Shown here one piece after another: positions 1-64,000 of a DNA stretch of 64,000 bases. A program made the position numbers and the translations under genes. Source of the stretch: Rhizobacter sp. AJA081-3 (lineage in GTDB: Bacteria > Pseudomonadota > Gammaproteobacteria > Burkholderiales > Burkholderiaceae_C); assembly GCF_017795745.1 (NCBI RefSeq), contig NZ_CP059067.1, positions 4,030,001-4,094,000 of the forward strand, written 5' to 3'. Below the pieces are notes generated by a model, which was not told the DNA's origin, made no database searches, and saw nothing but the letters and a program-made list of their open reading frames with translations. How positions within the stretch are numbered: the stretch's first letter is position 1; each line of letters starts with the position of its first letter.

Positions 1-33
1 CGATCCTATCGTTTCCGCATAGGAGCGGCACAC

Positions 34-53
34 AAGTTCGGAGCCCCGAACTT
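34..53 (-). terminator. hairpin downstream of the zinc-ribbon gene
   Basis: A perfect 8-bp inverted repeat (34-41 and 46-53) with a 4-nt loop lies 17 nt past the stop codon of the minus-strand gene at 71-523. It is placed as expected for a transcription terminator, but no T-tract follows, so Rho-independent function is uncertain. Confidence 0.4.
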
Positions 54-70
54 CGAACTTGCGCCGCAAC

Positions 71-523
71 TCACTGTGCGTCTTTGCAGGCCGCGCACCG
101 AACCTTCCACCATCCCGATCTTTGGAGGACTCCTGGTGCGCCGCAGCGTTCACAGATGTGGGCACTATCCGTTTCTGCCCTCGCCACTCGCTCCCTCAGT
201 TTCACGAAGAGCTCATCGACATCATGTGGCGGGATCTGGATTCGCTTGGTTCCATCGGGGAGGAAGAGATCTGCGTTGATCGTCTTCCTGCCGTCCACCT
301 GGTAGTAGAAGCGCAGAGTGCCGAACTTCTCCTTCAGCTGCAGGATCCTGAAATCGTGCTCGTCGCCGATTAGGGCGTCGATGTCGCGGACCAGTTCTCG
401 CACCAACGAAACCCATCCGCGGGACAGGTAGGAACCTGAGGGTTGTAGGCCCTTGAAGACCCGCGGGAACTCGTTCACCAGTTGCGCCAGCGCTTCAGGC
501 TCCTGGTCATCCGTCTCATCCAT
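71..523 (-). CDS. hypothetical protein with C-terminal zinc ribbon
   Basis: This 150-residue protein has no family I can name. The middle part, around the sequence LKEKFGTLRFYY, resembles small proteins often seen in phage and island cargo. The C-terminus carries a CERC...CAAC pair of CxxC motifs, which points to a zinc ribbon. The start is supported by a GGAGAA-type ribosome binding site about 8 nt upstream. It is the last of three minus-strand genes (AAA ATPase, phosphoesterase, this gene), 192 nt after the phosphoesterase and followed by a hairpin. A role as an accessory or nucleic-acid-binding partner of that trio is only inferred from position. Confidence 0.65.
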   Translation of the reverse strand: MDETDDQEPEALAQLVNEFPRVFKGLQPSGSYLSRGWVSLVRELVRDIDALIGDEHDFRILQLKEKFGTLRFYYQVDGRKTINADLFLPDGTKRIQIPPHDVDELFVKLRERVARAETDSAHICERCGAPGVLQRSGWWKVRCAACKDAQ

Positions 524-715
524 GATCGTTCTCCTTCAATTCTGCGATGGGTCATTTCGACCCCGGTTTTGTGTCGCGCAACCGCGCGAAGACCAAGGCG
601 GCTTGGCCTATGTGCACTGGCCAGCGTAGGAGATTGGGTCGAGACGAAATCGGTGGAATGCGGTCGCACCGCCGGCATTGATCGCGAGTCACCCATTCAG
701 TGCGCGCGCCGCCCA

Positions 716-1531
716 TCACTCGACCTCCACGATCAAGCCGGGATCGAAGGCGCGGTTCTCGAATCCACCACGCAACGGTGTCGGGTAGCCCCTGGGATTG
801 CAAACGACTCGGCAGTCTCGGACGCGGTAGTCGAACCCTCGGTGCGTGTGGCCGTGGATCCACAGTCTGGGAACTTCGAAGAAGGCCTCAGGCAACTCGG
901 TGACATAGGCAGCGCTTGTCGGATCGTCTGCGAAGCGCGCGGAAAGCGAGCCGCGATTGGGCGCATGGTGCGTGACCACGACCGTCGGCCCCGCAAACGG
1001 CTCTTCCAGCTTGCGCGCCAACCACGTGCGATGCTGCCGATGAATCGCCAGCGTATCGATCGCGCGCAGCCTGCAACCCGCGCGTTTCGTGACGGTTCGA
1101 ATGAGCTCATAGTCGTTGAGCCACATCTCGCACATGCGCATCGATTCTTCAGTGCGCGGCACCAGCAACCCGTCTTCTCCCGGCAGGCACAGCTCGAAGT
1201 CGGTCCACAGGGTGCAGCCCAGGAAACGGATGCTGTGTAGAACCAACTCGTCGCACTGCAAGAGGTGGAGCCCAGCGCTGCGAGCGAGATCAGCCTCCTT
1301 GCGCATTCGTAGCTCTTCGGCTCGCAGCTCGCGTCCGTAGTATTCGTGGTTGCCTGGCACATGGATCACGTGCCGGCCGCCGAACACGGATCGCCGTGCC
1401 ATCCAGCGGACGGCACTCGAGCCGGGGCTGTGGATGTCCCCTGCGAGGACCACAACGTCAGCGTCCAGGTTCGAAGGCGGAACGAATGTCGCGAACTCGA
1501 CGTGAAGGTCTGAGTAGATTGCAAGGCGCAT
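716..1531 (-). CDS. calcineurin-like metallophosphoesterase
   Basis: This 271-residue protein shows the full set of metallophosphoesterase motifs in order: SDLH near the N-terminus, GDIH, GNHEYY, THH, and GHTH near residue 225. These residues bind the two metal ions of the active site. The family hydrolyses phosphoesters of nucleotides, nucleic acids or proteins; the substrate cannot be told from sequence. An AGGAGA ribosome binding site precedes the ATG. It starts 68 nt after the AAA ATPase gene ends, on the same strand, so the two are probably cotranscribed. There is no signal peptide, so it is cytoplasmic. Confidence 0.85.
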   Translation of the reverse strand: MRLAIYSDLHVEFATFVPPSNLDADVVVLAGDIHSPGSSAVRWMARRSVFGGRHVIHVPGNHEYYGRELRAEELRMRKEADLARSAGLHLLQCDELVLHSIRFLGCTLWTDFELCLPGEDGLLVPRTEESMRMCEMWLNDYELIRTVTKRAGCRLRAIDTLAIHRQHRTWLARKLEEPFAGPTVVVTHHAPNRGSLSARFADDPTSAAYVTELPEAFFEVPRLWIHGHTHRGFDYRVRDCRVVCNPRGYPTPLRGGFENRAFDPGLIVEVE

Positions 1532-1599
1532 GTTGCTCTGTCTCCTTCAAGTCCGTGAAGAGCCTCTTGGCCCGAGTTCGATCCGTGCCTTGGATTTGC

Positions 1600-3345
1600 T
1601 CAGTGCCTTCTCAGCGCTCGGGCCCATGAGGCGACCGCCTGTTCCGTAGCGACGCGCAGCTGCCTCGCGCTGGTGATCCGCTCCCACGGGAGATCGAGCT
1701 CTCGCATCTCTGGCAGCGCCCACCGATCTAGGCTCCAGCGCTGTGCGGCCTCGGCAATGACGTTCTCCGCGATGGTCGGGAAGTGCTCGGGCTCGGGCTG
1801 ATCCAGCTTCAGAACACGCATGCGCGACACCAAGGGCGCGGCGATCGGCGTCAGCCGATTTGCCGTGGCCAGCCACAGGACGCCGGAGTAGTCGCAAGTG
1901 GTCTTCAGGAACACGTCCGTGTGACGCGAAGCGGTTTCCGGCTCGAGCAACGCCAACAGGTACGACTGCAGGCCCGATCCCTCGCGCTGGTAGTCGACCG
2001 CCTTGTCCAGTTCGTCCAACAGGACGATCGCGGAGGCACTACGGCGAGTTGCCATCAGCGTGGCCAAGTCACTCGGTTTGCCACTCGCCCACCCTCGGCT
2101 TGTCCCTCCCAGCACTTTGGTGTCCGAGGTACCTCCGAGCGGCAGATCCAGACGAGGCACTCCGAGCTCGACGGCAATCCGCCGTGCCAACCGAGACTTG
2201 CCGCTGCCGGGCAGGCCGACCAGGAGTGTGGGCGGCATGCCGAGCACTCGAACACCAAGCGCTGCTTGGCCGCTGAGCTCGACGAAGATGATCGCGAGTA
2301 CATCGCCCGCCCACGGAAATTCGTCTAACAGGCGCTGCTGCATGACCCTCAGCGCGGCCACTGATGGCATGAGCGCCAGCTGCAGTGGCTCTTCGAGTAC
2401 CAGGTGCCGATCCACTTCGTCCTTGTCGTAGCGGTCGGTGGTACGCAGGATTGGCGAGCGGCAGACCACCAGGCTCGGTGCGTCGCTGGCCTTCATTGGC
2501 TCGTGCACGGCGCTGGTGCCGTTGCCTTTAGGTTCCGTGGGCTTGATGCGAGACTCGATGGACAGCAAGAGTCTGGACTGCGCCATTTCATGCCAGGCCG
2601 TGTCGCCGAGCATGTTCCGCGGATCCTTGCCGGGCCGGGCCTTCTGGCGTGCCTGAACGAGCGCGTTCCACAGCGGCTGACCGCACTCCAGGAAGTCCTG
2701 CTTCAGGCCGACGGCGTTCAAACCTTGCCCGGCGACGCCACCGTGGAAGTCGTTGTAGTTCAAACGCAGACACAGCAGCGCGGCATCGATATCGTCCACT
2801 TCCCAGCGGGCGAATGGCGAGGGCAATGAGGGCTCGCGCAAGGCGGCCAGGCATGTTGCGCGCATGTGCGGGCGGACGCGCTCGTGCAGATCGACAGATT
2901 CAGGTGAATCAGCTTTGTCGACCAGCTGTGGCATGCCCTCGGTGACCTGCAGTGGCGACACGGCCGCCTCAAGGCAGTAGCCGTTGATGAGATGAAGCCT
3001 CCGAGCGGGCGTGTCGTCGTGCGTAAGTGCCAGTTCCTGCAACAGGAGGCTCGCGCGCGAGGCAGATGCAAACGACTCGCGAAGATTGGCCGCCGCCTCG
3101 GAGGCCAGGCGAAGGCAATTTGCGAGCTCGATCGGCTTGAGCCGACGCGGCAGGCACAGCAGCAGCGTCGCTCTCAGTGGCCGCAGTGCCGCAGGCGGGC
3201 ATGCATGAGTCAAGAGCAATTCGAGGAAGTTCAGTGCGCCCTTGCTGGTCGGGTCGTTAGGCGCAGCGCGGCGAAGCCCTGCGACAAGCTCGGCAATGCG
3301 CCTTGAAGGCGGGCGCCTTGGCGTCGCTGGTGAATTGGTGGACAT
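1600..3345 (-). CDS. Lon-like AAA+ ATPase without protease domain
   Basis: This is a 581-residue protein. The N-terminal 350 residues are mostly helical and unrecognised. The C-terminal AAA+ module has a Walker A GLPGSGKS at about residues 377-384 and a Walker B IVLLDELD at about 440-447. Between them is a GG-rich segment (LPLGGTSDTK...GGTSRGW) that resembles the same region of Lon ATPases. The chain ends shortly after the AAA small domain, so the Lon S16 peptidase domain is absent. I chose the ATG at 3345 because residues upstream of it in the open frame look non-coding. It leads a minus-strand set with a phosphoesterase and a zinc-ribbon protein. The role is unknown; an ATP-driven remodelling or defence function is inferred from context. 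Confidence 0.75.
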   Translation of the reverse strand: MSTNSPATPRRPPSRRIAELVAGLRRAAPNDPTSKGALNFLELLLTHACPPAALRPLRATLLLCLPRRLKPIELANCLRLASEAAANLRESFASASRASLLLQELALTHDDTPARRLHLINGYCLEAAVSPLQVTEGMPQLVDKADSPESVDLHERVRPHMRATCLAALREPSLPSPFARWEVDDIDAALLCLRLNYNDFHGGVAGQGLNAVGLKQDFLECGQPLWNALVQARQKARPGKDPRNMLGDTAWHEMAQSRLLLSIESRIKPTEPKGNGTSAVHEPMKASDAPSLVVCRSPILRTTDRYDKDEVDRHLVLEEPLQLALMPSVAALRVMQQRLLDEFPWAGDVLAIIFVELSGQAALGVRVLGMPPTLLVGLPGSGKSRLARRIAVELGVPRLDLPLGGTSDTKVLGGTSRGWASGKPSDLATLMATRRSASAIVLLDELDKAVDYQREGSGLQSYLLALLEPETASRHTDVFLKTTCDYSGVLWLATANRLTPIAAPLVSRMRVLKLDQPEPEHFPTIAENVIAEAAQRWSLDRWALPEMRELDLPWERITSARQLRVATEQAVASWARALRRH

Positions 3346-3731
3346 GGCAGTTCCCGGTCGTGGAGTCAATCCGGGGCTCTGCACTCGGTCTGGGCACTGA
3401 GTGCCCACGATGCGCAAATGACAAGGCCCCGGCGTTGCGGGGCCTCGATCGGAGAAAGGCAGAGCTCGCTACTAGCTCAGTGCCGTCATCACGAAAACGC
3501 CCCCGCAGCTGCAACCTGTATGGATGCCTGCGAGAGCTGAACAGCGAGAGCCCAAGCGAAGTAGCTCGTCATCCTGCAAGCGTAGTTCATTCCGCCATGA
3601 TCTTGCAAGCGCGGCGACTCGCTACTGACTCCCAGTTCTGGCAAGGTGATCGACGGTTGCTTCAGCTCGTCCTCGGCGTCACACTGGCATAAGTCAGTCC
3701 TCAGCGCTCCAGCAACTTCAACTCGACAACC
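3346..3731. other. intergenic gap with one strong hairpin
   Basis: This divergent gap lies between the AAA ATPase gene and the antitoxin gene. It should hold the promoters of both, but I see no clear -35/-10 pair. A perfect hairpin at 3424-3445 is listed separately. Open frames here in both directions lack family resemblance and good start sites. Confidence 0.5.
3424..3445 (-). terminator. GC-rich hairpin
   Basis: A perfect 8-bp stem (3424-3431 with 3438-3445) has a 6-nt loop. On the minus strand it is followed by TTGTCATTT, which is weakly T-rich. It lies just upstream of the AAA ATPase start, so it could stop transcription coming from the right or act as an attenuator. Confidence 0.4.
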
Positions 3732-4286
3732 GTGAGCATTCCTGAAGAACACCCGGAGATCGCCAACGGAAGAACGAGCCGTCGCGTGCAAGAGCCGCAT
3801 GGCGGTGAGCACGCAGCCGGGTCTGCACCCGCCAGGCTCTTCTCGCCGAACAGCGCGACTGTCGCTGCATTGCTGGGTGGGCCCAAGATCCTGCAATGCG
3901 AATCGCTTGAGATGCTCGATATGCACAACGCAATCATGCGGGGATTACCGGCGGCAACTTTGGTGCACCTCACGAAGTCACTGGTCCACCTCGGCGTGTT
4001 GGACTTGGGCCGTGCTCTGGGTGTGAGCGAACGAACCATCCATCGCCATGTCGAGCAGAACTCGGGGCGACTGGGAACAGCGTTAGGAAGCAGGGTGTGG
4101 CGCTTTGCCGAGTTGTTGTCACACGCAATGATCGTGTTCGGCGGCCAAGAGAAGGCCGAGCGTTGGTTGAGTTCCAACGTGATGGGGCTGGATGGCATGC
4201 GGCCGATCGACTTGCTTCAGACCTCCGTGGGTGCGAAGTTGATCGACGAGCTCCTTGGCCGTCTCGAGTACGGCGTGTACACGTGA
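3732..4286 (+). CDS. DUF2384 antitoxin (Xre/MbcA/ParS family), orphan
   Basis: This is a 184-residue protein. The N-terminal half holds an Xre-like helix-turn-helix (DLGRALGVSERTIHRH, about residues 95-110). The C-terminal half is a DUF2384 toxin-binding domain, recognisable by AERWLSSNVMGLDGMRPIDLL and the final LLGRLEYGVY. In this family the antitoxin represses its own operon and neutralises a RES-domain toxin, an NAD-consuming enzyme, encoded immediately downstream. No RES coding sequence follows here, only non-coding debris, so it is an orphan or the remnant of a deleted module. The GTG start at 3732 is poorly supported; the first 35 residues may not be translated. Confidence 0.75.
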   Translation: MSIPEEHPEIANGRTSRRVQEPHGGEHAAGSAPARLFSPNSATVAALLGGPKILQCESLEMLDMHNAIMRGLPAATLVHLTKSLVHLGVLDLGRALGVSERTIHRHVEQNSGRLGTALGSRVWRFAELLSHAMIVFGGQEKAERWLSSNVMGLDGMRPIDLLQTSVGAKLIDELLGRLEYGVYT

Positions 4287-4942
4287 TGCAGGATCTGCGG
4301 TGGCCAAATCTGCCGGGTGCCGCCGAAGGGGAGGATTCAACCATCCGGAAGTTCGAAACCGAACCCTGTTTCACGGAGACGCCGGGCTGACCGTGGACGG
4401 GATCCCGCCAAGGCGAAGGGTCGAGACTCTCGCGCTCCAGCCGCGAATCAATCGATGCCGAGGGTGCACGCAAGACTGCAGCAGTTCGATGCAGTTGGGG
4501 CCGGGCACTTGCGCTGACCACCGCGCTTGGCGCAATATATATCGCATGTTGGTCATGTCGATGCGCTCCTCCCCGTGCAACTCAAGCTGGATCTTGGGCG
4601 CCGACAGGTCGCGCGCGCGGCGGTGCACGACCAGCGTAGTCTTCTCAGACTTGGCCTCTGGGCGTTCGTGTGTCCGGCGGCATGCCGCGCGCCCGCGACT
4701 TGACCTGGCCGGCCACCGCCGCAGCCCCCCCTTCCGCCATCGTCTAGGCCACCAGCCCGGCCGCCTACCGCAGACCGCTCGCCGAATAGCGACTCATCGC
4801 TAGCCAGTCAACAGCGGTCGAGGTGCACAGCCAGCACGATCAACTCGTGCCGGGATGCAATTTCCTCGCCTCTCTTCGAACTACGCCTTGCCGCGGACTC
4901 CACTTCCGCGCATGAGCGGTCGCACATCTATCGAGGCGCCCA
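4287..4942. other. 656-bp gap, degenerate sequence where a toxin gene is expected
   Basis: No intact gene is visible. The position right after the antitoxin should hold a RES toxin, but all frames are interrupted and none shows RES motifs. On the minus strand, about 4520-4680 reads as a plausible protein fragment, rich in charged residues and in frame with no start codon upstream. This may be the remnant of another gene. An AT-rich patch lies at about 4530-4550. Confidence 0.45.
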
Positions 4943-6655
4943 ATGCTTGCAGGAACCATTCTTCCCTTCGTCCCGCAGCCGTACGAGGACGAACTTCTTT
5001 CATCGTGGATCGGTCGCGTTGCACTTCATAACGGAAAAGGGGCGTGGATGACACTGCTTCGCAAGGCTGGGATCTCCCAAAGGAGACGCTACTTCCACAA
5101 TCACATTCCTCAATATTGCCCGCAAGTCCGTCAGTTGCTGGGAGCTCTAGGCTGGTCAGTCGAAGATGCATATCTCCAACTAACCCCGGCGCCGTTCCTA
5201 TTGGCCTTCTGTGCGCATCCCACTGCCCGCATTGGCGTCGATGTATCAGTACCAGAGGTTCTAGGTAACATGATCCAACCCGCTGTAGCCTTACATCGCC
5301 GTCGCGCCACTTCCTTCGCGCGAGCACTGCGATTCTGTCCAATGTGCATCGCGACGGATCTAGAAGAGTTCGGAGAAGCCTACTGGCACAGGCAGCACCA
5401 GCTTCCGTTGCCCGCCTTCTGCGCAAAGCACTCTCATCCCCTGTTCTTCCGCTGCCAAAGTTGCGGCCACCTTCCAACGAACATTCCCTATCTTCAGGCT
5501 CCGCTTCTACCTGTGCGTTGTCGATGCGGCTTCGACTTGCGCACCACGAGAATGGCAAGGGGCGGGCCTTCCGAAGAGGCACTGAAGCAGATTCAACTTG
5601 GAAGCGATTCCCTGAGTCTTCCACTTCCCTCCTGGAATGGACTGCATGTGCGAAGAGCGCTTCAACGTTTGGCACGGAGTCAGAACTGCTCCGGTCTAAA
5701 TGAGTTCTTAAACGCCGCACGAAAATCGGCCTTCGATGGAATCGCTGAGAACTTGGATTCGCTAAAGCGGCGGACGCTCCCTGGCCGATACTCTGCGACC
5801 ACCCTTGCCGCCGCTGCAGTTTCCCTAGGGCTGGACATGCGAGGCGCGGTGGATCTCTTTCAAGCGGAATCAGCGAGCACGGTCGCTCCACTTGCCTCCG
5901 CTCGGACCAGGGTCACTCTGAAGCACTTAGCCAAACTCAGCGTGCCTGAGCTTCGAGAAGCATTCGCAAGAAGTTTGAAGACTCGCGTCTTGGACTATCG
6001 CTTGCTTGCCATTCTTCAACTTCGCGATCTTGCTTGGTTGCGCGAGTGTGATCTCTATCGCTCCCCGCTCATCGAGCTACCCACTATCGAGGGGGATCGG
6101 GCAACCATCACGCGGATCAGAAACGGAGGAGCTGCATCACGCCACTACATCACTTCAGAGATGGCGAACATGCGCGCTAGGCTCAGGGATCTTGAGTGGT
6201 ACCAAAGGGGACTTCGCGAGATTCAGCGAGGACACGAGCATTTGAGGATCGGGCGGATGGACTGGACGAAACTGCGTTCGGAGCTAATTGGTCTGATGGA
6301 TCGGTATGAGTCCGATCCCGGCAGGCCCCAACGAGTGCCATTGCTACTACTTGCACAGGCCACCGGACGCGCGGAGAACACCATTCAGGGTTGCTTCGAT
6401 AGGTTTCCTGATGTGCGAGAGCGCTTCAGTTCATTGAAGGCGTCACTTCCTTTGAGGCGCCTTCAGTGGGCGGCAATCACGATTCGAAAGGAAGGCCGAG
6501 TCGTCATGCAAAGCACCGTGATCCAGGTCAGCGGTATCACGGCACCTTACGATGACTCTATCCGCCAAATGGCGCGGCGCGTTGCGCAAGAGGCTAACGA
6601 GAAGATTACGGTCTCGGAAAGCCGCACCTGGAAGGTCTTGACGGATGCCGGCTAA
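4943..6655 (+). CDS. TniQ/TnsD-family transposition target-selection protein
   Basis: This 570-residue protein opens with the TniQ signature (P..YEDELLSSWIGRVALHNG, residues 9-31). It then has a zinc-binding cluster: C132 and C135, C160 and H163, C171 and C174, and further cysteines at 193 and 195. The rest is a long helical and basic C-terminal part, in the size range of TnsD (508 residues) and larger than minimal TniQ proteins. TnsD binds a specific DNA site, the 3' end of glmS for Tn7, and recruits TnsC and the TnsAB transposase. This copy lies inside an island that abuts glmS, which fits that role. A GAGG ribosome binding site lies 8 nt before the ATG. No tnsABC genes are nearby. Confidence 0.85.
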   Translation: MLAGTILPFVPQPYEDELLSSWIGRVALHNGKGAWMTLLRKAGISQRRRYFHNHIPQYCPQVRQLLGALGWSVEDAYLQLTPAPFLLAFCAHPTARIGVDVSVPEVLGNMIQPAVALHRRRATSFARALRFCPMCIATDLEEFGEAYWHRQHQLPLPAFCAKHSHPLFFRCQSCGHLPTNIPYLQAPLLPVRCRCGFDLRTTRMARGGPSEEALKQIQLGSDSLSLPLPSWNGLHVRRALQRLARSQNCSGLNEFLNAARKSAFDGIAENLDSLKRRTLPGRYSATTLAAAAVSLGLDMRGAVDLFQAESASTVAPLASARTRVTLKHLAKLSVPELREAFARSLKTRVLDYRLLAILQLRDLAWLRECDLYRSPLIELPTIEGDRATITRIRNGGAASRHYITSEMANMRARLRDLEWYQRGLREIQRGHEHLRIGRMDWTKLRSELIGLMDRYESDPGRPQRVPLLLLAQATGRAENTIQGCFDRFPDVRERFSSLKASLPLRRLQWAAITIRKEGRVVMQSTVIQVSGITAPYDDSIRQMARRVAQEANEKITVSESRTWKVLTDAG

Positions 6656-7137
6656 GCGAGCCACCACCCATCCAAGATGGCCGATCCACTAAGTAAGGAC
6701 CTAGATATCGGGCCAGACCAGGCGGGGCCTCATGAAAATCCTGGGCGCGGACAGGGACATCGACCGAAACCCGAGGGCATCTCTGCCGCCTGGTACCTAT
6801 GGGATGTAGCCCGAGGATCGCTTTGCAGCGCTTGCTGTCCTTGATCTGTGCACGTTCACTGGCAGCTCTCTCGTGGCATGCGGTCCTTCAACCGAGGGCG
6901 CACGGCACACGCGCGATCACTTCCGCTTGGTCGCGCCAAGCGGTCACTCGCCGCGCTATATGGGCAATGCGATAGTTGCGAGCGAAGAAGTGAACCAAGA
7001 ACGCGAAACCGAACGATATGCCGTACCGGATCAAACGTGGACTGGCAGCTGACACGTCCACTCCAGCGGACCGATGATTTGTTGTCATCGGGCCTAAGAT
7101 TCCGGCTTGGCGAACTAGGGCAAACAGCGCCGGAACC
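6656..7137. other. 482-bp gap upstream of the HNH-NACHT gene
   Basis: No gene is supported here. Short open frames exist on both strands, but they lack ribosome binding sites and family resemblance. The gap should carry the promoter of the HNH-NACHT gene. It contains one clear inverted repeat at 6923-6943. Confidence 0.5.
6923..6943. repeat. inverted repeat upstream of the HNH-NACHT gene
   Basis: A perfect 8-bp inverted repeat (6923-6930 with 6936-6943) has a 5-nt spacer and lies about 195 nt before the HNH-NACHT start. It could be a terminator for incoming transcripts or a protein-binding site; no T-tract is present on either strand. Confidence 0.4.
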
Positions 7138-10100
7138 GTGGCGACACGCGATGACTTTTCCCCAACGACCAAGCGCACGCTCGCGGGACGCGCCGGCTAC
7201 GCTTGCTCGAATCCTGACTGCCGGCGCCTAACCGCCGGCGCGGCGCTTGGCGACGACGCCAAGGTCGTTAGTGTTGGCGTCGCCGCGCATATCAAGGGAG
7301 CGGCCCCAGGTGGCCCCCGCTATGACCCGCTGCAGACGGCCGAAGAGCGGCGACACGCATCGAACGGCATTTGGCTGTGTTCGGCTCACGCGAAGCAGAT
7401 CGACGACGATCATGCCCACTTCACTGTCGACACGCTCAAGACCTGGAAGCAGCAAGCGGAGGAAAGATCGGCGCTCGCGATCCTCACTCTGCAGGCACCC
7501 GATGCAAACGCGCCGCAGCCCGAAGCCGGATCATCGACAGTCGAATTGGCGCAACGGCTGGGCCTCGCTCCGCGGGACAACGTCGAGGCGGTAACGGCGC
7601 GGCTGCGGGCGGCCGCTGCGCGCGACCTCGACGCGTTTGTCGCGGCACTCAAATCTCCCGCTGACGCGATCGCGCTCGGATTGCGGCTGATCGAAAGCGG
7701 GCGTGTCACGCCGTTCGGAGCGGCGGGACTCGCCGCCGCGATTGGAACGTTCAACGAGATCGTTGTCGTCGCCCCGCCTGGCACGGGGAAGACCACAACA
7801 CTTCTGCAAGTCGCCCGCAGCATCGCGGCCAAAGAGAACCTTGTCGCCGCGTTCGTTCCGTTGAGCGAATGGTCTGCGCAGGGGCAACCATTGCTGCAGT
7901 CGATCGCCCGGCGGGCCGCGTTCGCCGGGGAGCGCGAAGAGCATCTGAAACTTCTCGCCGGCGCGGGCCGCTTGGTCCTCTGCATGGATGGCTGGAACGA
8001 GCTGGATACGTCGTCGCGAAAGCGCCTACGTTCTGAAGTCCAAGGCATGCAGCGCGACTTTCCCGGCCTCGGCATCGTGATGAGCACGCGCGTTCAGGCG
8101 CTGGATGTGCCGATCTCAGGCCCGGTGGTCGAGATTGAACCGCTGTCGGAAGCGCAACAGCTGGCTATCGCGCGCGCCTACCGCGGCGAAGCCGGGGAAG
8201 GCTTGCTCGATCAGGCCTGGCGAACCCGCGGCCTCCGCGATCTTGTAGCGATTCCGCTGTATCTAACCAAGCTCCTCTCGGACACGCCCGGCGGAAACCT
8301 GCCCACGACGAAAGAGGAAGTGCTACGCCTCTTCGTCGCTGAGATTGACCGCAGCGCGGCCGCGCACGAGGTCTTGCAAAGCGCGGCCGCGGGATTTCAT
8401 GGAGAGATGCTGTCGGCGATAGCCATCGATGCGACCGTGGCTGACAGCGTCACGGTGTCGGAGCATCGCGCCCGGAGTCTGATAAGCGATGTAGCCGGCC
8501 GGCTTGTCCGCGAAGGCCAGATGGCGGCACCTCAGCCCGACGCTGTGCTGGCAGCCCTTGTCAGCCACCACCTGCTGGTCCGCACCGCGAGCGGCGTCGA
8601 GTTTCAGCATCAACAGTTTCAAGAGTGGTTTGCCTCGCATGAGGTCGAAGCCCTGATGCGGGCCGCCGCATCCGGCGATGCGGATGCTAGGCATCGTCTG
8701 CGAACCGTCGTCCTGAACGCACACGCGTGGGAAGAGGCAGTGCTATTCGCATGCGAGCGGGCTTCGCGTGGCGACGCTGACGGTGTCGCGGGCGCGGCGA
8801 CCCTCATTCTTGAAGCGCTCACCGTTGACCCAATGCTCGCCGCCGCGGCGATCTATCGAAGCTCGGATGCATTGTGGAGTGCCGTCAAGGATCGCGTCGT
8901 CGAGTTTGCCGGCCGCTGGCATACGCCGAAGGAGATCGACCGCGCGGTCCGGTTCATGATAAAGACCGGCCGCGCCGAGTTCGCGGACATTCTGTGGTCA
9001 TTCATCGCGGACCCCGACGATCAGGTGTACCTCAAGACGATGCGCGCCGGCGGCCGCTTCCGGCCTTCAGTGTTGGGAAGCGACATAGCGGGCCGCATCT
9101 CGCAGCTGCCACCCAAGCACCGATCGCACTTGCTGTCCGAGCTTGTGACATACGGCGGCATCGAGGGGATCGAAACCGCCACAAGCATCGCCCTGTCCGA
9201 CAATGACATCGACGTGAAGACCAGCGTCGCGGAAGCGCTGCACTTCCGACAGGCAAATCAGCAGATGCAGCGCCTCGTGACGGCGGCGCCGCGTGAAGTT
9301 TGGCAGGCACTCGCGCGGAAGGGATACGCGGAGGATTCACTGCCACCCGGACTTGCAGAGCGCCTGCGCCAGGAAGCCGATCAATTGATGCACGAAGAGC
9401 GAAGCGCTACGCAAAAGCTGCGCGCGTTGCTGCGCCGGAATGACGATCGGCAGGCAGTGGCGGCGGCAATCGGGCCCTTGATCGAGACCGGCGACTTCAG
9501 CGACAAGGAGGAACGCGCCGGAGGTGCGATTGACGAGGCCGGCCGACTCTACCCCGAAGTAGTCAGGGCCGCGCTTCTCGGCCGGCTGGAACGGCGACTG
9601 CCGTTCCCCTTCCGCACCGAAGAGCTACTGCGAGGGATCGATGTCGTTGTTGACGAAGGGCCTATCGCCGAACTGGCGCTGGCGGCTGGCGTCGACCGTC
9701 AACTCTCAAACGCCGCGGCAGGGCTTCTCGGCCTCAACACGACGGGCAAGCTCATCGACGCACTGCCTGGCATGCGCGAACAGCTAAAACTGTCGCCGCC
9801 GGGAATCACCTACGATGATTACCATCGCGTTCTAGGCCTGATCGCGTTGACGCCGATGGAGTCCTTCATGGCGGCCGTGCAGGCGCGTGCGGCCACTTCA
9901 GACCCAACGAGCATCGGGCACTTAGCCGATCTCATCGCGCGGCACGGCGAAAGCGGGGATCGTGGCCGCCTGGGTCTCAGTGACGCCTCCCGCGACGCAT
10001 TGATCGCGATCGTCCGAAAGTGGGTCGACGTATTGCTCGCCGACGAAAACTCGCCGCGGCGGATCCTTGGCGAAGTTGCGCGTGTCATCGAGAGGCTGGC

Positions 10101-11586
10101 CGCTCCGGAACTGGCGGAGCCACTTGCGCGCATGCTGGCCCGCGACCTGAAGCAATGGCGCCAACAGCGTGAAGAGCGCGCCGCTGCGTGGGCGCGCGGC
10201 ATTCATGATGCCGCGTCGGAAGCCTCTCACTCCTGGGCCTTGCAGTATGCGCGCGCGTTTGTCGCGATTGGTGACGATCAGTCGATCGCGACTTTGGAGT
10301 CCCATCTCATGGACGCCGGCCATGGCGGGTTCGGGATCGACGCCGCCGGGGCGCTGTGTGCGATTGGGCAGCGACAGCTAGGCATTGCGAACGACACGTC
10401 CTTCAGAGGGTCGCCGGAGTTCTCCAATGTGCGGGCGCGGCGCGCTGAGCGGCAAGGCTCTACAGCCCCGGCGACTTGCTCGATTGCAGAGCGGATCTTT
10501 GACTCCGTGGAGAAGCTCCTGCAAGACGGCGCAGACGGCGAGGCGCAGGTCCACGCCCTGCAGCTCGCCGCAACCGGCCTGGGCCTACCCTACGGTGACA
10601 AGCGCACCATCATCGATCGGCTGCAGCGACTGCCGCAGCCATACGGCACGAAACTCCGGTTCTTCACGGCCCTTGTGAACGCGGGCGAACTGATCGACGC
10701 CCAGTTGATCGTTGAATGCATCGACGCGCTGCTCGAAGACGCGAAGACCAAGCCCTGGCTGCTGCAGGAGAACCAGGGCGAGATCGATCGTTGGCTGTTG
10801 CTGCTGCCGTTCACCAGCCGGCCGGAGGTGACGTTGGAAGTGCTCGCGCGCTTGCACCCGCACATTCGCTTGCCATGGCGTCTTCGTCCGTTGCTGTCAG
10901 CTCTGGGGTCCGCTCCGTCCGACACGGCCGAGCAAGTTCTCATGGGCCTGGCAAAGGAGGACGCGCGATTCCTGTCCGACTATGACTGGTTTGCCGCTCT
11001 GGAGAAGCGCGATACGCTGTCGTCACTGCGCATGCTGCTCGATCTGATCTGCGGGGGCGAGGCAAAGGGCGAGGGGGGGCGGCCAGACACCTGGACCTTT
11101 GGCCGAAGGCTCGCGGCCGGCATGCAGTCCCATCCCGAGTTTCGTTCCGATGTCTATGCGCGCGTAGCATCCGGCGTCGCGCCGCCGGCGATGGCGGTCC
11201 TGGAATACGCCGTGGCGGAAACGCCTGACGAAGCCGGCGTCATGCTCCTTGTCGGCAGCCACAGCGCCACCGGAAGAGCATTCAGCGGCACGCTCGACTC
11301 GGCAATCGAGAACCTTGCCGTGGAGCGGCGGCCGCTGTCAGACTGGGCCGGTGCGTATGAGCAAATCAGCGCGCCAGTGCCGTCGCTTCGCAGGCGCCTG
11401 TTCGAGCTATCCCGCACTGCCACCGGCGGCGAGGCCAGCCTTGCACTGGCGTGCCTGGTTCACATCGATGAACTGCGCGACAGGCATGGTGTAGCTTCAG
11501 GCGAGCCACGCCACCCCGATATCGCTACCGGCGCGCCTTGGCCGACGCTGCTGACCCGTAGCGTGACTCCCGAGGCAAAACAGTGA
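7138..11586 (+). CDS. HNH nuclease-NACHT/STAND NTPase fusion, candidate antiphage NLR-like protein
   Basis: This is a 1482-residue protein. Residues 1-110 form an HNH-type nuclease domain: metal-binding C23 and C28, the catalytic-type histidine in VAAHI (H51), N76, and a second pair C81 and H84. A central P-loop NTPase follows, with Walker A APPGTGKTT (about 212-220) and Walker B LVLCMDGWNEL (about 279-289), consistent with NACHT/STAND ATPases. The remaining ~1000 residues are alanine/leucine-rich helices resembling HEAT or TPR-type repeats. The order effector-NTPase-helical sensor is that of bacterial NLR-like defence proteins (Avs and bNACHT classes). In these, a phage protein triggers oligomerisation and activates the effector. 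It starts at a GTG with a weak GGAA site. A DUF6387-like gene follows after 31 nt. Confidence 0.88.
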   Translation: MATRDDFSPTTKRTLAGRAGYACSNPDCRRLTAGAALGDDAKVVSVGVAAHIKGAAPGGPRYDPLQTAEERRHASNGIWLCSAHAKQIDDDHAHFTVDTLKTWKQQAEERSALAILTLQAPDANAPQPEAGSSTVELAQRLGLAPRDNVEAVTARLRAAAARDLDAFVAALKSPADAIALGLRLIESGRVTPFGAAGLAAAIGTFNEIVVVAPPGTGKTTTLLQVARSIAAKENLVAAFVPLSEWSAQGQPLLQSIARRAAFAGEREEHLKLLAGAGRLVLCMDGWNELDTSSRKRLRSEVQGMQRDFPGLGIVMSTRVQALDVPISGPVVEIEPLSEAQQLAIARAYRGEAGEGLLDQAWRTRGLRDLVAIPLYLTKLLSDTPGGNLPTTKEEVLRLFVAEIDRSAAAHEVLQSAAAGFHGEMLSAIAIDATVADSVTVSEHRARSLISDVAGRLVREGQMAAPQPDAVLAALVSHHLLVRTASGVEFQHQQFQEWFASHEVEALMRAAASGDADARHRLRTVVLNAHAWEEAVLFACERASRGDADGVAGAATLILEALTVDPMLAAAAIYRSSDALWSAVKDRVVEFAGRWHTPKEIDRAVRFMIKTGRAEFADILWSFIADPDDQVYLKTMRAGGRFRPSVLGSDIAGRISQLPPKHRSHLLSELVTYGGIEGIETATSIALSDNDIDVKTSVAEALHFRQANQQMQRLVTAAPREVWQALARKGYAEDSLPPGLAERLRQEADQLMHEERSATQKLRALLRRNDDRQAVAAAIGPLIETGDFSDKEERAGGAIDEAGRLYPEVVRAALLGRLERRLPFPFRTEELLRGIDVVVDEGPIAELALAAGVDRQLSNAAAGLLGLNTTGKLIDALPGMREQLKLSPPGITYDDYHRVLGLIALTPMESFMAAVQARAATSDPTSIGHLADLIARHGESGDRGRLGLSDASRDALIAIVRKWVDVLLADENSPRRILGEVARVIERLAAPELAEPLARMLARDLKQWRQQREERAAAWARGIHDAASEASHSWALQYARAFVAIGDDQSIATLESHLMDAGHGGFGIDAAGALCAIGQRQLGIANDTSFRGSPEFSNVRARRAERQGSTAPATCSIAERIFDSVEKLLQDGADGEAQVHALQLAATGLGLPYGDKRTIIDRLQRLPQPYGTKLRFFTALVNAGELIDAQLIVECIDALLEDAKTKPWLLQENQGEIDRWLLLLPFTSRPEVTLEVLARLHPHIRLPWRLRPLLSALGSAPSDTAEQVLMGLAKEDARFLSDYDWFAALEKRDTLSSLRMLLDLICGGEAKGEGGRPDTWTFGRRLAAGMQSHPEFRSDVYARVASGVAPPAMAVLEYAVAETPDEAGVMLLVGSHSATGRAFSGTLDSAIENLAVERRPLSDWAGAYEQISAPVPSLRRRLFELSRTATGGEASLALACLVHIDELRDRHGVASGEPRHPDIATGAPWPTLLTRSVTPEAKQ

Positions 11587-11617
11587 AGCCCCGCCGGCGG
11601 AGTACGCAGGGGGCCAC

Positions 11618-12517
11618 GTGGTAGGAAAGAAGCGAACGCCCTCTCCCCCCGGGTGGTACGTACGGGATGCCTATCGCGCCGCGGAGGAGTTGGACGTGGG
11701 CGATTGGCTCCTCAATCTGAGCGTTCGCCGATGGCTGCACAGCGACACACGGCCGCAGACAGAAGCTGCTCTCAGAGCAGCCGGCCCCGTACTCCGACGG
11801 GCAAACGGCCAGCAGATCAAGCGCATGCACATGGCCGACGCCCATCGCTGGGTCTACTCGTTCAGCTCGAGCGAGTGGGAGGACCCGTTTCAGGCGCTCG
11901 ACGAGGCCTGCGAACGTCCTCAGCTGCCACCTGACATTTGGAACGCGCTGCAATTTGGAAACGTACGCTCCGGCATAGCTCCGCTGAGCGTCGGCGCGCT
12001 GTACGCGTTCGAGAAGATGCTGCCCGACGACGTGCGGGCTCGAGGCGTTCGACTGCAGAGTGGCGATCGCTCAGCCACGGGGCCAAAGGCATTCGCTGGA
12101 AGGCTTGACCATGCCTTCTCTCCTCAGATGGTGAGCCGGTTCGTCCGCATCGACCTCTCGCTTCCTGACGACGTGCTTCGCGCTGATCTCGATGCGTTTC
12201 TCGCTTCAGAACGCCAAAGCCTGGCGCAGAGTGGCGGCGAACAGCCTTACCGCGAAGCCGCGGGCCTGAAGTTGAAAGCTCACGAACTTCGTACTCTCTC
12301 GAAGGTTGGCCTTCTACAGTTCCTTGACCTAGACCGTTGGCAACGGGCGGAGGGGCTCAATCTCAGCCTATACGCGGTCCGAGAGATGGCCGACGTCGTC
12401 GATCGTTCGCGTGAGAGCGAACTGCGTCATCGTGTGCAGCTAACGCTGAATCAGTTTCAGCTCCATGCGTGGTTTGCACGTCTCGACAGGGGCGGTGGAA
12501 GGTCCAGGCGATCTTAG
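11618..12517 (+). CDS. DUF6387-like hypothetical protein
   Basis: This is a 299-residue protein, mostly helical, with neither signal peptide nor membrane segment. The N-terminal pattern (short basic lead, then W/L-rich helices around DWLLNLSVRRWL) resembles DUF6387 proteins, which are frequent in mobile elements. This match is by eye and weak. It begins with GTG 31 nt after the HNH-NACHT stop, on the same strand, so cotranscription is likely and it may be an accessory part of that system. No catalytic motif is seen. Confidence 0.65.
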   Translation: MVGKKRTPSPPGWYVRDAYRAAEELDVGDWLLNLSVRRWLHSDTRPQTEAALRAAGPVLRRANGQQIKRMHMADAHRWVYSFSSSEWEDPFQALDEACERPQLPPDIWNALQFGNVRSGIAPLSVGALYAFEKMLPDDVRARGVRLQSGDRSATGPKAFAGRLDHAFSPQMVSRFVRIDLSLPDDVLRADLDAFLASERQSLAQSGGEQPYREAAGLKLKAHELRTLSKVGLLQFLDLDRWQRAEGLNLSLYAVREMADVVDRSRESELRHRVQLTLNQFQLHAWFARLDRGGGRSRRS

Positions 12518-12641
12518 CTGGAACTCGTGTCGCCATCTTCCTGCATACATGCCTCCGAACGACGCGGATCATTCCGATCAGCCTGGCGTACCTACCCGAC
12601 GGCGTCTTGTGGGACGAACTGGCGATTGACACGAGGGGCCT

Positions 12642-12797
12642 ATGTCCGAGAGGAAGAACGTCTACGCTAGCTTCAAGCGCGACCGAGACAGGCTATGGGC
12701 CCTGATCTCGCGCGACCTTCGAATCGTGGCCATCACCGCAATCTGCGCAACAGCCGGTACGCCCTCCCTTCTGCATGCCGTCACTCGTTGGCTCTGA
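12642..12797 (+). CDS. possible 51-residue small protein
   Basis: A short open frame starts at ATG 12642, preceded by GAGGGG at good spacing (about 4-5 nt). The product has a basic N-terminal half (SERKNVYASFKRDRDR) and a hydrophobic stretch (LRIVAITAICATAG) that could span a membrane. It lies 124 nt after the DUF6387-like gene. It could equally be a chance frame in the degenerate region before the transposon end; there is no homology evidence. Confidence 0.3.
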   Translation: MSERKNVYASFKRDRDRLWALISRDLRIVAITAICATAGTPSLLHAVTRWL

Positions 12798-13253
12798 CGT
12801 GAACTGCTCGCTGGGGGTCGTCGCCGCCGGTCGCTCGATGAGCCTGAGGAACGCTCGAATCTTGCACGGCTAGACGCCCGCTCTCGGCAAGAGCCGTCGC
12901 TGGGTAAGGTTGTAGCGAATGTCCGCCGTCTAGAGCGGTCGATGCGGTGTGCTAGCGCCGCCGAAACCCGTCGACAGGTTCTGACGACACCAAGAGTTGG
13001 GCTCACCGGGTCGTCGGCACAACGGCCACATCTGCCTGTGCGGGGCTCGGACTCGTGACCTGGGTGCCACTCGATCCCTGGGAATAGGCTTCCCGCCAAC
13101 ATCTAACCTACTGGCGGCTCGTGTCAGGTCCGGTGGATCCTCGACGAGTTCGCTTCCCGTGAGCAACTCCGCACTTGGTTCGCTGGCGCGCCAGTCCCTG
13201 GGTGAACACAGAGCGCGGCCACCACCTCGCAGGTGCCGTCCGGACAGATGCCG
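12798..13253. other. 456-bp gap before the transposon end
   Basis: No gene is supported in any frame. The sequence looks like decayed cargo between the last open frame and the terminal repeats of the element. Confidence 0.5.
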
Positions 13254-13343
13254 GACTTATTGTCATAAGTTCCCGTAAATCAAAAACATTGTCATGTGTG
13301 ATGGATAACCAAAAGAATCTTTCCCGCAATATTTGTCAGCACA
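13254..13343 (-). repeat. Tn7-like transposon end with TGACAA repeats
   Basis: Read on the minus strand from glmS inward, the end begins TGTGCTGACAAATATT followed by GCGGGAA (13343 to 13321). This resembles the Tn7 right end, which also has TGTG, then GACAAA, then GGGAA with the same 7-nt spacer between GACAA and GGGAA. TGACAA recurs in the same orientation at 13338-13333, 13294-13289 and 13265-13260. The third reads GACAATAAGTC, close to a Tn7 left-end TnsB site. A second CGGGAAC lies at 13275-13269. Repeated TnsB sites in one orientation are typical of Tn7-family ends. The 5 nt outside (AGCAG on the plus strand, 13344-13348) would be the target duplication. Confidence 0.65.
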
Positions 13344-13359
13344 AGCAGGCATCGCTTGT
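13341..13359 (-). terminator. weak hairpin after glmS
   Basis: A 6-bp inverted repeat (ACAAGC at 13341-13346 with GCTTGT at 13354-13359) follows the glmS stop by 11 nt. It straddles the proposed insertion junction, so if it terminates glmS it would have been formed or preserved by the insertion. The stem is short and no T-tract follows. Confidence 0.25.
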
Positions 13360-13370
13360 CGGACGCTGCC

Positions 13371-15239
<1,869 letters not shown>

Positions 15240-15323
15240 GGGTGGCTTCCTTTGGCTGGGCAGGGATCGCATCGTAGGAACACCCCCGAGGCGATTGATT
15301 GCAATTTTCGTCTCAGTATGGAA

Positions 15324-15357
15324 TATTCATCCATCCCCCAAATGTGGTGAATGAATA
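15324..15357. promoter_or_regulatory. inverted repeat, possible Lrp-type operator
   Basis: TATTCAT at 15324-15330 and ATGAATA at 15351-15357 form a perfect 7-bp inverted repeat, extended by CCA/TGG on the inner sides. It sits in the gap between glmS and the divergent Lrp/AsnC gene, 19 nt before the latter's ATG. Lrp-family proteins often bind such sites for autoregulation. Binding is inferred. Confidence 0.4.
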
Positions 15358-15376
15358 GTTCACGTTTTGTCTTGAC

Positions 15377-15877
15377 ATGGCAGAAACCGCCGCAACCCTC
15401 GAACTCGATGCGACCGACCTGCGCATCCTCGATCAGCTCCAGCGCGACGCCTCGCTGACCAACCAGGCGCTGGCCGCCGTCGTGCACACCTCGCCGGCCA
15501 CCTGCCTGCGGCGGGTGAAGCGGCTGGTGGACGCCGGCGTCATCGAGCGCCAGGTGGCGCTGCTCTCGCCGCAACGGCTGGGCGCGGGGCTGACGGCCAT
15601 CGTCGAGGTCACGCTGGACCGCCAGGGCGCCGAACACCTTCAGGCCTTCGAGGCGCGTGCGATCGCCGATGCCGAGGTGCGGCAGTGTTATCGCGTCACG
15701 CCGGGGCCGGACTTCCTGCTGATGCTGCAGGTGGCCGACATGCCGGCCTACCACGCGCTGGTGCAGCGCCTGTTCACGCAGGACGCCAACGTGCGCAACG
15801 TGAAGGCCTTCTTCAGCGTGCACCGCGCCAAGTTCGAGCCGGGCCTGGCCCTGCCCTCGCCGACGCTCTCGTCCTGA
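15377..15877 (+). CDS. Lrp/AsnC family transcriptional regulator
   Basis: This 166-residue protein has an N-terminal helix-turn-helix (LDATDLRILDQLQRDASLTN onward, about residues 10-60) and a C-terminal ligand-binding RAM domain (about 75-150) with the pattern VRQCYRVTPGPDFLL typical of Lrp/AsnC. Family members respond to amino acids and often control a neighbour and themselves. The ATG at 15377 has no clear ribosome binding site. It is divergent from glmS and convergent with rlmI, 6 nt from the latter's stop. Confidence 0.9.
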   Translation: MAETAATLELDATDLRILDQLQRDASLTNQALAAVVHTSPATCLRRVKRLVDAGVIERQVALLSPQRLGAGLTAIVEVTLDRQGAEHLQAFEARAIADAEVRQCYRVTPGPDFLLMLQVADMPAYHALVQRLFTQDANVRNVKAFFSVHRAKFEPGLALPSPTLSS

Positions 15878-15883
15878 GCCGGC

Positions 15884-17065
15884 TCAGGACTTCAGGATCA
15901 CCAGCCCCTTGAGGTACTCGCCCTCGGGGAAGACGATGGTCTGCGGGTGGTCGGGCGCGGCGGCCACACGCGCGTAGATGATGCCGTCCACGCCCGCGTC
16001 CATGCCCGCGCCCGCGACGATCTTGTGGAACAGCTCCGGCCCCACACCGCCCGAGCACGAGAAGGTGAACAGCATGCCGCCGGGCGCGAGCAGCTTGAGC
16101 GCCAGGCGGTTGATGTCCTTGTAGGCGCGCGCGGCGCGTTCGGCGTGCGCCGCGGTGGGCGCGAACTTGGGCGGGTCGAGCACGATGGCGTCGTAGCTCT
16201 TGCCGGCCTTCATCGCGTCGCGCAGGGTCTGGTTGACGTCGGCATCGAGCGCCTCATGGCGCGCTGGGTCGAAGCCGTTGAGCGACACGTGCGCCGAGGA
16301 ACGCGCCAGCGCCGGGGCCGAGGAATCGACGCTGGTCACGTGCGCCGCGCCACCGGCCAGCGCCGCGATGCTGAAGCCGCCGGTGTAGCAGTAGCAGTTG
16401 AGCACGCGCTGCAGGCCGAAGTGCCGCACCGTGTCGGCGAACAGTTTGCGGTTGTCGCGCTGGTCGAGATAGAAGCCGGTCTTGTGGCCCTCGGCCACGT
16501 CGAGCGTGAGCTTCCAGCCGTGCTCGCGGATCGTCACCTCGGTGGCGCCGCTGCCGCGCAGCCAGCCGGTGGTGGGCTCCAGGCCTTCGAGCTTGCGCAC
16601 GCCGGAGTCGCTGCGTTCGTAGATGCGCGCGAGGCCGGTGGCCTGCAGCAGCAGATCGGCGATGGTGCCCTTCCAGCGCTCGGTTCCGGCGGAGAGGAAC
16701 TGCGCCGACAGCACGTCGCCATAGCGATCGACGATCAGCCCCGGCAGGCCGTCGGCCTCGCCGTGGATCAGGCGCACGCCGTCGCTCTCGATCGGCAGCC
16801 GCGCACGCAGCGCGAACGCGCGGGCGATGCGTCGTTCGAAGAACGCGGCGTCGATGCGCTCGGCCTCGTCGAAGCTCCAGGCGCGCACGCGGATCATCGA
16901 GCTCGGGCTGTAGGCGCCCCAGGCGAGGAAGCGGCCGTCACTGGATTCGACGCGCACGGTCTCGCCCGCATCGGCCTTGCCTGTGCCCACGCTGCCCTGG
17001 AACACCCAGGGGTGCAGGCGCAGCAGCGAACGTTCCTTGCCGTCGCGCAGGGTGATGACCTTCAT
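15884..17065 (-). CDS. rlmI: 23S rRNA (cytosine-C5)-methyltransferase, RlmI family
   Basis: This is a 393-residue protein. An N-terminal PUA-like domain (HPWVFQGSV region, about 1-75) precedes a Rossmann methyltransferase. It has the SAM-binding segment NCYCYTGGFSIAAL, motif IV DPPKFAP, and motif VI FSCSGG with the catalytic-type cysteine. RlmI methylates C1962 of 23S rRNA in E. coli. It lies 7 nt downstream of xerC on the same strand and is probably cotranscribed. The exact target nucleotide here is inferred from the family. Confidence 0.88.
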   Translation of the reverse strand: MKVITLRDGKERSLLRLHPWVFQGSVGTGKADAGETVRVESSDGRFLAWGAYSPSSMIRVRAWSFDEAERIDAAFFERRIARAFALRARLPIESDGVRLIHGEADGLPGLIVDRYGDVLSAQFLSAGTERWKGTIADLLLQATGLARIYERSDSGVRKLEGLEPTTGWLRGSGATEVTIREHGWKLTLDVAEGHKTGFYLDQRDNRKLFADTVRHFGLQRVLNCYCYTGGFSIAALAGGAAHVTSVDSSAPALARSSAHVSLNGFDPARHEALDADVNQTLRDAMKAGKSYDAIVLDPPKFAPTAAHAERAARAYKDINRLALKLLAPGGMLFTFSCSGGVGPELFHKIVAGAGMDAGVDGIIYARVAAAPDHPQTIVFPEGEYLKGLVILKS

Positions 17066-17072
17066 GTGACTT

Positions 17073-18005
17073 CTACTTCCTCTTCGCGCGCGGATGGGCG
17101 GCGTCGTACACCTTCGAGAGGTGGCCGAAATCGAGCCGCGTGTAGACCTGGGTGGTGGTGATGTTGGCGTGGCCCAGCAGCTCCTGCACGGCGCGCAGGT
17201 CGCCGCTGGACTGCAGCAGGTGCGAGGCGAAGGAGTGGCGCAGCATGTGCGGGTGCACGTGGGTCGGCACGCCGGCCTGGATGGCGCGCTGCTTCAGGCG
17301 CGAGCGCAGCTGGCTGGGCGTGAGCCGCGTGCCGCGGTTGCTGACGAACAGCGCCGGCTCGCCGGGGTCGGCGAGCTGTTCGCGCACCGCGAGCCAGCCC
17401 TGCAGCGCCTTCAGGGCCGACGCCCCCACCGGCACGCTGCGCCGCTTGCTGCCCTTGCCGAGCACGTGCGCGGTGGTGTCGCTGGCATCGATCCAGCCGG
17501 CCGCCTTGGCGCTCGCGCCGACGTCCAGCCCGATCAGCTCGCCCACGCGCAGCCCGCAGCCATAGAGCAGCTCGATGATGCAATGGTCGCGCGCGTCGAG
17601 CAGCGGGTTGCCGGCCTCGGGGTGGTGGTCGGCCAGCGCCATGGCCTGGTCGACCGGCAGCGCCTTGGGCAGCGGCTTGCCGACCTTGGGTGCGCGCACG
17701 CCGTCGACCGGGTTGAGCGGCACGAGCCCGTCGCGGCCGAGCCAGCGGTACAGGCCGCGCCAGGCCGACAGCACGATGGCAATGCTGCGCGAGGCCAGGC
17801 CCCGCGAGTGCATCTGCGCGGCCCAGCGCCGAGCATGGTGCACCTGCACTTCGCGCAGCGCGACCGGATGCGTGTCGGTGAACTCGCGCAGGCGCTCGAA
17901 GGCCTCGCCGTACATCGCCAGCGTGCGCGGCGCGAGGCGCCGCTCCACTTCGAGATGGACGAGGTGACGCCGGATGTCGTCGTCGCGAACCGGCGTGTCG
18001 GCCAT
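17073..18005 (-). CDS. xerC: tyrosine recombinase XerC
   Basis: This 310-residue protein has an N-terminal SAM-like core-binding domain and a C-terminal catalytic domain. The catalytic residues are visible: Arg in YGCGLRVGEL, HxxR in HMLRHSFASHLL, His in LLGHANI, and the nucleophile Tyr in TTQVYT. XerC with XerD resolves chromosome dimers at dif. The order dapF-DUF484-xerC is a classic arrangement in proteobacteria and supports the assignment. The ATG overlaps the stop of the upstream DUF484 gene (TGATG). Confidence 0.93.
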   Translation of the reverse strand: MADTPVRDDDIRRHLVHLEVERRLAPRTLAMYGEAFERLREFTDTHPVALREVQVHHARRWAAQMHSRGLASRSIAIVLSAWRGLYRWLGRDGLVPLNPVDGVRAPKVGKPLPKALPVDQAMALADHHPEAGNPLLDARDHCIIELLYGCGLRVGELIGLDVGASAKAAGWIDASDTTAHVLGKGSKRRSVPVGASALKALQGWLAVREQLADPGEPALFVSNRGTRLTPSQLRSRLKQRAIQAGVPTHVHPHMLRHSFASHLLQSSGDLRAVQELLGHANITTTQVYTRLDFGHLSKVYDAAHPRAKRK

Positions 18006-18682
18006 CAGCGGACGGGCAGCAGCCGCGACAGCGCCGCGCTCGACAGCTCGCCGATGCGCTGCAGGAACTCGGTGCCCATGTCGGCGGTGTAGCGCGTCGG
18101 GTCGGGCGAGGCGAGCACGAGCATGCCGAAGGCCTCGACCGTGGCGCCGTGGCGGAGCGGGATCATCGCCAGCGACAGCGCCGAGGCGGCGTCGTCCAGC
18201 CACTGCGCGGCCTCGAAGCCGCTGTTCACGCCGCAGTAGGGCAGCGTCAGGCTGCTGGCGAGACTCTTCACATCGGCGCTGACGGCCATCGCGAAGGGCA
18301 GCGTGGCGAAGGCATCGGCAGCTCCCCAGACACGGATGCCGGCCTGCGGGATCATGAACTGGTGCATCAGCTCGCGCGTCAGCACCTCGGGCAGCTCGCC
18401 GGGGTTGGCAGTGAGCATCAGCGCGCGCGTCCAGCGGTGCAGCTTGTCGGCGATGGCCACGTTCTCCTGGCCGTGGCGGATCATCTCGATGATCTTGCCT
18501 TCGAGGCCGCGGTTCTTGTCGCGCAGCATCTCCATCTGCCGCTCCTGCAGCGAGACGGCGCGCTGGCCGTGCGGGCTGGTCAGCTGCACGGCGCTGAGCA
18601 GCTCGGCGTGGCGCTCGAAGAAGCCCGGCGTGTTGGCCAGGTAGTTGGCGATGTCCTGCTCGGTGATGCCCTGGATGCTCAC
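18005..18682 (-). CDS. DUF484 family protein (GAF-like)
   Basis: This 225-residue protein belongs to DUF484, whose C-terminal part has a GAF-like fold. The N-terminus (ITEQDIANYLANTPGFFERH) and the QERQ...LRDKNRGLEGKI coiled-coil segment are typical. Its function is unknown; it is conserved between dapF and xerC. It starts with GTG. The stop overlaps the xerC start by one base, so the genes are translationally linked. The dapF stop lies 13 nt upstream of its start. Confidence 0.9.
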   Translation of the reverse strand: MSIQGITEQDIANYLANTPGFFERHAELLSAVQLTSPHGQRAVSLQERQMEMLRDKNRGLEGKIIEMIRHGQENVAIADKLHRWTRALMLTANPGELPEVLTRELMHQFMIPQAGIRVWGAADAFATLPFAMAVSADVKSLASSLTLPYCGVNSGFEAAQWLDDAASALSLAMIPLRHGATVEAFGMLVLASPDPTRYTADMGTEFLQRIGELSSAALSRLLPVR

Positions 18683-18695
18683 GGTTGGCCCTTCG

Positions 18696-19550
18696 TCATA
18701 GTTCGATCTCGCCTTCGAAAACCGTCACGGCCGGCCCGGTCATGAACACATGGCTCGCGCCGCCGGCCCACTCGATCGTGAGCTGCCCGCCGCGCGTGTC
18801 GACGTCGACCTTCGCATCGAGCAGCCCGAGCCGGATGCCCGCCACCACCGCCGCGCAGGCGCCGGTGCCGCAGGCCAGCGTCTCGCCGGCGCCGCGCTCG
18901 TGCACGCGCAGCTTGATGTGGCTGCGCGACAGCATCTGAACGAAGCCGGCGTTGACGTGGCGCGGGAAGCGCGCATGCGTCTCGATCATCGGGCCCTGGG
19001 TGCCGACGGCTGCACCGTCGACGTCGTGCACGAACTGCACCGCGTGCGGGTTGCCCATCGACAGCACGGCCACGTCGACTGCGTAGTCGCCCAGGTCGAG
19101 CGGCCACAGCGCGAAGCCGTTCTGTTCGCGCGGCACCAGGCCGGCGGTTTCGAAGGGGACGCGTTCGGGGTCGAACACCGGCGCATTCATGTCGACCGTC
19201 ACGCGGCCGTCGGGCTGCGCGCGCAGTTCGAGCAGCGTGTTCATCGTCTCGACGCGCACGGTGTTCTTGTCGGTGAGATGTTTGTCCTGCACGAAGCGCA
19301 CGAAGCAGCGCGCGCCGTTGCCGCACTGTTCCACCTCGTCGCCGCTGCTGCCGTTGAAGATGCGGTAGCGGAAGTCCACCCCCGGCGTGGCGCTCTTCTC
19401 GACGACAAGGATCTGGTCGGCACCCACGCCGAAGCGTCGGTCGCCCAGGCGGCGGTACTGCTCGGGGGTGATCGCGAGCGGGCCGCGCGTGGCGTCGAGC
19501 ACGACGAAGTCGTTGCCCGCGCCCTGCATCTTGGTGAAGTGGAGTTTCAT
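18696..19550 (-). CDS. dapF: diaminopimelate epimerase
   Basis: The enzyme interconverts LL- and meso-diaminopimelate in lysine and peptidoglycan synthesis. The protein is 284 residues and has the two catalytic cysteines in CGNGARC and ACGTGACA, plus the N-terminal MQGAGNDF motif. The start MKLHFTKM is standard for the family. The open frame continues far upstream, but that part is intergenic repeat and another gene in the wrong frame. It heads dapF-DUF484-xerC-rlmI. Confidence 0.96.
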
Positions 19551-19579
19551 CCTGGGAGGGATTATCGGCGCGACTGCGG

Positions 19580-19667
19580 GGCAGCCCGCCGGTCTCGCCC
19601 GGCCGGCGAGATCCTTTCTTCTGCTGGCCCAGAAGAAAGGACCCAAAGAAGAGGGCCTGAACACGAT
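19580..19667 (-). repeat. intergenic hairpin repeat, copy 1
   Basis: This 88-bp element contains an 11-bp perfect stem (19613-19623 with 19630-19640) around the 6-nt loop CTGGCC, flanked by conserved GCAGCCCGCCGGT and CAAAGAAGAGGGCCTG-type arms. It matches copy 2 (19812-19899) in inverted orientation. It resembles the CTTTCTT...AAGAAAG repeats scattered between genes in Burkholderiales. It lies between dapF and the acyltransferase gene. Confidence 0.75.
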
Positions 19668-19811
19668 CTGGCCGCTGCCGCTGGCTAGAGGGTTCGGCTG
19701 TTGAAGGCCCAGGTGAACGAACCAATGGCTCGTCCAACACGCGCTCGGTGGTGCAAGCCTGCAGATCGGGCCACAGGCCGCCTCTGGTCTGCTGCCAGCA
19801 CAACGGATCGA

Positions 19812-19899
19812 ATCGTGTTCCAGGCCCTTTGCTTTGGTGACTTTCATTTGGGCCAGCAAATGAAAGTTACCGCCGGCCGGGCGCGACCGGCGGGCTGCC
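19812..19899 (+). repeat. intergenic hairpin repeat, copy 2 (inverted)
   Basis: This is the inverted partner of the repeat at 19580-19667. Its 11-bp stem (19840-19850 with 19857-19867) surrounds the loop GGCCAG, the reverse complement of the copy 1 loop. The stem sequences of the two copies differ, yet each remains perfectly paired, which indicates selection for the hairpin. The flanks (ATCGTGTTCCAGGCCC and CCGGCGGGCTGC) match copy 1. About 144 nt of unique sequence separates the copies. Confidence 0.75.
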
Positions 19900-19912
19900 G
19901 CACGCAGGAACG

Positions 19913-20788
19913 TCAGTACAACGAAGCCTCCCCAGCAGGCCGCGTCTTGAACCGCTTGTGCACCCACAGGTACTGCGCCGGATTGCGACGGATCTCGTCC
20001 TCGATCCACCGATTCATCCGTGCCGTATCGGCCAGCGCATCGTCCGTAGGGAAGTCGGCCCACGGCGGCATGAATCGCACCCGGTACCCCCGCCCGCCCG
20101 GCAGCATCTCCGCCAGCACCGGCTGCACGACCATGCCCAGCGCGCGCGCCATGCGCGAAGGCGCGAGCAAGGTGGCTGCCGGCACGCCGAAGAAGGGCAC
20201 AAACGCCGCATCGCGTTCGCCGAAATCCATGTCGGGCAGATTGAAGAAGCCGGTGCCCTGGCGGATCTCGCGGATCAGCGGCTTGGCCGAATCGCTGCGC
20301 GGGAAGATCACCGCGTTGCCCAGGCGCAGCCGGCCGCGGCGCATCACGGCGTCCATCACCGCGTTGGTCTGCTGCTGGTAGATCGACGCGCCCTTCTTCT
20401 TCTGGAACAGCAGCACCGAGGCGCCCGCCACGTCGAGCGCCATGAAGTGCGGCACCAGCCACATCACCGGGCGCTCGCTGCGCTCGGCCAGGTCGACCTC
20501 GCCCTCCACATGGATCAGGCGCATCAGCCGCTCGCGCGGCGCCCACCACAGCAGGCCGCGCTCGACGATGCTGCGACCGAGCCAGCCGAAGTGATCGCGC
20601 GCCAGGCGCTCGCGCTCGGCCGGCGTCTTCTCGGGGAAACACAGCTCCAGGTTGCGCAAGGCGATGCGCCGGCGCGACTTCGCCAGCCGGTACAGCAGCC
20701 CGCCGAGGCCGCGGCCGAACGCCGCCTGCGCCCCCAACGGCAGCCAGTGCAGCACCCACAACAGCGCCAGCAGGAGGCGAGCGGCCAA
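19913..20788 (-). CDS. lipid A biosynthesis acyltransferase (LpxL/HtrB family), second copy
   Basis: This is a protein of about 291 residues. It has an N-terminal hydrophobic helix ([14 protein letters not shown]) and the acyltransferase region with [11 protein letters not shown], containing the HX4D motif. The family transfers acyl chains to Kdo2-lipid IVA at the inner membrane. No ATG fits; I chose the TTG at 20788, which retains the membrane helix and has GGGGAAA upstream. It starts 20 nt after the stop of the related gene at 20809, so the two form an operon. They probably add different secondary acyl chains. Confidence 0.88.
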
Positions 20789-20808
20789 AGGACGTTTCCC
20801 CGAAGTTC

Positions 20809-21669
20809 TCAGTCGGCCGCGCCGGCGCGGGGCGCCTTGTAGCGGTGGTAGCCCCACAGGTACTGCTGCGGGCACTGGCGGATCAGCGATTCCATCGCGC
20901 GGTTGATGACGGCCGCCGATTCTGCCTGCGCCGACGCATCGGCCGGCAGCGGCTCGGGCATCGGCGAGATGCGCACGGTGTAGCCGCGGCCGCCACGCAG
21001 GCGCTCGCCCCAGATGAGCAGCGGCAGCGCGCCGGTCTGCTGCGCCAGCCGTGCGGCCAGCGTCATCGTGTAGGCGTTGCGGCCGAAGAACGGCGCCCAT
21101 TCGCCCATGCCCTCGGGCGGCACCTGATCGGGCAGCAGGCCCACCGTCTCGCCGCGGCGCAGCGCGCGGATCATCTGCCGCACGCCGGCCAGCGAGGCCG
21201 GCGCGGTGGCCAGCCCCGGGCGGGCGCGCGAGCCTTCGATCACCTCGCGCAGCCAGGGCTGGCGCGCGGGCCGGTAGAGCACCGTGATCGGGCCGTACTG
21301 CGCCGCGAAATGTTCGGCATACGCCTGCGCGCAGATCTCGAAGCAGCCCAGGTGCGGCGTGAGCAGCAGCAGGCCGCGGCCCTGCGCATGCGCAGCCTCG
21401 ACGAACTCGCCGCCTTCGATGCGCACGAAGCCCGACAACGGCGTCGATTCGGGCCGCAGCCACAGAAAGGGCAGCTCGGCGATCATGCGGCCCGCCTCGG
21501 CAATGGCCGCGCGGGCGGCCGGTGCCGAAATGCCCGCCTGGGCGACGTGATCCCGGAAGCGCCGCCGGTAAGTCGGCGACAAGACGTAACCCAGCCAGCC
21601 CACCCCCGCACCCAGGGTGTGAAGAAAGCCCAGCGAACGGCGTGACAACCAGCGGAACAGTCGAATCAT
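20809..21669 (-). CDS. lipid A biosynthesis acyltransferase (LpxL/HtrB family), first copy
   Basis: This 286-residue protein has a short N-terminal hydrophobic segment and the acyltransferase motif TPHLGCFEI (HX4E form), followed by [11 protein letters not shown] and LLPDQVP. These are hallmarks of the LpxL/LpxM family of lipid A late acyltransferases. It is divergent from metK and leads a two-gene operon with the paralogue at 19913-20788. The ATG is preceded very closely by AGGAAG, an unusually short spacing. Confidence 0.92.
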
Positions 21670-21801
21670 CTTCCTATAATTGGCACGTCGCCGAGTTATG
21701 AACTACTTGCGGGGCGACTCACAAAATCCGCTAAAGCGTTCGCCGCTCCTCCAAACCATCCAGGCCGGCAACGCAGTGTGCAACCTGACTGGAGTTTAAG
21801 A

Positions 21802-22983
21802 GTGTCGAACGATTTCCTTTTCACATCCGAATCCGTCTCTGAAGGCCACCCCGACAAGGTCGCCGACCAGATCTCGGACGCCATTCTCGATGCGATCTTC
21901 AAGCAGGACCCGCGCTCGCGCGTGGCCGCCGAAACGCTGACCAACACCGGCCTCGTGGTGCTGGCCGGCGAGATCACCACCAACGCGCATGTCGACTACA
22001 TCCAGGTCGCGCGCGACACCATCAAGCGCATCGGCTACGACAACACCGAGTACGGCATCGACTACAAGGGCTGCGCGGTGCTGGTGGCCTACGACAAGCA
22101 GAGCAATGACATCGCTCAAGGCGTGGACCACGCCAGCGACGACCACCTGAACACCGGCGCCGGCGACCAGGGCCTGATGTTCGGCTACGCCTGCGACGAG
22201 ACGCCCGAGCTGATGCCCGCGCCGATCTACTACGCGCACCGCCTCGTCGAGCGCCAGGCGCAACTGCGCAAGGACGGCCGCCTGCCCTTCCTGCGTCCTG
22301 ACGCGAAGAGCCAGGTGACGATGCGTTATGTCGACGGCAAGCCGCACAGCATCGACACCGTGGTGCTGAGCACGCAGCACGCGCCCGAGTACAGCCTGGG
22401 CCACAAGATGACCGACGCCTTCTACGAGGCGGTGCGCGAAGAGATCATCAAGCCGGTGCTGCCGAAGGCCTTTCTGACCAAGGACACCAAGTACCTGATC
22501 AACCCGACCGGCCGCTTCGTCATCGGCGGCCCGCAGGGCGACTGCGGCCTGACCGGCCGCAAGATCATCGTCGACACCTACGGCGGGGCCTGCCCGCACG
22601 GCGGCGGCGCGTTCTCGGGCAAGGACCCGTCCAAGGTCGACCGTTCGGCCGCCTACGCCGCGCGCTACGTCGCCAAGAACGTGGTGGCCGCCGGCCTGGC
22701 CAAGCAATGCCAGGTGCAGGTGGCCTACGCCATTGGCGTGGCCAAGCCGATGAACGTGACCGTCTACACCGAGGGCACCGGCGTCATCAGCGACGACAAG
22801 ATCGCCATGCTGGTCAACCAGCATTTCGACCTGCGCCCGAAGGGCATCATCCAGATGCTCGATCTGCTGCGCCCGATCTACGAAAAGACGGCCGCCTACG
22901 GCCACTTCGGCCGCGAGGAGCCGGAGTTCACCTGGGAGCGCACCGACAAGGCTGCCGCGCTCAAGGCTGCCGCGGGCCTGTGA
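21802..22983 (+). CDS. metK: S-adenosylmethionine synthetase
   Basis: The enzyme makes S-adenosylmethionine from methionine and ATP. This 393-residue protein has the N-terminal [13 protein letters not shown] motif with the catalytic histidine, the GAGDQG loop (around residues 118-123), and the later [19 protein letters not shown] segment. The GTG at 21802 is chosen because [12 protein letters not shown] is the usual N-terminus and GGAG lies about 8 nt before it. A strong hairpin terminator follows. Together with ahcY and metF at 52-55 kb it forms the activated-methyl cycle. Confidence 0.97.
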
Positions 22984-23015
22984 TCACGGGCGGCACGCGC
23001 CGCCACCGAAGTCAG

Positions 23016-23041
23016 CGACGGGCGACGAAAGTCGCCCGTCG
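23016..23041. terminator. metK terminator hairpin
   Basis: A perfect 11-bp GC-rich stem (23016-23026 with 23031-23041) has a GAAA tetraloop and is followed on the plus strand by TCGTTTG. It lies 32 nt past the metK stop and 15 nt before the convergent gene's stop, so it may serve both directions. Confidence 0.75.
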
Positions 23042-23056
23042 TCGTTTGCGCCCGCC

Positions 23057-24310
23057 TCAGCGCCCCAGGATCCCCTTCAGCAGATCCAGCGGCTTGGGCA
23101 TCTTGTCTTCCTTCTTCTCTTCCGCCTCGGGCTTGGGCGCCGGCTCTTCGCCAGCCTTGCGCGAAGGCGGGCGCTCCATCGACGGCATGCCCAGAATCAC
23201 CGTGGCCACCGACTTGACGCGCAGCTTGGCCGCCCACACCGGCTCCCACACGGCCTTCGGGTCGGCCGGCCGTGGCGGGTGCGCGAGGTTCAGTTCGTTG
23301 CCGTAGGCGATGGCGCGCAGCATGCCGCCCTGCCCCGGGAACACGCCCTTGGGCACGGTGCAGTGGGTGGTGGCCGGCGCGAGCAGCACCTTCTCCTTCA
23401 GCCAGCGGTCGACGGCGGAATTGGTCTGGTAGTCGATCAGTCCGAAGCCGGCTTCGGGCACTTCGCTCGAGGTCCAGATCACCATCTCGTCCTGCTTGGC
23501 GGCGCCCATGCCGGCGATGAAGTAGGCGCGCGCGGTGGGCAGTGCGGCCCAGGCCAGGTCGGTGGCGCCGCCCTGGTCGGCCTGCTGCACCTGCAGCGCA
23601 GGCATCAGGTCCTGCGCGGCCTGGATCTGGAAGCGAAAGCCCTCGGGCACGCCGCTGCCGGTGAACGTGTGCTCGCCGACCAGCGAGGCGTTGTCGGGCA
23701 CCATGCGCTCGTCGGCCGGGGTCGGCCACACCGGGCGGCCCACCGCGCTGTGCGCGCCGCGCTGCGTGGCGCGCCGCGAGACGAAGAACTTCGCCATGTC
23801 GGCCGCCGAAGCGGTGGCCATGTCGAGCACCTTGGGCTGGCCGGGGCGCACCGTGGCGCCGCAGCCCCAGTAGAGCAGCAGCTTGCCCTTCGGGCGCTCG
23901 TAGTCCTGCTCGACCACCTTGTCGTCGTCGTCGCGCGGCGCGGGCGTGCGCACCTCCTTCGGTGACTGCAGCTTGAGCGCCGGGCTCAAGAAGCCCGCCG
24001 GCACGGCCTGCTGGGCTTCGGAGAGCGACGGGTTCGCGCGCGTCATCAGCGTGACGTCGACCCAGCGGCCGGCGGCGCCGGTCTGCGTCTGGCCGAAGCT
24101 GTTCTTCGCGCCGGCGCCGCCGCCGAACAAGCCGCCGAGCGCGCTCATCGGGTTCATGCCGCCGGCGCCCATGCCGGGCATGCCCATGCCGCTGTAGGTG
24201 GCCACGTCGATCCAGGCCTGGGCCTGGGGTGGCTTGACGTTCGAGGTCTGCGCCGTCGCGGCGAAGGTGCTGGCGACGAGCAGGACGGCGATGGCGGGCT
24301 GGGCGTTCAT
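23057..24310 (-). CDS. exported protein of unknown function
   Basis: This 417-residue protein has a signal peptide (MNAQPAIAVLLVASTFAATAQ). It then has a glycine/methionine-rich segment (GMGMPGMGAGGMNPMSALGG, about residues 39-60), a folded middle part, and a proline/lysine/glutamate-rich stretch near the end (KPEAEEKKEDKMPKP). I do not recognise the family. The ATG at 24310 is chosen for the signal peptide. It is probably periplasmic or cell-surface. It is convergent with metK and shares its terminator. Confidence 0.8.
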   Translation of the reverse strand: MNAQPAIAVLLVASTFAATAQTSNVKPPQAQAWIDVATYSGMGMPGMGAGGMNPMSALGGLFGGGAGAKNSFGQTQTGAAGRWVDVTLMTRANPSLSEAQQAVPAGFLSPALKLQSPKEVRTPAPRDDDDKVVEQDYERPKGKLLLYWGCGATVRPGQPKVLDMATASAADMAKFFVSRRATQRGAHSAVGRPVWPTPADERMVPDNASLVGEHTFTGSGVPEGFRFQIQAAQDLMPALQVQQADQGGATDLAWAALPTARAYFIAGMGAAKQDEMVIWTSSEVPEAGFGLIDYQTNSAVDRWLKEKVLLAPATTHCTVPKGVFPGQGGMLRAIAYGNELNLAHPPRPADPKAVWEPVWAAKLRVKSVATVILGMPSMERPPSRKAGEEPAPKPEAEEKKEDKMPKPLDLLKGILGR

Positions 24311-24415
24311 GGCGGACTCCACGGGTGAAGAGTGCAAGGGATTTTCTCGCCATCCTCTCGCAGCAGGACGATCTGCATCAGTCCTTGCTCGTGGGATGGA
24401 AGGATTCGGAAGGCA

Positions 24416-27400
24416 TCACGCGCCGTGGCGGCCGGCCAGCGCCAGCAGCTCGCGGTTGACCGCGTTGCGATCGAGGAAGCTGGCGCGAAACTCATCGGGG
24501 ACGTGCGACGCGTGCAGTTCCATCACCCAGGCCCGCCCCTCGGCCAGCTCCGCGCGGGCCTGCGTCTGGTCGCCGAGCGCCAGGTGCACGCGCGCCGCGA
24601 CCCACCACATTTCGCCGAGGTAGAAGCTCTCCGGCTGGTGCGTGGCGGCCAGCGCCAGCGCAGCCTGCGCATGCGGCAGCGCACGCTGCCAGGCGCCCTG
24701 TGCCGCCGCACAGCCGGCGGCCCTCACGTGCGCCGACATCGCCAGCCCGAAGCGCTCGTGCACGCCGGCCCAGGTGGCCAGGCCGGAGGCCAGCGCCTCG
24801 CCCTCGTCGGGCGCGACGATGTGCGAGGCGAACAGCGTGGCGATGCGGTGGTACACGTCGTCGGGGTTCGGGATCATCGCCAGCGCCGCGCGCATTGGCG
24901 TCAGCGCATCGCCGCCGAGCTGATGGGCCAGTTCGGCGCGCAGCACCTGCTGGAACATCGCGATGCCCGGCGGGATGCCGGCGCGATCGTGCGCGAGCAG
25001 GCGCTGCACGCGGGCCGGCTGGCCGAGGTGAAGAAAGAGCACCGCCAGGCGCTGCTCGGTCATCGTGATGTCGGTCGCGGAGCCCTGCGCGAGCAGGCCC
25101 TCCAGCGCCTCCTCGAGCAGCGGCAGCGCTTCGGCGTAGTGGCCGATGTCGCGCAGCCGGTGGGCATGCGGCGTCTGCATCTGCAGCAGGCGCACGCGGC
25201 CCACCTCGCCGGTGGACAAGGCGATCTGGCGCGCCTGCAGCGACATCTCGCAGGCCTCGCGCACCCGCCCGAGCTTGGCCTGGCCGGCCGCACCGTTGGA
25301 CAGCGAGCGCCACAGCAGGTCGGGCCGGCCGGCCGCTCGCGCGAGCGACTGGCAGCTCTGCCAGCCGCGGATCGACTCGCGCAGCCGGCCGGCGTAGTCC
25401 AGCGCGAGCGACAGCGCCTCCCAGAACTCCCACTGTTGCTCGGTCGTGCCATGCGCCTCGACCCAGGCCGTGTAGGGCTCCAGCACGCTCACGCCTTCGA
25501 GCGTGCGGCGTGCGTCGCCGAGCGCGCCCGACCAGGCAATCGCGAAGCGCAGCTCGAGCGCCGGCTCGCCTTGCGCCCGTGCCGCCGCGACGGCCTGCGG
25601 CGCCAGCCGCAGCGCCTCGTCGATCTCGAAGCGCGTGATGGCCAGCTCGAGCCGCACGCCCAGCGCCTGCAGCCTTTGAGCCTCGCTGCGGGCCGCCGCG
25701 TCGAGCTCGGCCACGGCCGCCTGGGCCTGGTCGCCGAGGTCGTTGCTGGCCAGCACGCTCGCCCGCTGAAGCAGTGCCGCGAAGCGCGCATCGCCGTCGC
25801 CGGCGCGCTCGAAGCACCCGGCCGCCTGCGCCAGCAGCTGCGTGTGCTCGACCGAGCGCCCGGCATCGCGCGAGCGCCGCGCCGCGTCGAGGAAGGCGCG
25901 CGCGGCGTCGGCCCAGCGCTCGGCGTGGCCCCAGTGGGCCGCGAGCCGGGCGGGTTCGCCGCCGCGCGCCTGCAGGAATGCGGCGATCTCGGCATGCAGC
26001 TGGCGCGCCACGGGCCGCGGCACCGACGCGAGCGCGGCCTCGTAGATCAGGTCGTGCGCGAAGGCGCCGTCGCGCAGCACCTGCGCCGCCTCCAGCTCGG
26101 CCCAGGGGTCGGCCAGGTCGAGCGTGCGCAAGCCCAGCACGCTCGAGGCCAGCTCGATGGAGAAGTCGGGCGCGGCCACCGCCGCGCAGCGGGCGAGCTG
26201 CACTGCAGGCACCGAGAGCTGCCCGATGCGGCGCTCGATCAGCGCGCTGACGTCGAGCGCCGCGGGCAGCCGCGCAGGCAGCCCGCCCACGCCCTGGGTC
26301 AGCCAGGCCTTCACCGTCTCGAGCAGGTAGAGCGGGTTGCCGCCGGTGTGGCGCAGCAGCGCGGCGGCGCAGTCGGGCCCGCTCAAGGTGTCGATGCCCA
26401 GCGAGTCGACCAGTTCCGCCACCTGCTCGAGGCCGAGCGGCTGCAGGGTCAGCCGCAGCGTTTGCGGTTGCGACAGCAGCGCTTCCAGCCAGGCGCGGCC
26501 GGAGCTGCCCACCTCGGCGGCGCGCGCGGCCACCACCCAGCGGCAGTGCGTGGCCCCGGCCACGTACTGCAGCAGCTCGATGCTGGCGGGGTCGGCGAAG
26601 TGCAGGTCGTCGATCACGCAGCCTTCGAGCCCGAGTTCGTCGCTCTCCAGCACCGCGGCCACGCCATTGAAGAAGCGCGTGCGCTGCGCCTCGTCGCGCA
26701 GCGGAGCGGCCACGCCGAATTCGGGCAGCAGCTGGGCGAGTGCCTGCTGAAGCGTGCCGTCCAGGCGCCTCAGCGCATCGCGCGGCAACTGGCGCAGCAG
26801 GCGCGAGAAGCTGGCGTAGACGACTCGGTCGTCACCGGGCCGTGCGCTGCCGACGAGCACGCGCCCGCGCTCGGCGGCGAAGTCCGACGCCAGCCGTGTC
26901 TTGCCCATGCCGGCATCGCCGCTGAGCACGGCGCAGTGGCCACGATCCCAGGCATCGTGCAGGGCCTGCCGCTCGCGCTCGCGGCCGATCAGGCGGGGTG
27001 GGCGAAGCACGGACGCAGGCACCCGCGAGGCCGCCACCGGCCCGGCCGCCGGCACGGCCTGTTCGATCGTCGCCAGCAGGGCCAGCGTCTCGGCGCCCGG
27101 GTGCGTGCCGACTTCGTCCTTGAGCAGCCGTTCGCAGCGGTCGAACGCCAGCAGCGCGGCCGCGCGTTCACCGGCCAGGTAGTGCAGCCGCATGACACGG
27201 CGATGTGCGTCTTCCGAGAGCGGGTCGAGCGCCAGCAGCTCCTGGGCATGCGACAAGGCATCGGCATAGTCTCGCGATGCTTCGGCACCCGCAGACAACT
27301 CGGCGAGCGCGTCGCGCAGGCGGGCTCGCCGCCGCTCGCCCTGCTGCTCCAGCCACTGGGCGAGCTCACCGCGGAACTCGTCGGCCGCGCCGGCGAGCAC

Positions 27401-27691
27401 GCTGTCGGCATCGGCCAGGTCGTGCACCACGCCCTGCGCCAGCGCGAGGGTGGCGTTGCCGCTGACCAGGGCCTGGCCGAGCAGGCGCTTGAGCTGGAAC
27501 AGCCGCTGGCGCAAGGCGTTGCGCGCGGCCTCGGCATCGCTGTCGGGCCACAGCAGCGCGGCCAGCCGCGTGCGCGCGGTCGGGCCTTCGAGCGCCAGCC
27601 AGGCGAGCAAGGCAGCGTCGCGCGGCGCGAGCGGCACCGTGGCCCCGTCGAGGCCGGTGACATGCGGGCTGGTGGCGAGGTGGAGTTGCAA
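24416..27691 (-). CDS. BTAD-AAA ATPase-TPR transcriptional regulator (STAND-like)
   Basis: This is a protein of about 1090 residues. The N-terminal ~210 residues hold a winged-helix and bacterial transcriptional activation domain (DAALLAWLALEG...LWPDSDAEAARNALRQRLFQLKRLL). Next is an ATPase with Walker A GDAGMGKT (about 258-265) and CVIDDLHFAD as Walker B. The rest is a long helical TPR-like region. The architecture is that of AfsR/SARP-type and MalT-type signal-transduction ATPases. No ATG fits; the TTG at 27691 begins just before the domain, and a GTG further upstream would overlap the divergent gene. The regulated genes are unknown. Confidence 0.8.
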   Translation of the reverse strand: MQLHLATSPHVTGLDGATVPLAPRDAALLAWLALEGPTARTRLAALLWPDSDAEAARNALRQRLFQLKRLLGQALVSGNATLALAQGVVHDLADADSVLAGAADEFRGELAQWLEQQGERRRARLRDALAELSAGAEASRDYADALSHAQELLALDPLSEDAHRRVMRLHYLAGERAAALLAFDRCERLLKDEVGTHPGAETLALLATIEQAVPAAGPVAASRVPASVLRPPRLIGRERERQALHDAWDRGHCAVLSGDAGMGKTRLASDFAAERGRVLVGSARPGDDRVVYASFSRLLRQLPRDALRRLDGTLQQALAQLLPEFGVAAPLRDEAQRTRFFNGVAAVLESDELGLEGCVIDDLHFADPASIELLQYVAGATHCRWVVAARAAEVGSSGRAWLEALLSQPQTLRLTLQPLGLEQVAELVDSLGIDTLSGPDCAAALLRHTGGNPLYLLETVKAWLTQGVGGLPARLPAALDVSALIERRIGQLSVPAVQLARCAAVAAPDFSIELASSVLGLRTLDLADPWAELEAAQVLRDGAFAHDLIYEAALASVPRPVARQLHAEIAAFLQARGGEPARLAAHWGHAERWADAARAFLDAARRSRDAGRSVEHTQLLAQAAGCFERAGDGDARFAALLQRASVLASNDLGDQAQAAVAELDAAARSEAQRLQALGVRLELAITRFEIDEALRLAPQAVAAARAQGEPALELRFAIAWSGALGDARRTLEGVSVLEPYTAWVEAHGTTEQQWEFWEALSLALDYAGRLRESIRGWQSCQSLARAAGRPDLLWRSLSNGAAGQAKLGRVREACEMSLQARQIALSTGEVGRVRLLQMQTPHAHRLRDIGHYAEALPLLEEALEGLLAQGSATDITMTEQRLAVLFLHLGQPARVQRLLAHDRAGIPPGIAMFQQVLRAELAHQLGGDALTPMRAALAMIPNPDDVYHRIATLFASHIVAPDEGEALASGLATWAGVHERFGLAMSAHVRAAGCAAAQGAWQRALPHAQAALALAATHQPESFYLGEMWWVAARVHLALGDQTQARAELAEGRAWVMELHASHVPDEFRASFLDRNAVNRELLALAGRHGA

Positions 27692-27816
27692 GGGGGCTCG
27701 GCGACGTTCGACGGATTGTCCTGTGGCGCGGCAGCGCAGCGCACCCCCGGGTTGTACGCAGGTTCGCGTTATGCCGCCGTTAGACCGGGGGCCGGCCTGC
27801 ACCACAATGCCGGCGC

Positions 27817-28896
27817 ATGAGCCTGACGCTGGACGACCTGCGCCGCCACGCCCTGGCGCGCAGCCTCTTCACCCCGACCACGCTGCCCCGCGCCATCGCG
27901 AAGCTCGGCTTCGTGCAGGCCGACCCGATCCGTGCGCCGGCGCGGGCACAGGACCTCACGCTGCGCCACCGCGTCGCCGGCTACCGCGCCGGCGACCTGG
28001 AGCGCCGCTACGCGCGGCTGCCGATCGAGGAAGACTTCTTCGTCAACTACGGCTTCCTGCCGCGCGACACGCACCACCTGATGCACCCTCGAACGCCGCG
28101 CACCGTGTGGACGAAGCCGCGCTGGAAGCAGGCGCAGGCGGTGCTCGAGTTCGTGCGCGAGCGCGGCGTGGTGCACCCGCGCGAGGTCGATGCCGAGTTC
28201 GCGCACGGCAAGACGATCAACTGGTTCGGCGGCTCCTCGAACGCGAGCACGCAATTGCTCGACGGCATGCACTACCGCGGCCTGCTGCGCATCGCCCGGC
28301 GCGAGGGCGGCGTGCGCCTGTATGCCGCGCGCGAGGCCACGCCGCCACCGGCCGACCCGCGCGCGGCGCACGACGCACTGGTCGACGTGGTCGTCGCCAA
28401 GTACGCGCCGCTGCCCGCCGCCACGCTGGGCCAGCTGGTCAGCCACCTGTGCGGCGGCGGCACGCCGCAATGGCGAGGCGAACGCGCTGCGGCACTGGCG
28501 CGCGCGAAGCGCCGCCTCGCGCACGCGAAGGTCGACGGCATCGACTGGTACTGGCCCGCCGGCGAACGGCAGCGCTCCGGCGACGCAGCGGAGCGCGTGC
28601 GCCTGCTCGCGCCCTTCGACCCCGTCGTGTGGGACCGCCGCCGCTTCGAGCTCTTCTGGGGCTGGGCCTACCGCTTCGAGGCCTACACGCCAGCGCCCAG
28701 ACGCAAGCTCGGCTACTACGCGCTGCCGCTGCTGTGGCGCGACCAGGTGATCGGCTGGGGCAACCTGAGCCTGGCCGAGGGCCGGCTGCAAGCGGAGTTC
28801 GGCTACGTCGCCGGGCGCGCGCCACGCGAGGCGGCCTTCCGCCGCGAACTCGAGGCCGAGCTGGCGCGACTGAACGGCTTTCTGGGCCTGGCCTGA
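27817..28896 (+). CDS. YcaQ/AlkX-type winged-helix protein (DNA glycosylase family)
   Basis: This 359-residue protein belongs to the winged-helix HTH_42 family that includes E. coli YcaQ (AlkX), a glycosylase that unhooks interstrand crosslinks. Diagnostic segments are LGFVQADPIRAPARAQDLTLRHR near the N-terminus, EEDFFVNYGFLP, and FDPVVWDRRRFELFWGWAYRFEAYTP near the C-terminus. It is divergent from the BTAD regulator. Glycosylase activity is inferred from the family. Confidence 0.85.
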   Translation: MSLTLDDLRRHALARSLFTPTTLPRAIAKLGFVQADPIRAPARAQDLTLRHRVAGYRAGDLERRYARLPIEEDFFVNYGFLPRDTHHLMHPRTPRTVWTKPRWKQAQAVLEFVRERGVVHPREVDAEFAHGKTINWFGGSSNASTQLLDGMHYRGLLRIARREGGVRLYAAREATPPPADPRAAHDALVDVVVAKYAPLPAATLGQLVSHLCGGGTPQWRGERAAALARAKRRLAHAKVDGIDWYWPAGERQRSGDAAERVRLLAPFDPVVWDRRRFELFWGWAYRFEAYTPAPRRKLGYYALPLLWRDQVIGWGNLSLAEGRLQAEFGYVAGRAPREAAFRRELEAELARLNGFLGLA

Positions 28897-28912
28897 GACT
28901 CGCTGCCGCCGC

Positions 28913-30079
28913 TCAGTGCGCCGGCGCGTTCGGTAGCGCGCGTTGGCGTGAGGCCAGCACCGCACCGAGCGCCAGCACGCCGGCCGACAGCGCCAGCCCG
29001 CGCACCAGGCCGCCGGGGCCGTCGGCCACCCAGCCGACGAGCACCGGGCCGACGATCTGGCCGCCCGCGAAGACGATGGTGAAGGCCGCGATGCCCGCGG
29101 GCCACGCCGCCGGCGGCAGGTTGTGGCGCACCAGCACCGTGGTCGACGCCACCACCGACAGGAACACCGCGCCGAACAGCGCGCCCGAGGCGAACACCGC
29201 TACCGGATGCGCGCTGAGCACCGGCAACAGCGTCGCCACGGCGAGCAGCGCATCGAGCACGGCCAGCGGCTGGCCGCCGCGAAAGCGCTGCAACAGCGGC
29301 GCCCACAGCCACGACGAGGCGATCACGCCGGCACCGAGCAGCACGTAGAAGGCGACGATCACCGCGCTGCCCACGCCCTGCTCGCGCAGCAGCGTGACGA
29401 TGAAGGTCATGTAGCCGATGTAGCCCAGGCCGAACATCAGGTAGCCGAGCAGGCCGAAGGCGAAGTCGCGCGCGCGGAAGCCTTCGCCGCGCGCCGGCGC
29501 GGCGGCCGGCGCGGCCGCCAGCGAGCGTGTGCCATGCGCCATCACCGCGTTGGCGAGCAGCGCCATCACGGCCAGTGCCACCCAGGCGCCAGGCCAGCTC
29601 AGCGGCGGCACGATCAGCGCCGAGGCGATGATGCCCAGCCCGGTGCCGCCGTAGTACAGGCCGAGCACCAGCGCCGGCTTCGCCCCCGGTGTCTGGCCGA
29701 GCCGCGCCGCGAGCAGGCCACCGGTGGCGAAGGTCGCGGCACTGCAGACGCCTGCCAGGCCACGCAACGCATACAGCCACGTGTCGCTGCGCACCAGGCC
29801 GTGCGCGGCGAGCACGAGCGCGGTGCCGAAGCCGCCGGCCAGCAGCAACGTGCGCGCATCGAAACGCGCCAGCGCGCGCGGCAGCAGCAAGGCACCGACC
29901 AGGTAGCCGGCCGCGTTGACGGTGTTCATCGCGCCGGCGGTGAAGTAGCTCCAGCCGAGATCGGCGCGCATCGGCGGCAGCAGCAGCGCATAGGAGAAGC
30001 GCGCCAGCCCGAGCGAGATGGCCGCGCCGAGCGCCAGCGCCGCGGCGGTGATGAAGGTGTCGCGCGCCTTGTCGCTCAT
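28913..30079 (-). CDS. YbfB/YjiJ-family MFS transporter
   Basis: This 388-residue membrane protein has about 12 hydrophobic segments and the YbfB/YjiJ signature near the N-terminus (GLARFSYALLLPPMRADLGWS). The substrate is unknown. The ATG at 30079 overlaps the stop of the upstream HAD phosphatase gene by 4 nt (ATGA), so the two are cotranscribed. It is convergent with the YcaQ-like gene, 16 nt apart. Confidence 0.88.
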   Translation of the reverse strand: MSDKARDTFITAAALALGAAISLGLARFSYALLLPPMRADLGWSYFTAGAMNTVNAAGYLVGALLLPRALARFDARTLLLAGGFGTALVLAAHGLVRSDTWLYALRGLAGVCSAATFATGGLLAARLGQTPGAKPALVLGLYYGGTGLGIIASALIVPPLSWPGAWVALAVMALLANAVMAHGTRSLAAAPAAAPARGEGFRARDFAFGLLGYLMFGLGYIGYMTFIVTLLREQGVGSAVIVAFYVLLGAGVIASSWLWAPLLQRFRGGQPLAVLDALLAVATLLPVLSAHPVAVFASGALFGAVFLSVVASTTVLVRHNLPPAAWPAGIAAFTIVFAGGQIVGPVLVGWVADGPGGLVRGLALSAGVLALGAVLASRQRALPNAPAH

Positions 30080-30885
30080 CGGACTGCGCAGCGCGCGGCC
30101 AGCAGGCGCTCGGTCAACTCGGCAAAGCCGCGGCCGCGCTCGGCCTGCGTGATCCACGCCGGCCACACCGTGAGCTGCTCGGCGAAGCGCATCAGGTTGG
30201 CCACGCCCACGCTGAGCGGGTAGTGCTCGAACATCAGCTGGTCGTTGGTCGAGTCGCCCACGTAGACCCAGCGCCCGCGTTCGGCCTCGACCTCGCGGCC
30301 GAGCAGGCGCTGCACGATCCACTGCGCGCCGCTGCGCTTGTCGTGGGAGCCGAACCAGCCGTTCACGTGGATGGAACTGACGGTCGCGTTCATGCCCTGC
30401 TCGCGCATGATCGCAACGACTGCATCGATGCGCCCGGCGCTCAGGTGGACGAATTCGCTGTGATCGATGGCGATGTCGGTGACGCGCCCGGCGCTGTCGC
30501 GCGCCAGCGTGGCGCCCGGCACCTCGCGAAGCACGCGCTGCGCGGCCGCGGCCAGGCGCTGCGCGTTGTGCGCCCGCGTGCCCTCGTCCTGGGCGTACTC
30601 GGTGCGCAGGTGGCCGCCTTCCATGAACAGCGCCACCGCGCCGTTCTCGGCGACGATGGCGTCGATCGGCCAGTCGCGCGCGAAGGGCTCGCTCCAGCCC
30701 ATCGGCCTGCCGGTGATGGCGATCACCGGCAGGCCGGCCGCGCGCAGATCGGCCAGCGCCTGCAGCGCCTCGGGCTCGATGGCGCCCTCGTGCGTGAGCG
30801 TGTCGTCGATGTCGGTGAGCACCCCGGCCACCGGGCGCAGCGCGGCATCGGGGCAGTCGGCGAGCGGGCGTGAAAACGCGGGCAT
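30076..30885 (-). CDS. HAD-superfamily phosphatase (Cof/SPP type)
   Basis: This 269-residue protein has HAD motif I DIDDTLT, motif II-like TGRP, and motif IV GDSTND near residue 225. The large C2-type cap in the middle is as in sucrose-phosphate and mannosyl-3-phosphoglycerate phosphatases. It probably dephosphorylates a sugar phosphate; the substrate is not determinable. It is cotranscribed with the MFS gene (4-nt overlap) and divergent from the second HAD gene at 30928. Confidence 0.85.
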   Translation of the reverse strand: MPAFSRPLADCPDAALRPVAGVLTDIDDTLTHEGAIEPEALQALADLRAAGLPVIAITGRPMGWSEPFARDWPIDAIVAENGAVALFMEGGHLRTEYAQDEGTRAHNAQRLAAAAQRVLREVPGATLARDSAGRVTDIAIDHSEFVHLSAGRIDAVVAIMREQGMNATVSSIHVNGWFGSHDKRSGAQWIVQRLLGREVEAERGRWVYVGDSTNDQLMFEHYPLSVGVANLMRFAEQLTVWPAWITQAERGRGFAELTERLLAARCAVR

Positions 30886-30927
30886 GGCCGCAAGTCTCGC
30901 ACGGCCCTGCGGCGCTATGCTTCGGCC

Positions 30928-31635
30928 ATGGACGAAGTGAAGGTGCTGCTCTTCGACGTGTTCGGCACGCTGGTCGACTGGCACGGCTCGATCGCCCGCG
31001 AGGTGCACGGCCAGCTCGCCGCGCGCGGCTTCGCGGTCGACGGCGCGGCCTTCGCCAACGCGTGGCGCGAGCAGTACCAGCCGGCGATGGAAGAAGTGCG
31101 CAGCGGCCGCCTGCCCTTCTCCAAGCTCGATGTACTGCACCGGCGCAACCTCGACGTGGTCCTGAAGGCCTTCGGCCTCGATCACGTCGACGAAGCGGCG
31201 CGGCAACAACTGAACTTCGCCTGGCATCGCCTCGATGCCTGGCCCGACGTCACGCCCGGCCTGGCGCGGCTGCGCCTGAAGTACCGCCTGGCGCCCTGCT
31301 CCAACGGCAACATCTCGCTGATGGCCGACCTGGCGCGCCGCAACGACTGGCACTGGGACGCCATCACCGGCGCCGAGCTGGCGCGCGACTACAAGCCCAA
31401 GGCCGTCGTCTACCAATGCGCGGCCGACGCCTTCGACTGCGCGCCGGGCGAGGCGATGATGGTCGCCGCGCATTCGTCCGACCTCGCCGCGGCGGCCGCC
31501 GCCGGCTTGCGCACCGCCTTCATCGCGCGGCCCGACGAACACGGCCCAGGCATCGGCGAGACGTCGGCCAGCGTGCCGGTGGACGTGTCGGCGAACGGAC
31601 TGATGGCGCTGGCCGACCTGCTGGGCTGCCGATGA
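30928..31635 (+). CDS. haloacid dehalogenase type II
   Basis: This 235-residue protein carries the L-2-haloacid dehalogenase pattern. The nucleophile Asp lies in LLFDVFGTLVDW, followed by the CSNGN loop, the lysine in DYKPKAVVYQ, and HSSDL near the C-terminus. Such enzymes hydrolyse 2-haloacids, but many family members act on other substrates. Its stop overlaps the start of the enolase-superfamily gene (ATGA), so the two proteins are coexpressed. Confidence 0.87.
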   Translation: MDEVKVLLFDVFGTLVDWHGSIAREVHGQLAARGFAVDGAAFANAWREQYQPAMEEVRSGRLPFSKLDVLHRRNLDVVLKAFGLDHVDEAARQQLNFAWHRLDAWPDVTPGLARLRLKYRLAPCSNGNISLMADLARRNDWHWDAITGAELARDYKPKAVVYQCAADAFDCAPGEAMMVAAHSSDLAAAAAAGLRTAFIARPDEHGPGIGETSASVPVDVSANGLMALADLLGCR

Positions 31636-32729
31636 ACCAGCCTCCTCGCCTCACCATCGCCGGCCTGCGCGTGCGCGGCGTGCACCTGCCGATGCAGCTG
31701 CCGCTGGTCACCGGCGGTGGCACGGTGGGCATCGCGCCGCTGGCGCTGATCGACCTGCTCACCGACGAGGGTGTCACCGGCTCGACCTACCTGTTCTGCT
31801 ACACGCCACTGGTGCTGGGGCCAGTCGTGCGGATGCTGGAGAACCTGCTGCCGCTGATCCGCGGCGATACGGTGGCGCCGCTGGACCTCGACCGCAAGCT
31901 GCAGCGGCAGTTCCGCCTGCTCGGCGCCAAGGGGCCGGTGGCGATGGCGCTGGCCGGCCTCGACATGGCGGCCTGGGATGCGCTGGCGCGCGCACAGGGC
32001 GTGCCACTCGTGCGCCTGCTCGGCAGCGCGCCGCGGCCCGTTCCCGCCTACAACAGCAACGGCCTGGGCCTCATCGGGCCCGAGCGCGCGGCCGTCGAGG
32101 CGCTGAAGCTCACTGCCCCCGGCTTCCAGGCCATCAAGGTGAGGCTCGGTTATGCGGATGCCCAGGCCGATGCCGCGGTGGTGCGCGCCGTGCGCGGCGC
32201 GGTGGGTGACGGCGTGACGCTGATGTCCGACTACAACCAGGGCCTCTCGGTGGCCGAGGCCGTGCACCGGCTCGACGTGCTGGCCGACTCGGGCCTGGCC
32301 TGGATCGAGGAGCCCACAGGCGCCGACGACCACGCCGGCCATGCGCAGATCCGCAGCCGCACGCGGCTGCGTATCCAGATGGGCGAGAACTGGTGGGGGC
32401 CGCACGACATGGCCCGCTGCGTGGCGCTCGGCGCCAGCGATCTGGGCATGCCCGACGCCATGAAGATCGGCGGCGTGACCGGCTGGATGCGCGCCGCGGC
32501 CATCGCCGATGCGGCCGCGCTGCCGATCTCCAGCCACCTGTTCCCCGAGGTCAGCGCGCACCTGCTGGCTGCCTCGCCGACGTGCCACTGGCTGGAGTAC
32601 GTGGACTGGGCCGAGCCGGTGCTGCGCGAGCCGCTGAAGATCGAGAACGGCCAGGCCGTGCTGACCGAGGCCGCCGGCAGCGGCATCGACTGGGACGAGG
32701 CCGCTGTCGAGCGCTACCGGGTGGCGTGA
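31632..32729 (+). CDS. mandelate racemase/enolase superfamily protein with altered KxK motif
   Basis: This 365-residue protein aligns by eye with Pseudomonas mandelate racemase across the barrel. Metal ligands D200, E226 and E252, the Asp-His dyad D275/H302 and E322 are all present at a constant +5 offset. The catalytic KxK is K169-V-R171, so the general base K166 of mandelate racemase is replaced by arginine. The family abstracts an alpha-proton from a carboxylate and then racemises or dehydrates. With only the His base intact, a stereospecific dehydratase acting on a sugar acid or related acid is more likely than a racemase. It overlaps the dehalogenase gene by 4 nt. Confidence 0.85.
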   Translation: MNQPPRLTIAGLRVRGVHLPMQLPLVTGGGTVGIAPLALIDLLTDEGVTGSTYLFCYTPLVLGPVVRMLENLLPLIRGDTVAPLDLDRKLQRQFRLLGAKGPVAMALAGLDMAAWDALARAQGVPLVRLLGSAPRPVPAYNSNGLGLIGPERAAVEALKLTAPGFQAIKVRLGYADAQADAAVVRAVRGAVGDGVTLMSDYNQGLSVAEAVHRLDVLADSGLAWIEEPTGADDHAGHAQIRSRTRLRIQMGENWWGPHDMARCVALGASDLGMPDAMKIGGVTGWMRAAAIADAAALPISSHLFPEVSAHLLAASPTCHWLEYVDWAEPVLREPLKIENGQAVLTEAAGSGIDWDEAAVERYRVA

Positions 32730-32744
32730 GGCGCGGGGCCTGCG

Positions 32745-33497
32745 TCAGTAGGTCGCGCGCCCGCCGGAGATGTCGAACACCGCACCGGTGCTGAACGAGC
32801 AATCCTCCGACGACAGCCAGCCGATCAGCGCGGCGATCTCGCCCACCTGCACGAAGCGGCCCATCGGGATCTTGCCGAGCATGAAGTCGATGTGCTGCTG
32901 CGACATCTGGTCGAAGATCGCCGTCTTCGCTGCCGCCGGCGACACCGCGTTGACGAGGATGCCCTGCGTGGCCAGTTCCTTGGAGAGCGACTTGGTCAGT
33001 GCGATCAGCCCGGCCTTCGATGCACTGTAGTGCGAGGCGTTCGGGTTGCCTTCCTTGCCCGCCACCGAGGCCACGTTGACGATGCGGCCGTAGCCGCGCT
33101 GCAGCATCTGCGGCACCACGGCGCGGCACACGAGGTAGGGCGCGACGAGGTTCACCTCGATCACGCGGCGCCACATCACCGGGTCGAGCTCCCAGGTGGT
33201 GGCGTTGCCGCCGGTGATGCCGGCGTTGTTGACGAGGATGTCGATGCGGCCCTGCGTGCGCATCACCGCGCCGGCGGCGGCGAGCACCGCGTCGGCGTCG
33301 GTCAGTTCGACCAGCGCCGTGTCGACCGTGCCGAGCGCCGACAGCGACTCGCGTGCCGCAGCCAGCGCCTTGGCGTCGATGTCCCACAGCACCACGGTGG
33401 CGCCGGAGAGCAGCATGCGTTCGGCGGTGGCGTAACCGATGCCTTGCGCACCGCCGGTGATGACGGCGACGCGGCCGTTGAGGTCGAGCTGGTTCAT
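32745..33497 (-). CDS. SDR family oxidoreductase
   Basis: This 250-residue protein is a short-chain dehydrogenase with the NAD(P) motif TGGAQGIG, NNAG, and the catalytic Ser, Tyr and Lys in NVASVAG...YSASK. It is the last gene of the minus-strand operon and overlaps denD by 4 nt. In this context it may oxidise an aldose or aldonate; the substrate is inferred only from the neighbours. Confidence 0.9.
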   Translation of the reverse strand: MNQLDLNGRVAVITGGAQGIGYATAERMLLSGATVVLWDIDAKALAAARESLSALGTVDTALVELTDADAVLAAAGAVMRTQGRIDILVNNAGITGGNATTWELDPVMWRRVIEVNLVAPYLVCRAVVPQMLQRGYGRIVNVASVAGKEGNPNASHYSASKAGLIALTKSLSKELATQGILVNAVSPAAAKTAIFDQMSQQHIDFMLGKIPMGRFVQVGEIAALIGWLSSEDCSFSTGAVFDISGGRATY

Positions 33498-34501
33498 CGC
33501 GCGAGCCCTTTCAGTGCCTCGGCCGCGTTCGGGCCGGTCTCGCAGTCGGCGATGTACTGGCGCACGATGTCGGCGAACGAGGTGTCGGGCTTCAGGCCCA
33601 GCGCCGCGGCGCGGCCGGCGGTGGCGCCGGTGGGCCAGTTGGCCACGATGCCGGCGATGCGCTCGTCGCGCTCGAAGCGCACGCGTGCGCGCACCGCCTT
33701 GCCGGCCACCTGCTCGAGCGCCTCGAGCATCTCGCTGACCTTCACGTTCAGCGCCGGCAGGTTCATCGCCGTGCGGCCGTTGAAGGCCTCGCGGCTGGCT
33801 TCGTAGACGGCGATCAGCGCGTCCACCGTGCGCCCCGGCGACGACACCGGATGCGACACCTCGGGCGACACCGGGCACACCGACTCCACGCCGGCCAGCG
33901 GCTCGCGGATGATGCCGCTGAAGAAGGACGAGGCCGCGCCGTTGGGCTTGCCCGGGCGCACCGTCACCGTCATCAGCCGCGCGCTGCGGCCGTCGATGTA
34001 GCCCTTGCGCGTGTAGTCGGCCACCAGGTGCTCGCAGACCAGCTTGTGCGTGCCGTAGGAGGTCTGCGGCGCGGGCAGCGTGGTGTCGGTGACGATGGGC
34101 GGCAGCGGCACGGCCGGGTCCGGCCCGAACACCGCCACCGAGCTGCTGAAGACCAGGCGCGGGGCCTTGCCCGCGTGGCGAAAGCCGTCGAGCAGCGCGC
34201 GCGTGGTGTCGAGGTTGCTGCGCAGGCCGAGGTCGAAGTCGGACTCGCATTCGCCCGACACCGCCGAGGCGAGGTGGAACACGCCGTCGAAGCCTTCGTC
34301 GGCCAGCGCCGCGGCCTGCGACAGCAGCGCGCCGGTGCGGGCGCTGACGCGCGCATCGGCCATCAGGTCGGCCGGCGGCGCGAACTGGTCGGCGAGCACG
34401 ACATGGTCGATCTTCGCGCCGGCCAGCGTGCCGCGGGCGAGCAGCGTGCGCGCCAGGCGCGCGCCGACGAAGCCGGCGCCGCCGGTGATGAGCAGTTTCA
34501 T
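33494..34501 (-). CDS. denD: D-erythronate dehydrogenase
   Basis: This 335-residue protein is an extended-SDR NAD-dependent enzyme. It has an N-terminal TGGAGFVG motif, SSVAVFG with the catalytic serine, and YGTHK (Tyr and Lys) at about 165-169. The MTVTVRPGKPNGAASSF segment is typical of DenD, which oxidises D-erythronate to 2-oxo-tetronate. Genes for OtnI and LtnD lie directly upstream, which supports the assignment. The ATG is 4 nt from the otnI stop. Confidence 0.85.
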   Translation of the reverse strand: MKLLITGGAGFVGARLARTLLARGTLAGAKIDHVVLADQFAPPADLMADARVSARTGALLSQAAALADEGFDGVFHLASAVSGECESDFDLGLRSNLDTTRALLDGFRHAGKAPRLVFSSSVAVFGPDPAVPLPPIVTDTTLPAPQTSYGTHKLVCEHLVADYTRKGYIDGRSARLMTVTVRPGKPNGAASSFFSGIIREPLAGVESVCPVSPEVSHPVSSPGRTVDALIAVYEASREAFNGRTAMNLPALNVKVSEMLEALEQVAGKAVRARVRFERDERIAGIVANWPTGATAGRAAALGLKPDTSFADIVRQYIADCETGPNAAEALKGLAR

Positions 34502-34505
34502 CGCT

Positions 34506-35291
34506 TTATCGATCCTTCTTGTAGGGTTGGAACCAGGCGAGCCCGGCCGAGGTGGCGGCGCGTGGCCGGTATTCGGCGCCGATCACGCCGGTGTAGCCCA
34601 GCGAATCGATCAGCGCGAAGAGATAGGGGTAGTTCAGCTCGCCGAGGTCGGGCTCGTGCCGCTCGGGCACGCCGGCGATCTGCAGGTGGCCGACGTGGCC
34701 GGTGGGCAGGTACTGCCTGATCTTCATCGCCAGATCGCCCTCGACGACCTGGCAGTGGTACAGGTCCATCTGCACCTTCAGGTTCGGCGCGTCGGCGACG
34801 TGCACGATCTCGTGCGCGTGGTCCTGCCGGTTCAGGAAGAAGCCGGGGATGTCGCGCGTGTTGATCGGCTCGATGAGGAAGTCGATGCCGCGGTCCTGCT
34901 CGGCCGCCCAGGCGAGGTTCTCGACATAGGTGTCGCGCAGCGAGGCACGGTCATGCCCCTTGGGCAGCAACCCGGCCATCAGGTGCACGCGCGGGCAGCG
35001 CAGCGCATGGGCGTACTCGATGGCCTTCAGCACGCCAGTTCGGAACTCCTCCCCGCGCCCGGGCAGGCAGGCCAGGCCGCGCTCGCCGGCGGCCCAGTCG
35101 CCGGGCGGCGCGTTGAACAGGGCCTGCTGCAGGCCGTGGTCGGACAGGCGCCTGGCGATCTCGGCCGCCGGGAACTCGTAGGGGAACAGGTACTCGACCG
35201 CATCGAAGCCATCGGCCCGGGCCGCGGCGAAGCGGTCGAGGAAGGCGTGCTCGCCATACATCATCGACAGGTTGGCGGCGAAGCGCGGCAT
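34506..35291 (-). CDS. otnI: 2-oxo-tetronate isomerase
   Basis: This 261-residue protein has a xylose-isomerase-like TIM barrel of the hydroxypyruvate isomerase/OtnI family. The N-terminus [20 protein letters not shown] and the metal-binding acids in [17 protein letters not shown] and QMDLYHCQ are typical. OtnI interconverts 2-oxo-tetronate and 3-oxo-tetronate in D-erythronate and L-threonate breakdown. Its location between ltnD and denD fits. Older annotation might call it hydroxypyruvate isomerase. Confidence 0.87.
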
Positions 35292-35320
35292 GTCTCGTCC
35301 CCCTTCTCTCTTGGCTCTCG

Positions 35321-36247
35321 TCAGGCCTTGGCCGGCAGCTCGAGGCCGGCGAGCTCGGCGTAGAACTTGACCACCGCCGCATCGTCCTCGTTGCCATGGC
35401 CGGCCGCGGCCGTGGCCAGGTAGAGCTGGTGCGCCGCCGCGGCCAGCGGCAGCGGGAAGGCCAGCTTGCGCGCCGCATCGAGCACGATGCCCAGGTCCTT
35501 GACGAAGATGTTCACACTGGACAGCGGCGTGTAGTCGCCGTCGAGGATGTGCGGCACGCGGTTCTGGAACATCCAGCTCATGCCGGCCGAGTTGCAGATC
35601 ACCTCGTAGAGCTGCGTCGGGTCGGCACCGGCGCGCATGCCCAGCGCCATCGCCTCGCAGGCGGTGGCGATGTGCACGCCGGCCAGGTGCTGGTTGACCA
35701 TCTTCACCGTCGAGCCCACGCCCGCCTTGTCGCCCAGGCGGTAGACCTTGCCGGCGATCGCGTCGAGCGCCGCGCCAGCGGCCGCGAAGGCTTCGGGCTT
35801 GCCGGAAGCCATCACCGTCATCTGGCCGTCCGCGGCCTTCTTCGCACCGCCGGACACCGGGCCGTCGATCAGGTGGATACCGTGTTCTGCGAGACGCACT
35901 TCCCACTGCGGCGGCAGCGCCGGGTCGACCGTGGCCGAGGCGATCACCACCGCGCCGCGGCGCAGCAGCGTGTCCAGCCCGGGCTCGCCGTTGGCGCCGA
36001 ACAGCACCGCCTCGGTCTGCGCCGCGTTGACCACCAGCACCTGCACCACGTCGCAGCGCGCGGCGAGATCGGCGAGCGACGCGGCAAGCTGCCCACCGGC
36101 CGCGGAGAAGCGCGTGCGCGCCGCCTCGGTCATGTCCAGGCCCCAGGTGGCCACGCCACGCTTCATCGCCGACACGGCCGCGCCGTAGCCCATCGAGCCC
36201 AGGCCGACGACGCCGAGCACCGCTGCAGGCGCGCTCACGGCGCTCAC
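35321..36247 (-). CDS. ltnD: L-threonate dehydrogenase
   Basis: This 308-residue beta-hydroxyacid dehydrogenase has the NAD motif [10 protein letters not shown] and the substrate-binding segment [14 protein letters not shown]. The catalytic Lys lies in [16 protein letters not shown]. LtnD oxidises L-threonate to 2-oxo-tetronate. Its start overlaps the gntR stop by 4 nt, and otnI follows after 29 nt. Confidence 0.87.
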
Positions 36248-37038
36248 TTCGACACCCCGCGCGGCGCCGTGCGCTTGGTGGCGCGCTGGCGCACGATCAC
36301 GCCGCCGAGCTCGAGCCGGCGCTCGCCGTGCTGGATGTGCTGCGTGGCGCAGCGCCGCGCCGCGGCGGCATCGTGGCGCGAGATCGCATCGACGATCAGG
36401 CGATGCTCGTTGCGCACCTGTTCCATGAAGTCCTTCCTGCGGGCCTCGTTGCCCCGGGTGATGCGCATGCCCTCGCGCAGGTACTGCTCGAAGAAGCCGA
36501 GCAGCAGGCTGAACTGCGGGTTGCCGGTGGCCTCGCCGATGGCGCGGTGGAAGGCGAGGTCCTCGTCGACACCGTCGCGGCCGTCGGCCTCGGCGGCATC
36601 GATCGCGGCCAGCGCCCGCTTGATGGTGGCGATCTGCGCGCGCGTGGCGCGCTGCGCGGCCATGGCGGCGATCTCGCCCTCGAGCACGCGGCGCACCTCG
36701 ACCACGTGCACCACCGCATCGACCGAATCCAGCACCGTGGGGTCGAAGGCCAGCGGCTGGTTGACCGCCGGCTCGGCCACGTACACGCCCGATCCCTGGC
36801 GCGACAGCAGCAGGCCGCGCGACTTGAGCTGGTGCACCGCCTCGCGCACGACGGTGCGCGACACGCCGTGCGACACCGCGATCTGCTGCTCGCTGGGCAA
36901 CCGGTCGCCGGGCCGCAGCGTGCCGCCCTCGAGCTGCGCCGAGAGCAGCGCGGCGAGCCGGTCCGACAGACGCTCGGCGACAAGGCGGCCGCCGCCTGGC
37001 ACCGTGGAAGCACTGACCGGGACGGGACCGATTGACAT
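36244..37038 (-). CDS. GntR/FadR-family transcriptional regulator
   Basis: This is a protein of about 264 residues. The winged helix-turn-helix includes [26 protein letters not shown]. It is followed by an FCD effector domain with metal-binding histidines ([11 protein letters not shown], and the final H in ARRCATQHI). Such regulators usually repress sugar-acid operons until the acid binds. It heads the ltnD operon and is divergent from the ABC importer operon, so it probably controls both. The start is uncertain: ATG at 37038 or 37044, neither with a clear ribosome binding site. Confidence 0.88.
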
Positions 37039-37047
37039 GGTCATCAG

Positions 37048-37060
37048 GTTATCATACAAC
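37048..37060. promoter_or_regulatory. possible GntR/FadR-family operator
   Basis: GTTATCATACAAC is a partial palindrome of the TNGTNNNACNA type bound by FadR-subfamily regulators. It lies between the divergent gntR start and the importer ATPase start (41 nt before the latter). Binding is inferred. Confidence 0.45.
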
Positions 37061-37100
37061 TTTGCCCAGGTTCAACAGCACAGACCCAAGGGCAACAGGC

Positions 37101-38174
<1,074 letters not shown>

Positions 38175-38240
38175 CCCGACCCCCATTCACACCCAGGTGC
38201 CCACGACGCACCGCAACCGAAGAGCAAGGAGACTCACGCA

Positions 38241-39551
38241 ATGGACAACTTCAACCGCCGCCGCTTCCTCGAAGGCACCGCCGGCGTGGCCGCCGGCGCC
38301 GTCTTTGCACCGTCCGTGCATGCGCAATCCGCACCGGCCTACAAGCCCGAGAAGGGCGCCAAGCTGCGCGTGCTGCGCTGGAGCCGCTTCGTCCAGGGCG
38401 ACATCGACCAGTACATGAAGAACGTCGCCGCCTTCACCGCCAAGACCGGCGTCGAGGTGCGTGTCGACAACGAAGGCTGGGAAGACGTGCGCCCGAAGGC
38501 CGCGGTGGCCGCCAACACCGGCGCCGGCCCGGACATCATCCTGTCGACCAACGACGACGCCAACCTCTACCCCGAGAAGCTGCTCGACGTCACCGACCTG
38601 TGCGAGTACCTGGGCAAGAAGTACGGCGGCTGGTACCCGGCCTGCGAGGCCTACCTCAAGCCCGACGGCAAGAAGTGGATCGGCGTGGCGCTCGGCGCCG
38701 CCGGCGCGATGCTGGTGTACCGCCAGAGCCATGTGAAGGCTGCCGGCTTCGACGGCGTGCCGAAGGACACCGCAGGCTTCCTCAAGCTGCTGCAGGCCAT
38801 GAAGGAGAAGGGCACGCCCGCCGGCTTCGCGCTGGGCAACGCCACCGGTGACGGCCTGTGGTGCAACTGGCTGCTGTGGTCGCACGGCGGCAAGCTGGTC
38901 GACAAGGACAACAAGGTCGTGATCGACAGCCCCGAGACGCTCAAGGCGCTCGAGTACGCCAAGGAGATGTACGCCACGTTCGCGCCGGGCACGCTGTCGT
39001 GGCTGGACCCGAACAACAACAAGGCCTTCCTGGACGGCCAGGTCAGCCTGACCAACAACGGCATCTCGATCTACTACGCCGCCAAGAACTCGAAGGACGA
39101 GAAGATCATGGCGATGAAGGAGGACATCCACCACGCGCCCTATCCGATCGGGCCGGTGGGCGTGCCGACCGAGTCGCACCTCTTCTTCAACCAGATGATC
39201 ATGAAGTACACCAAGTACCCGCAGGCGGCCAAGGAGTTCCTGCGCTTCATGATGGAGAAAGAGCAGTTCGACCCGTGGCTGACGGCGGCGGGCGGCTACA
39301 TCGCCCATCCGCTCGATGCCTACTCGAAGACGGAGATCTGGACGTCCGACCCGAAGCACACCGCCTACCGCGACTGCGTGAAGAACATGCGGCCGGCAGG
39401 GTATGCGGGCAAGCTGGGCTACGCCTCGGCCGGTGCGGGCGCCGACTTCATCGTGGTCAACATGGTGGCTGAGGCCGCCAGCGGCTCGAAGACGCCCAAG
39501 GAAGCCGCCGAACGGGCGCAGAAGCGCGCCGAGCGTTACTACAAAGTCTGA
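38241..39551 (+). CDS. sugar ABC transporter substrate-binding protein (CUT1), Tat-type signal
   Basis: This is a 436-residue periplasmic binding protein. The N-terminus MDNFNRRRFLEGTAGVAAGAV has a twin-arginine motif (RRRFLEG) before the hydrophobic stretch, so export by the Tat route is likely. An AKEFLRFMMEKEQFDPWL segment near the C-terminus is typical of this cluster of binding proteins. It is followed by its two permeases and overlaps the first by 1 nt (TGATG). The ligand is unknown; a sugar acid or polyol is inferred. Confidence 0.9.
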   Translation: MDNFNRRRFLEGTAGVAAGAVFAPSVHAQSAPAYKPEKGAKLRVLRWSRFVQGDIDQYMKNVAAFTAKTGVEVRVDNEGWEDVRPKAAVAANTGAGPDIILSTNDDANLYPEKLLDVTDLCEYLGKKYGGWYPACEAYLKPDGKKWIGVALGAAGAMLVYRQSHVKAAGFDGVPKDTAGFLKLLQAMKEKGTPAGFALGNATGDGLWCNWLLWSHGGKLVDKDNKVVIDSPETLKALEYAKEMYATFAPGTLSWLDPNNNKAFLDGQVSLTNNGISIYYAAKNSKDEKIMAMKEDIHHAPYPIGPVGVPTESHLFFNQMIMKYTKYPQAAKEFLRFMMEKEQFDPWLTAAGGYIAHPLDAYSKTEIWTSDPKHTAYRDCVKNMRPAGYAGKLGYASAGAGADFIVVNMVAEAASGSKTPKEAAERAQKRAERYYKV

Positions 39552-40456
39552 TGAACTTCCTGGAACGCTTCCAGAACAACCGCAACGCGCTGGGGTGGGC
39601 ATTCATGATGCCCGCCGCAGTGCTGTTGCTGCTGTTCCTGACCTACCCGCTCGGGCTGGGCACCTGGCTCGGTTTCACCGACGCCAAGATCGGCCGCCCG
39701 GGCGAGTGGATCGGGCTGGAGAACTTTTCCTTCCTGGTCGGCGACAGCGTGACGCAGCTCGCGCTGTTCAACACGCTCTTCTATACCGTCATCGCCAGCA
39801 TCTTGAAGTTCGGGCTCGGCCTGTGGCTGGCGATCCTGCTCAACAAGAACCTGCCCTTCAAGTCCTTCTTCCGCGCCGTGGTGTTGCTGCCGTGGATCGT
39901 GCCGACCGCGCTGTCGGCCATCGCCTTCTGGTGGATCTACGACTCGCAGTTCTCGGTGATCAGCTGGGTGCTGGTGAAGATGGGCTGGATCGACGGCTAC
40001 ATCGACTTCCTCGGCGACCCGTGGAACGCACGGCTGTCGACCATCGTCGCCAACGTGTGGCGCGGCATCCCGTTCGTGGCGATCTCGCTGCTGGCCGGGC
40101 TGCAGACCATCTCGCCCTCGTACTACGAAGCTTCGGCGCTGGACGGCGCCACGCCTTGGCAGCAGTTCCGCCACGTGACGATGCCGCTGCTGTCGCCGAT
40201 CATCGCGGTGGTGATGACCTTCTCGGTGCTGTTCACCTTCACCGACTTCCAGCTGATCTACGTGCTCACGCGCGGCGGCCCGCTGAACGCCACCCACCTG
40301 ATGGCCACGCTGGCCTTCCAGCGCGCGATCTCCGGCGGAGCGCTCGCCGAGGGTGCGGCCATCGCCACGCTGATGGTGCCCTTCCTGCTGGCCGCCATCA
40401 TGTTCAGCTACTTCGGGCTGCAGCGCCGCGCCTGGCAGCAGGGCGGCGACAAGTGA
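39551..40456 (+). CDS. sugar ABC transporter permease (CUT1, MalF type)
   Basis: This 301-residue membrane protein has about six hydrophobic segments and the EAA loop YYEASALDGATPWQQFRHVTMPLL that contacts the ATPase. It is the first permease of the importer and overlaps the binding-protein stop. Confidence 0.92.
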   Translation: MNFLERFQNNRNALGWAFMMPAAVLLLLFLTYPLGLGTWLGFTDAKIGRPGEWIGLENFSFLVGDSVTQLALFNTLFYTVIASILKFGLGLWLAILLNKNLPFKSFFRAVVLLPWIVPTALSAIAFWWIYDSQFSVISWVLVKMGWIDGYIDFLGDPWNARLSTIVANVWRGIPFVAISLLAGLQTISPSYYEASALDGATPWQQFRHVTMPLLSPIIAVVMTFSVLFTFTDFQLIYVLTRGGPLNATHLMATLAFQRAISGGALAEGAAIATLMVPFLLAAIMFSYFGLQRRAWQQGGDK

Positions 40457-40466
40457 GTCATTCCGC

Positions 40467-41339
40467 ATGAGCAATGTGAACGACGACATCGTCGGCATGG
40501 ACTACCTGCAGTCCGTGCCGCGCCGCTGGGTGACGATGTACATCCCCATCGGCATCTTCGTGTTCGTGCTGCTGTTCCCGTTCTACTGGATGGTGGTCAC
40601 CTCGCTGAAACCCGACGCAGAACTGCTCTCGCGCGACGGCAACCCGTTCTGGATCATCCAGCCGACGCTGGCGCACTTCGAGAAGCTGCTGTTCAAGACC
40701 GAGTACCCGGCCTGGCTGTGGAACACGGTGGTGGTGTCGGTGGTCTCCACCGCGCTGTCGCTGGTGGCCTCGGTGATGGCCGCCTACGCGATCGAACGGC
40801 TGCGCTTCCAGGGCGCCAAGCCGGCCGGCGGCGCGATCTTCCTGGCCTACCTGGTGCCGCCCTCGATCCTGTTCATCCCGCTGGCGGCCATCGTCGTCAA
40901 GCTCGGGCTGTTCGACTCGCGCTGGGCGCTGATCCTCACCTACCCGACCTTCCTGATCCCGTTCTGCACCTGGCTGCTGATGGGTTACTTCCGCTCCATC
41001 CCCTACGAGCTGGAAGAGTGCGCGCTGATCGACGGCGCGAGCCGCTGGCAGATCCTCATCAAGATCGTGCTGCCGCTGGCCGTGCCGGGGTTGATCTCGG
41101 CGGGCATCTTCGCCTTCACGCTGAGCTGGAACGAGTTCATCTACGCGCTGACCTTCGTCTCCTCGTCGGAGAACAAGACGGTGCCGGTCGGGGTGGTCAC
41201 CGAACTCGTCGAGGGCGACGTGTACCACTGGGGCCCGCTGATGGCCGGGGCGCTGCTCGGCTCGCTGCCGGTGGCCTTCGTGTACTCGTTCTTCGTCGAG
41301 CACTACGTCTCGGGAATGACCGGCTCGGTGAAGGAGTAA
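40467..41339 (+). CDS. sugar ABC transporter permease (CUT1, MalG type)
   Basis: This 290-residue membrane protein has about six hydrophobic segments and the EAA loop ELEECALIDGASRWQILIKIVLPL. It is the second permease of the importer, 10 nt after the first. Confidence 0.92.
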   Translation: MSNVNDDIVGMDYLQSVPRRWVTMYIPIGIFVFVLLFPFYWMVVTSLKPDAELLSRDGNPFWIIQPTLAHFEKLLFKTEYPAWLWNTVVVSVVSTALSLVASVMAAYAIERLRFQGAKPAGGAIFLAYLVPPSILFIPLAAIVVKLGLFDSRWALILTYPTFLIPFCTWLLMGYFRSIPYELEECALIDGASRWQILIKIVLPLAVPGLISAGIFAFTLSWNEFIYALTFVSSSENKTVPVGVVTELVEGDVYHWGPLMAGALLGSLPVAFVYSFFVEHYVSGMTGSVKE

Positions 41340-41343
41340 TGCG

Positions 41344-42252
41344 ATGAGCGACGCACGGCCGGTGATCGGCTTCATCGGCGTGGGCCTGATGGGCCACGGC
41401 ATGGCGAAGAACCTGGTCACCAAGGGCTACCCGCTGGTGATCATGGGCCACCGCAAGCGCGAGCCCGTGGAGCACCTGAAGTCGCTCGGCGCAACCGAGG
41501 CCGCCACGGCGCGCGAAGTCGCCCAGGCCTGCGACATCGTGCACCTGTGCGTGACCGGCTCGCCGCAGGTCGAGGCGCTGATGCGCGGTCCCGACGGGCT
41601 GCTCGCCGGCGCGAGGGCGGGTGCCATCATCATCGACTGCTCCACCTCCAACCCGGTGTCGACGTTGGCGCTGGCCGCCGAGGCGCAGGCGCGCGGCGTG
41701 CACTTCGTCGACGCGCCGCTGTCGCGCACGCCCAAGGAGGCCGAGGCCGGCACGCTGGACACCATGGTCGGGGCCGCGCCCGAGATCTTCGCGCGCATCG
41801 AGCCGGTGCTTCGCTGCTGGGCCGGCCAGGTGGTGCACCTCGGGCCGGTGAGCCTGGGCCACAAGATGAAGCTGATCAACAACTTCGTCGCGATGGGCTA
41901 CGCCGCGCTGTACTCGGAAGCGATGGCGATCGCGCGCAAGGCCGGGCTGTCGATCGAGCAGTTCCATTCGGTGATCGGCTCGGGGCGCATGCGCAGCCCC
42001 TTCTACGACACCTTCATGCAGTGGTCGCTGAACCACGACGAGAACGCTCACCGCTTCACCATCAGCAACGCGCACAAGGACATGCGATACCTCGCCAGCA
42101 TGGCCGGCGAGCTCGGCGCGGTGAATCCCATCCAGGCCGACGTGAAGAACCTCTTCGCGGCGATGGAAGCCGCCGGCCAGGGCGAGCGTTTCGTGCCGAT
42201 GCTGGCCGACTTCGTCGCCGGCATCAACGCGCTGCCGCCGGCGCACGGCTGA
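41344..42252 (+). CDS. beta-hydroxyacid dehydrogenase (3-hydroxyisobutyrate dehydrogenase family)
   Basis: This 302-residue protein has the N-terminal NAD(P) motif GFIGVGLMGHGMAKNL, a substrate-binding FVDAPLSRTPKEAEAGTL, and the catalytic lysine in LGHKMKLINNFVAMG. Members oxidise 3-hydroxy acids such as tartronate semialdehyde, 3-hydroxyisobutyrate or threonate. Position between the importer and the dehydratase suggests a sugar-acid derived substrate. Confidence 0.88.
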   Translation: MSDARPVIGFIGVGLMGHGMAKNLVTKGYPLVIMGHRKREPVEHLKSLGATEAATAREVAQACDIVHLCVTGSPQVEALMRGPDGLLAGARAGAIIIDCSTSNPVSTLALAAEAQARGVHFVDAPLSRTPKEAEAGTLDTMVGAAPEIFARIEPVLRCWAGQVVHLGPVSLGHKMKLINNFVAMGYAALYSEAMAIARKAGLSIEQFHSVIGSGRMRSPFYDTFMQWSLNHDENAHRFTISNAHKDMRYLASMAGELGAVNPIQADVKNLFAAMEAAGQGERFVPMLADFVAGINALPPAHG

Positions 42253-42266
42253 CCCCAGGAGCATCC

Positions 42267-43997
42267 ATGACGAAGAAGAAGGCCCCGCACGAACTGCGCA
42301 GCCAGCAGTGGTTCGGCCGCCAGGACCGCGACGGCTTCGCCTACCGCAGCTGGGTCAAGGGCAAGGGCGTGCCGCACGACCAGTTCGACGGCCGTCCGGT
42401 CATCGGCATCTGCAACACCTTCAGCGAACTGACGCCCTGCAACTCGCACTTCCGCACGCTGGCCGAGCAGGTGAAGATCGGCGTGTACGAGGCCGGCGGA
42501 TTCCCGCTCGAGTTCCCGGTGATGTCGCTGGGCGAGACGCTGCTGCGGCCTACTGCGATGCTGTACCGCAACCTCGCCAGCATGGACGTGGAAGAAAGCA
42601 TCCGCGGCAACCCGGTCGATGGCGTCGTGCTGCTGATGGGCTGCGACAAGACCACGCCCTCGCTGATCATGGGGGCGGCGAGCGTCGACCTGCCGACCAT
42701 CGGTGTCTCCGGCGGGCCGATGCTCAACGGCAAGTGGCGCGGCCAGGAACTCGGCTCGGGCACCGGCGTGTGGAGCATGAGCGAGCAAGTGCGCGCCGGC
42801 ACGCTCAAGCTGGCCGACTTCTTCGACGCCGAGAGCTGCATGCACCGCAGCCACGGCCATTGCATGACCATGGGCACGGCCTCGACGATGGCGAGCATGG
42901 TCGAGGCGCTCGGTGTCGGCCTGCCCGGCAACGCCGCCTACCCGGCGGTCGACGGCCGTCGCAACGTGCTGGCGCGCAACGCCGGCCGGCGCATCGTCGA
43001 CATGGTCCACGAGGACCAGCTGCTGTCGAAGATCCTCACCCGCGAGGCCTTCGAGAACGCGATCAAGACGCTGGCCGCCATCGGCGGCTCGACCAACGCG
43101 GTGATCCACCTGATCGCCATGGCCGGCCGCGTGGGCGTGAAGCTGACGATCGACGACTTCGACCGCCTGGCCAGCGAGCTGCCCTGCCTGGTCAACCTGC
43201 AGCCCAGCGGCAAGTACCTGATGGAGGACTTCTGCTACGCCGGCGGCCTGCCCGCGGTGATGAAGGAGATCTCCTCGGTGCTGCACACGCACATCGTCAC
43301 TGCCAGCGGCAAGACCGTGGCGGAGAACGTGGCGAGCGCCGAGAACTTCAACACCGAAGTCATCAAGCCGCTGGCCACGCCCTTCAAGGACAAGGCCGGC
43401 ATCGCCGTGCTGCGCGGCAACCTGGCGCCGCGCGGCGCCGTCATCAAGCCGAGTGCGGCCACGCCCAAACTGATGGTGCACACCGGCCGCGCGGTGGTGT
43501 TCGAGGACATCGAGGACTTCCACAAGCGCATCGACGACGAGAACCTCGACGTCGACGAGAGCTGCGTGCTGGTGCTGAAAAACTGCGGCCCCAAGGGCTA
43601 CCCCGGCATGGCCGAGGTGGGCAACATGCCGCTGCCGCCCAAGGTGCTGCGCAAGGGCATCACCGACATGGTCCGCATCAGCGACGCGCGCATGAGCGGC
43701 ACCGCCTACGGCACCGTGGTGCTGCACACCGCGCCCGAGGCCGCCGCTGGCGGGCCGCTGGCGGTGGTGAAGAACGGCGACATGATCGAGCTCGACGTGC
43801 CGAAGCGGCGCCTGCAGCTGCTCATCAGCGACGAAGAGCTTGCGCGCCGCCTGGCCGACTGGAAGGCGCCCGCGCCGCCGCTGGCCAGCGGCTATTGGAA
43901 GCTCTACGTCGATCACGTGCTGCAGGCCGACGAAGGCGTCGACCTCGACTTCCTGGTCGGCAAGCGCGGTTCTTTCGTGCCCAGAGACAACCATTGA
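42267..43997 (+). CDS. IlvD/Edd family sugar-acid dehydratase
   Basis: This 576-residue protein has the three iron-sulfur cysteines: C58 (TPCNSH), C126 (GCDKTTPS) and C199 (HGHCMTMG). Their spacing matches L-arabinonate/D-xylonate dehydratases with a [2Fe-2S] cluster. These enzymes convert aldonates to 2-keto-3-deoxy acids. The aldonate-type subfamily is a better fit than branched-chain IlvD because of the N-terminal RSQQWFGRQDRDGFAYRSW pattern. AGGAG lies 7 nt before the ATG. Confidence 0.9.
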   Translation: MTKKKAPHELRSQQWFGRQDRDGFAYRSWVKGKGVPHDQFDGRPVIGICNTFSELTPCNSHFRTLAEQVKIGVYEAGGFPLEFPVMSLGETLLRPTAMLYRNLASMDVEESIRGNPVDGVVLLMGCDKTTPSLIMGAASVDLPTIGVSGGPMLNGKWRGQELGSGTGVWSMSEQVRAGTLKLADFFDAESCMHRSHGHCMTMGTASTMASMVEALGVGLPGNAAYPAVDGRRNVLARNAGRRIVDMVHEDQLLSKILTREAFENAIKTLAAIGGSTNAVIHLIAMAGRVGVKLTIDDFDRLASELPCLVNLQPSGKYLMEDFCYAGGLPAVMKEISSVLHTHIVTASGKTVAENVASAENFNTEVIKPLATPFKDKAGIAVLRGNLAPRGAVIKPSAATPKLMVHTGRAVVFEDIEDFHKRIDDENLDVDESCVLVLKNCGPKGYPGMAEVGNMPLPPKVLRKGITDMVRISDARMSGTAYGTVVLHTAPEAAAGGPLAVVKNGDMIELDVPKRRLQLLISDEELARRLADWKAPAPPLASGYWKLYVDHVLQADEGVDLDFLVGKRGSFVPRDNH

Positions 43998-44062
43998 TTT
44001 CGAGCCCGGCGTCGGGGCATTTCAACGTAGGCGACGCTAACCACAACACTCAGGAGACTCGA

Positions 44063-45187
44063 ATGCTGTTCCACACCCGCATCGCCGCCGCCGTCGCGGC
44101 CCTCTCGGTATCCACCCTCGCGCTGGCCGCCGGCCCCGCGGTCGTCAAGGGCCCGGGCGAGAACCCCGGCTGCTTCAAGCCCTGGACCGACCAGACCAAG
44201 TACTTCCAGTGGCCCGCCAAGAAGGGCCCGTACCGCATCGCGCTGGCCAACGGCTTCGTCGGCAACACCTGGCGCATCCAGATGATCAAGATGGCCAAGG
44301 CCTACGCGGCCACGCCGGAGATGAAGGGCAACATCAAGGAGTTCAAGATCGTCTCCACGGGCACCGACGTGGCCGCGCAGATCGCCTCGATCGACAACTT
44401 CATCAACTCCGGCTATGACGCCATCATCACCATCGCCGTCAACCCGACGGCCTTCGCGCCGGTGATCAAGCGCGCCAACGCCGCCGGTGTCGTGCTGGTG
44501 CCGTTCGACAACGTGCTCGACAGCGAAGAGGTCATGCAGGTCAACGAAGACCAGACCGGCCTGGGCACCGCCTACGGCGACTGGATGATCAAGCACCTGC
44601 CGAAGAAGACCGGCAAGCTGCTCGAGGTGCGCGGCCTGCCCGGCAACTCGGTCGACCGCGACCGCCACGTCGGCTTCCGCAAGGTCGTCGAGGCCCCGGG
44701 CAACAAGTTCGAAATCGTCGAGGTGGTCGGCAACTGGGACGACGGCACCGCGCAGAAGGTGGTGGCCGACGCCGTGGCCGTGCACAAGAAGTTCGACGGC
44801 ATGATCGTGCAGGGCGGCTCCACCGGCGCCGTGCGCGCGTTGATCGATGCCAAGCACCCGATGATCCCGGTGGCCGGCGAGTCGGAGAACGGCTTCCGCA
44901 AGCTGTGCGCCGAGCGCGCCAAGGACGGCCTGATTTGCAACTCGCTGGGCCAGTCGCCAGGCCTGGTGGCGATCTCGATGAAGGCCGCCGTCGCTGCGCT
45001 GCAGGGCAAGGTGATGCCGCAGCTGATCTCGGTGCCGATCCCGCAGACGCAGCACCCGAACTTCAAGGCCGGCGAGAACTACTTCCCGGAGCTGACCGAC
45101 AACTTCTTCACCACCAATGAGTTCCCGACCTGCGGCGTGAACCTGAAGGCCCAGGACATCATGTCCAAGGACGAAAAGAACAACTGA
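44063..45187 (+). CDS. sugar ABC transporter substrate-binding protein (CUT2, RbsB type)
   Basis: This 374-residue protein has a signal peptide ending near ALAAG, and a periplasmic-binding type 1 fold with the IASIDNFINSGYDAIITIAVNPTAF segment. AGGAG lies 7 nt before the ATG. It begins a second complete importer in the same operon, followed by its ATPase and two permeases. The ligand is probably a monosaccharide or its acid. Confidence 0.92.
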   Translation: MLFHTRIAAAVAALSVSTLALAAGPAVVKGPGENPGCFKPWTDQTKYFQWPAKKGPYRIALANGFVGNTWRIQMIKMAKAYAATPEMKGNIKEFKIVSTGTDVAAQIASIDNFINSGYDAIITIAVNPTAFAPVIKRANAAGVVLVPFDNVLDSEEVMQVNEDQTGLGTAYGDWMIKHLPKKTGKLLEVRGLPGNSVDRDRHVGFRKVVEAPGNKFEIVEVVGNWDDGTAQKVVADAVAVHKKFDGMIVQGGSTGAVRALIDAKHPMIPVAGESENGFRKLCAERAKDGLICNSLGQSPGLVAISMKAAVAALQGKVMPQLISVPIPQTQHPNFKAGENYFPELTDNFFTTNEFPTCGVNLKAQDIMSKDEKNN

Positions 45188-45197
45188 TCGGGCCTCG

Positions 45198-46727
45198 ATG
45201 ACGCCGATCCTCGAACTGGTCGACGTCTCCAAGCGCTACGGCGGGGTGCGCGCGCTCGAGCGCGCGCGCTTTGCCTGTGCGCCGGGGCGCATCCATGCCT
45301 TGCTCGGCGAGAACGGCGCCGGCAAGTCGACGCTGATCAAGATCATGTCGGGCGTGGTGCAGCCCGACGAGGGCCGCATCGTGCTGGAGGGGCGCGAGCG
45401 GCGCTTCGCGCACCCGCAGGATGCGGTGTCGGCCGGCATCGCCTGCATCTTCCAGGAACTGTCGCTGATGCCCGACCTGAGCGTCGCCGACAACATCTGC
45501 ATCACCAACCCGCCGCGGCGCTTCGGCCTGATCGACCGCAAGGAACAGCGCCGCATCGCCGAGGCAGCACTGGCACGCGCCGGCGCGGAGGACATCCACC
45601 CTCTCGCGCCGGTGGGCAGCCTGTCGCTGTCGCGCCGCCAGATGGTGGAAATCGCCAAGGCGCTGTCGCGCGAGCCGAAGATCCTCATCCTCGACGAGGC
45701 CACCTCGGCACTCACCGCTGCCGATGTGCAGCGCGTCTACACGCTGCTCAAGCGGCTGCGCGACGAGGGCATGGCGATCGTCTACATCTCGCACCGCATG
45801 AACGAGATCGCCGAGCTGGCCGACGACTGCTCGGTGTTCCGCAACGGCCAGCACGTGGCCACCTTCGAGGCCGGCACCCAGAGCGATGCGCAGACGGTCG
45901 AGATGATGATCGGCCGCGACATCGAGCATGCCTTCCCGCCCAAGCCGCCGGCGCAGGCCGGCCTCACGGCTCGGGCGCCGGCGTTGGAGACGCGCGGGCT
46001 GTCGTGGCAGGGCCGGCTGCACGACATCGACCTGACGGCGCGGCCGGGCGAGATCGTCGGCCTGGGTGGCCTGGACGGCCAGGGCCAGCGCGAATTCTTC
46101 CTCGCCCTGTTCGGCGTGCTGCGCGGCGTGGCCGGCGAACTCAAGCTCGAGGGCCGGCCGGTGCAACTGCACAGCCCCAAGCAGGCCAAGCGCGACGACA
46201 TCGGCATCGCGCTGGTGCCCGAAGACCGCAAGACCGACGGCCTGATGCTGCCGATGTCGGTGCTCGACAACCTCAGCTTCGCCGCGCTCGACCGGCTCAG
46301 CCGGGCCGGCATCGTGGCCAGCGGCGCGGAACTGCGCGCGGCCGACGACATGGTCAAGCGCCTGTCGATCAAGGCGCCCGACCTGTCGGCGCCGGTGGGC
46401 ACGCTGTCGGGCGGCAACCAGCAGAAGGTGGTGATCGCCAAGTGGCTGATGAACGCGCCGCGCATCATCCTGCTCAACGACCCGACACGCGGCATCGACG
46501 TGGGCACCAAGCAGGAGATCTACGCGCTGCTGCGCCGCCTGGCCGAGGAAGGCGCGGCTGTGCTGCTGTACTCGACCGACTATGCCGAGCTGATCGGCTG
46601 CTGCGACCGCGTCGCGGTGTTCTTCGACGGCCGCATCGTGCGCTGGCTGGCCGGCGACGAGCTGACCGAACGTGCGCTGGTGGCCAGCGCCCTGAACCTG
46701 ACGACGACGGAGGCGGCGGCAGCATGA
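45198..46727 (+). CDS. sugar ABC transporter ATP-binding protein (CUT2, RbsA type)
   Basis: This 509-residue protein has two nucleotide-binding domains in tandem. The first has Walker A GENGAGKST. In the first domain the signature reads LSLSRRQM where LSGGQ is usual, a common variation in this family. The second has a degenerate Walker A (GGLDGQGQRE), LSGGNQQK, and Walker B RIILLNDPTRGID. It pairs with the binding protein upstream and the two permeases downstream. Confidence 0.92.
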   Translation: MTPILELVDVSKRYGGVRALERARFACAPGRIHALLGENGAGKSTLIKIMSGVVQPDEGRIVLEGRERRFAHPQDAVSAGIACIFQELSLMPDLSVADNICITNPPRRFGLIDRKEQRRIAEAALARAGAEDIHPLAPVGSLSLSRRQMVEIAKALSREPKILILDEATSALTAADVQRVYTLLKRLRDEGMAIVYISHRMNEIAELADDCSVFRNGQHVATFEAGTQSDAQTVEMMIGRDIEHAFPPKPPAQAGLTARAPALETRGLSWQGRLHDIDLTARPGEIVGLGGLDGQGQREFFLALFGVLRGVAGELKLEGRPVQLHSPKQAKRDDIGIALVPEDRKTDGLMLPMSVLDNLSFAALDRLSRAGIVASGAELRAADDMVKRLSIKAPDLSAPVGTLSGGNQQKVVIAKWLMNAPRIILLNDPTRGIDVGTKQEIYALLRRLAEEGAAVLLYSTDYAELIGCCDRVAVFFDGRIVRWLAGDELTERALVASALNLTTTEAAAA

Positions 46728-47707
46728 GTGATGACTGGAAGTTCCACCTGCGCGAGCACAAGGGCGCCTACGCCGCGGCGGCGATGTTCATCGTCATCTT
46801 CGCGCTGTACATCCTCAACCACCAGGCCGGCTGGACGGCGCCGGTGATCACCACGGCTGCGAACAAAGGCGTGCTGCTGGCCATCGTGGCGATGGCGCAG
46901 ACGCTGCCGGTGCTCACCGCCGGCATCGACCTGTCGGTGGGCATGGTGTTCGTGCTGGCCAACTGCGTCGCCTCGCACTTGGTGGTGGGCACGCCACTGC
47001 AGGCCGCCGTCGGCGTGGTCGCGGTGCTCGCGGTCGGCGCGCTGTGCGGCTGGATCAACGGCGCGATCATCGTCTACGGCCGGCTTCAGCCGATCATCAC
47101 GACCCTGGCCACCGGCACGGTCTACTACGGCATCGCGCTGGGCCTGCGGCCGGTGCCCGGCGGCGACGTGCACGCCGGCCTGGCCGATGCGCTGACCGGC
47201 TCGCTGCCCGGCGGCATCCCGGCGATGGGGGTGGTGCTGGTCGCCGTGGTGCTGCTCGTGTGGGTGCCCTACCGCCGCTCGGTCAGCGGCCGCGCGGCGC
47301 TGGCCATCGGCTCCTCGGAAGCGGCGGCCTACATGTCGGGCGTGAACATCGGCCGCACCAAGCTGATCGCCTACACGCTGGCCGGGCTGCTGGCCGCCAT
47401 CGGCGGGCTGCTGCTGACCTTCGTGACCTACTCCGGCGAGGCCTCGTCGACCATCGGCGGCGTCTACACGCTGAATTCGATCGCCGCGGTGGTGATCGGC
47501 GGCACCTCGCTGGCCGGCGGCGCGGGCACGGCGATCGGCTCGGTGTTCGGCGCGCTGGTGCTGCGCACCATCGGCGACCTGCTGTTCGTGTTCGACCTCG
47601 AGCCGCTGTGGCAGCCGCTGTTCCAGGGTTTCATCCTGCTCGCCGCGGTGAGCCTGGGCTCGCTGCAGTTGCTCAAGGTGAGCAACCGGCTGGACCTGTT
47701 CAAGTGA
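46724..47707 (+). CDS. sugar ABC transporter permease (CUT2)
   Basis: This 327-residue membrane protein has several hydrophobic segments, including LTAGIDLSVGMVFVLANC and GAGTAIGSVFGALVLRTI, typical of RbsC-type permeases. The start overlaps the stop of the ATPase gene (ATGA). Confidence 0.92.
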   Translation: MSDDWKFHLREHKGAYAAAAMFIVIFALYILNHQAGWTAPVITTAANKGVLLAIVAMAQTLPVLTAGIDLSVGMVFVLANCVASHLVVGTPLQAAVGVVAVLAVGALCGWINGAIIVYGRLQPIITTLATGTVYYGIALGLRPVPGGDVHAGLADALTGSLPGGIPAMGVVLVAVVLLVWVPYRRSVSGRAALAIGSSEAAAYMSGVNIGRTKLIAYTLAGLLAAIGGLLLTFVTYSGEASSTIGGVYTLNSIAAVVIGGTSLAGGAGTAIGSVFGALVLRTIGDLLFVFDLEPLWQPLFQGFILLAAVSLGSLQLLKVSNRLDLFK

Positions 47708-47714
47708 GGCACGC

Positions 47715-48683
47715 ATGACCGCGCTCGCACTGCGACTCAAGCGCTCCGGCCAGATCCCGGTGCTGGCCGCGGCCGGCTGCACGGTGGTGCTGCTGCTCGT
47801 GGGCAGCATGTACTCGCAGAACTTCCTCTCGGCCGACTACCTGCTGCTGCAGCTGCAGATCGCCTCCTTCCTCGGCGTCATCGCCACCGGCGCGATGCTG
47901 GTGATCCTGCTCGGCGGCATCGACCTGTCGGTGCCCTGGCTGGTGACGGTGGGCGGCGTGATGTCGGCCGCCGCGGCCGGCTGGTGGGGCGCGACGGGCG
48001 AGGCCATCGCCATCCCCTTCGGCATCGCCTGCGGCGCGCTGCTCGGCGCCGTCAACGGCTTCGGCGTGGCCTACCTGCGCGTGCCCTCGATGATCTTCAC
48101 GCTGGGCATCAATGCCGTGGCGCAGGGGCTGATCGTGGTGCAGACCGGCGGCTTCGCGCCGCAGGACCGCTCCACCCCGGCGATGCACATGATCGCCACC
48201 GGCCGCTCGCTGCTGGGCATCCCGAACGCGCTGCTGGTGTGGTTCGTGGTCGGTGCGGCGACGATGTTCCTGCTGCACCGCACGACGCTGGGCCGCTCCA
48301 TCTACGCGGTGGGCAACCGCGAGCGCGCCGCCTACCTGTCGGGCGTGGACACGCGCCGCGTGGTGCTGATGTGCTTCGTGATCGCCGGCGCCTGCTCGGC
48401 GGCGGCGGGCGTGCTGCTCACCGGCTACTCCACCAAGGCCTACCAGGCGATGGGGGACGCCTACCTGCTGCCGGCCATCGCCGCAGTGGTGCTGGGCGGC
48501 ACCAACATCCTCGGCGGCCGCGGCTCCTACCTCGGCACCGTGGTCGGGGTCATCCTGATCACGCTGCTGCAGTCCATCCTGTCGGTGATGCAGATCCCCG
48601 AGATGGGCCGGCAGATCATCTACGGCGTCGTGATCATCACGATGCTGCTCGTCTACGGGCGCGGTCGGCGCCATTCGGACTGA
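47715..48683 (+). CDS. sugar ABC transporter permease (CUT2), second
   Basis: This 322-residue RbsC-type permease has LLGGIDLSVPWLVTVGGV and GGTNILGGRGSYLGTVVGV segments. It is distinct from the preceding permease, so the importer probably works as a heterodimer. It is 7 nt after the previous gene. Confidence 0.92.
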   Translation: MTALALRLKRSGQIPVLAAAGCTVVLLLVGSMYSQNFLSADYLLLQLQIASFLGVIATGAMLVILLGGIDLSVPWLVTVGGVMSAAAAGWWGATGEAIAIPFGIACGALLGAVNGFGVAYLRVPSMIFTLGINAVAQGLIVVQTGGFAPQDRSTPAMHMIATGRSLLGIPNALLVWFVVGAATMFLLHRTTLGRSIYAVGNRERAAYLSGVDTRRVVLMCFVIAGACSAAAGVLLTGYSTKAYQAMGDAYLLPAIAAVVLGGTNILGGRGSYLGTVVGVILITLLQSILSVMQIPEMGRQIIYGVVIITMLLVYGRGRRHSD

Positions 48684-48706
48684 TCCATTCGTTTCGGGAG
48701 GCAGGC

Positions 48707-49636
48707 ATGGTCATCGAACTCACCGAAAGCTTCGAGGTGCTGGATCCGCGCTTTCGAAAGCTGGCCTTTCCCAACGTGCACGTCGAGGAGCTCTGGACCG
48801 GCTGCCGCTGGGCCGAAGGGCCGGCCTGGTTCGCCGCTGGGCGTTACCTGGTCTGGTCGGACATCCCGAACGACCGCATGCTGCGCTGGGACGAGACCGA
48901 CGGCTCGGTGTCGGTGTTCCGCCAGCCCGCGATGAACACCAATGGTCACACCGTGGACCTGCAGGGCCGTCTGGTGAGCTGCGAGCACCGCGGCCGCTGC
49001 GTCTCGCGCACCGAGCATGACGGCACGCGCACCGTGCTCGCCGCGCAGTTCGACGGCAAGCGCTTCAATTCGCCCAACGACGTGATCGTCAAGAGCGACG
49101 CCAGCCTCTGGTTCACCGACCCGAGCTACGGCATCGACAGCGACTACGAGGGCGACGCGGCGCCTGGCGAGATCGGCGCCAGCCGCGTCTACCGCATCGA
49201 CGGCGCCAGCGGTGCGATCAGCGTGGTGGCTGGCGACTTCGTGCAGCCCAACGGTCTGGCCTTCTCGCCCGACGAATCGCTGCTGTACATCGTCGACACC
49301 GGCGCCACGCACCAGGCTGACGGCCCGCACCACGTGCGGCGCTTCAAGGTCGGCACGAACGGAACGCTGTCGGGCGGCGAGGTGTTCGCCACCTGCCCGG
49401 TGGGCCTGTACGACGGCCTGCGCGTGGACGTGCACGGCAACCTCTGGCTGTCGGCCGGCGACGGCGTGCACTGCCATGCGCCAGACGGCACGCTGCTGGG
49501 CAAGATCCTGATCCCCGAGACGGTGGCCAACGTCTGCTTCGGCGGCGCGAAGCTGAACCGGCTGTTCATCTGCGGCACGACCTCGCTGTACGCCGTCTAC
49601 CTGAACACGCGCGGCGCGCGGCCGCGGGCGGCCTGA
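48707..49636 (+). CDS. SMP-30/gluconolactonase family lactonase
   Basis: This 309-residue six-bladed propeller protein has the metal and active-site segments EGPAWF (glutamate), FNSPNDVIVKSDASLWFTDPSYG (asparagine) and the downstream DGLRVDVHGNLW. Such enzymes hydrolyse aldonolactones to aldonic acids, which the IlvD/Edd dehydratase of the same operon could then use. GGGAGG lies 6 nt before the ATG. Its stop abuts the stop of the convergent EamA gene. Confidence 0.9.
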   Translation: MVIELTESFEVLDPRFRKLAFPNVHVEELWTGCRWAEGPAWFAAGRYLVWSDIPNDRMLRWDETDGSVSVFRQPAMNTNGHTVDLQGRLVSCEHRGRCVSRTEHDGTRTVLAAQFDGKRFNSPNDVIVKSDASLWFTDPSYGIDSDYEGDAAPGEIGASRVYRIDGASGAISVVAGDFVQPNGLAFSPDESLLYIVDTGATHQADGPHHVRRFKVGTNGTLSGGEVFATCPVGLYDGLRVDVHGNLWLSAGDGVHCHAPDGTLLGKILIPETVANVCFGGAKLNRLFICGTTSLYAVYLNTRGARPRAA

Positions 49637-50551
49637 TCAGCGCCGGCGCAGGCCCAGCCACATCACGGTCGCCACGACCACCAGGCCGCCGGCCACCTGC
49701 GAGGGCGCGATGGACTGGCCGAGCACGGCCCAGGCCAGCACCAGCGCGAAGATCGGCTCGACGTTCATGATCGCCGAGTTGCCGACCACGCCCAGGCGCG
49801 GCAGCACGGTGAACATGATCGTGAAGCCGGTGCCGTAGAGCAGCGTCAGGCCGACCAGGCCCCACCAGCCGGCAGAAGCGTTCGGCAGGTGGAAGCCGCC
49901 CTGCACCGCCACGCCGAGCAGCGCGAGCAGCGCCACCTGGCCCATGGTGGTGGCGGTGCGCAGGCGTCCGTCGAGATCGCCTGCCTCGTGCTGGGTGAAG
50001 ACGAGCGCCAGGCCGAAGGTGGCCGCCGCCGCCAGCGCGAAGGCCACCCCGGCGCCGATGCGGCTCCACTGCCCTGCCGCACCGAGGCCCGAGGCGGCGC
50101 CGAACACGTCCAACGCCAGCGCCAGGCCGGCGAGCATCACCGGCATCGCCAGCAGCACGCGGCGCTCGGGGCGGTGACCGTAGACGAGACGTGCCCACAG
50201 CGCCGTCCACAGCGGGTAGGTGTTGAAGGCGAGCAGCGCCAGCGCCACCGGCAGCCGCGCCACCGACGAATACAGGCACAGGCTCTGCACGGCGATCAGC
50301 ACGCCGATGGCCGGCAGCGCGCGGCGGTGTTTCGCGCTCAGGCGGATCGGCACGCGCTGCACGACGAGCAGCAAACCGACCACCAGCGCGGTGATGCTGC
50401 TGCGGAAGACGACTGCGGTGGCGACGTCGACGCCGTGGTTGAAGGCGACACGCGCCGCCACGTGGTTCGCGCCCATCAGCAGCGCGATCAGCAGCAGCGT
50501 GGCGAAGGCGGCGGTCGAGAGCGACGCGGGCCGTGGCACGGGCTCAGACAC
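49637..50551 (-). CDS. EamA/DMT-family transporter
   Basis: This 304-residue membrane protein has about ten hydrophobic segments arranged as two EamA repeats. The substrate is unknown. Its start overlaps the upstream dehydrogenase gene by 8 nt, so it belongs to the gluconate-type operon gntK-SDR-eamA. Confidence 0.88.
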   Translation of the reverse strand: MSEPVPRPASLSTAAFATLLLIALLMGANHVAARVAFNHGVDVATAVVFRSSITALVVGLLLVVQRVPIRLSAKHRRALPAIGVLIAVQSLCLYSSVARLPVALALLAFNTYPLWTALWARLVYGHRPERRVLLAMPVMLAGLALALDVFGAASGLGAAGQWSRIGAGVAFALAAAATFGLALVFTQHEAGDLDGRLRTATTMGQVALLALLGVAVQGGFHLPNASAGWWGLVGLTLLYGTGFTIMFTVLPRLGVVGNSAIMNVEPIFALVLAWAVLGQSIAPSQVAGGLVVVATVMWLGLRRR

Positions 50552-51314
50552 TGGCCGTCAGCCCGCCGTCGACATAGAGGATGTGGCCGTTGACGAAACG
50601 ACCGGCCTCGCTGGCCAGGAACACCGCCGCGCCGGCGAGCTCTTCCACCTCGCCCCAGCGCCGGCTCGGCGTGCGCCCGATCAGCCAGCCGCTGAAGGCC
50701 GGGTCGTCGATCAGCTTGCGGTTCAGCTCGGTCTTGAAGTAACCCGGCCCGATGCCGTTGACGTTGATGCCCAGCGGCCCGAGGTCGACCGCCATGCCCT
50801 TGGTGAGCATCTTCACTGCGCCCTTGCTGGCGGTGTAGGGCACGATGCCCGGGCGGCCCAGTTCGCTCATCACCGAGCAGATGTTGATGATGCGGCCGCG
50901 GCCGCGCGGGATCATGCAGCGCGCCACCGCCTGGCCGACCTGGAACACGCTGTCGAGGTTGGTGCGCATCAGCTCCTGCCAATCGGCCTGCGCGAAGTCC
51001 TGGAACGGCGCACGGCGCTGGATGCCGGCGTTGTTGACGAGGATCTCGATGGCGCCGAGTTCGCGCTCGATTCCGGCGATCGCGGCATCGACGGCGGCGC
51101 GCTCGGTGACGTCGAAGCCGCGCGAGACGACCTCCAGGCCCTCGCCGCGCAACTGCGCTTCGGCCTGCGCCAATCGTGCGGGGTCGCGGCCGTTGAGCAC
51201 GACACGCGCGCCGGCCTGCGCGAGGCCGCGGGCGATGGCCAGGCCGAGGCCCGCGGAGGAGCCGGTGACCAGCGCGAGCCGGCCGTCGAGGCGAAAACTG
51301 TCGAGAACGTTCAT
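50544..51314 (-). CDS. SDR family oxidoreductase, gluconate 5-dehydrogenase-like
   Basis: This 256-residue protein has TGSSAGLG as NAD(P) motif, NNAG, and the catalytic Ser and YTASK. The N-terminal FRLDGRLALVTG and ICSVMSELGRPGIVPYTASKGAVKMLTKG segments resemble IdnO-type gluconate 5-dehydrogenases. It is coupled by a 4-nt overlap to gluconokinase, which supports a role in gluconate or ketogluconate use. Confidence 0.85.
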   Translation of the reverse strand: MNVLDSFRLDGRLALVTGSSAGLGLAIARGLAQAGARVVLNGRDPARLAQAEAQLRGEGLEVVSRGFDVTERAAVDAAIAGIERELGAIEILVNNAGIQRRAPFQDFAQADWQELMRTNLDSVFQVGQAVARCMIPRGRGRIINICSVMSELGRPGIVPYTASKGAVKMLTKGMAVDLGPLGINVNGIGPGYFKTELNRKLIDDPAFSGWLIGRTPSRRWGEVEELAGAAVFLASEAGRFVNGHILYVDGGLTASV

Positions 51315-51835
51315 GGTGCGAGAGTTTGAGTGGTCGATGCACGCAGCTGCGCGAGCACAGTGTCCACGAGGACGGGCAGCGGCCGTGTCGCATCGACGAC
51401 GATGGCCGCTTCGTCGGCCTGCGGCGGCTCCAGCGTGGCGAGCTGGCTGGGCAGCAGCGAGGCCGGCATGTAGTGGCCGCTGCGCGCGGCCAGGCGCTGC
51501 GCGAGCACCTCGCGCGGCGCCGTCATCAGCACGAAGTGCAGCGGGCCGGCGCGGCGCAGCACGTCGCGGTAGGCCCGCTTGAGCGCCGAGCAAGCCAGCA
51601 CCGCCGGGCGGCCGTCCTGCCGGGCCTGCGCCAGCAGATCGGCCAGCGTGGCCAGCCAGCCGGCGCGGTCGGCATCGGTGAGCGGCACGCCAGCGGCCAT
51701 GTGCGCGACGTTCTCCGGCGGATGGTGGCGGTCGCCCTCGATGAACCCGGCGCCCAGCGCCTGCGCCAGCGCCTGGCCGAGGCTGCTCTTGCCGCAGCCG
51801 CTGACCCCCATGACGACCACCCGCAACGGCTCCAT
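51311..51835 (-). CDS. gntK: gluconokinase
   Basis: This 174-residue kinase has Walker A MGVSGCGKSS and the GDRHHPPENVAHM and GHYMPASLLPSQLATLEPP motifs, which are diagnostic for GntK-type gluconokinases. It phosphorylates gluconate to 6-phosphogluconate. It is divergent from ahcY and its riboswitch, and is the first gene of a three-gene minus-strand operon. Confidence 0.93.
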   Translation of the reverse strand: MEPLRVVVMGVSGCGKSSLGQALAQALGAGFIEGDRHHPPENVAHMAAGVPLTDADRAGWLATLADLLAQARQDGRPAVLACSALKRAYRDVLRRAGPLHFVLMTAPREVLAQRLAARSGHYMPASLLPSQLATLEPPQADEAAIVVDATRPLPVLVDTVLAQLRASTTQTLAP

Positions 51836-51916
51836 TCGTGCGAGGTTACCGACTCGGTGCCGCGGCGTCGACCCGGGCCGACGCGCGGTTCGCGGGCCGC
51901 TGCTAGAATCCGTCCC

Positions 51917-51990
51917 GTTCCGAGGAGCGTTGCAAGGCCTGCACTCAGGCCCCAGGCTCGGAAGCCTTTCATGCAACCGCGCTCACCCGC
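51917..51990 (+). ncRNA. S-adenosylhomocysteine (SAH) riboswitch
   Basis: The structure matches the SAH riboswitch: stem P1 TTCCGAG (51918-51924) with CTCGGAA (51957-51963), and stem P2 GGCCT (51936-51940) with AGGCC (51947-51951). A pseudoknot-type long pairing joins GAGCG (51925-51929) and TTGCA (51930-51934) to TGCAA (51972-51976) and CGCTC (51980-51984). It lies 80-150 nt before ahcY, the usual location in betaproteobacteria, where SAH binding turns on expression. A weak TAGAAT -10 box is at 51904-51909. Confidence 0.92.
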
Positions 51991-52069
51991 ACGATCAGAC
52001 CTCGTGGGTGAGATTGAACAAGTCCCCTGACGTGTCCCGGTGCGGGTTCCATCACTTCTGGAGCCTCAC

Positions 52070-53503
<1,434 letters not shown>

Positions 53504-53517
53504 TCCGCGGAGCCGCC

Positions 53518-54282
53518 ATGCGCGCCGACCAGCTGCTGGTGCAGCGCGGTCTGGCCCCCTCGCGATCGGCCGCACAACGGCTGATCGCGCAGGGTGCGGT
53601 GCGCTGGCGCGGGCCCGCGGGTTGGGCTGCGCCGCGCAAGGCCGGCGAGGAGTTGCCAGAAGGCTGCGAGCTGCAGGTCACCGACGACGCGGAGCTTCGC
53701 TTCGTGTCGCGCGGCGGGCTGAAGCTCGAAGGCGCGCTGGCGCACTGCGGCATCGACGTCTCGGGCAAGACCTGCCTGGACGTCGGCCAGGGCACCGGCG
53801 GCTTCACCGATGCGCTGCTGCATGGCGGCGCGAAGCAAGTGGTGGGCCTGGACGTCGGGCACGGCCAGTTGCATGAGCGGCTGAAATCGGACCCGCGCGT
53901 CGTGGCGCTGGAGGGCGTCAACGCGCGTCACCTGGCGGCGGCGGCGCTGCCGGTGGCGAGCTTCGACCTGATCGTCGGCGACCTGTCGTTCATCTCGCTG
54001 ACGCTGGTGCTGCCGGCGCTGGCGCCGCTGATCGGCAAGCCGCGCGGCGAGTTGCTGATGCTGGTCAAGCCGCAGTTCGAGCTGCAGCCGGCCGACATCG
54101 GCAAGGGCGGGCTGGTGCGCGACGAGACGGCGTTCGAGCGTGTGCAGGCGCGGCTGCGCGAGGCCTGTGCCGGCAACGGCCTGACCGTGCTCGACTGGTT
54201 TGCGAGTCCCATCGCCGGCGGCGATGGCAACCGAGAGTTCTTCATCCGGGCGCGCCGACGCGGCGCCGCCCGAGGAGCCTGA
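53518..54282 (+). CDS. TlyA-family rRNA methyltransferase
   Basis: This 254-residue protein has an N-terminal S4 RNA-binding domain (MRADQLLVQRGLAPSRSAAQRLI) and a FtsJ-like methyltransferase domain (CLDVGQGTGGFTDALL). TlyA methylates 16S and 23S rRNA in mycobacteria; in betaproteobacteria the target is unproven. It lies 14 nt after ahcY and 2 nt before metF, so it shares the methyl-cycle operon and is also a SAM user. Confidence 0.88.
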   Translation: MRADQLLVQRGLAPSRSAAQRLIAQGAVRWRGPAGWAAPRKAGEELPEGCELQVTDDAELRFVSRGGLKLEGALAHCGIDVSGKTCLDVGQGTGGFTDALLHGGAKQVVGLDVGHGQLHERLKSDPRVVALEGVNARHLAAAALPVASFDLIVGDLSFISLTLVLPALAPLIGKPRGELLMLVKPQFELQPADIGKGGLVRDETAFERVQARLREACAGNGLTVLDWFASPIAGGDGNREFFIRARRRGAARGA

Positions 54283-54284
54283 AC

Positions 54285-55133
54285 ATGGACAAGATCGATC
54301 TTCCCGTTCCCGTGAGCTTCGAGTTCTTTCCGCCGAACACGCCGGTGGGCAGCGAGAAGCTCAAGACCGTGGTGCAGGAGCTGGCCGCGGCGCAGCCCGA
54401 GTTCTTCAGCGTGACCTACGGCGCCGGCGGCTCGACGCGCGAGAAGACGCTGGCCACCGTCAGCGCGATCGCGGCGATGGGCCACGAGGCGGCTCCGCAC
54501 CTGTCCTGCGTGGGCTCCACGCGCGAGGGCATCAGCGAGATCCTGGCCACCTACCGCGCGCAGGACATCCACCGACTGGTGGCGCTGCGCGGCGACCTGC
54601 CCAGCGGCACGGCGACGGCGGGCGACTTCCGCTACGCGAGCGAGCTGGTGTCGTTCATTCGCGAGACACAGGGCAAGGACTGGTTCATCGAGGTGGCCGC
54701 TTATCCCGAATACCATCCGCAGCAGCGCTACGCGAAGCGCGACGTGCAGCACTTCGCCGACAAGGTCAAGGCGGGCGCCGACTCGGCGATCACGCAGTTC
54801 TTCTTCAATCCCGACGCCTATTTCCACTTCGTCGACGAGGTGCGTGCGCTGGGCGTCACGGTGCCGATCGTGCCGGGCATCATGCCTTTCCACAACTTCG
54901 CGCGCATCGCGCAGTTCGCGGCGCGCGATGGCATCGAGATCCCACGCTGGGTGGCAATGAAAATGGAGGGCTACATGGATGACACCGCGTCGATCCGCGC
55001 CTTCGGCCTGGAGGTGATCACGAAGCTGTGCGAGCGGCTGATTGCTGGCGGCGCGCCGAGCATCCACTTCTACACGCTCAACCAGTCGGCGCTCGCGCTG
55101 GAGATTTGCAGGCGGCTCGGCCGCCCGGTTTGA
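54285..55133 (+). CDS. metF: 5,10-methylenetetrahydrofolate reductase
   Basis: This 282-residue FAD enzyme has the N-terminal SFEFFPP, the GAGGSTREKT loop, LRGDLP, and EVAAYPEYHP. It makes 5-methyl-THF for methionine synthesis. It is the third gene of the SAH-riboswitch operon. Confidence 0.95.
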   Translation: MDKIDLPVPVSFEFFPPNTPVGSEKLKTVVQELAAAQPEFFSVTYGAGGSTREKTLATVSAIAAMGHEAAPHLSCVGSTREGISEILATYRAQDIHRLVALRGDLPSGTATAGDFRYASELVSFIRETQGKDWFIEVAAYPEYHPQQRYAKRDVQHFADKVKAGADSAITQFFFNPDAYFHFVDEVRALGVTVPIVPGIMPFHNFARIAQFAARDGIEIPRWVAMKMEGYMDDTASIRAFGLEVITKLCERLIAGGAPSIHFYTLNQSALALEICRRLGRPV

Positions 55134-55274
55134 CCTGGGTCAGGATGCCTTGGGGGCGGCGTTGCGCCAGTCGCACGCTGCTCCCGGCGCTTTGACGCAC
55201 CGCAACAAGCCGCGGCGCCCGTGGCGCTGAAATTCCTGTCGAGGAAATCACCTCTTCACGACAGGAAAATCACC

Positions 55275-55880
55275 ATGAGCCACAAGACCTTCCAACGCGC
55301 CGCCCTCGCTCTCGCCGTGGCCGGCGGCCTCGCCCTTCCGATGTTCGCCCAGGCCCAAGCCACGCCGTGGATGGTGCGCGTGCATGCGTTGAACCTCGAC
55401 AGCGCCAACAAGGACAGCACGGGCCTGGACCTCACGGTCAACAACAAGGTGTTCCCGGAAGTCGACATCTCGTACTTCTTCACGCCCAACGTCGCCGCTG
55501 AACTGGTGCTGACCTATCCGCAAAAGCACACCGTCAAGGCCGGCGGTACCGAGATCGGCACGCTCAAGCACCTGCCGCCGACGCTGTCGCTGCAGTACCA
55601 CTTCACGGACATGGGCGCCTTCAAGCCCTACGTCGGTGCCGGGCTGAACTACACGCACTTCTCGAGCGTGAACCTGCCCGCGGGCGTGGACATCAAGCGC
55701 AACAGCTACGGCTTGGCCGTCGGCGCCGGCTTCGACTACGAGATCCAGAAGAACGTCTACTTCAACGTCGACGTGAAGAAGGTTCAGATCAAGACGACCG
55801 TGAGCGCGGGCGGCTCGGACATCGGCGACTTCAAGGTCGATCCGCTGCTCGTTGGCGTGGGTGTCGGTTTCCGCTTCTGA
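55275..55880 (+). CDS. OmpW-family outer membrane protein
   Basis: This 201-residue protein has a signal peptide (MSHKTFQRAALALAVAGGLALPMFAQAQA) and an eight-stranded barrel, ending in a phenylalanine (GVGVGFRF) as outer-membrane proteins do. The WMVRVHALNLDS and YHFTDMGAFKPYVGAGLNYT segments match OmpW. The ATG at 55275, with AGGAAA upstream, is chosen for the signal peptide. It may form a hydrophobic channel. Confidence 0.9.
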   Translation: MSHKTFQRAALALAVAGGLALPMFAQAQATPWMVRVHALNLDSANKDSTGLDLTVNNKVFPEVDISYFFTPNVAAELVLTYPQKHTVKAGGTEIGTLKHLPPTLSLQYHFTDMGAFKPYVGAGLNYTHFSSVNLPAGVDIKRNSYGLAVGAGFDYEIQKNVYFNVDVKKVQIKTTVSAGGSDIGDFKVDPLLVGVGVGFRF

Positions 55881-55910
55881 CCGGCTGGGAAGCCGCTTCG
55901 GCAGAGCCGC

Positions 55911-56492
55911 TCAGACGAGCGGCTTCTGCCAACTGACGCCATCCTCGGTGAGCATGGCGTCCAGCACGAAATCCTGATCGGTGGGGAACAGCAACGGCAG
56001 GAAGCCGTGGCTGTAGCTCACCCCCACCGTGACGGGCCGCGGCTCGATCGACTTGAGCGTGCGGTCGAAGAATCCACCGCCGTAGCCCATGCGCACGCCG
56101 CCGGGGCCGAAACCCAGGCAAGGCACCACCAGCAGTTCGGGGACGAACTCCTCGGTGTCCTTCGGCTTCGGGATGTCGTAGGCATCGAGCTCGGTCGGGC
56201 AGCCCGGGTACCAGACGTGAAAGCGCAGCGAGCCGGTCTCGCGGTGCGCCACCGGCAATCCGATGCGCCGCGTCACGCCCTCGGGCGCACCCTCGGTCCA
56301 GCGGTACAGGGCCGGCAGGCAATCGAACTCACCCTTGATTGGCCAGTAGGCACCGATCGTCTTCTCCGGCCGGCCGATCAGCCACACGCGCAGCACGCTT
56401 TGCAGCGCCACGGCGCGCTCCAGGCGGTCGGGCAGCGCCTGCCGCGTGGCGACCAGTCGCTTGCGCAGGGCATCTCGTTCGGTGGGCAGCAT
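55911..56492 (-). CDS. 5-formyltetrahydrofolate cyclo-ligase, copy 1
   Basis: This 193-residue protein has an ATP-binding basic N-terminus (RDALRKRLVATRQAL) and the GYGGGFFDRTL motif, typical of 5-FCL enzymes that convert 5-formyl-THF to 5,10-methenyl-THF. It has two conserved cysteines near GCPTEL and VVPCLGFGPG. A related but different copy is at 58206-58772. Confidence 0.9.
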   Translation of the reverse strand: MLPTERDALRKRLVATRQALPDRLERAVALQSVLRVWLIGRPEKTIGAYWPIKGEFDCLPALYRWTEGAPEGVTRRIGLPVAHRETGSLRFHVWYPGCPTELDAYDIPKPKDTEEFVPELLVVPCLGFGPGGVRMGYGGGFFDRTLKSIEPRPVTVGVSYSHGFLPLLFPTDQDFVLDAMLTEDGVSWQKPLV

Positions 56493-56539
56493 GGGTGCGT
56501 CCGGTGGCGGGCCAAAACGCGATTGTGCAAGACTGCCGC

Positions 56540-56911
56540 ATGGCCGCCGACCGCGAGTTCGTCACCCACTGCATGGAACTGCTCTCGCCGCTGGGCAGCG
56601 TGCGCTCGCGGCGGATGTTCGGCGGGCACGGCTTCTACGTCGACGACCTGTTCCTCGCCATCATCGCGTTCGAGCGCCTGTACCTGAAGGCCGACGCGCA
56701 GACGCGGCCGCGCTTCGAGGCGGCCGGCTGCGAGCCCTTCGTCTACGAAGGCCAGGGCAAGAGCGTGACGCTGGGCTACTTCACGGCGCCCGAGGACGCC
56801 ATGGAGTCACCAGCCTTGATGCAGCCCTGGGCGCGGCTCGCACTCGAGGCGGCACTTCGCGCCAGGGCGGCGAAGAAGGCGCCGGCGAAGCCGCGCAAGG
56901 GCAGGCCCTGA
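56540..56911 (+). CDS. TfoX/Sxy N-terminal domain protein
   Basis: This 123-residue protein has the TfoX_N domain, seen in MELLSPLGSVRSRRMFGGHGFYVDDLFLAII, plus a lysine/proline-rich tail (KKAPAKPRKGRP). TfoX relatives activate competence in some bacteria; here the function is unknown. It is divergent from cyclo-ligase copy 1. Its last 136 nt overlap the convergent DUF2917 gene in antisense. Confidence 0.85.
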   Translation: MAADREFVTHCMELLSPLGSVRSRRMFGGHGFYVDDLFLAIIAFERLYLKADAQTRPRFEAAGCEPFVYEGQGKSVTLGYFTAPEDAMESPALMQPWARLALEAALRARAAKKAPAKPRKGRP

Positions 56912-57159
56912 AGCAGAGGGCGGCGCGCCTGCCAGCGCACCGAGGCACCCTCGCCGCGGTCCCAGGCCTCGATGACCACCGCCTGTGCGTCGTTCACGCG
57001 CAGCGACTGGCCCGGTGAAAGGATCTGGTCGGCATCGCCGCACTCGCCCGTGATCCACACACGGCCGCGCAGCACGGTCAGTTCGCCACCCCCGAGGCCG
57101 AGGCGGCGTGCCTGTCCCGGGGCCAGGGAAAGAACGGCATGGGCTTGCGAATTCATCAT
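56776..57159 (-). CDS. DUF2917 domain protein
   Basis: This 127-residue protein has the DUF2917 core (LAPGQARRLGLGGGELTVLRGRVWITGECGDADQILSPGQSLRV), a small beta-rich cupin-like fold common in Burkholderiales. It has no known function. It is divergent from a LysR gene, a recurrent arrangement. ATG 57159 or 57156 are both possible. The C-terminal part (from about residue 83) overlaps the TfoX-like gene and looks less conserved. Confidence 0.8.
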   Translation of the reverse strand: MMNSQAHAVLSLAPGQARRLGLGGGELTVLRGRVWITGECGDADQILSPGQSLRVNDAQAVVIEAWDRGEGASVRWQARRPLLQGLPLRGFAGAFFAALARSAASSASRAQGCIKAGDSMASSGAVK

Positions 57160-57247
57160 CAATCTCCTGGAAGTCACGGTAGGATCTTCGTCCTTGAGCC
57201 GAGGAAACTCCAATGACTTCGGCAGACCTCATTGATGCGGATTTGAA

Positions 57248-58213
57248 ATGAATACCGGACGCCGCCGCCCGCTCTCGCTGTCCAACCTGCGCGCTTTCGA
57301 GGCGGTGGCGCGCCGGCTGAGCTTCAGCGACGCGGCCGAGGAGCTGTTCGTCACCCAGTCGGCCATCAGCCGGCAGATCAAGAGCCTGGAAGACGAGCTC
57401 GGCACACCGCTGTTCGTGCGCGGCACGCGCCACGTCGAGATGACGCAGGACGCGCAGATTCTGCTGCGTACCGTGGAGCCCTGGCTGGCGCGGCTGGACG
57501 CCGGCGTGCGGCAGATCCGCGAGAAGCACAGCAGGCAGCGTGTCAGCGTGACCACCTTCGCCTCGTTCGCCTCGCTGTGGCTGCTGCCGCGCATCGAGGC
57601 CTTCCAGCGTGCGCACCCGGACATCGACATCCGCGTCTCGGCGCACGACTCGCTGGCCGACCTCGACGACCCGGAACTCGACCTGGCGCTGCGCTACTGC
57701 AGCCCGGCGCAGGCGCCGGCCGGCGCGGTGCGCCTGTTCGGCGAGACGCTGACGCCGGCGGTGAGCCGGCAGCTGATGGCGCAGATCCGCGACGGCCAGG
57801 CGCCGCCGCTGGCGCGGCCGGCCGACCTGGCCCAGCACACGCTGGCCGAAGAGGACGACAACAAGGCCAGCACCGAGTACCTGAGCTGGCGCCACTGGCT
57901 GGCCCAGCAGGGCGAGCCGGCGCTGCAGCCGCGCCGCTGGCTGTACCTGAACTTCACCTACCAGCAGGTGCAGGCGGCGCTGGCCGGCCAGGGCGTGGCG
58001 CTGGCGCGGGTGGCGCTGGTCTACGAGGCGCTGGCGCGCGGCGAACTGGTCGAGCCCTTCGGCCTGGCCGGGCGCACCACCAGCCCCTACGCCTACTGGC
58101 TGATCGCGCCACCGGCCAGCCGCTTGCGGCCCGAGGTGCGGCAGTTCTGCGAATGGGTGCAGGCGCAGGCCGAACTGACGCGCGCCGCCACCGGCGAGGC
58201 CGCGGCTAGCTGA
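57248..58213 (+). CDS. LysR-family transcriptional regulator (GcvA-like)
   Basis: This 321-residue protein has a winged helix-turn-helix at residues 9-67 (LRAFEAVARRLSFSDAAEELFVTQSAISRQIKSLE) and a substrate-binding domain. The GcvA-like SVTTFASFASLWLLPRIEAFQRAHPDIDIRV pattern is clear. It is divergent from the DUF2917 gene and likely controls it. It converges with the second cyclo-ligase gene with an 8-nt overlap. Confidence 0.9.
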   Translation: MNTGRRRPLSLSNLRAFEAVARRLSFSDAAEELFVTQSAISRQIKSLEDELGTPLFVRGTRHVEMTQDAQILLRTVEPWLARLDAGVRQIREKHSRQRVSVTTFASFASLWLLPRIEAFQRAHPDIDIRVSAHDSLADLDDPELDLALRYCSPAQAPAGAVRLFGETLTPAVSRQLMAQIRDGQAPPLARPADLAQHTLAEEDDNKASTEYLSWRHWLAQQGEPALQPRRWLYLNFTYQQVQAALAGQGVALARVALVYEALARGELVEPFGLAGRTTSPYAYWLIAPPASRLRPEVRQFCEWVQAQAELTRAATGEAAAS

Positions 58214-58772
58214 CGCCCAGTTCGGTGACGATCACCGTGAGCGGGATGTCGTGCGGCTGCGGCGTGAAGTCGGCCTCGCCGAGCGCGCTGAACGACCACG
58301 ACACGCCGATCGTCGTGACATGCGGGTGCGCGGCCAGGAAGCGGTCGAAATAACCGCCGCCGTAGCCGAGGCGGTAGTTGCCGGCCGCATGGCCGACGCA
58401 GGGAACCAGCACCACGTCGGGCACCACCAAAGGGCCTGCGGCCGAGGCGATGTTGCATTCGTCGGGCACCATCGGCGCCTTGCGGTCCCACTGGCGGTAG
58501 TGCATCTCGCGCGGCGTGCGCAGGCAATACGGCAGCGCCCAGGGCAACTTGTCGCAATATGGGTCGGCGCCGAGTGCAACCACTGCGTTAAATTCAGATC
58601 GTATGGATGCGTACAGACCCAGGCACTGCGGTTCGAGCTGGGTCACCACGGCGATCAGGTGGCGGCCCAGGGCTTGCTGAGCAAGGTCGAACGACTCGGA
58701 CAGCGCAAACTGCTGCCGCTGCGCACGCAGTCGGGTGCGCAAGTCGGCGCGGCGGGTGGCGAAATCGGTCAA
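58206..58772 (-). CDS. 5-formyltetrahydrofolate cyclo-ligase, copy 2
   Basis: This 188-residue protein has the GYGGGYFDRFLA motif and the VPDVVLVPCVGH segment of the 5-FCL family, but differs from copy 1 in its N-terminal half. The ADLRTRLRAQRQQF region supplies the basic ATP-binding face. The two enzymes may differ in substrate or regulation. It is divergent from the Slt gene with only an 18-83 nt gap, depending on the latter's start. Confidence 0.88.
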   Translation of the reverse strand: MTDFATRRADLRTRLRAQRQQFALSESFDLAQQALGRHLIAVVTQLEPQCLGLYASIRSEFNAVVALGADPYCDKLPWALPYCLRTPREMHYRQWDRKAPMVPDECNIASAAGPLVVPDVVLVPCVGHAAGNYRLGYGGGYFDRFLAAHPHVTTIGVSWSFSALGEADFTPQPHDIPLTVIVTELGVS

Positions 58773-58789
58773 GACAGAATGGAACGACG

Positions 58790-60844
58790 TTGTTGAATCA
58801 ATCGGTACAGGCCAGACCAGTATATGAGCGCTCCCGCGCCCACCCGTGGCAGCGCATGCTGGGTCTGACCCTGCTGGCCCTGGGCGTCACGCTGCCGCAT
58901 GCGGCCTGCGCCGCTCCGGCCGACAGCGCCATCGTCGAGGCCCGCGAGGCTCTGCGCAAGAAGGACCGCACCCGCCTGGCCGCCGCGCGCAGCGCCGCGA
59001 TGGGGGCCCAGCACCCGCTGGCGATGTGGGCCGACTACTTCGAGCTTGGCAACCGGCTGGCCGAGGCCCAGCAGGCCGAGCTGAACGCCTTCTACGCGCG
59101 CTGGCCGGCCACCTACGTCGAAGACCGGCTGCGCAACGACTGGCTGCTCGAGCTCGGCAAGCGGCGCGACTGGGCCAACTTCGCCGTCGAGTACCCGCGA
59201 TTCCGCATGAACGACGACCGCGAGGTCAGCTGCTACGCGCTGATGCTCGACCACCAGGCCGGCAAGGACGTGCACGACGAGGCGCTGGCCACCTGGCTCG
59301 CCCAGAGGGACCCCGACGATGGCTGCGCGCTGATGGCCGCCACGCTGGTCGACGCGAAGAAGTTCAACAACGCCGACGTGTGGCGCAAGGTGCGCTTCGC
59401 GATCGATGCGGGGCGGCCGAAGGCGGCGCGCCAGGCGGCCGTGCTGATCGGCGCCTGGCCGGCCGCCAGCGTGGCCGAGCTCAGCGACAGCCCGCTGCGC
59501 TTCCTTGCCAAGAGTGCCTCGGCCTCGACGCGGCCAGGGGCCGAGCTGGCGGCGCTGGCCTTGATGCGGCTGGCCTCCACCGACCCCGATGCCGCCGTGC
59601 TGCAGCTCAACGAGCGCTGGGACCGGGCCCTGCCGCCTGACCTGGCTGCCTGGGCCTGGGCCGCAGTGGGCAAGCAGGCCGCGCTGAAGCTGCTGCCCGA
59701 GGCGACCGAACATTTCCAGCGCGCCGCGATTCGCGCCAGCCGCGAAGGCGCCGAGCCCGACTGGCCCGACGACACGCTGGCCTGGAAGGTGCGCGCTGCC
59801 TTGCGCGCCGACGGCGGTCGCGGCCGCTGGCAGCAGGTGATGCAGGGCATCAACGCGATGAGCGCGGAGCAGCAGCGCGACCCGGCCTGGGTGTACTGGA
59901 AGGCCCGTGCGCTGCAGAAGATGTCGGGCAACTCGCAGGATGCCGAGGGCATGCGCGAGCTGTCGCGCGAGCTGCTCGGCAGCATCGCCGGGCGCTTGCA
60001 CTTCTACGGCAAGCTCGCCGCCGAAGACCTCGGCCAGGGCATCGTGATGCCGGCCAAGCCCGCGCCGCTGACGGCCGAGGAGATCGAGGCGGCGCGCAGC
60101 CACCCGGGGCTGGTGCGCGCGCTGCAGCTCATCGCGCTGGGCCTGCGCAACGAAGGCGTGCGCGAATGGAATTTCTCGCTGCGCGGCATGGACGACCGCC
60201 AGTTGCTGGCCGCCGCGCAACTCGCCTGCGACCGCGAAGTGTGGGACCGCTGCATCAACACCAGCGACCGCACGCGTGGCGAGATCGACATCGACCAGCG
60301 TTTCCCGATGCCCTTCCGCACCGAGGTGCAGGCGCGCGCCAAGGAGATCGGCCTCGACCCCGCCTACGTGTACGGGTTGATCCGCCAGGAGTCGCGCTTC
60401 GTGATGGACGCGCGCTCCGGCGTGGGCGCCTCCGGGCTCATGCAGATCATGCCGGCCACCGCCCGCTGGACGGCGCGCAAGATCGGCCTGGATTTCACGC
60501 CCGACCTGATCACCGACCGCGACGTCAACCTGCGCCTGGGCACCAGCTACCTCAAGCTGGTGCTCGACGACTTCGACGGCTCGCAGGCGATGGCCGCGGC
60601 GGCGTACAACGCCGGCCCGAGCCGGCCGCGGCGCTGGCGCGAAGGGCCGTCGCTGGAAGCGGCGATCTGGGCGGAGAACATTCCGTTCAACGAAACCCGC
60701 GATTACGTCAAGAAGGTGCTGAGCAATGCCACCTACTATTCGATCCTGCTCAGCGGGCAGTCACCGTCGTTGAAGACCCGCCTGGGCCGGCCCATCGGGC
60801 CGCGCGACGACACGGCACCGCCGCCGGACAAGGAACTTCCCTGA
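58790..60844 (+). CDS. soluble lytic murein transglycosylase (Slt70 family)
   Basis: This is a protein of about 684 residues. The large N-terminal helical part is of the Slt70 U/L-domain type, and the C-terminal goose-type lysozyme domain has the catalytic Glu in IRQESRF, GLMQIMPATA, and AAYNAGPSR. It cleaves peptidoglycan strands with 1,6-anhydro product formation in the periplasm. A hydrophobic stretch ending HAACAAP suggests a signal peptide. The start is uncertain: TTG at 58790 (GGAA upstream) or 58793, or ATG at 58856, which leaves a signal peptide without a basic n-region. Confidence 0.9.
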   Translation: MLNQSVQARPVYERSRAHPWQRMLGLTLLALGVTLPHAACAAPADSAIVEAREALRKKDRTRLAAARSAAMGAQHPLAMWADYFELGNRLAEAQQAELNAFYARWPATYVEDRLRNDWLLELGKRRDWANFAVEYPRFRMNDDREVSCYALMLDHQAGKDVHDEALATWLAQRDPDDGCALMAATLVDAKKFNNADVWRKVRFAIDAGRPKAARQAAVLIGAWPAASVAELSDSPLRFLAKSASASTRPGAELAALALMRLASTDPDAAVLQLNERWDRALPPDLAAWAWAAVGKQAALKLLPEATEHFQRAAIRASREGAEPDWPDDTLAWKVRAALRADGGRGRWQQVMQGINAMSAEQQRDPAWVYWKARALQKMSGNSQDAEGMRELSRELLGSIAGRLHFYGKLAAEDLGQGIVMPAKPAPLTAEEIEAARSHPGLVRALQLIALGLRNEGVREWNFSLRGMDDRQLLAAAQLACDREVWDRCINTSDRTRGEIDIDQRFPMPFRTEVQARAKEIGLDPAYVYGLIRQESRFVMDARSGVGASGLMQIMPATARWTARKIGLDFTPDLITDRDVNLRLGTSYLKLVLDDFDGSQAMAAAAYNAGPSRPRRWREGPSLEAAIWAENIPFNETRDYVKKVLSNATYYSILLSGQSPSLKTRLGRPIGPRDDTAPPPDKELP

Positions 60845-60902
60845 ATCGATCGCGAGCGTGCCGGCGAGGCCCGGGCGCCCCGCGTGGAACGAGACTGCAT
60901 CG

Positions 60903-61862
60903 ATGATCGACGACATCCTGGTACTCGGCGGCACCGGCTTCGTGGGCCGCAGCGTCTGCGAGAAGCTGGTGGAGCGCTCCGGCGGCGCGGGCGGCAGCAT
61001 CGTGGTGCCCACGCGGCACATCGCCCATGCGCGCGACCTGCAGATGCTGCCCACGCTGCAGCCCGTGCAGGCCGACGTACACGATGACGCCCAGCTCGCG
61101 CAACTGGTGGCCGGCCGCGACGCCGTGATCAACCTGGTCGCTGTGCTGCAAGGCGACGAGCGCCGCTTCCGGCATGTGCACGTGGACCTGCCGACCCGGC
61201 TGGCGCGCGCCTGCCAGGCCGCCGGCGTGAAGCGGCTGGTGCACGTGAGCGCCCTGGGTGTCGGTGCCAACGCGCCCAGCCTCTACCTGCGCTCCAAGGC
61301 CGCCGGCGAGGCCGCGCTGGCCGCGGCCGGGCTCGAGCTCACCGTGCTGCGCCCGTCGGTGATCTTCGGTGCGCACGACAAGTTGCTCAACATGTTCGCC
61401 GCGTTGCAAGGCCTCGCGCCCTTCGTGCCGCTGGCCGGCGCCGACTCGCGCTACCAGCCGGTGTGGGTAGAAGACGTCGCCGCGGCCATCGTGCGCTGCC
61501 TCGACGACCCGGCCACCATCGGCAAGACCTACGAATGCACCGGGCCCGACGTCTACACGCTGCGCGAACTGGTGCAGGCCGCGGGCCGCTGGGCCGGCCA
61601 CGAACGGCCGGTGTTCGCCCTGCCCGGCGGCCTGGCCCAGCTGCAGGCCCGGGTGATGGAGCTGCTGCCCGGCGAGCCGCTGATGTCTCGCGACAACCTC
61701 GCCTCGATGCGGGTGCCCAACATCGCCACCGGCACGCTGCCCGGGCTGGACGCGCTGGGTATCCGCGCCACGGCGATGTCGGCGATCGCGCCGCTGTACC
61801 TCGGCCACGGCCAGGGCCCGGCGCGCATGGACGCCTGGCGGGCGCGCGCGCGGCGCAGCTGA
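60903..61862 (+). CDS. NAD(P)H-binding protein, complex I NDUFA9-like
   Basis: This 319-residue extended-SDR protein has an N-terminal VLGGTGFVGRSV motif. The SALGVGANAPSLYLRSKAAGEAAL segment matches the atypical SDR subgroup related to mitochondrial NDUFA9. It lacks the classical YxxxK pair. The function in bacteria is unclear. Confidence 0.88.
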   Translation: MIDDILVLGGTGFVGRSVCEKLVERSGGAGGSIVVPTRHIAHARDLQMLPTLQPVQADVHDDAQLAQLVAGRDAVINLVAVLQGDERRFRHVHVDLPTRLARACQAAGVKRLVHVSALGVGANAPSLYLRSKAAGEAALAAAGLELTVLRPSVIFGAHDKLLNMFAALQGLAPFVPLAGADSRYQPVWVEDVAAAIVRCLDDPATIGKTYECTGPDVYTLRELVQAAGRWAGHERPVFALPGGLAQLQARVMELLPGEPLMSRDNLASMRVPNIATGTLPGLDALGIRATAMSAIAPLYLGHGQGPARMDAWRARARRS

Positions 61863-61960
61863 GCGTCATGACCGGCGCGCATCGCACCGATGCGCATTGC
61901 TCACCCACGCCGGGCGGCGCCGCGGCTAGCATGGCCGACCTGTTTTCCTGAAGGACCGGC

Positions 61961-62641
61961 ATGCAGCTCTACATCGGCAACAAGAACTACTCCTCGTGGT
62001 CCATGCGCCCCTGGGTGCTGCTCACGCAGGCCGGCATTGCGTTCGAGGAAGTGAAGATCCGATTCGATGCCTTCACCCCCGAATCGCAGTTCAAGACCGA
62101 GTTGGCACGCCACACGCCGGCCGGGCGGGTGCCGGTGCTGGTGGACGAAGGCTTCGCCGTCTGGGACACGCTGGCCATCGCCGAGTACCTGGCCGAACGT
62201 TTCCCCGACAAGCAGCTCTGGCCCATCGACCGCCGTGCGCGCGCCCGTGCACGCAGCGTGTGTGCCGAGATGCACGCCGGCTTCGGCGCGCTGCGCAGCC
62301 ACTTCCCGATGAACGTCGAGGCGCGCCTGCCGGAGATCGGCGCCAGGGTGCTGGCCGAGCAGGCCGGCGTGCGCGCCGACCTCGCGCGCATCGTGCAGAT
62401 GTGGGGCGAATTGCTGCGCGAGAACGGCGGGCCGCTCCTGTTCGGCGGCTTCAGCATCGCCGACGCCTACTTCGCGCCGGTGGTGATGCGCCTGGTCAGC
62501 TACGGCGTGCCGGTGCCGCCCGAGATCGCCGACTACATGGCCCGAGTGCAGGCCCTGCCCGGCGTGGCGGCCTGGGTGAGGGACGCGCTGGCCGAGCAGG
62601 ACTTCCTCGATTTCGAGGAACCCTACCGCCAGCACCGCTGA
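61961..62641 (+). CDS. glutathione S-transferase
   Basis: This 226-residue protein has an N-terminal thioredoxin fold with [15 protein letters not shown] (catalytic-type serine) and the glutathione-binding [22 protein letters not shown] segment, plus a helical C-terminal domain. Serine in the N-terminal motif suggests the zeta/theta-like type. The substrate is unknown. Confidence 0.9.
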
Positions 62642-62684
62642 GCGCGGCGCGACGGCGCGCGGGCCGCGCATACACTCCCGCCGC

Positions 62685-63914
62685 ATGAAGGTGTACCTGG
62701 TCGGCGGCGCGGTGCGCGACGAGTTGCTCGGCCGCCCCGCGGGCGATCGCGACTGGGTGGTGGTCGGCGCCACGCCCATCGAGATGCTCGACGCCGGCTT
62801 CGTGCCGGTGGGTCGCGACTTCCCGGTCTTCCTGCACCCGCAGACCCACGAGGAATATGCGCTGGCGCGCACCGAGCGCAAGACGGCGCCGGGCTACCAC
62901 GGCTTCGCCTTCCACGCCGCGCCCGAGGTCACGCTGGAAGACGACCTGGCGCGCCGCGACCTCACCATCAACGCCATGGCGCGCGAGGAGGACGGCACGC
63001 TGGTCGACCCCTACGGCGGCCAGCGCGACCTCGCCGAGCGCGTGCTGCGCCATGTGTCGCCCGCCTTCGCCGAGGACCCGGTGCGCATCCTGCGGCTGGC
63101 GCGCTTCGCGGCGCGCTTCGACAACTTCACCATCGCGCCACAGACCCTGCAGCTGATGCGCGAGATGGTCGGCGCGGGCGAGGTCGATGCGCTGGTGGCG
63201 GAACGGGTCTGGCAGGAGCTGTCGCGCGGGTTGATGGAATCGCGCCCGAGCCGCATGTTCGAGGTGCTGCGCGAATGCGGCGCGCTGGCGCGGCTGCTGC
63301 CCGAGGTCGACCGCCTGTGGGGCGTGCCGCAGCGGCCCGAGTACCACCCGGAGGTCGACACCGGCGTGCACCTGATGATGGTGCTGGACATGGCGGCGCG
63401 GCTGGGCGGCAGTCTGCAAGTGCGTTTCGCCTGCCTCGGCCACGACCTCGGCAAGGGCACGACACCGGCCGACGTGCTGCCGCGCCACATCGGCCACGAG
63501 GTTCGCAGCGAGAAGCTGGTGCGCGCGCTGTGCGATCGCTGGAAGGTGCCCACCGAATGCCGCGAGCTGGCCGAAGTGGTGGCGCGCGAGCACGGCAACG
63601 TGCACCGCAGCGCGGAGCTGAACGCCGCCGCCGTGCTGCGCCTGCTCGAGCGCTGCGACGCGTTGCGCCGGCCGGAGCGTTTCGACGAGGCGCTTCTCGC
63701 ATGCGAATGCGACGCGCGCGGCCGCGCCGGCAAGCAAGACGAGCCCTACCCGCAGCGCCAACGCCTGGCTGCCGCGATGCGCGCGGCGCTGGCGGTGGAC
63801 ACCGCGCCAGTGGCCGAGGCCGCCGTGGCGCGCGGACTGTCCGGCCCGGCGATCGGCGAGGCGGTGCGCGAGTCGCGCGTGCGCGCCATCGCCGACGCGC
63901 TGGCCGCGATCTGA
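62685..63914 (+). CDS. cca: multifunctional CCA tRNA nucleotidyltransferase
   Basis: This 409-residue enzyme adds and repairs the 3' CCA end of tRNA. The N-terminus [13 protein letters not shown] is followed by the metal-binding acidic pair in GDRDWVVVG and the [12 protein letters not shown] motif. The C-terminal HD domain ([12 protein letters not shown]) supplies phosphohydrolase and phosphodiesterase activity, typical of gammaproteobacterial and betaproteobacterial Cca. Confidence 0.94.
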
Positions 63915-63921
63915 TCGACCG

Positions 63922-64000
63922 CTAGATCAATGCACCGATCGCCATCGCGATCAGGCTGAGTACGAGGCTGCTGGCGATCGGCAGGTGGTACTCGCGGCCG
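63922..64000 (-). CDS. C-terminal end of a membrane protein (partial)
   Basis: Only the last 25 residues are in the window, read on the minus strand and ending in TAG. They start GREYHLPIASS and continue as one hydrophobic segment. This resembles the tail of an integral membrane protein, possibly of the TerC type, but the fragment is too short to name. It converges with cca, 7 nt apart. Confidence 0.5.
   Translation of the reverse strand, partial: GREYHLPIASSLVLSLIAMAIGALI

Follow-up and report, generated by a model that had tools for sequence, protein, structure and literature searches.

A tniQ gene beside glmS in Rhizobacter sp. AJA081-3 as the probable second target selector of a truncated Tn7-like transposon

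The tniQ gene lies in an island that ends at glmS

We studied a tniQ gene in the closed 5.40-Mb genome of Rhizobacter sp. AJA081-3 (G000). The window, that is, the whole stretch of 64,000 nucleotides that was analysed, is G000:C1:4030001-4094000, and a genome coordinate equals the window coordinate plus 4,030,000. The features are listed in Table 1. The tniQ reading frame (P0004) starts with ATG and has no internal stop, its product matched the Pfam TniQ model with E=8e-19 (69 bits, cut-off 27), and both zinc motifs of the TniQ family are intact. No sequence feature other than TniQ/TnsD-type domains was found in P0004. The gene lies in DNA of about 57% G+C, below that of its surroundings. A sequence-only reading of the window had placed a 570-residue TniQ in an island ending at the glmS attTn7 site, and this was borne out by the intact reading frame, the Pfam match and a Tn7-like end 27 nt from the glmS stop codon. 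DNA identity with relatives ends at this stop codon in all eight that were compared, so the DNA to the left of glmS is variable. In the island part of the window (1-13343), Pfam recognised no transposition gene other than tniQ.

Table 1. Features of the island and of its border with glmS (window coordinates unless marked as genome coordinates)
Feature	Position	Strand	Remarks
tnsB, P0001	genome 3996917-3999055	same as tniQ	TnsB-type DDE transposase, 5' truncated
tnsC, P0002	genome 3999103-4000494	same as tniQ	AAA_22 (6e-11) and TniB
tnsD-type selector, P0003	genome 4000738-4002711	same as tniQ	Pfam TniQ and TnsD domains, 657 aa
Metallophosphoesterase gene	716-1531	-	Pfam Metallophos; same G252-shared block as the AAA gene
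AAA (Lon-like ATPase) gene	1600-3417	-	Pfam AAA (5e-13); cargo or older island DNA
Xre/MbcA-type antitoxin gene	3732-4286	+	NCBIfam NF049845; probably cargo
tniQ, P0004	4943-6655	+	570 aa, Pfam TniQ; probable Q selector of a tnsA-B-C-D-Q system
HNH-like and NACHT protein gene	7138-11586	+	1482 aa, Pfam NCAB2 (4e-25) and NACHT; likely defence cargo
DUF6387 gene	11618-12517	+	Pfam PF19924; cargo
glmS-side transposon end (tns-distal end)	13228-13343	-	terminus 5'-TGTGCTGACAAATATTGCGGG read leftwards from 13343; inner limit approximate
TnsB-site-like sequence	13318-13337	-	GACAAATATTGCGGGAAAGA; top matrix score, 17.0 bits
AGCAG	13344-13348		candidate 5-bp target-site duplication; adjoins the TGT terminus
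glmS, attachment gene	13371-15272	-	Pfam SIS and GATase

The AAA gene lies in a block with 86% DNA identity to the glmS island of another genome, G252, in which the island segment at genome 4029011-4034288 also occurs. A second glmS in G252, considered as a duplication, was rejected as an error-rich contig overlap. No recognisable RES toxin follows the Xre/MbcA antitoxin gene, and the same holds in G252. The 1482-residue protein has an HNH-like N terminus, with PADLOC matches to PDC-M68A and SAVED_HNH, a NACHT domain and a C-terminal NCAB2 domain. The stretch at 7138-12517 thus looks like an NLR-type defence gene with its neighbour, the DUF6387 gene; no relatives of this pair were present among the loci fetched. 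No cas effector genes were found among the island proteins scanned, which represent part of the island reading frames. To the left of the window, a 9.5-kb catabolic block (genome 4018734-4028256; IclR, acyl-CoA ligase, hydratase/dehydrogenase, MmgE/PrpD) is 79% identical to G194:C7, with which it is colinear; the glmS of G194 is on a different contig. Given the segment shared with G252, several insertions may be stacked in the island.

tnsB, tnsC and a second selector stand at the far end of the island

A Pfam search of the whole genome gave exactly two TniQ genes, the one in the window and a second, P0003, which lies 34 kb to the left of P0004 and adjoins tnsB and tnsC. The tnsB-tnsC-tnsD block (3996917-4002711) is located 27-33 kb to the left of window position 1 and 32-38 kb from tniQ, with about 32 kb between the end of tnsD (4002711) and the start of tniQ (4034943). 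Q is the last transposition gene ahead of the glmS-side end, and reads towards that end. P0001 has no Pfam match; its nearest solved structure is the TnsB of Tn7 (1e-25 in PDB), and its acidic catalytic residues D271, D359 and E396 are invariant among four relatives. The view from the window edge was therefore misleading, since the transposase genes are present at the far end of the island. The absence of nearby tnsABC, as claimed from the window, holds for the window and fails for the island. Of the proposed inverted order with tnsABC before position 1, the part concerning tnsB and tnsC was right, and leftward extension yielded these two genes, with neither tnsA nor a second end. The arrangement can be explained without help in trans, which had also been put forward.

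The end next to glmS matches the left-hand transposase

The terminus of the island begins with TGT, 27 nt after the glmS stop codon. AGCAG is present on the glmS side only, its partner copy having gone with the other end. To score TnsB sites, we took 11 tnsA-side ends from species other than those of G000 and G175, made a 20-nt matrix of them and scanned 159 kb of G000 with it on both strands (about 318,000 positions). The 11 sites are independent data that were aligned by eye on GG after the G000 end had been seen, so that the procedure was not fully blind. The top position in the 159 kb fell inside the glmS-side end, 6 nt in from the TGT terminus. By our own arithmetic, which considers position alone, a top match in 20 given positions is expected by chance about once in 16,000. 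The end contains one strong TnsB site, and its other two repeats are weak by the matrix. Because the best TnsB-type site sits in this end, the glmS-side end and the left-hand transposase belong together. Two other approaches were discarded: ATTGTCA/TGACAA repeats taken as the end motif gave no partner end, and the motif derived from relatives was used instead; a seven-site matrix was too weak as sole evidence, with scores of 14-15 at other places too.

The opposite end of the element is missing

TnsB homology extends upstream of the first ATG of tnsB (KYFRITHVFEKNAYW), where there is no in-frame ATG, GTG or TTG and a stop codon stands slightly further up. On the opposite strand, about 60 bp separate the start of brxA from the last tnsB codon with homology. 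The missing 5' part of tnsB corresponds to about its first 25-45 codons. We found no TnsA by Pfam genome-wide in G000, with a model that misses some true TnsA proteins, and none in 159 kb of G000 with a profile made from five TnsA proteins; this profile does find TnsA in G254, which belongs to the training set, and in G252, which does not. Likewise, no second (distal) transposon end with TnsB sites was detected in the 159 kb searched, the sole end being that on the glmS side. One could argue that the element is complete and active, with a tnsA too divergent to be detected and an unusual distal end, and the Pfam negative is indeed weak, as Pfam missed the true TnsA of G254. However, the five-protein profile, which recovers TnsA in G254 and G252, was negative here, no start codon is available for the conserved N terminus of TnsB, and the place before tnsB, held by tnsA in 15 of 15 loci, is occupied in G000 by brxA on the opposite strand. 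A complete element is thus very improbable.

Since neither TnsA nor a second end was found, we consider the element a truncated remnant and not a complete Tn7-like transposon, in agreement with the earlier suggestion of a defective element, to which the truncation of tnsB also points. We infer that the distal end, tnsA and the start of tnsB were lost through one deletion or replacement. With TnsA and one end absent, excision and reinsertion on its own would not be possible, judging from Tn7 and from PMC10293859, and the G000 element is probably immobile by itself. The intact Q reading frame may reflect a recent truncation or residual use. As no distal end remains, it is the matching parts, and not a closing target-site duplication, that point to one truncated element spanning 3996.8-4043.3 kb, which we consider probable. 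The best reading of the G000 element is a 5'-truncated, two-selector Tn7-like transposon with cargo between D and Q.

As to the DNA beyond the truncated tnsB, BREX as cargo was rejected, brxA alone being recognised and no other BREX gene occurring among the five large reading frames beyond it. These five minus-strand frames (L003:4186-19074 and L102:67-1788; genome 3979186-3995788), of 1537, 2275, 421, 560 and 573 aa, have no significant Pfam or PADLOC match and represent a candidate uncharacterised defence locus. The sequence AGCAGTGT, considered as the distal junction, matches at four places in the 159 kb, none of which is plausible as a junction. Within 108 kb, no core neighbour of glmS came to light beyond the far side of the island, and a 209-bp sequence shared by G006 (near glmS) and position 3944.4 kb proved to be a small lysine-rich gene and not an island boundary. 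Independently of this locus, L134:8830-9621 encodes a clear TnsA (tblastn 8e-47) that is missed by Pfam PF08722, which calls for caution with annotation based on that model.

Relatives carry both selectors in one gene cluster

In about ten Burkholderiales/Gammaproteobacteria, tnsA-B-C-D-Q form a single cluster. The clearest layout is that of Dechloromonas denitrificans ATCC BAA-841 (G364/L150), where tnsA-tnsB-tnsC-tnsD-tniQ follow each other almost without gaps on one strand, all five being homologous to the genes considered here. In G175, a complete genome of the same family as G000, TnsA and homologues of tnsB, tnsC, P0003 and P0004 stand side by side, with the selectors arranged differently from those of G364. 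TnsC identity to G000 is 55% in G364 and 40% in G175. P0004 shares only 26-33% identity with its closest relatives, which in G175 and G364 adjoin tnsBC genes of matching type. When 399 genomes of the order were searched, a P0004-like TniQ (E<1e-20) was present only in G000 and G364, and the same two alone had a P0001-like TnsB (E<1e-60). A TnsB profile scan of named genomes, of which a first attempt with poor peptide patterns had given no matches, returned 17 loci, 16 of them with the G000 type of TnsB; in these 16, Q mostly adjoins D or C, and tnsA directly precedes tnsB in each of the 15 with sequence there.

In a tree of 35 selectors, the operonic D and operonic Q proteins split into two clades with supports of 100/99 each. 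P0003 falls in the D clade, on whose side the TnsD of Tn7 is also found, and P0004 in the Q clade, within which its position is unsure owing to long branches. A smaller selector tree agreed, with weaker support. The expectation that the window TniQ might group with glmS-targeting TnsD was thus not confirmed: P0004 falls among second selectors, in a clade of their own, and it is P0003 that groups on the Tn7 TnsD side. As these gene families cluster together in relatives, co-occur and share the operonic clades, P0004 and the left-hand genes are parts of one system. We therefore propose, with a probability of roughly 85%, that P0004 is the second target selector, and fifth gene (Q), of a two-selector Tn7-like transposon at glmS.

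Separation of Q from the other genes was also seen in G254, of the same genus as G000 and with a contig that matches QJOU01000018 of Piscinibacter caeni MQ-18. There, A-B-C-D lie on one contig with no adjoining Q, and a Q-clade protein stands 0.4 kb from glmS on a separate contig. Together, G000 and G254 suggest cargo uptake between D and Q. A broader proposal, which we regard as unlikely, is that in a lineage of Tn7-like elements whose two selectors are both full-size, cargo is inserted between tnsD and tniQ, as seen in G000 and G254 of this one genus, such that tniQ stays by the attachment-side end and tnsABC-D at the other; tniQ would then outlive the loss of the transposase end and could recruit TnsABC in trans.

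The lone TniQ beside glmS in G254 would also suit a TniQ kept as a stand-alone selector for its own use, for example in regulation or in blocking incoming elements, independently of tns genes, and so would the reading frame and zinc motifs of P0004, which are intact despite the truncation of the element. We find this scarcely credible: the gene is part of a tns cluster in almost all relatives, G254 keeps the A-B-C-D set elsewhere in its genome, and P0004 shows nothing beyond its TniQ/TnsD-type domains.

Orientation of the element and stacking at glmS

In the Tn7 of E. coli NZ_CP033762, 159 bp separate glmS from tnsA, and the reading direction of the genes is away from glmS; the glmS-proximal position of the tns genes had been correctly stated for Tn7 in the sequence-only reading. 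In G175, the glmS-side end begins 20 nt beyond the glmS stop. The tns genes lie 61-69 kb from glmS on the distal side, and tnsABC read towards glmS; the 16-mer TTGCAWTAAATGCGGG has inverted copies at both ends and none elsewhere in 108 kb. The G000 element has the same orientation as that of G175. The gene order is thus inverted relative to E. coli Tn7, with glmS-distal tns genes, and this is a known variation, since Tn7-like elements have been reported to vary in the side of the att site (PMC11406308).

Beside the distal end of the G175 element, the end of another element type begins (G175:C1:1959500-1959560; TGTGATCG...AATAAAGACTGTC). As the two ends stand back to back, elements stack at glmS in G175. 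At least four types of end sequence were seen near glmS, and glmS is a busy, stacked insertion site in the bacterial family of G000. Five genomes combined one large contig with a TniQ gene, and in four of them a TniQ was located no more than 65 kb downstream of glmS; the chance of at least four of five is about 2e-7, a figure that serves as a guide only, as this small convenience sample was partly found via TniQ itself.

Such stacking raises the question of whether the 9-kb stretch that adjoins glmS (about 4290-13343) and contains tniQ and the NACHT gene could be a separate, younger (mini-)element with no tnsABC of its own, moved in trans and stacked before an older tnsBCD element. In line with this, the DNA to the left of the 9 kb, up to window position 4288, recurs in the G252 glmS island directly before another tnsA, two ends stand back to back in G175, and the tniQ of G254 is also apart from tnsABC-D. 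Nevertheless, neither the stretch at 4288-4943 nor any place to its left yielded a second TnsB-type end, P0004 and the left-hand genes are members of one operonic system, and the glmS-side end matches the TnsB family of these genes. This makes a separate element distinctly improbable, and we retain the single truncated element.

Comparison with known systems and proposed mechanism

Dual tniQ-tnsD Tn7-like transposons have been described at 998 loci, where one selector usually exceeds 400 aa and the other is substantially smaller (Faure et al. 2023, PMC10293859). The G000 element resembles them in having tnsB and tnsC, and in its relatives tnsA, with two TniQ-domain selectors, one of them with a TnsD-type C terminus; in contrast, its two selectors, of 657 and 570 aa, are both large, a distance of 32 kb separates D from Q, and the element lacks tnsA and one end. 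Two selectors with one tnsABC are seen as A-B-C-D-Q in several species, and in G000 split by 32 kb and without A. With E. coli Tn7 it shares attachment at the 3' side of glmS, a TGT terminus 20-30 nt from the stop codon and a TnsB whose nearest relative in PDB is that of Tn7, while differing in its glmS-distal tns genes that read towards glmS. The G364/L150 and G175 elements have the same five gene families, but comprise a complete set with tnsA, a tnsA-side end and adjacent D and Q.

From these comparisons, a tnsA-tnsB-tnsC-tnsD-tniQ transposon probably inserted at the 3' side of glmS, its tns-bearing end pointing away from that gene. In G000, cargo of about 32 kb separates tnsD from tniQ. 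The tns-bearing end has been cut off: the distal end, tnsA and the start of tnsB are missing and brxA stands there instead. By analogy with Tn7, TnsD would bind the end of glmS and, via TnsC, bring TnsA and TnsB with the paired ends to attTn7, and TniQ may act as an alternative selector feeding the same TnsC for a second target class (PMC10293859). We infer such a division of labour between the D and Q selectors. The G000 element is a fossil of a known kind of mobile element, ordinary but instructive: it adds a tnsA-B-C-D-Q sub-lineage of about ten members, with an end motif and with the attachment gene tns-distal where visible, which is useful for asking what the second selector recognises.

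Variants of the gene set and of its location were also observed. In the Paraburkholderia loci L156 and L160, two Q-type selectors follow tnsABC, and D is absent. On a plasmid of Azonexus hydrophilus (L130), a glmS gene has a TnsD 5 kb downstream and tns genes reading towards it. Finally, one and the same element occurs at two sites in Pollutimonas bauzanensis (L158 and L159), and the shared sequence begins near CCTTTAACTCCCTAATATTGCGG, which marks the tnsA-side terminus.

Follow-up and report, generated by a model that had tools for sequence, protein, structure and literature searches.

The two facing hairpins at positions 19580–19899 of the window (the whole stretch of DNA analyzed, 64,000 nucleotides) are the two ends of one element of about 320 bp that contains no transposase gene. 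The copy in the window is probably a non-autonomous mobile element with folded termini as its recognition signal, and a relative, free of cargo, of a class of gene cassettes. It occupies the spacer between two minus-strand genes, from the stop codon of the one for a lipid A acyltransferase (PF03279) to the start of dapF (PF01678). The inverted hairpins described in the sequence-only reading of this spacer were confirmed: the inverted arms were 97% complementary over 29 nt and 80% complementary over 46 nt, and the complete left (LE) and right (RE) ends were 83% complementary over 86 nt. The left hairpin (19612–19641, TCCTTTCTTCTG-CTGGCC-CAGAAGAAAGGA) comprises 12 perfect pairs, and the right hairpin (ACTTTCATTTG-GGCCAG-CAAATGAAAGT) comprises 11. 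When folded as one strand, 19580–19899 gave −219 kcal/mol, against −150.6 ± 5.7 for shuffled sequences (z −11.9). The parts of the element are as follows.

19580–19899, no strand assigned: whole element, putatively non-autonomous, about 320 bp; six copies of 290–320 bp in its own genome, with ends nearly invariant and interior 76–97% alike
19580–19665, minus strand: left terminal inverted repeat (LE), with the minus strand as its pyrimidine (Y) strand; 83% complementary to RE over 86 nt
19586–19608, minus strand: LE outer GC-rich hairpin (P3/PK2 region); in the family, 206 of 276 distinct stretches downstream of units have a stem of at least 5 pairs, compared with 24% of shuffled ones
19609–19614, minus strand: LE foot, GGATCT, read in the sequence
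19615–19622, minus strand: LE R arm, AGAAGAAA, read in the sequence
19626–19630, minus strand: LE S1b, GGGCC, in the hairpin loop, read in the sequence
19631–19638, minus strand: LE Y arm, TTTCTTCT, read in the sequence
19639–19644, minus strand: LE linker, GGGTCC; pairs with the foot GGATCT with two G-U; the foot covaries in the family
19645–19652, minus strand: LE L1, the putative third strand Y3, TCTTCTTT; parallel Hoogsteen match to R at 8/8
19653–19657, minus strand: LE S1a, GGCCC; its partner is S1b in the hairpin loop; covariation in the family
19666–19812, no strand assigned: variable, gene-free interior, in which the longest run without a stop is 49 codons
19813–19899, plus strand: right terminal inverted repeat (RE), with the plus strand as its pyrimidine (Y) strand; placed by complementarity and the alignment of copies
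19823–19827, plus strand: RE S1a, GGCCC, read in the sequence
19828–19835, plus strand: RE L1, the putative third strand Y3, TTTGCTTT; G opposite the T-A pair of the stem, by Hoogsteen match
19836–19841, plus strand: RE linker, GGTGAC; pairs with the foot GTTACC with one G-U
19842–19849, plus strand: RE Y arm, TTTCATTT, read in the sequence
19850–19854, plus strand: RE S1b, GGGCC, in the hairpin loop, read in the sequence
19858–19865, plus strand: RE R arm, AAATGAAA, read in the sequence
19866–19871, plus strand: RE foot, GTTACC, read in the sequence
19870–19893, plus strand: RE outer GC-rich hairpin (P3/PK2 region), from the family stem statistics and the sequence

Both ends contain a 49-nt unit. 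On the pyrimidine strand, its parts follow one another as a, Y3, linker, Y, a', AGC, R and foot; each strand of the element carries one unit, at the 3' end of that strand. A unit detector applied to the 64-kb window found exactly one unit per strand, with 0 matches in 1.55 million shuffled strand-bases.

A chance local duplication had been envisaged in case no further copies existed, but six full copies were found in the own genome and many more in relatives. When the complete own genome (5.40 Mb) was searched with the end, the twelve strong matches obtained were exactly six inverted pairs of 290–320 bp, which align with almost invariant ends and differing interiors. In all six, the TTCTTCTG-type stem is always on the left and the ATTTG-type stem always on the right. 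Hence, the earlier observation that the stems differ and yet each one pairs stands, but the independent maintenance of pairing deduced from it does not: the difference is fixed per end, and since the six copies share the same stem type at each end, it represents one old compensated difference within this genome rather than repeated maintenance. Examination of pairing covariation, which had been proposed as a check, revealed real covariation in the wider family only, with no independent instance within the own genome.

The close relative Piscinibacter sp. Ejby BATAC.337 (G002) carries copies at three of the sites occupied in the own genome (G000), the dapF site among them, and at a fourth site a copy that has decayed. 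Searches with joined flanks detected three sites occupied in G002 alone and two occupied in G000 alone, the other genome being empty there in each case; this comparison counts five sites, one more G002 site having given no clear call. The element moves: intact copies of about 320 bp are found at new sites, in both directions within Piscinibacter. No target-site duplication was seen at the G000/G002 sites, whose empty spacers are so short and diverged that exact junctions could not be made out. The element of the own genome has several attributes of a MITE, namely terminal inverted repeats, no transposase gene and insertion polymorphism between close relatives. The MITEs and mobile insertion cassettes of Bacillus have the ends of known IS elements and target duplications. 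The present element shares with them the terminal inverted repeats, the lack of a transposase, the optional passenger gene and the insertion polymorphism, but no matching IS was found for it, and no duplication at the sites compared. Additionally, three Piscinibacter genomes share an insert of about 48 bp (GGTACTCGCCAACTTCGCTGCGCGAAGT... type) at the same place within a hairpin stem, and stems of both types are affected (L082 ~3034, L086 ~3034, L087 ~3034 and L090 ~3310).

Related hairpins with different stems and loops were found in other genera. A half-open stem pattern matched 25 of 300 genomes of the order (backward control, 0), and a looser pattern matched 35 of 369 genomes of the class, two of these 35 having only non-hairpin matches among those listed and the backward control also giving scattered single matches. 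The pattern scan of named genomes gave at least 120 stretches, including ones from Rubrivivax, Methylibium, Caldimonas, Lysobacter, Dyella, Pseudodesulfovibrio and Robiginitalea; the last of these, a member of the Bacteroidota, has two complete units arranged as the same outward pair. Two stretches of viral contigs matched the pattern, and the plasmid and phage collections searched gave no match. When the units were compared with Rfam, nothing was obtained at the gathering level and the weak matches were judged to be due to chance; an anti-hemB match in L274 was rejected (23 bits against a cut-off of 49.5), and it lay beside the unit, not inside it.

The paired form is not universal across the family: in the order/class set, 37 of 42 sites had a single unit with no partner within 700 nt. 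Two Lysobacter loci (L216 and L219) had two units in the opposite order, with their 3' ends facing, within about 100 nt. In the genome G331, the single units of one chromosome arm were mostly on one strand (six on the minus strand, 0.1–0.5 Mb), a bias that may be due to replication direction or gene orientation.

Regarding the architecture of the unit, Y pairs with R, which is the hairpin noted from the beginning, and a pairs with a' in its loop, resulting in an H-type pseudoknot in which the helices S1 and S2 cross and both covary. Loop L1 (Y3) runs parallel to the purine strand of S2 and matches R by the Hoogsteen code: T on A, C on G and G on T. The G.T-A triad is part of the pyrimidine triplex motif. 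The telomerase RNA pseudoknot triple helix of the Kluyveromyces lactis type is arranged as S1a-L1-S2a-S1b-L3-S2b, and its L1, which consists of pyrimidines, is parallel to the purine strand of S2. The present units have the same order of elements and the same parallel L1, but the telomerase pseudoknot is a component of a eukaryotic RNP and not the end of a repeat, whereas the units have eight steps and a strict code and are located in bacterial mobile elements. On the basis of the sequence patterns, the unit is predicted to form a triple helix.

The rule for L1 was written down before the new genomes were inspected. As a first prediction, two new stems with a displaced T-A pair were expected to have G at a given place, and both had it. 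A second round of forecasts was written before sixty new regions were inspected (about 60 places from the class scan, leaving out the hairpinless G451, G529 and G491:C229, and G432 at a contig edge; units with at least six S2 pairs were kept). These forecasts held wherever the unit was intact; for the broken stem L334, neither version of the forecast came true. Thus, AATAGAAA was accompanied by the L1 TTGTCTTT and AAATAAAA by the L1 TTTGTTTT; AAATGAAA with another loop had the L1 TTTGCTTT; AAACGAAA had the L1 TTTCCTTT, at a place where T or C had been allowed; and the loops GGACA, GGCCG, GGATA and GGGCG each had their complement ahead of them, apart from some deviations at the last pair. The exceptions were an L1 that was replaced (L332, L333, L352 and L364), cut off (L385) or off by one (L334 and L376).

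The fit of L1 to R was complete in 107 of the 128 distinct 49-nt units with at least seven S2 pairs. At the five free positions of these units (the columns fixed by the wide search patterns TTT...AAA, GG...GC and AC/GT being uninformative), T was on A in 409/437 cases, C on G in 149/159, G on T in 37/41 and C on C in 2/3, with one stem type only behind the C-G letter of the code. For the 15 distinct R sequences, the code was obeyed at 71 of the 75 free positions, against a mean of 46.3 and a maximum of 61 in 100,000 permutations. In 20 distinct L1/Y/R sets (25 minus the five with a replaced L1), the code accounted for 92% of positions, register shifts for 46–57% and a copy of Y for 63%. The three strands of the unit therefore covary. 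That the mirror-like L1 is only a by-product of purine-rich composition or local duplication, with no triplex involved, is very unlikely: the resemblance of L1 to Y that would favor it arises because both are T-rich, whereas the permutation excludes composition, G is placed exactly opposite T in four different stems with the register of L1 changing with the stem, and Hoogsteen contact is the only explanation for the parallel match. The proposal that the third strand tracks R and not Y was rejected; among 11 stems with one broken pair, six followed R, four mirrored Y and one did neither, a split that single mutations would give.

The sequence-only reading had also suggested selection for structure, and this was strongly corroborated by the helices as well as by the third strand. 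In 64 aligned sequences (chosen by script from 132 distinct ones, at least five letters apart), 99.0% of cells were paired, compared with 85.6% when shuffled and 38–59% when slid. Nine pairs had changed on both sides, with 124 such cells against 33.0 (shuffled) and 1–15 (slid); further pair types showed no excess (17 against 17.6 shuffled). S1 was paired in 168 of 200 cells from 40 distinct haplotypes, where permutation gave a mean of 129.9 and a maximum of 149; foot pairs 3–5 were formed in 102 of 114 cells from 38 haplotypes, where it gave a mean of 66.1 and a maximum of 81. Mismatches on the Y strand were G-T rather than A-C in a ratio of 21:4 in S1, 129:2 in the foot and 3:3 in S2, and of 45:1 at the pair adjoining the invariant AC/GT alone. 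Since the G-T mismatches in excess on the Y strand would be A-C clashes on the other strand, the Y strand is the one that folds.

The linker measured 6 nt in 155 of 162 units. The deep groove of A-RNA is narrowest at a 6-bp offset (10.0 angstrom by standard helix parameters, used here as a plausibility check). The heavy use of G-U together with a linker of the same length as this offset inclines us towards RNA rather than single-stranded DNA as the active form. The full pairing of the foot and all eight triples may not coexist, and a two-state switch of the unit is possible. A compact second fold was located downstream of the foot (in the 30 nt downstream of the units; 19586–19608 and 19870–19893 in the window), its first stem covarying strongly. 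A second pseudoknot (PK2) is not claimed for this region: its hairpin S1' is well supported and its S2' weakly (4 pairs in 135/276 stretches against 24% of shuffled ones; 5 pairs in 24/276 against 9.8%), although such a pseudoknot is possible in some genera.

A folded RNA strand would also suit a role at the RNA level, in which the unit protects or processes mRNA 3' ends, as a REP-like stabilizer or as a barrier to Rho or an exonuclease, with mobility being incidental. This explanation is considered unlikely. It agrees with the tolerance of G-U on one strand, and in the order/class set the sites avoid divergent promoters (20 convergent, 21 co-directional and 3 divergent among 44, compared with 18, 45 and 18 among 81 other gene pairs), with 34 of 46 cases in which the gene lying 5' of the Y strand runs in the same direction. 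Nevertheless, the 8-kb set was near even (73 same and 63 opposite), with a mix of sites resembling the baseline; the gene-orientation data are thus mixed, suggestive in one set and absent in the other. Furthermore, two-ended elements have one unit per strand, and no T-run terminator is present. In particular, the bidirectional intrinsic terminator put forward earlier was not borne out, as no T run follows the named hairpins and two weak terminator-like matches were obtained against 0.6 ± 0.8 in shuffled sequences.

Some of the 267 loci with units that were examined had the same ends bounding longer stretches. In this cassette form, inverted repeats of about 96–309 bp surround 0.5–1.2 kb, mostly of lower GC, with a single gene. 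The single-gene cargoes encoded proteins of 298 aa (G009), 175 aa (G189), 151 aa (G347) and 125 aa (G458); G073 had a cargo of 165 aa and also a methyltransferase, and Methylibium RBC061 had SLATT and DUF5677 proteins (L174:802–1413 and L245:1542–2381). The stretches in L394, L400 and L430 contained no clear gene.

The site of the G189 cassette was compared in 14 genomes of the genus: six had a cassette, seven a gap of at most 46 nt and one a gap of 175 nt. The six cassettes, from six species, contained five cargoes (175 aa; 188 aa; RelA/SpoT twice; 213 aa; 304 aa), the RelA/SpoT-domain cargo (PF04607) being present in two species (L474 and L477). Cargo is therefore exchanged at one site. All six were in one orientation, with a GC content of 0.43–0.47 inside and 0.57–0.60 outside; the finder detected both units in three of them and one in a fourth, and the two with a 7-pair stem were read by eye. 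None of these six cassettes encoded a transposase. In the search for an autonomous transposon with the same ends, only transposase-less cargo was found between ends, barring an IS30-like insertion at L364. This insertion (L364:549–1614), a transposase named by its look and split in two frames, is located between the L1 and the hairpin of a unit. BoxC-like G/C-rich triplex motifs were noticed beside or outside the ends at L424:2407–2440, L093 ~3384, L101 ~2740, L476 and L481, and at the G189 site BoxC-like copies flank the cassettes and persist in the empty sites.

No mobilizing enzyme was found. The sequence-only reading had offered a REP-type element moved by a RAYT-like (Y1) transposase, a REP/REPIN identity that is now extremely improbable, even though inverted hairpin pairs, intergenic location and multiple copies are common to both and Y1 proteins are encoded in 13 of the 16 element-bearing genomes of the second set. 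Y1/RAYT (PF01797) was absent from seven element-bearing genomes, the own genome (G000) and G001, G002, G005, G331, G699 and G701, in the two sets searched (14 and 16 genomes), and no unit was present in the flanks of about 1.5 kb of any of 41 Y1 loci. Y1 transposases are thereby excluded as the general partner. In the window sequence, moreover, the foot of the hairpin carries neither a GTAG nor a CGTC tag, and the element differs from REPINs in its third strand, pseudoknot and cargo-bounding ends.

The closest known relatives are the BoxC/PIT triplex repeats. These bacterial motifs of classes I–IV, with pairs of types A and B, were described by Holder et al. (2015, PMC4666352), a paper on the intrastrand triplex repeats BoxC, PIT and TM-ECO that also refers to work by Hoyne and Maher. 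The resemblance lies in three consecutive intrastrand-triplex blocks, the intergenic location and the multiple copies, and the inverted pairs that sometimes occur there always combine two types, as LE and RE do here. However, BoxC is G/C-rich with a 3-nt second loop, while the present units have A/T-rich blocks and, beyond BoxC, an S1 pseudoknot, a linker of 6 nt that is itself paired, G opposite the pyrimidine interruptions, and a position at the ends of a moving element with cargo forms. In the available text of PMC4666352, the word "pseudoknot" does not appear and the motifs are not linked to mobile elements or transposons.

This kinship raises the possibility of a DNA-level triplex repeat: an intrastrand triplex of the Y or R strand, as in BoxC/PIT, would stall polymerases, and the presence and absence of copies would result from instability and inverted-repeat recombination. 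We regard this as somewhat unlikely. The blocks of the unit (third strand, pyrimidine arm and purine arm) do follow the order of the class IV motifs on the Y strand and of the class II motifs on the R strand (Holder et al., 2015, PMC4666352), 12 of 17 BoxC-like motifs are no more than 600 nt away from a unit, and no transposase was found. On the other hand, intact elements of about 320 bp are present at new sites, and some sites that are empty in related species harbor cargo cassettes bounded by the same ends; neither the G-T bias nor the S1 helix would be expected of a plain intrastrand triplex, and the paired 6-nt linker fits an A-form (RNA) geometry.

Among other repeats, the Beta-proteobacterial repeat element of Bordetella (BRE; Hot et al., 2011, PMC3110155) is likewise intergenic in Burkholderiales and variable in its sites, but the text of that paper, which gives no sequence, describes it as head-to-tail repeats of about 90 bp with 69% GC. 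The present repeat is not named in the accessible part of a survey of stem-loop families (PMC2267715). A literature search, with subscription papers mostly outside its reach, provided no description or name for these ends.

The preferred reading is thus that of a mobile element with folded ends. Each terminus would fold on its pyrimidine strand as an H-type pseudoknot, with S1 formed by a/a' and S2 by the foot and Y/R; L1 would occupy the S2 major groove and serve there as the third strand, in parallel Hoogsteen contact, and the GC-rich hairpin would come after the pseudoknot. The folded terminus would most likely be the recognition signal for a putative enzyme that acts in trans to excise or insert the element, and cargo could be exchanged either through such movement or when the long repeats recombine with one another. 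The window copy would then be the cargo-free, MITE-like form of a class whose same ends bound single-gene cassettes. Integron gene cassettes carry one attC each and depend on the IntI integrase; the present ends are inverted pairs, unlike attC arrays. A wider proposal, put forward only tentatively, is that of a cross-phylum mobile gene-cassette system with pseudoknot ends bearing an eight-step triple helix, in RNA or single-stranded DNA, which a candidate recombinase or reverse transcriptase would read, the element of the window being its cargo-free form.

Covariation proofs for natural triple helices are few, and here three strands covary, with a third-strand code, including G opposite T-A, that gave correct predictions in unseen genomes. 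The units constitute a large natural data set on third-strand recognition. These results explain a widespread intergenic repeat of Burkholderiales and relatives, apparently nameless according to the literature search, and point to a transposase-less cassette system that shifts single low-GC genes (RelA/SpoT-like, SLATT, DUF5677, methyltransferase and many uncharacterized ones) between species. The question of which enzyme moves such elements becomes directly testable.
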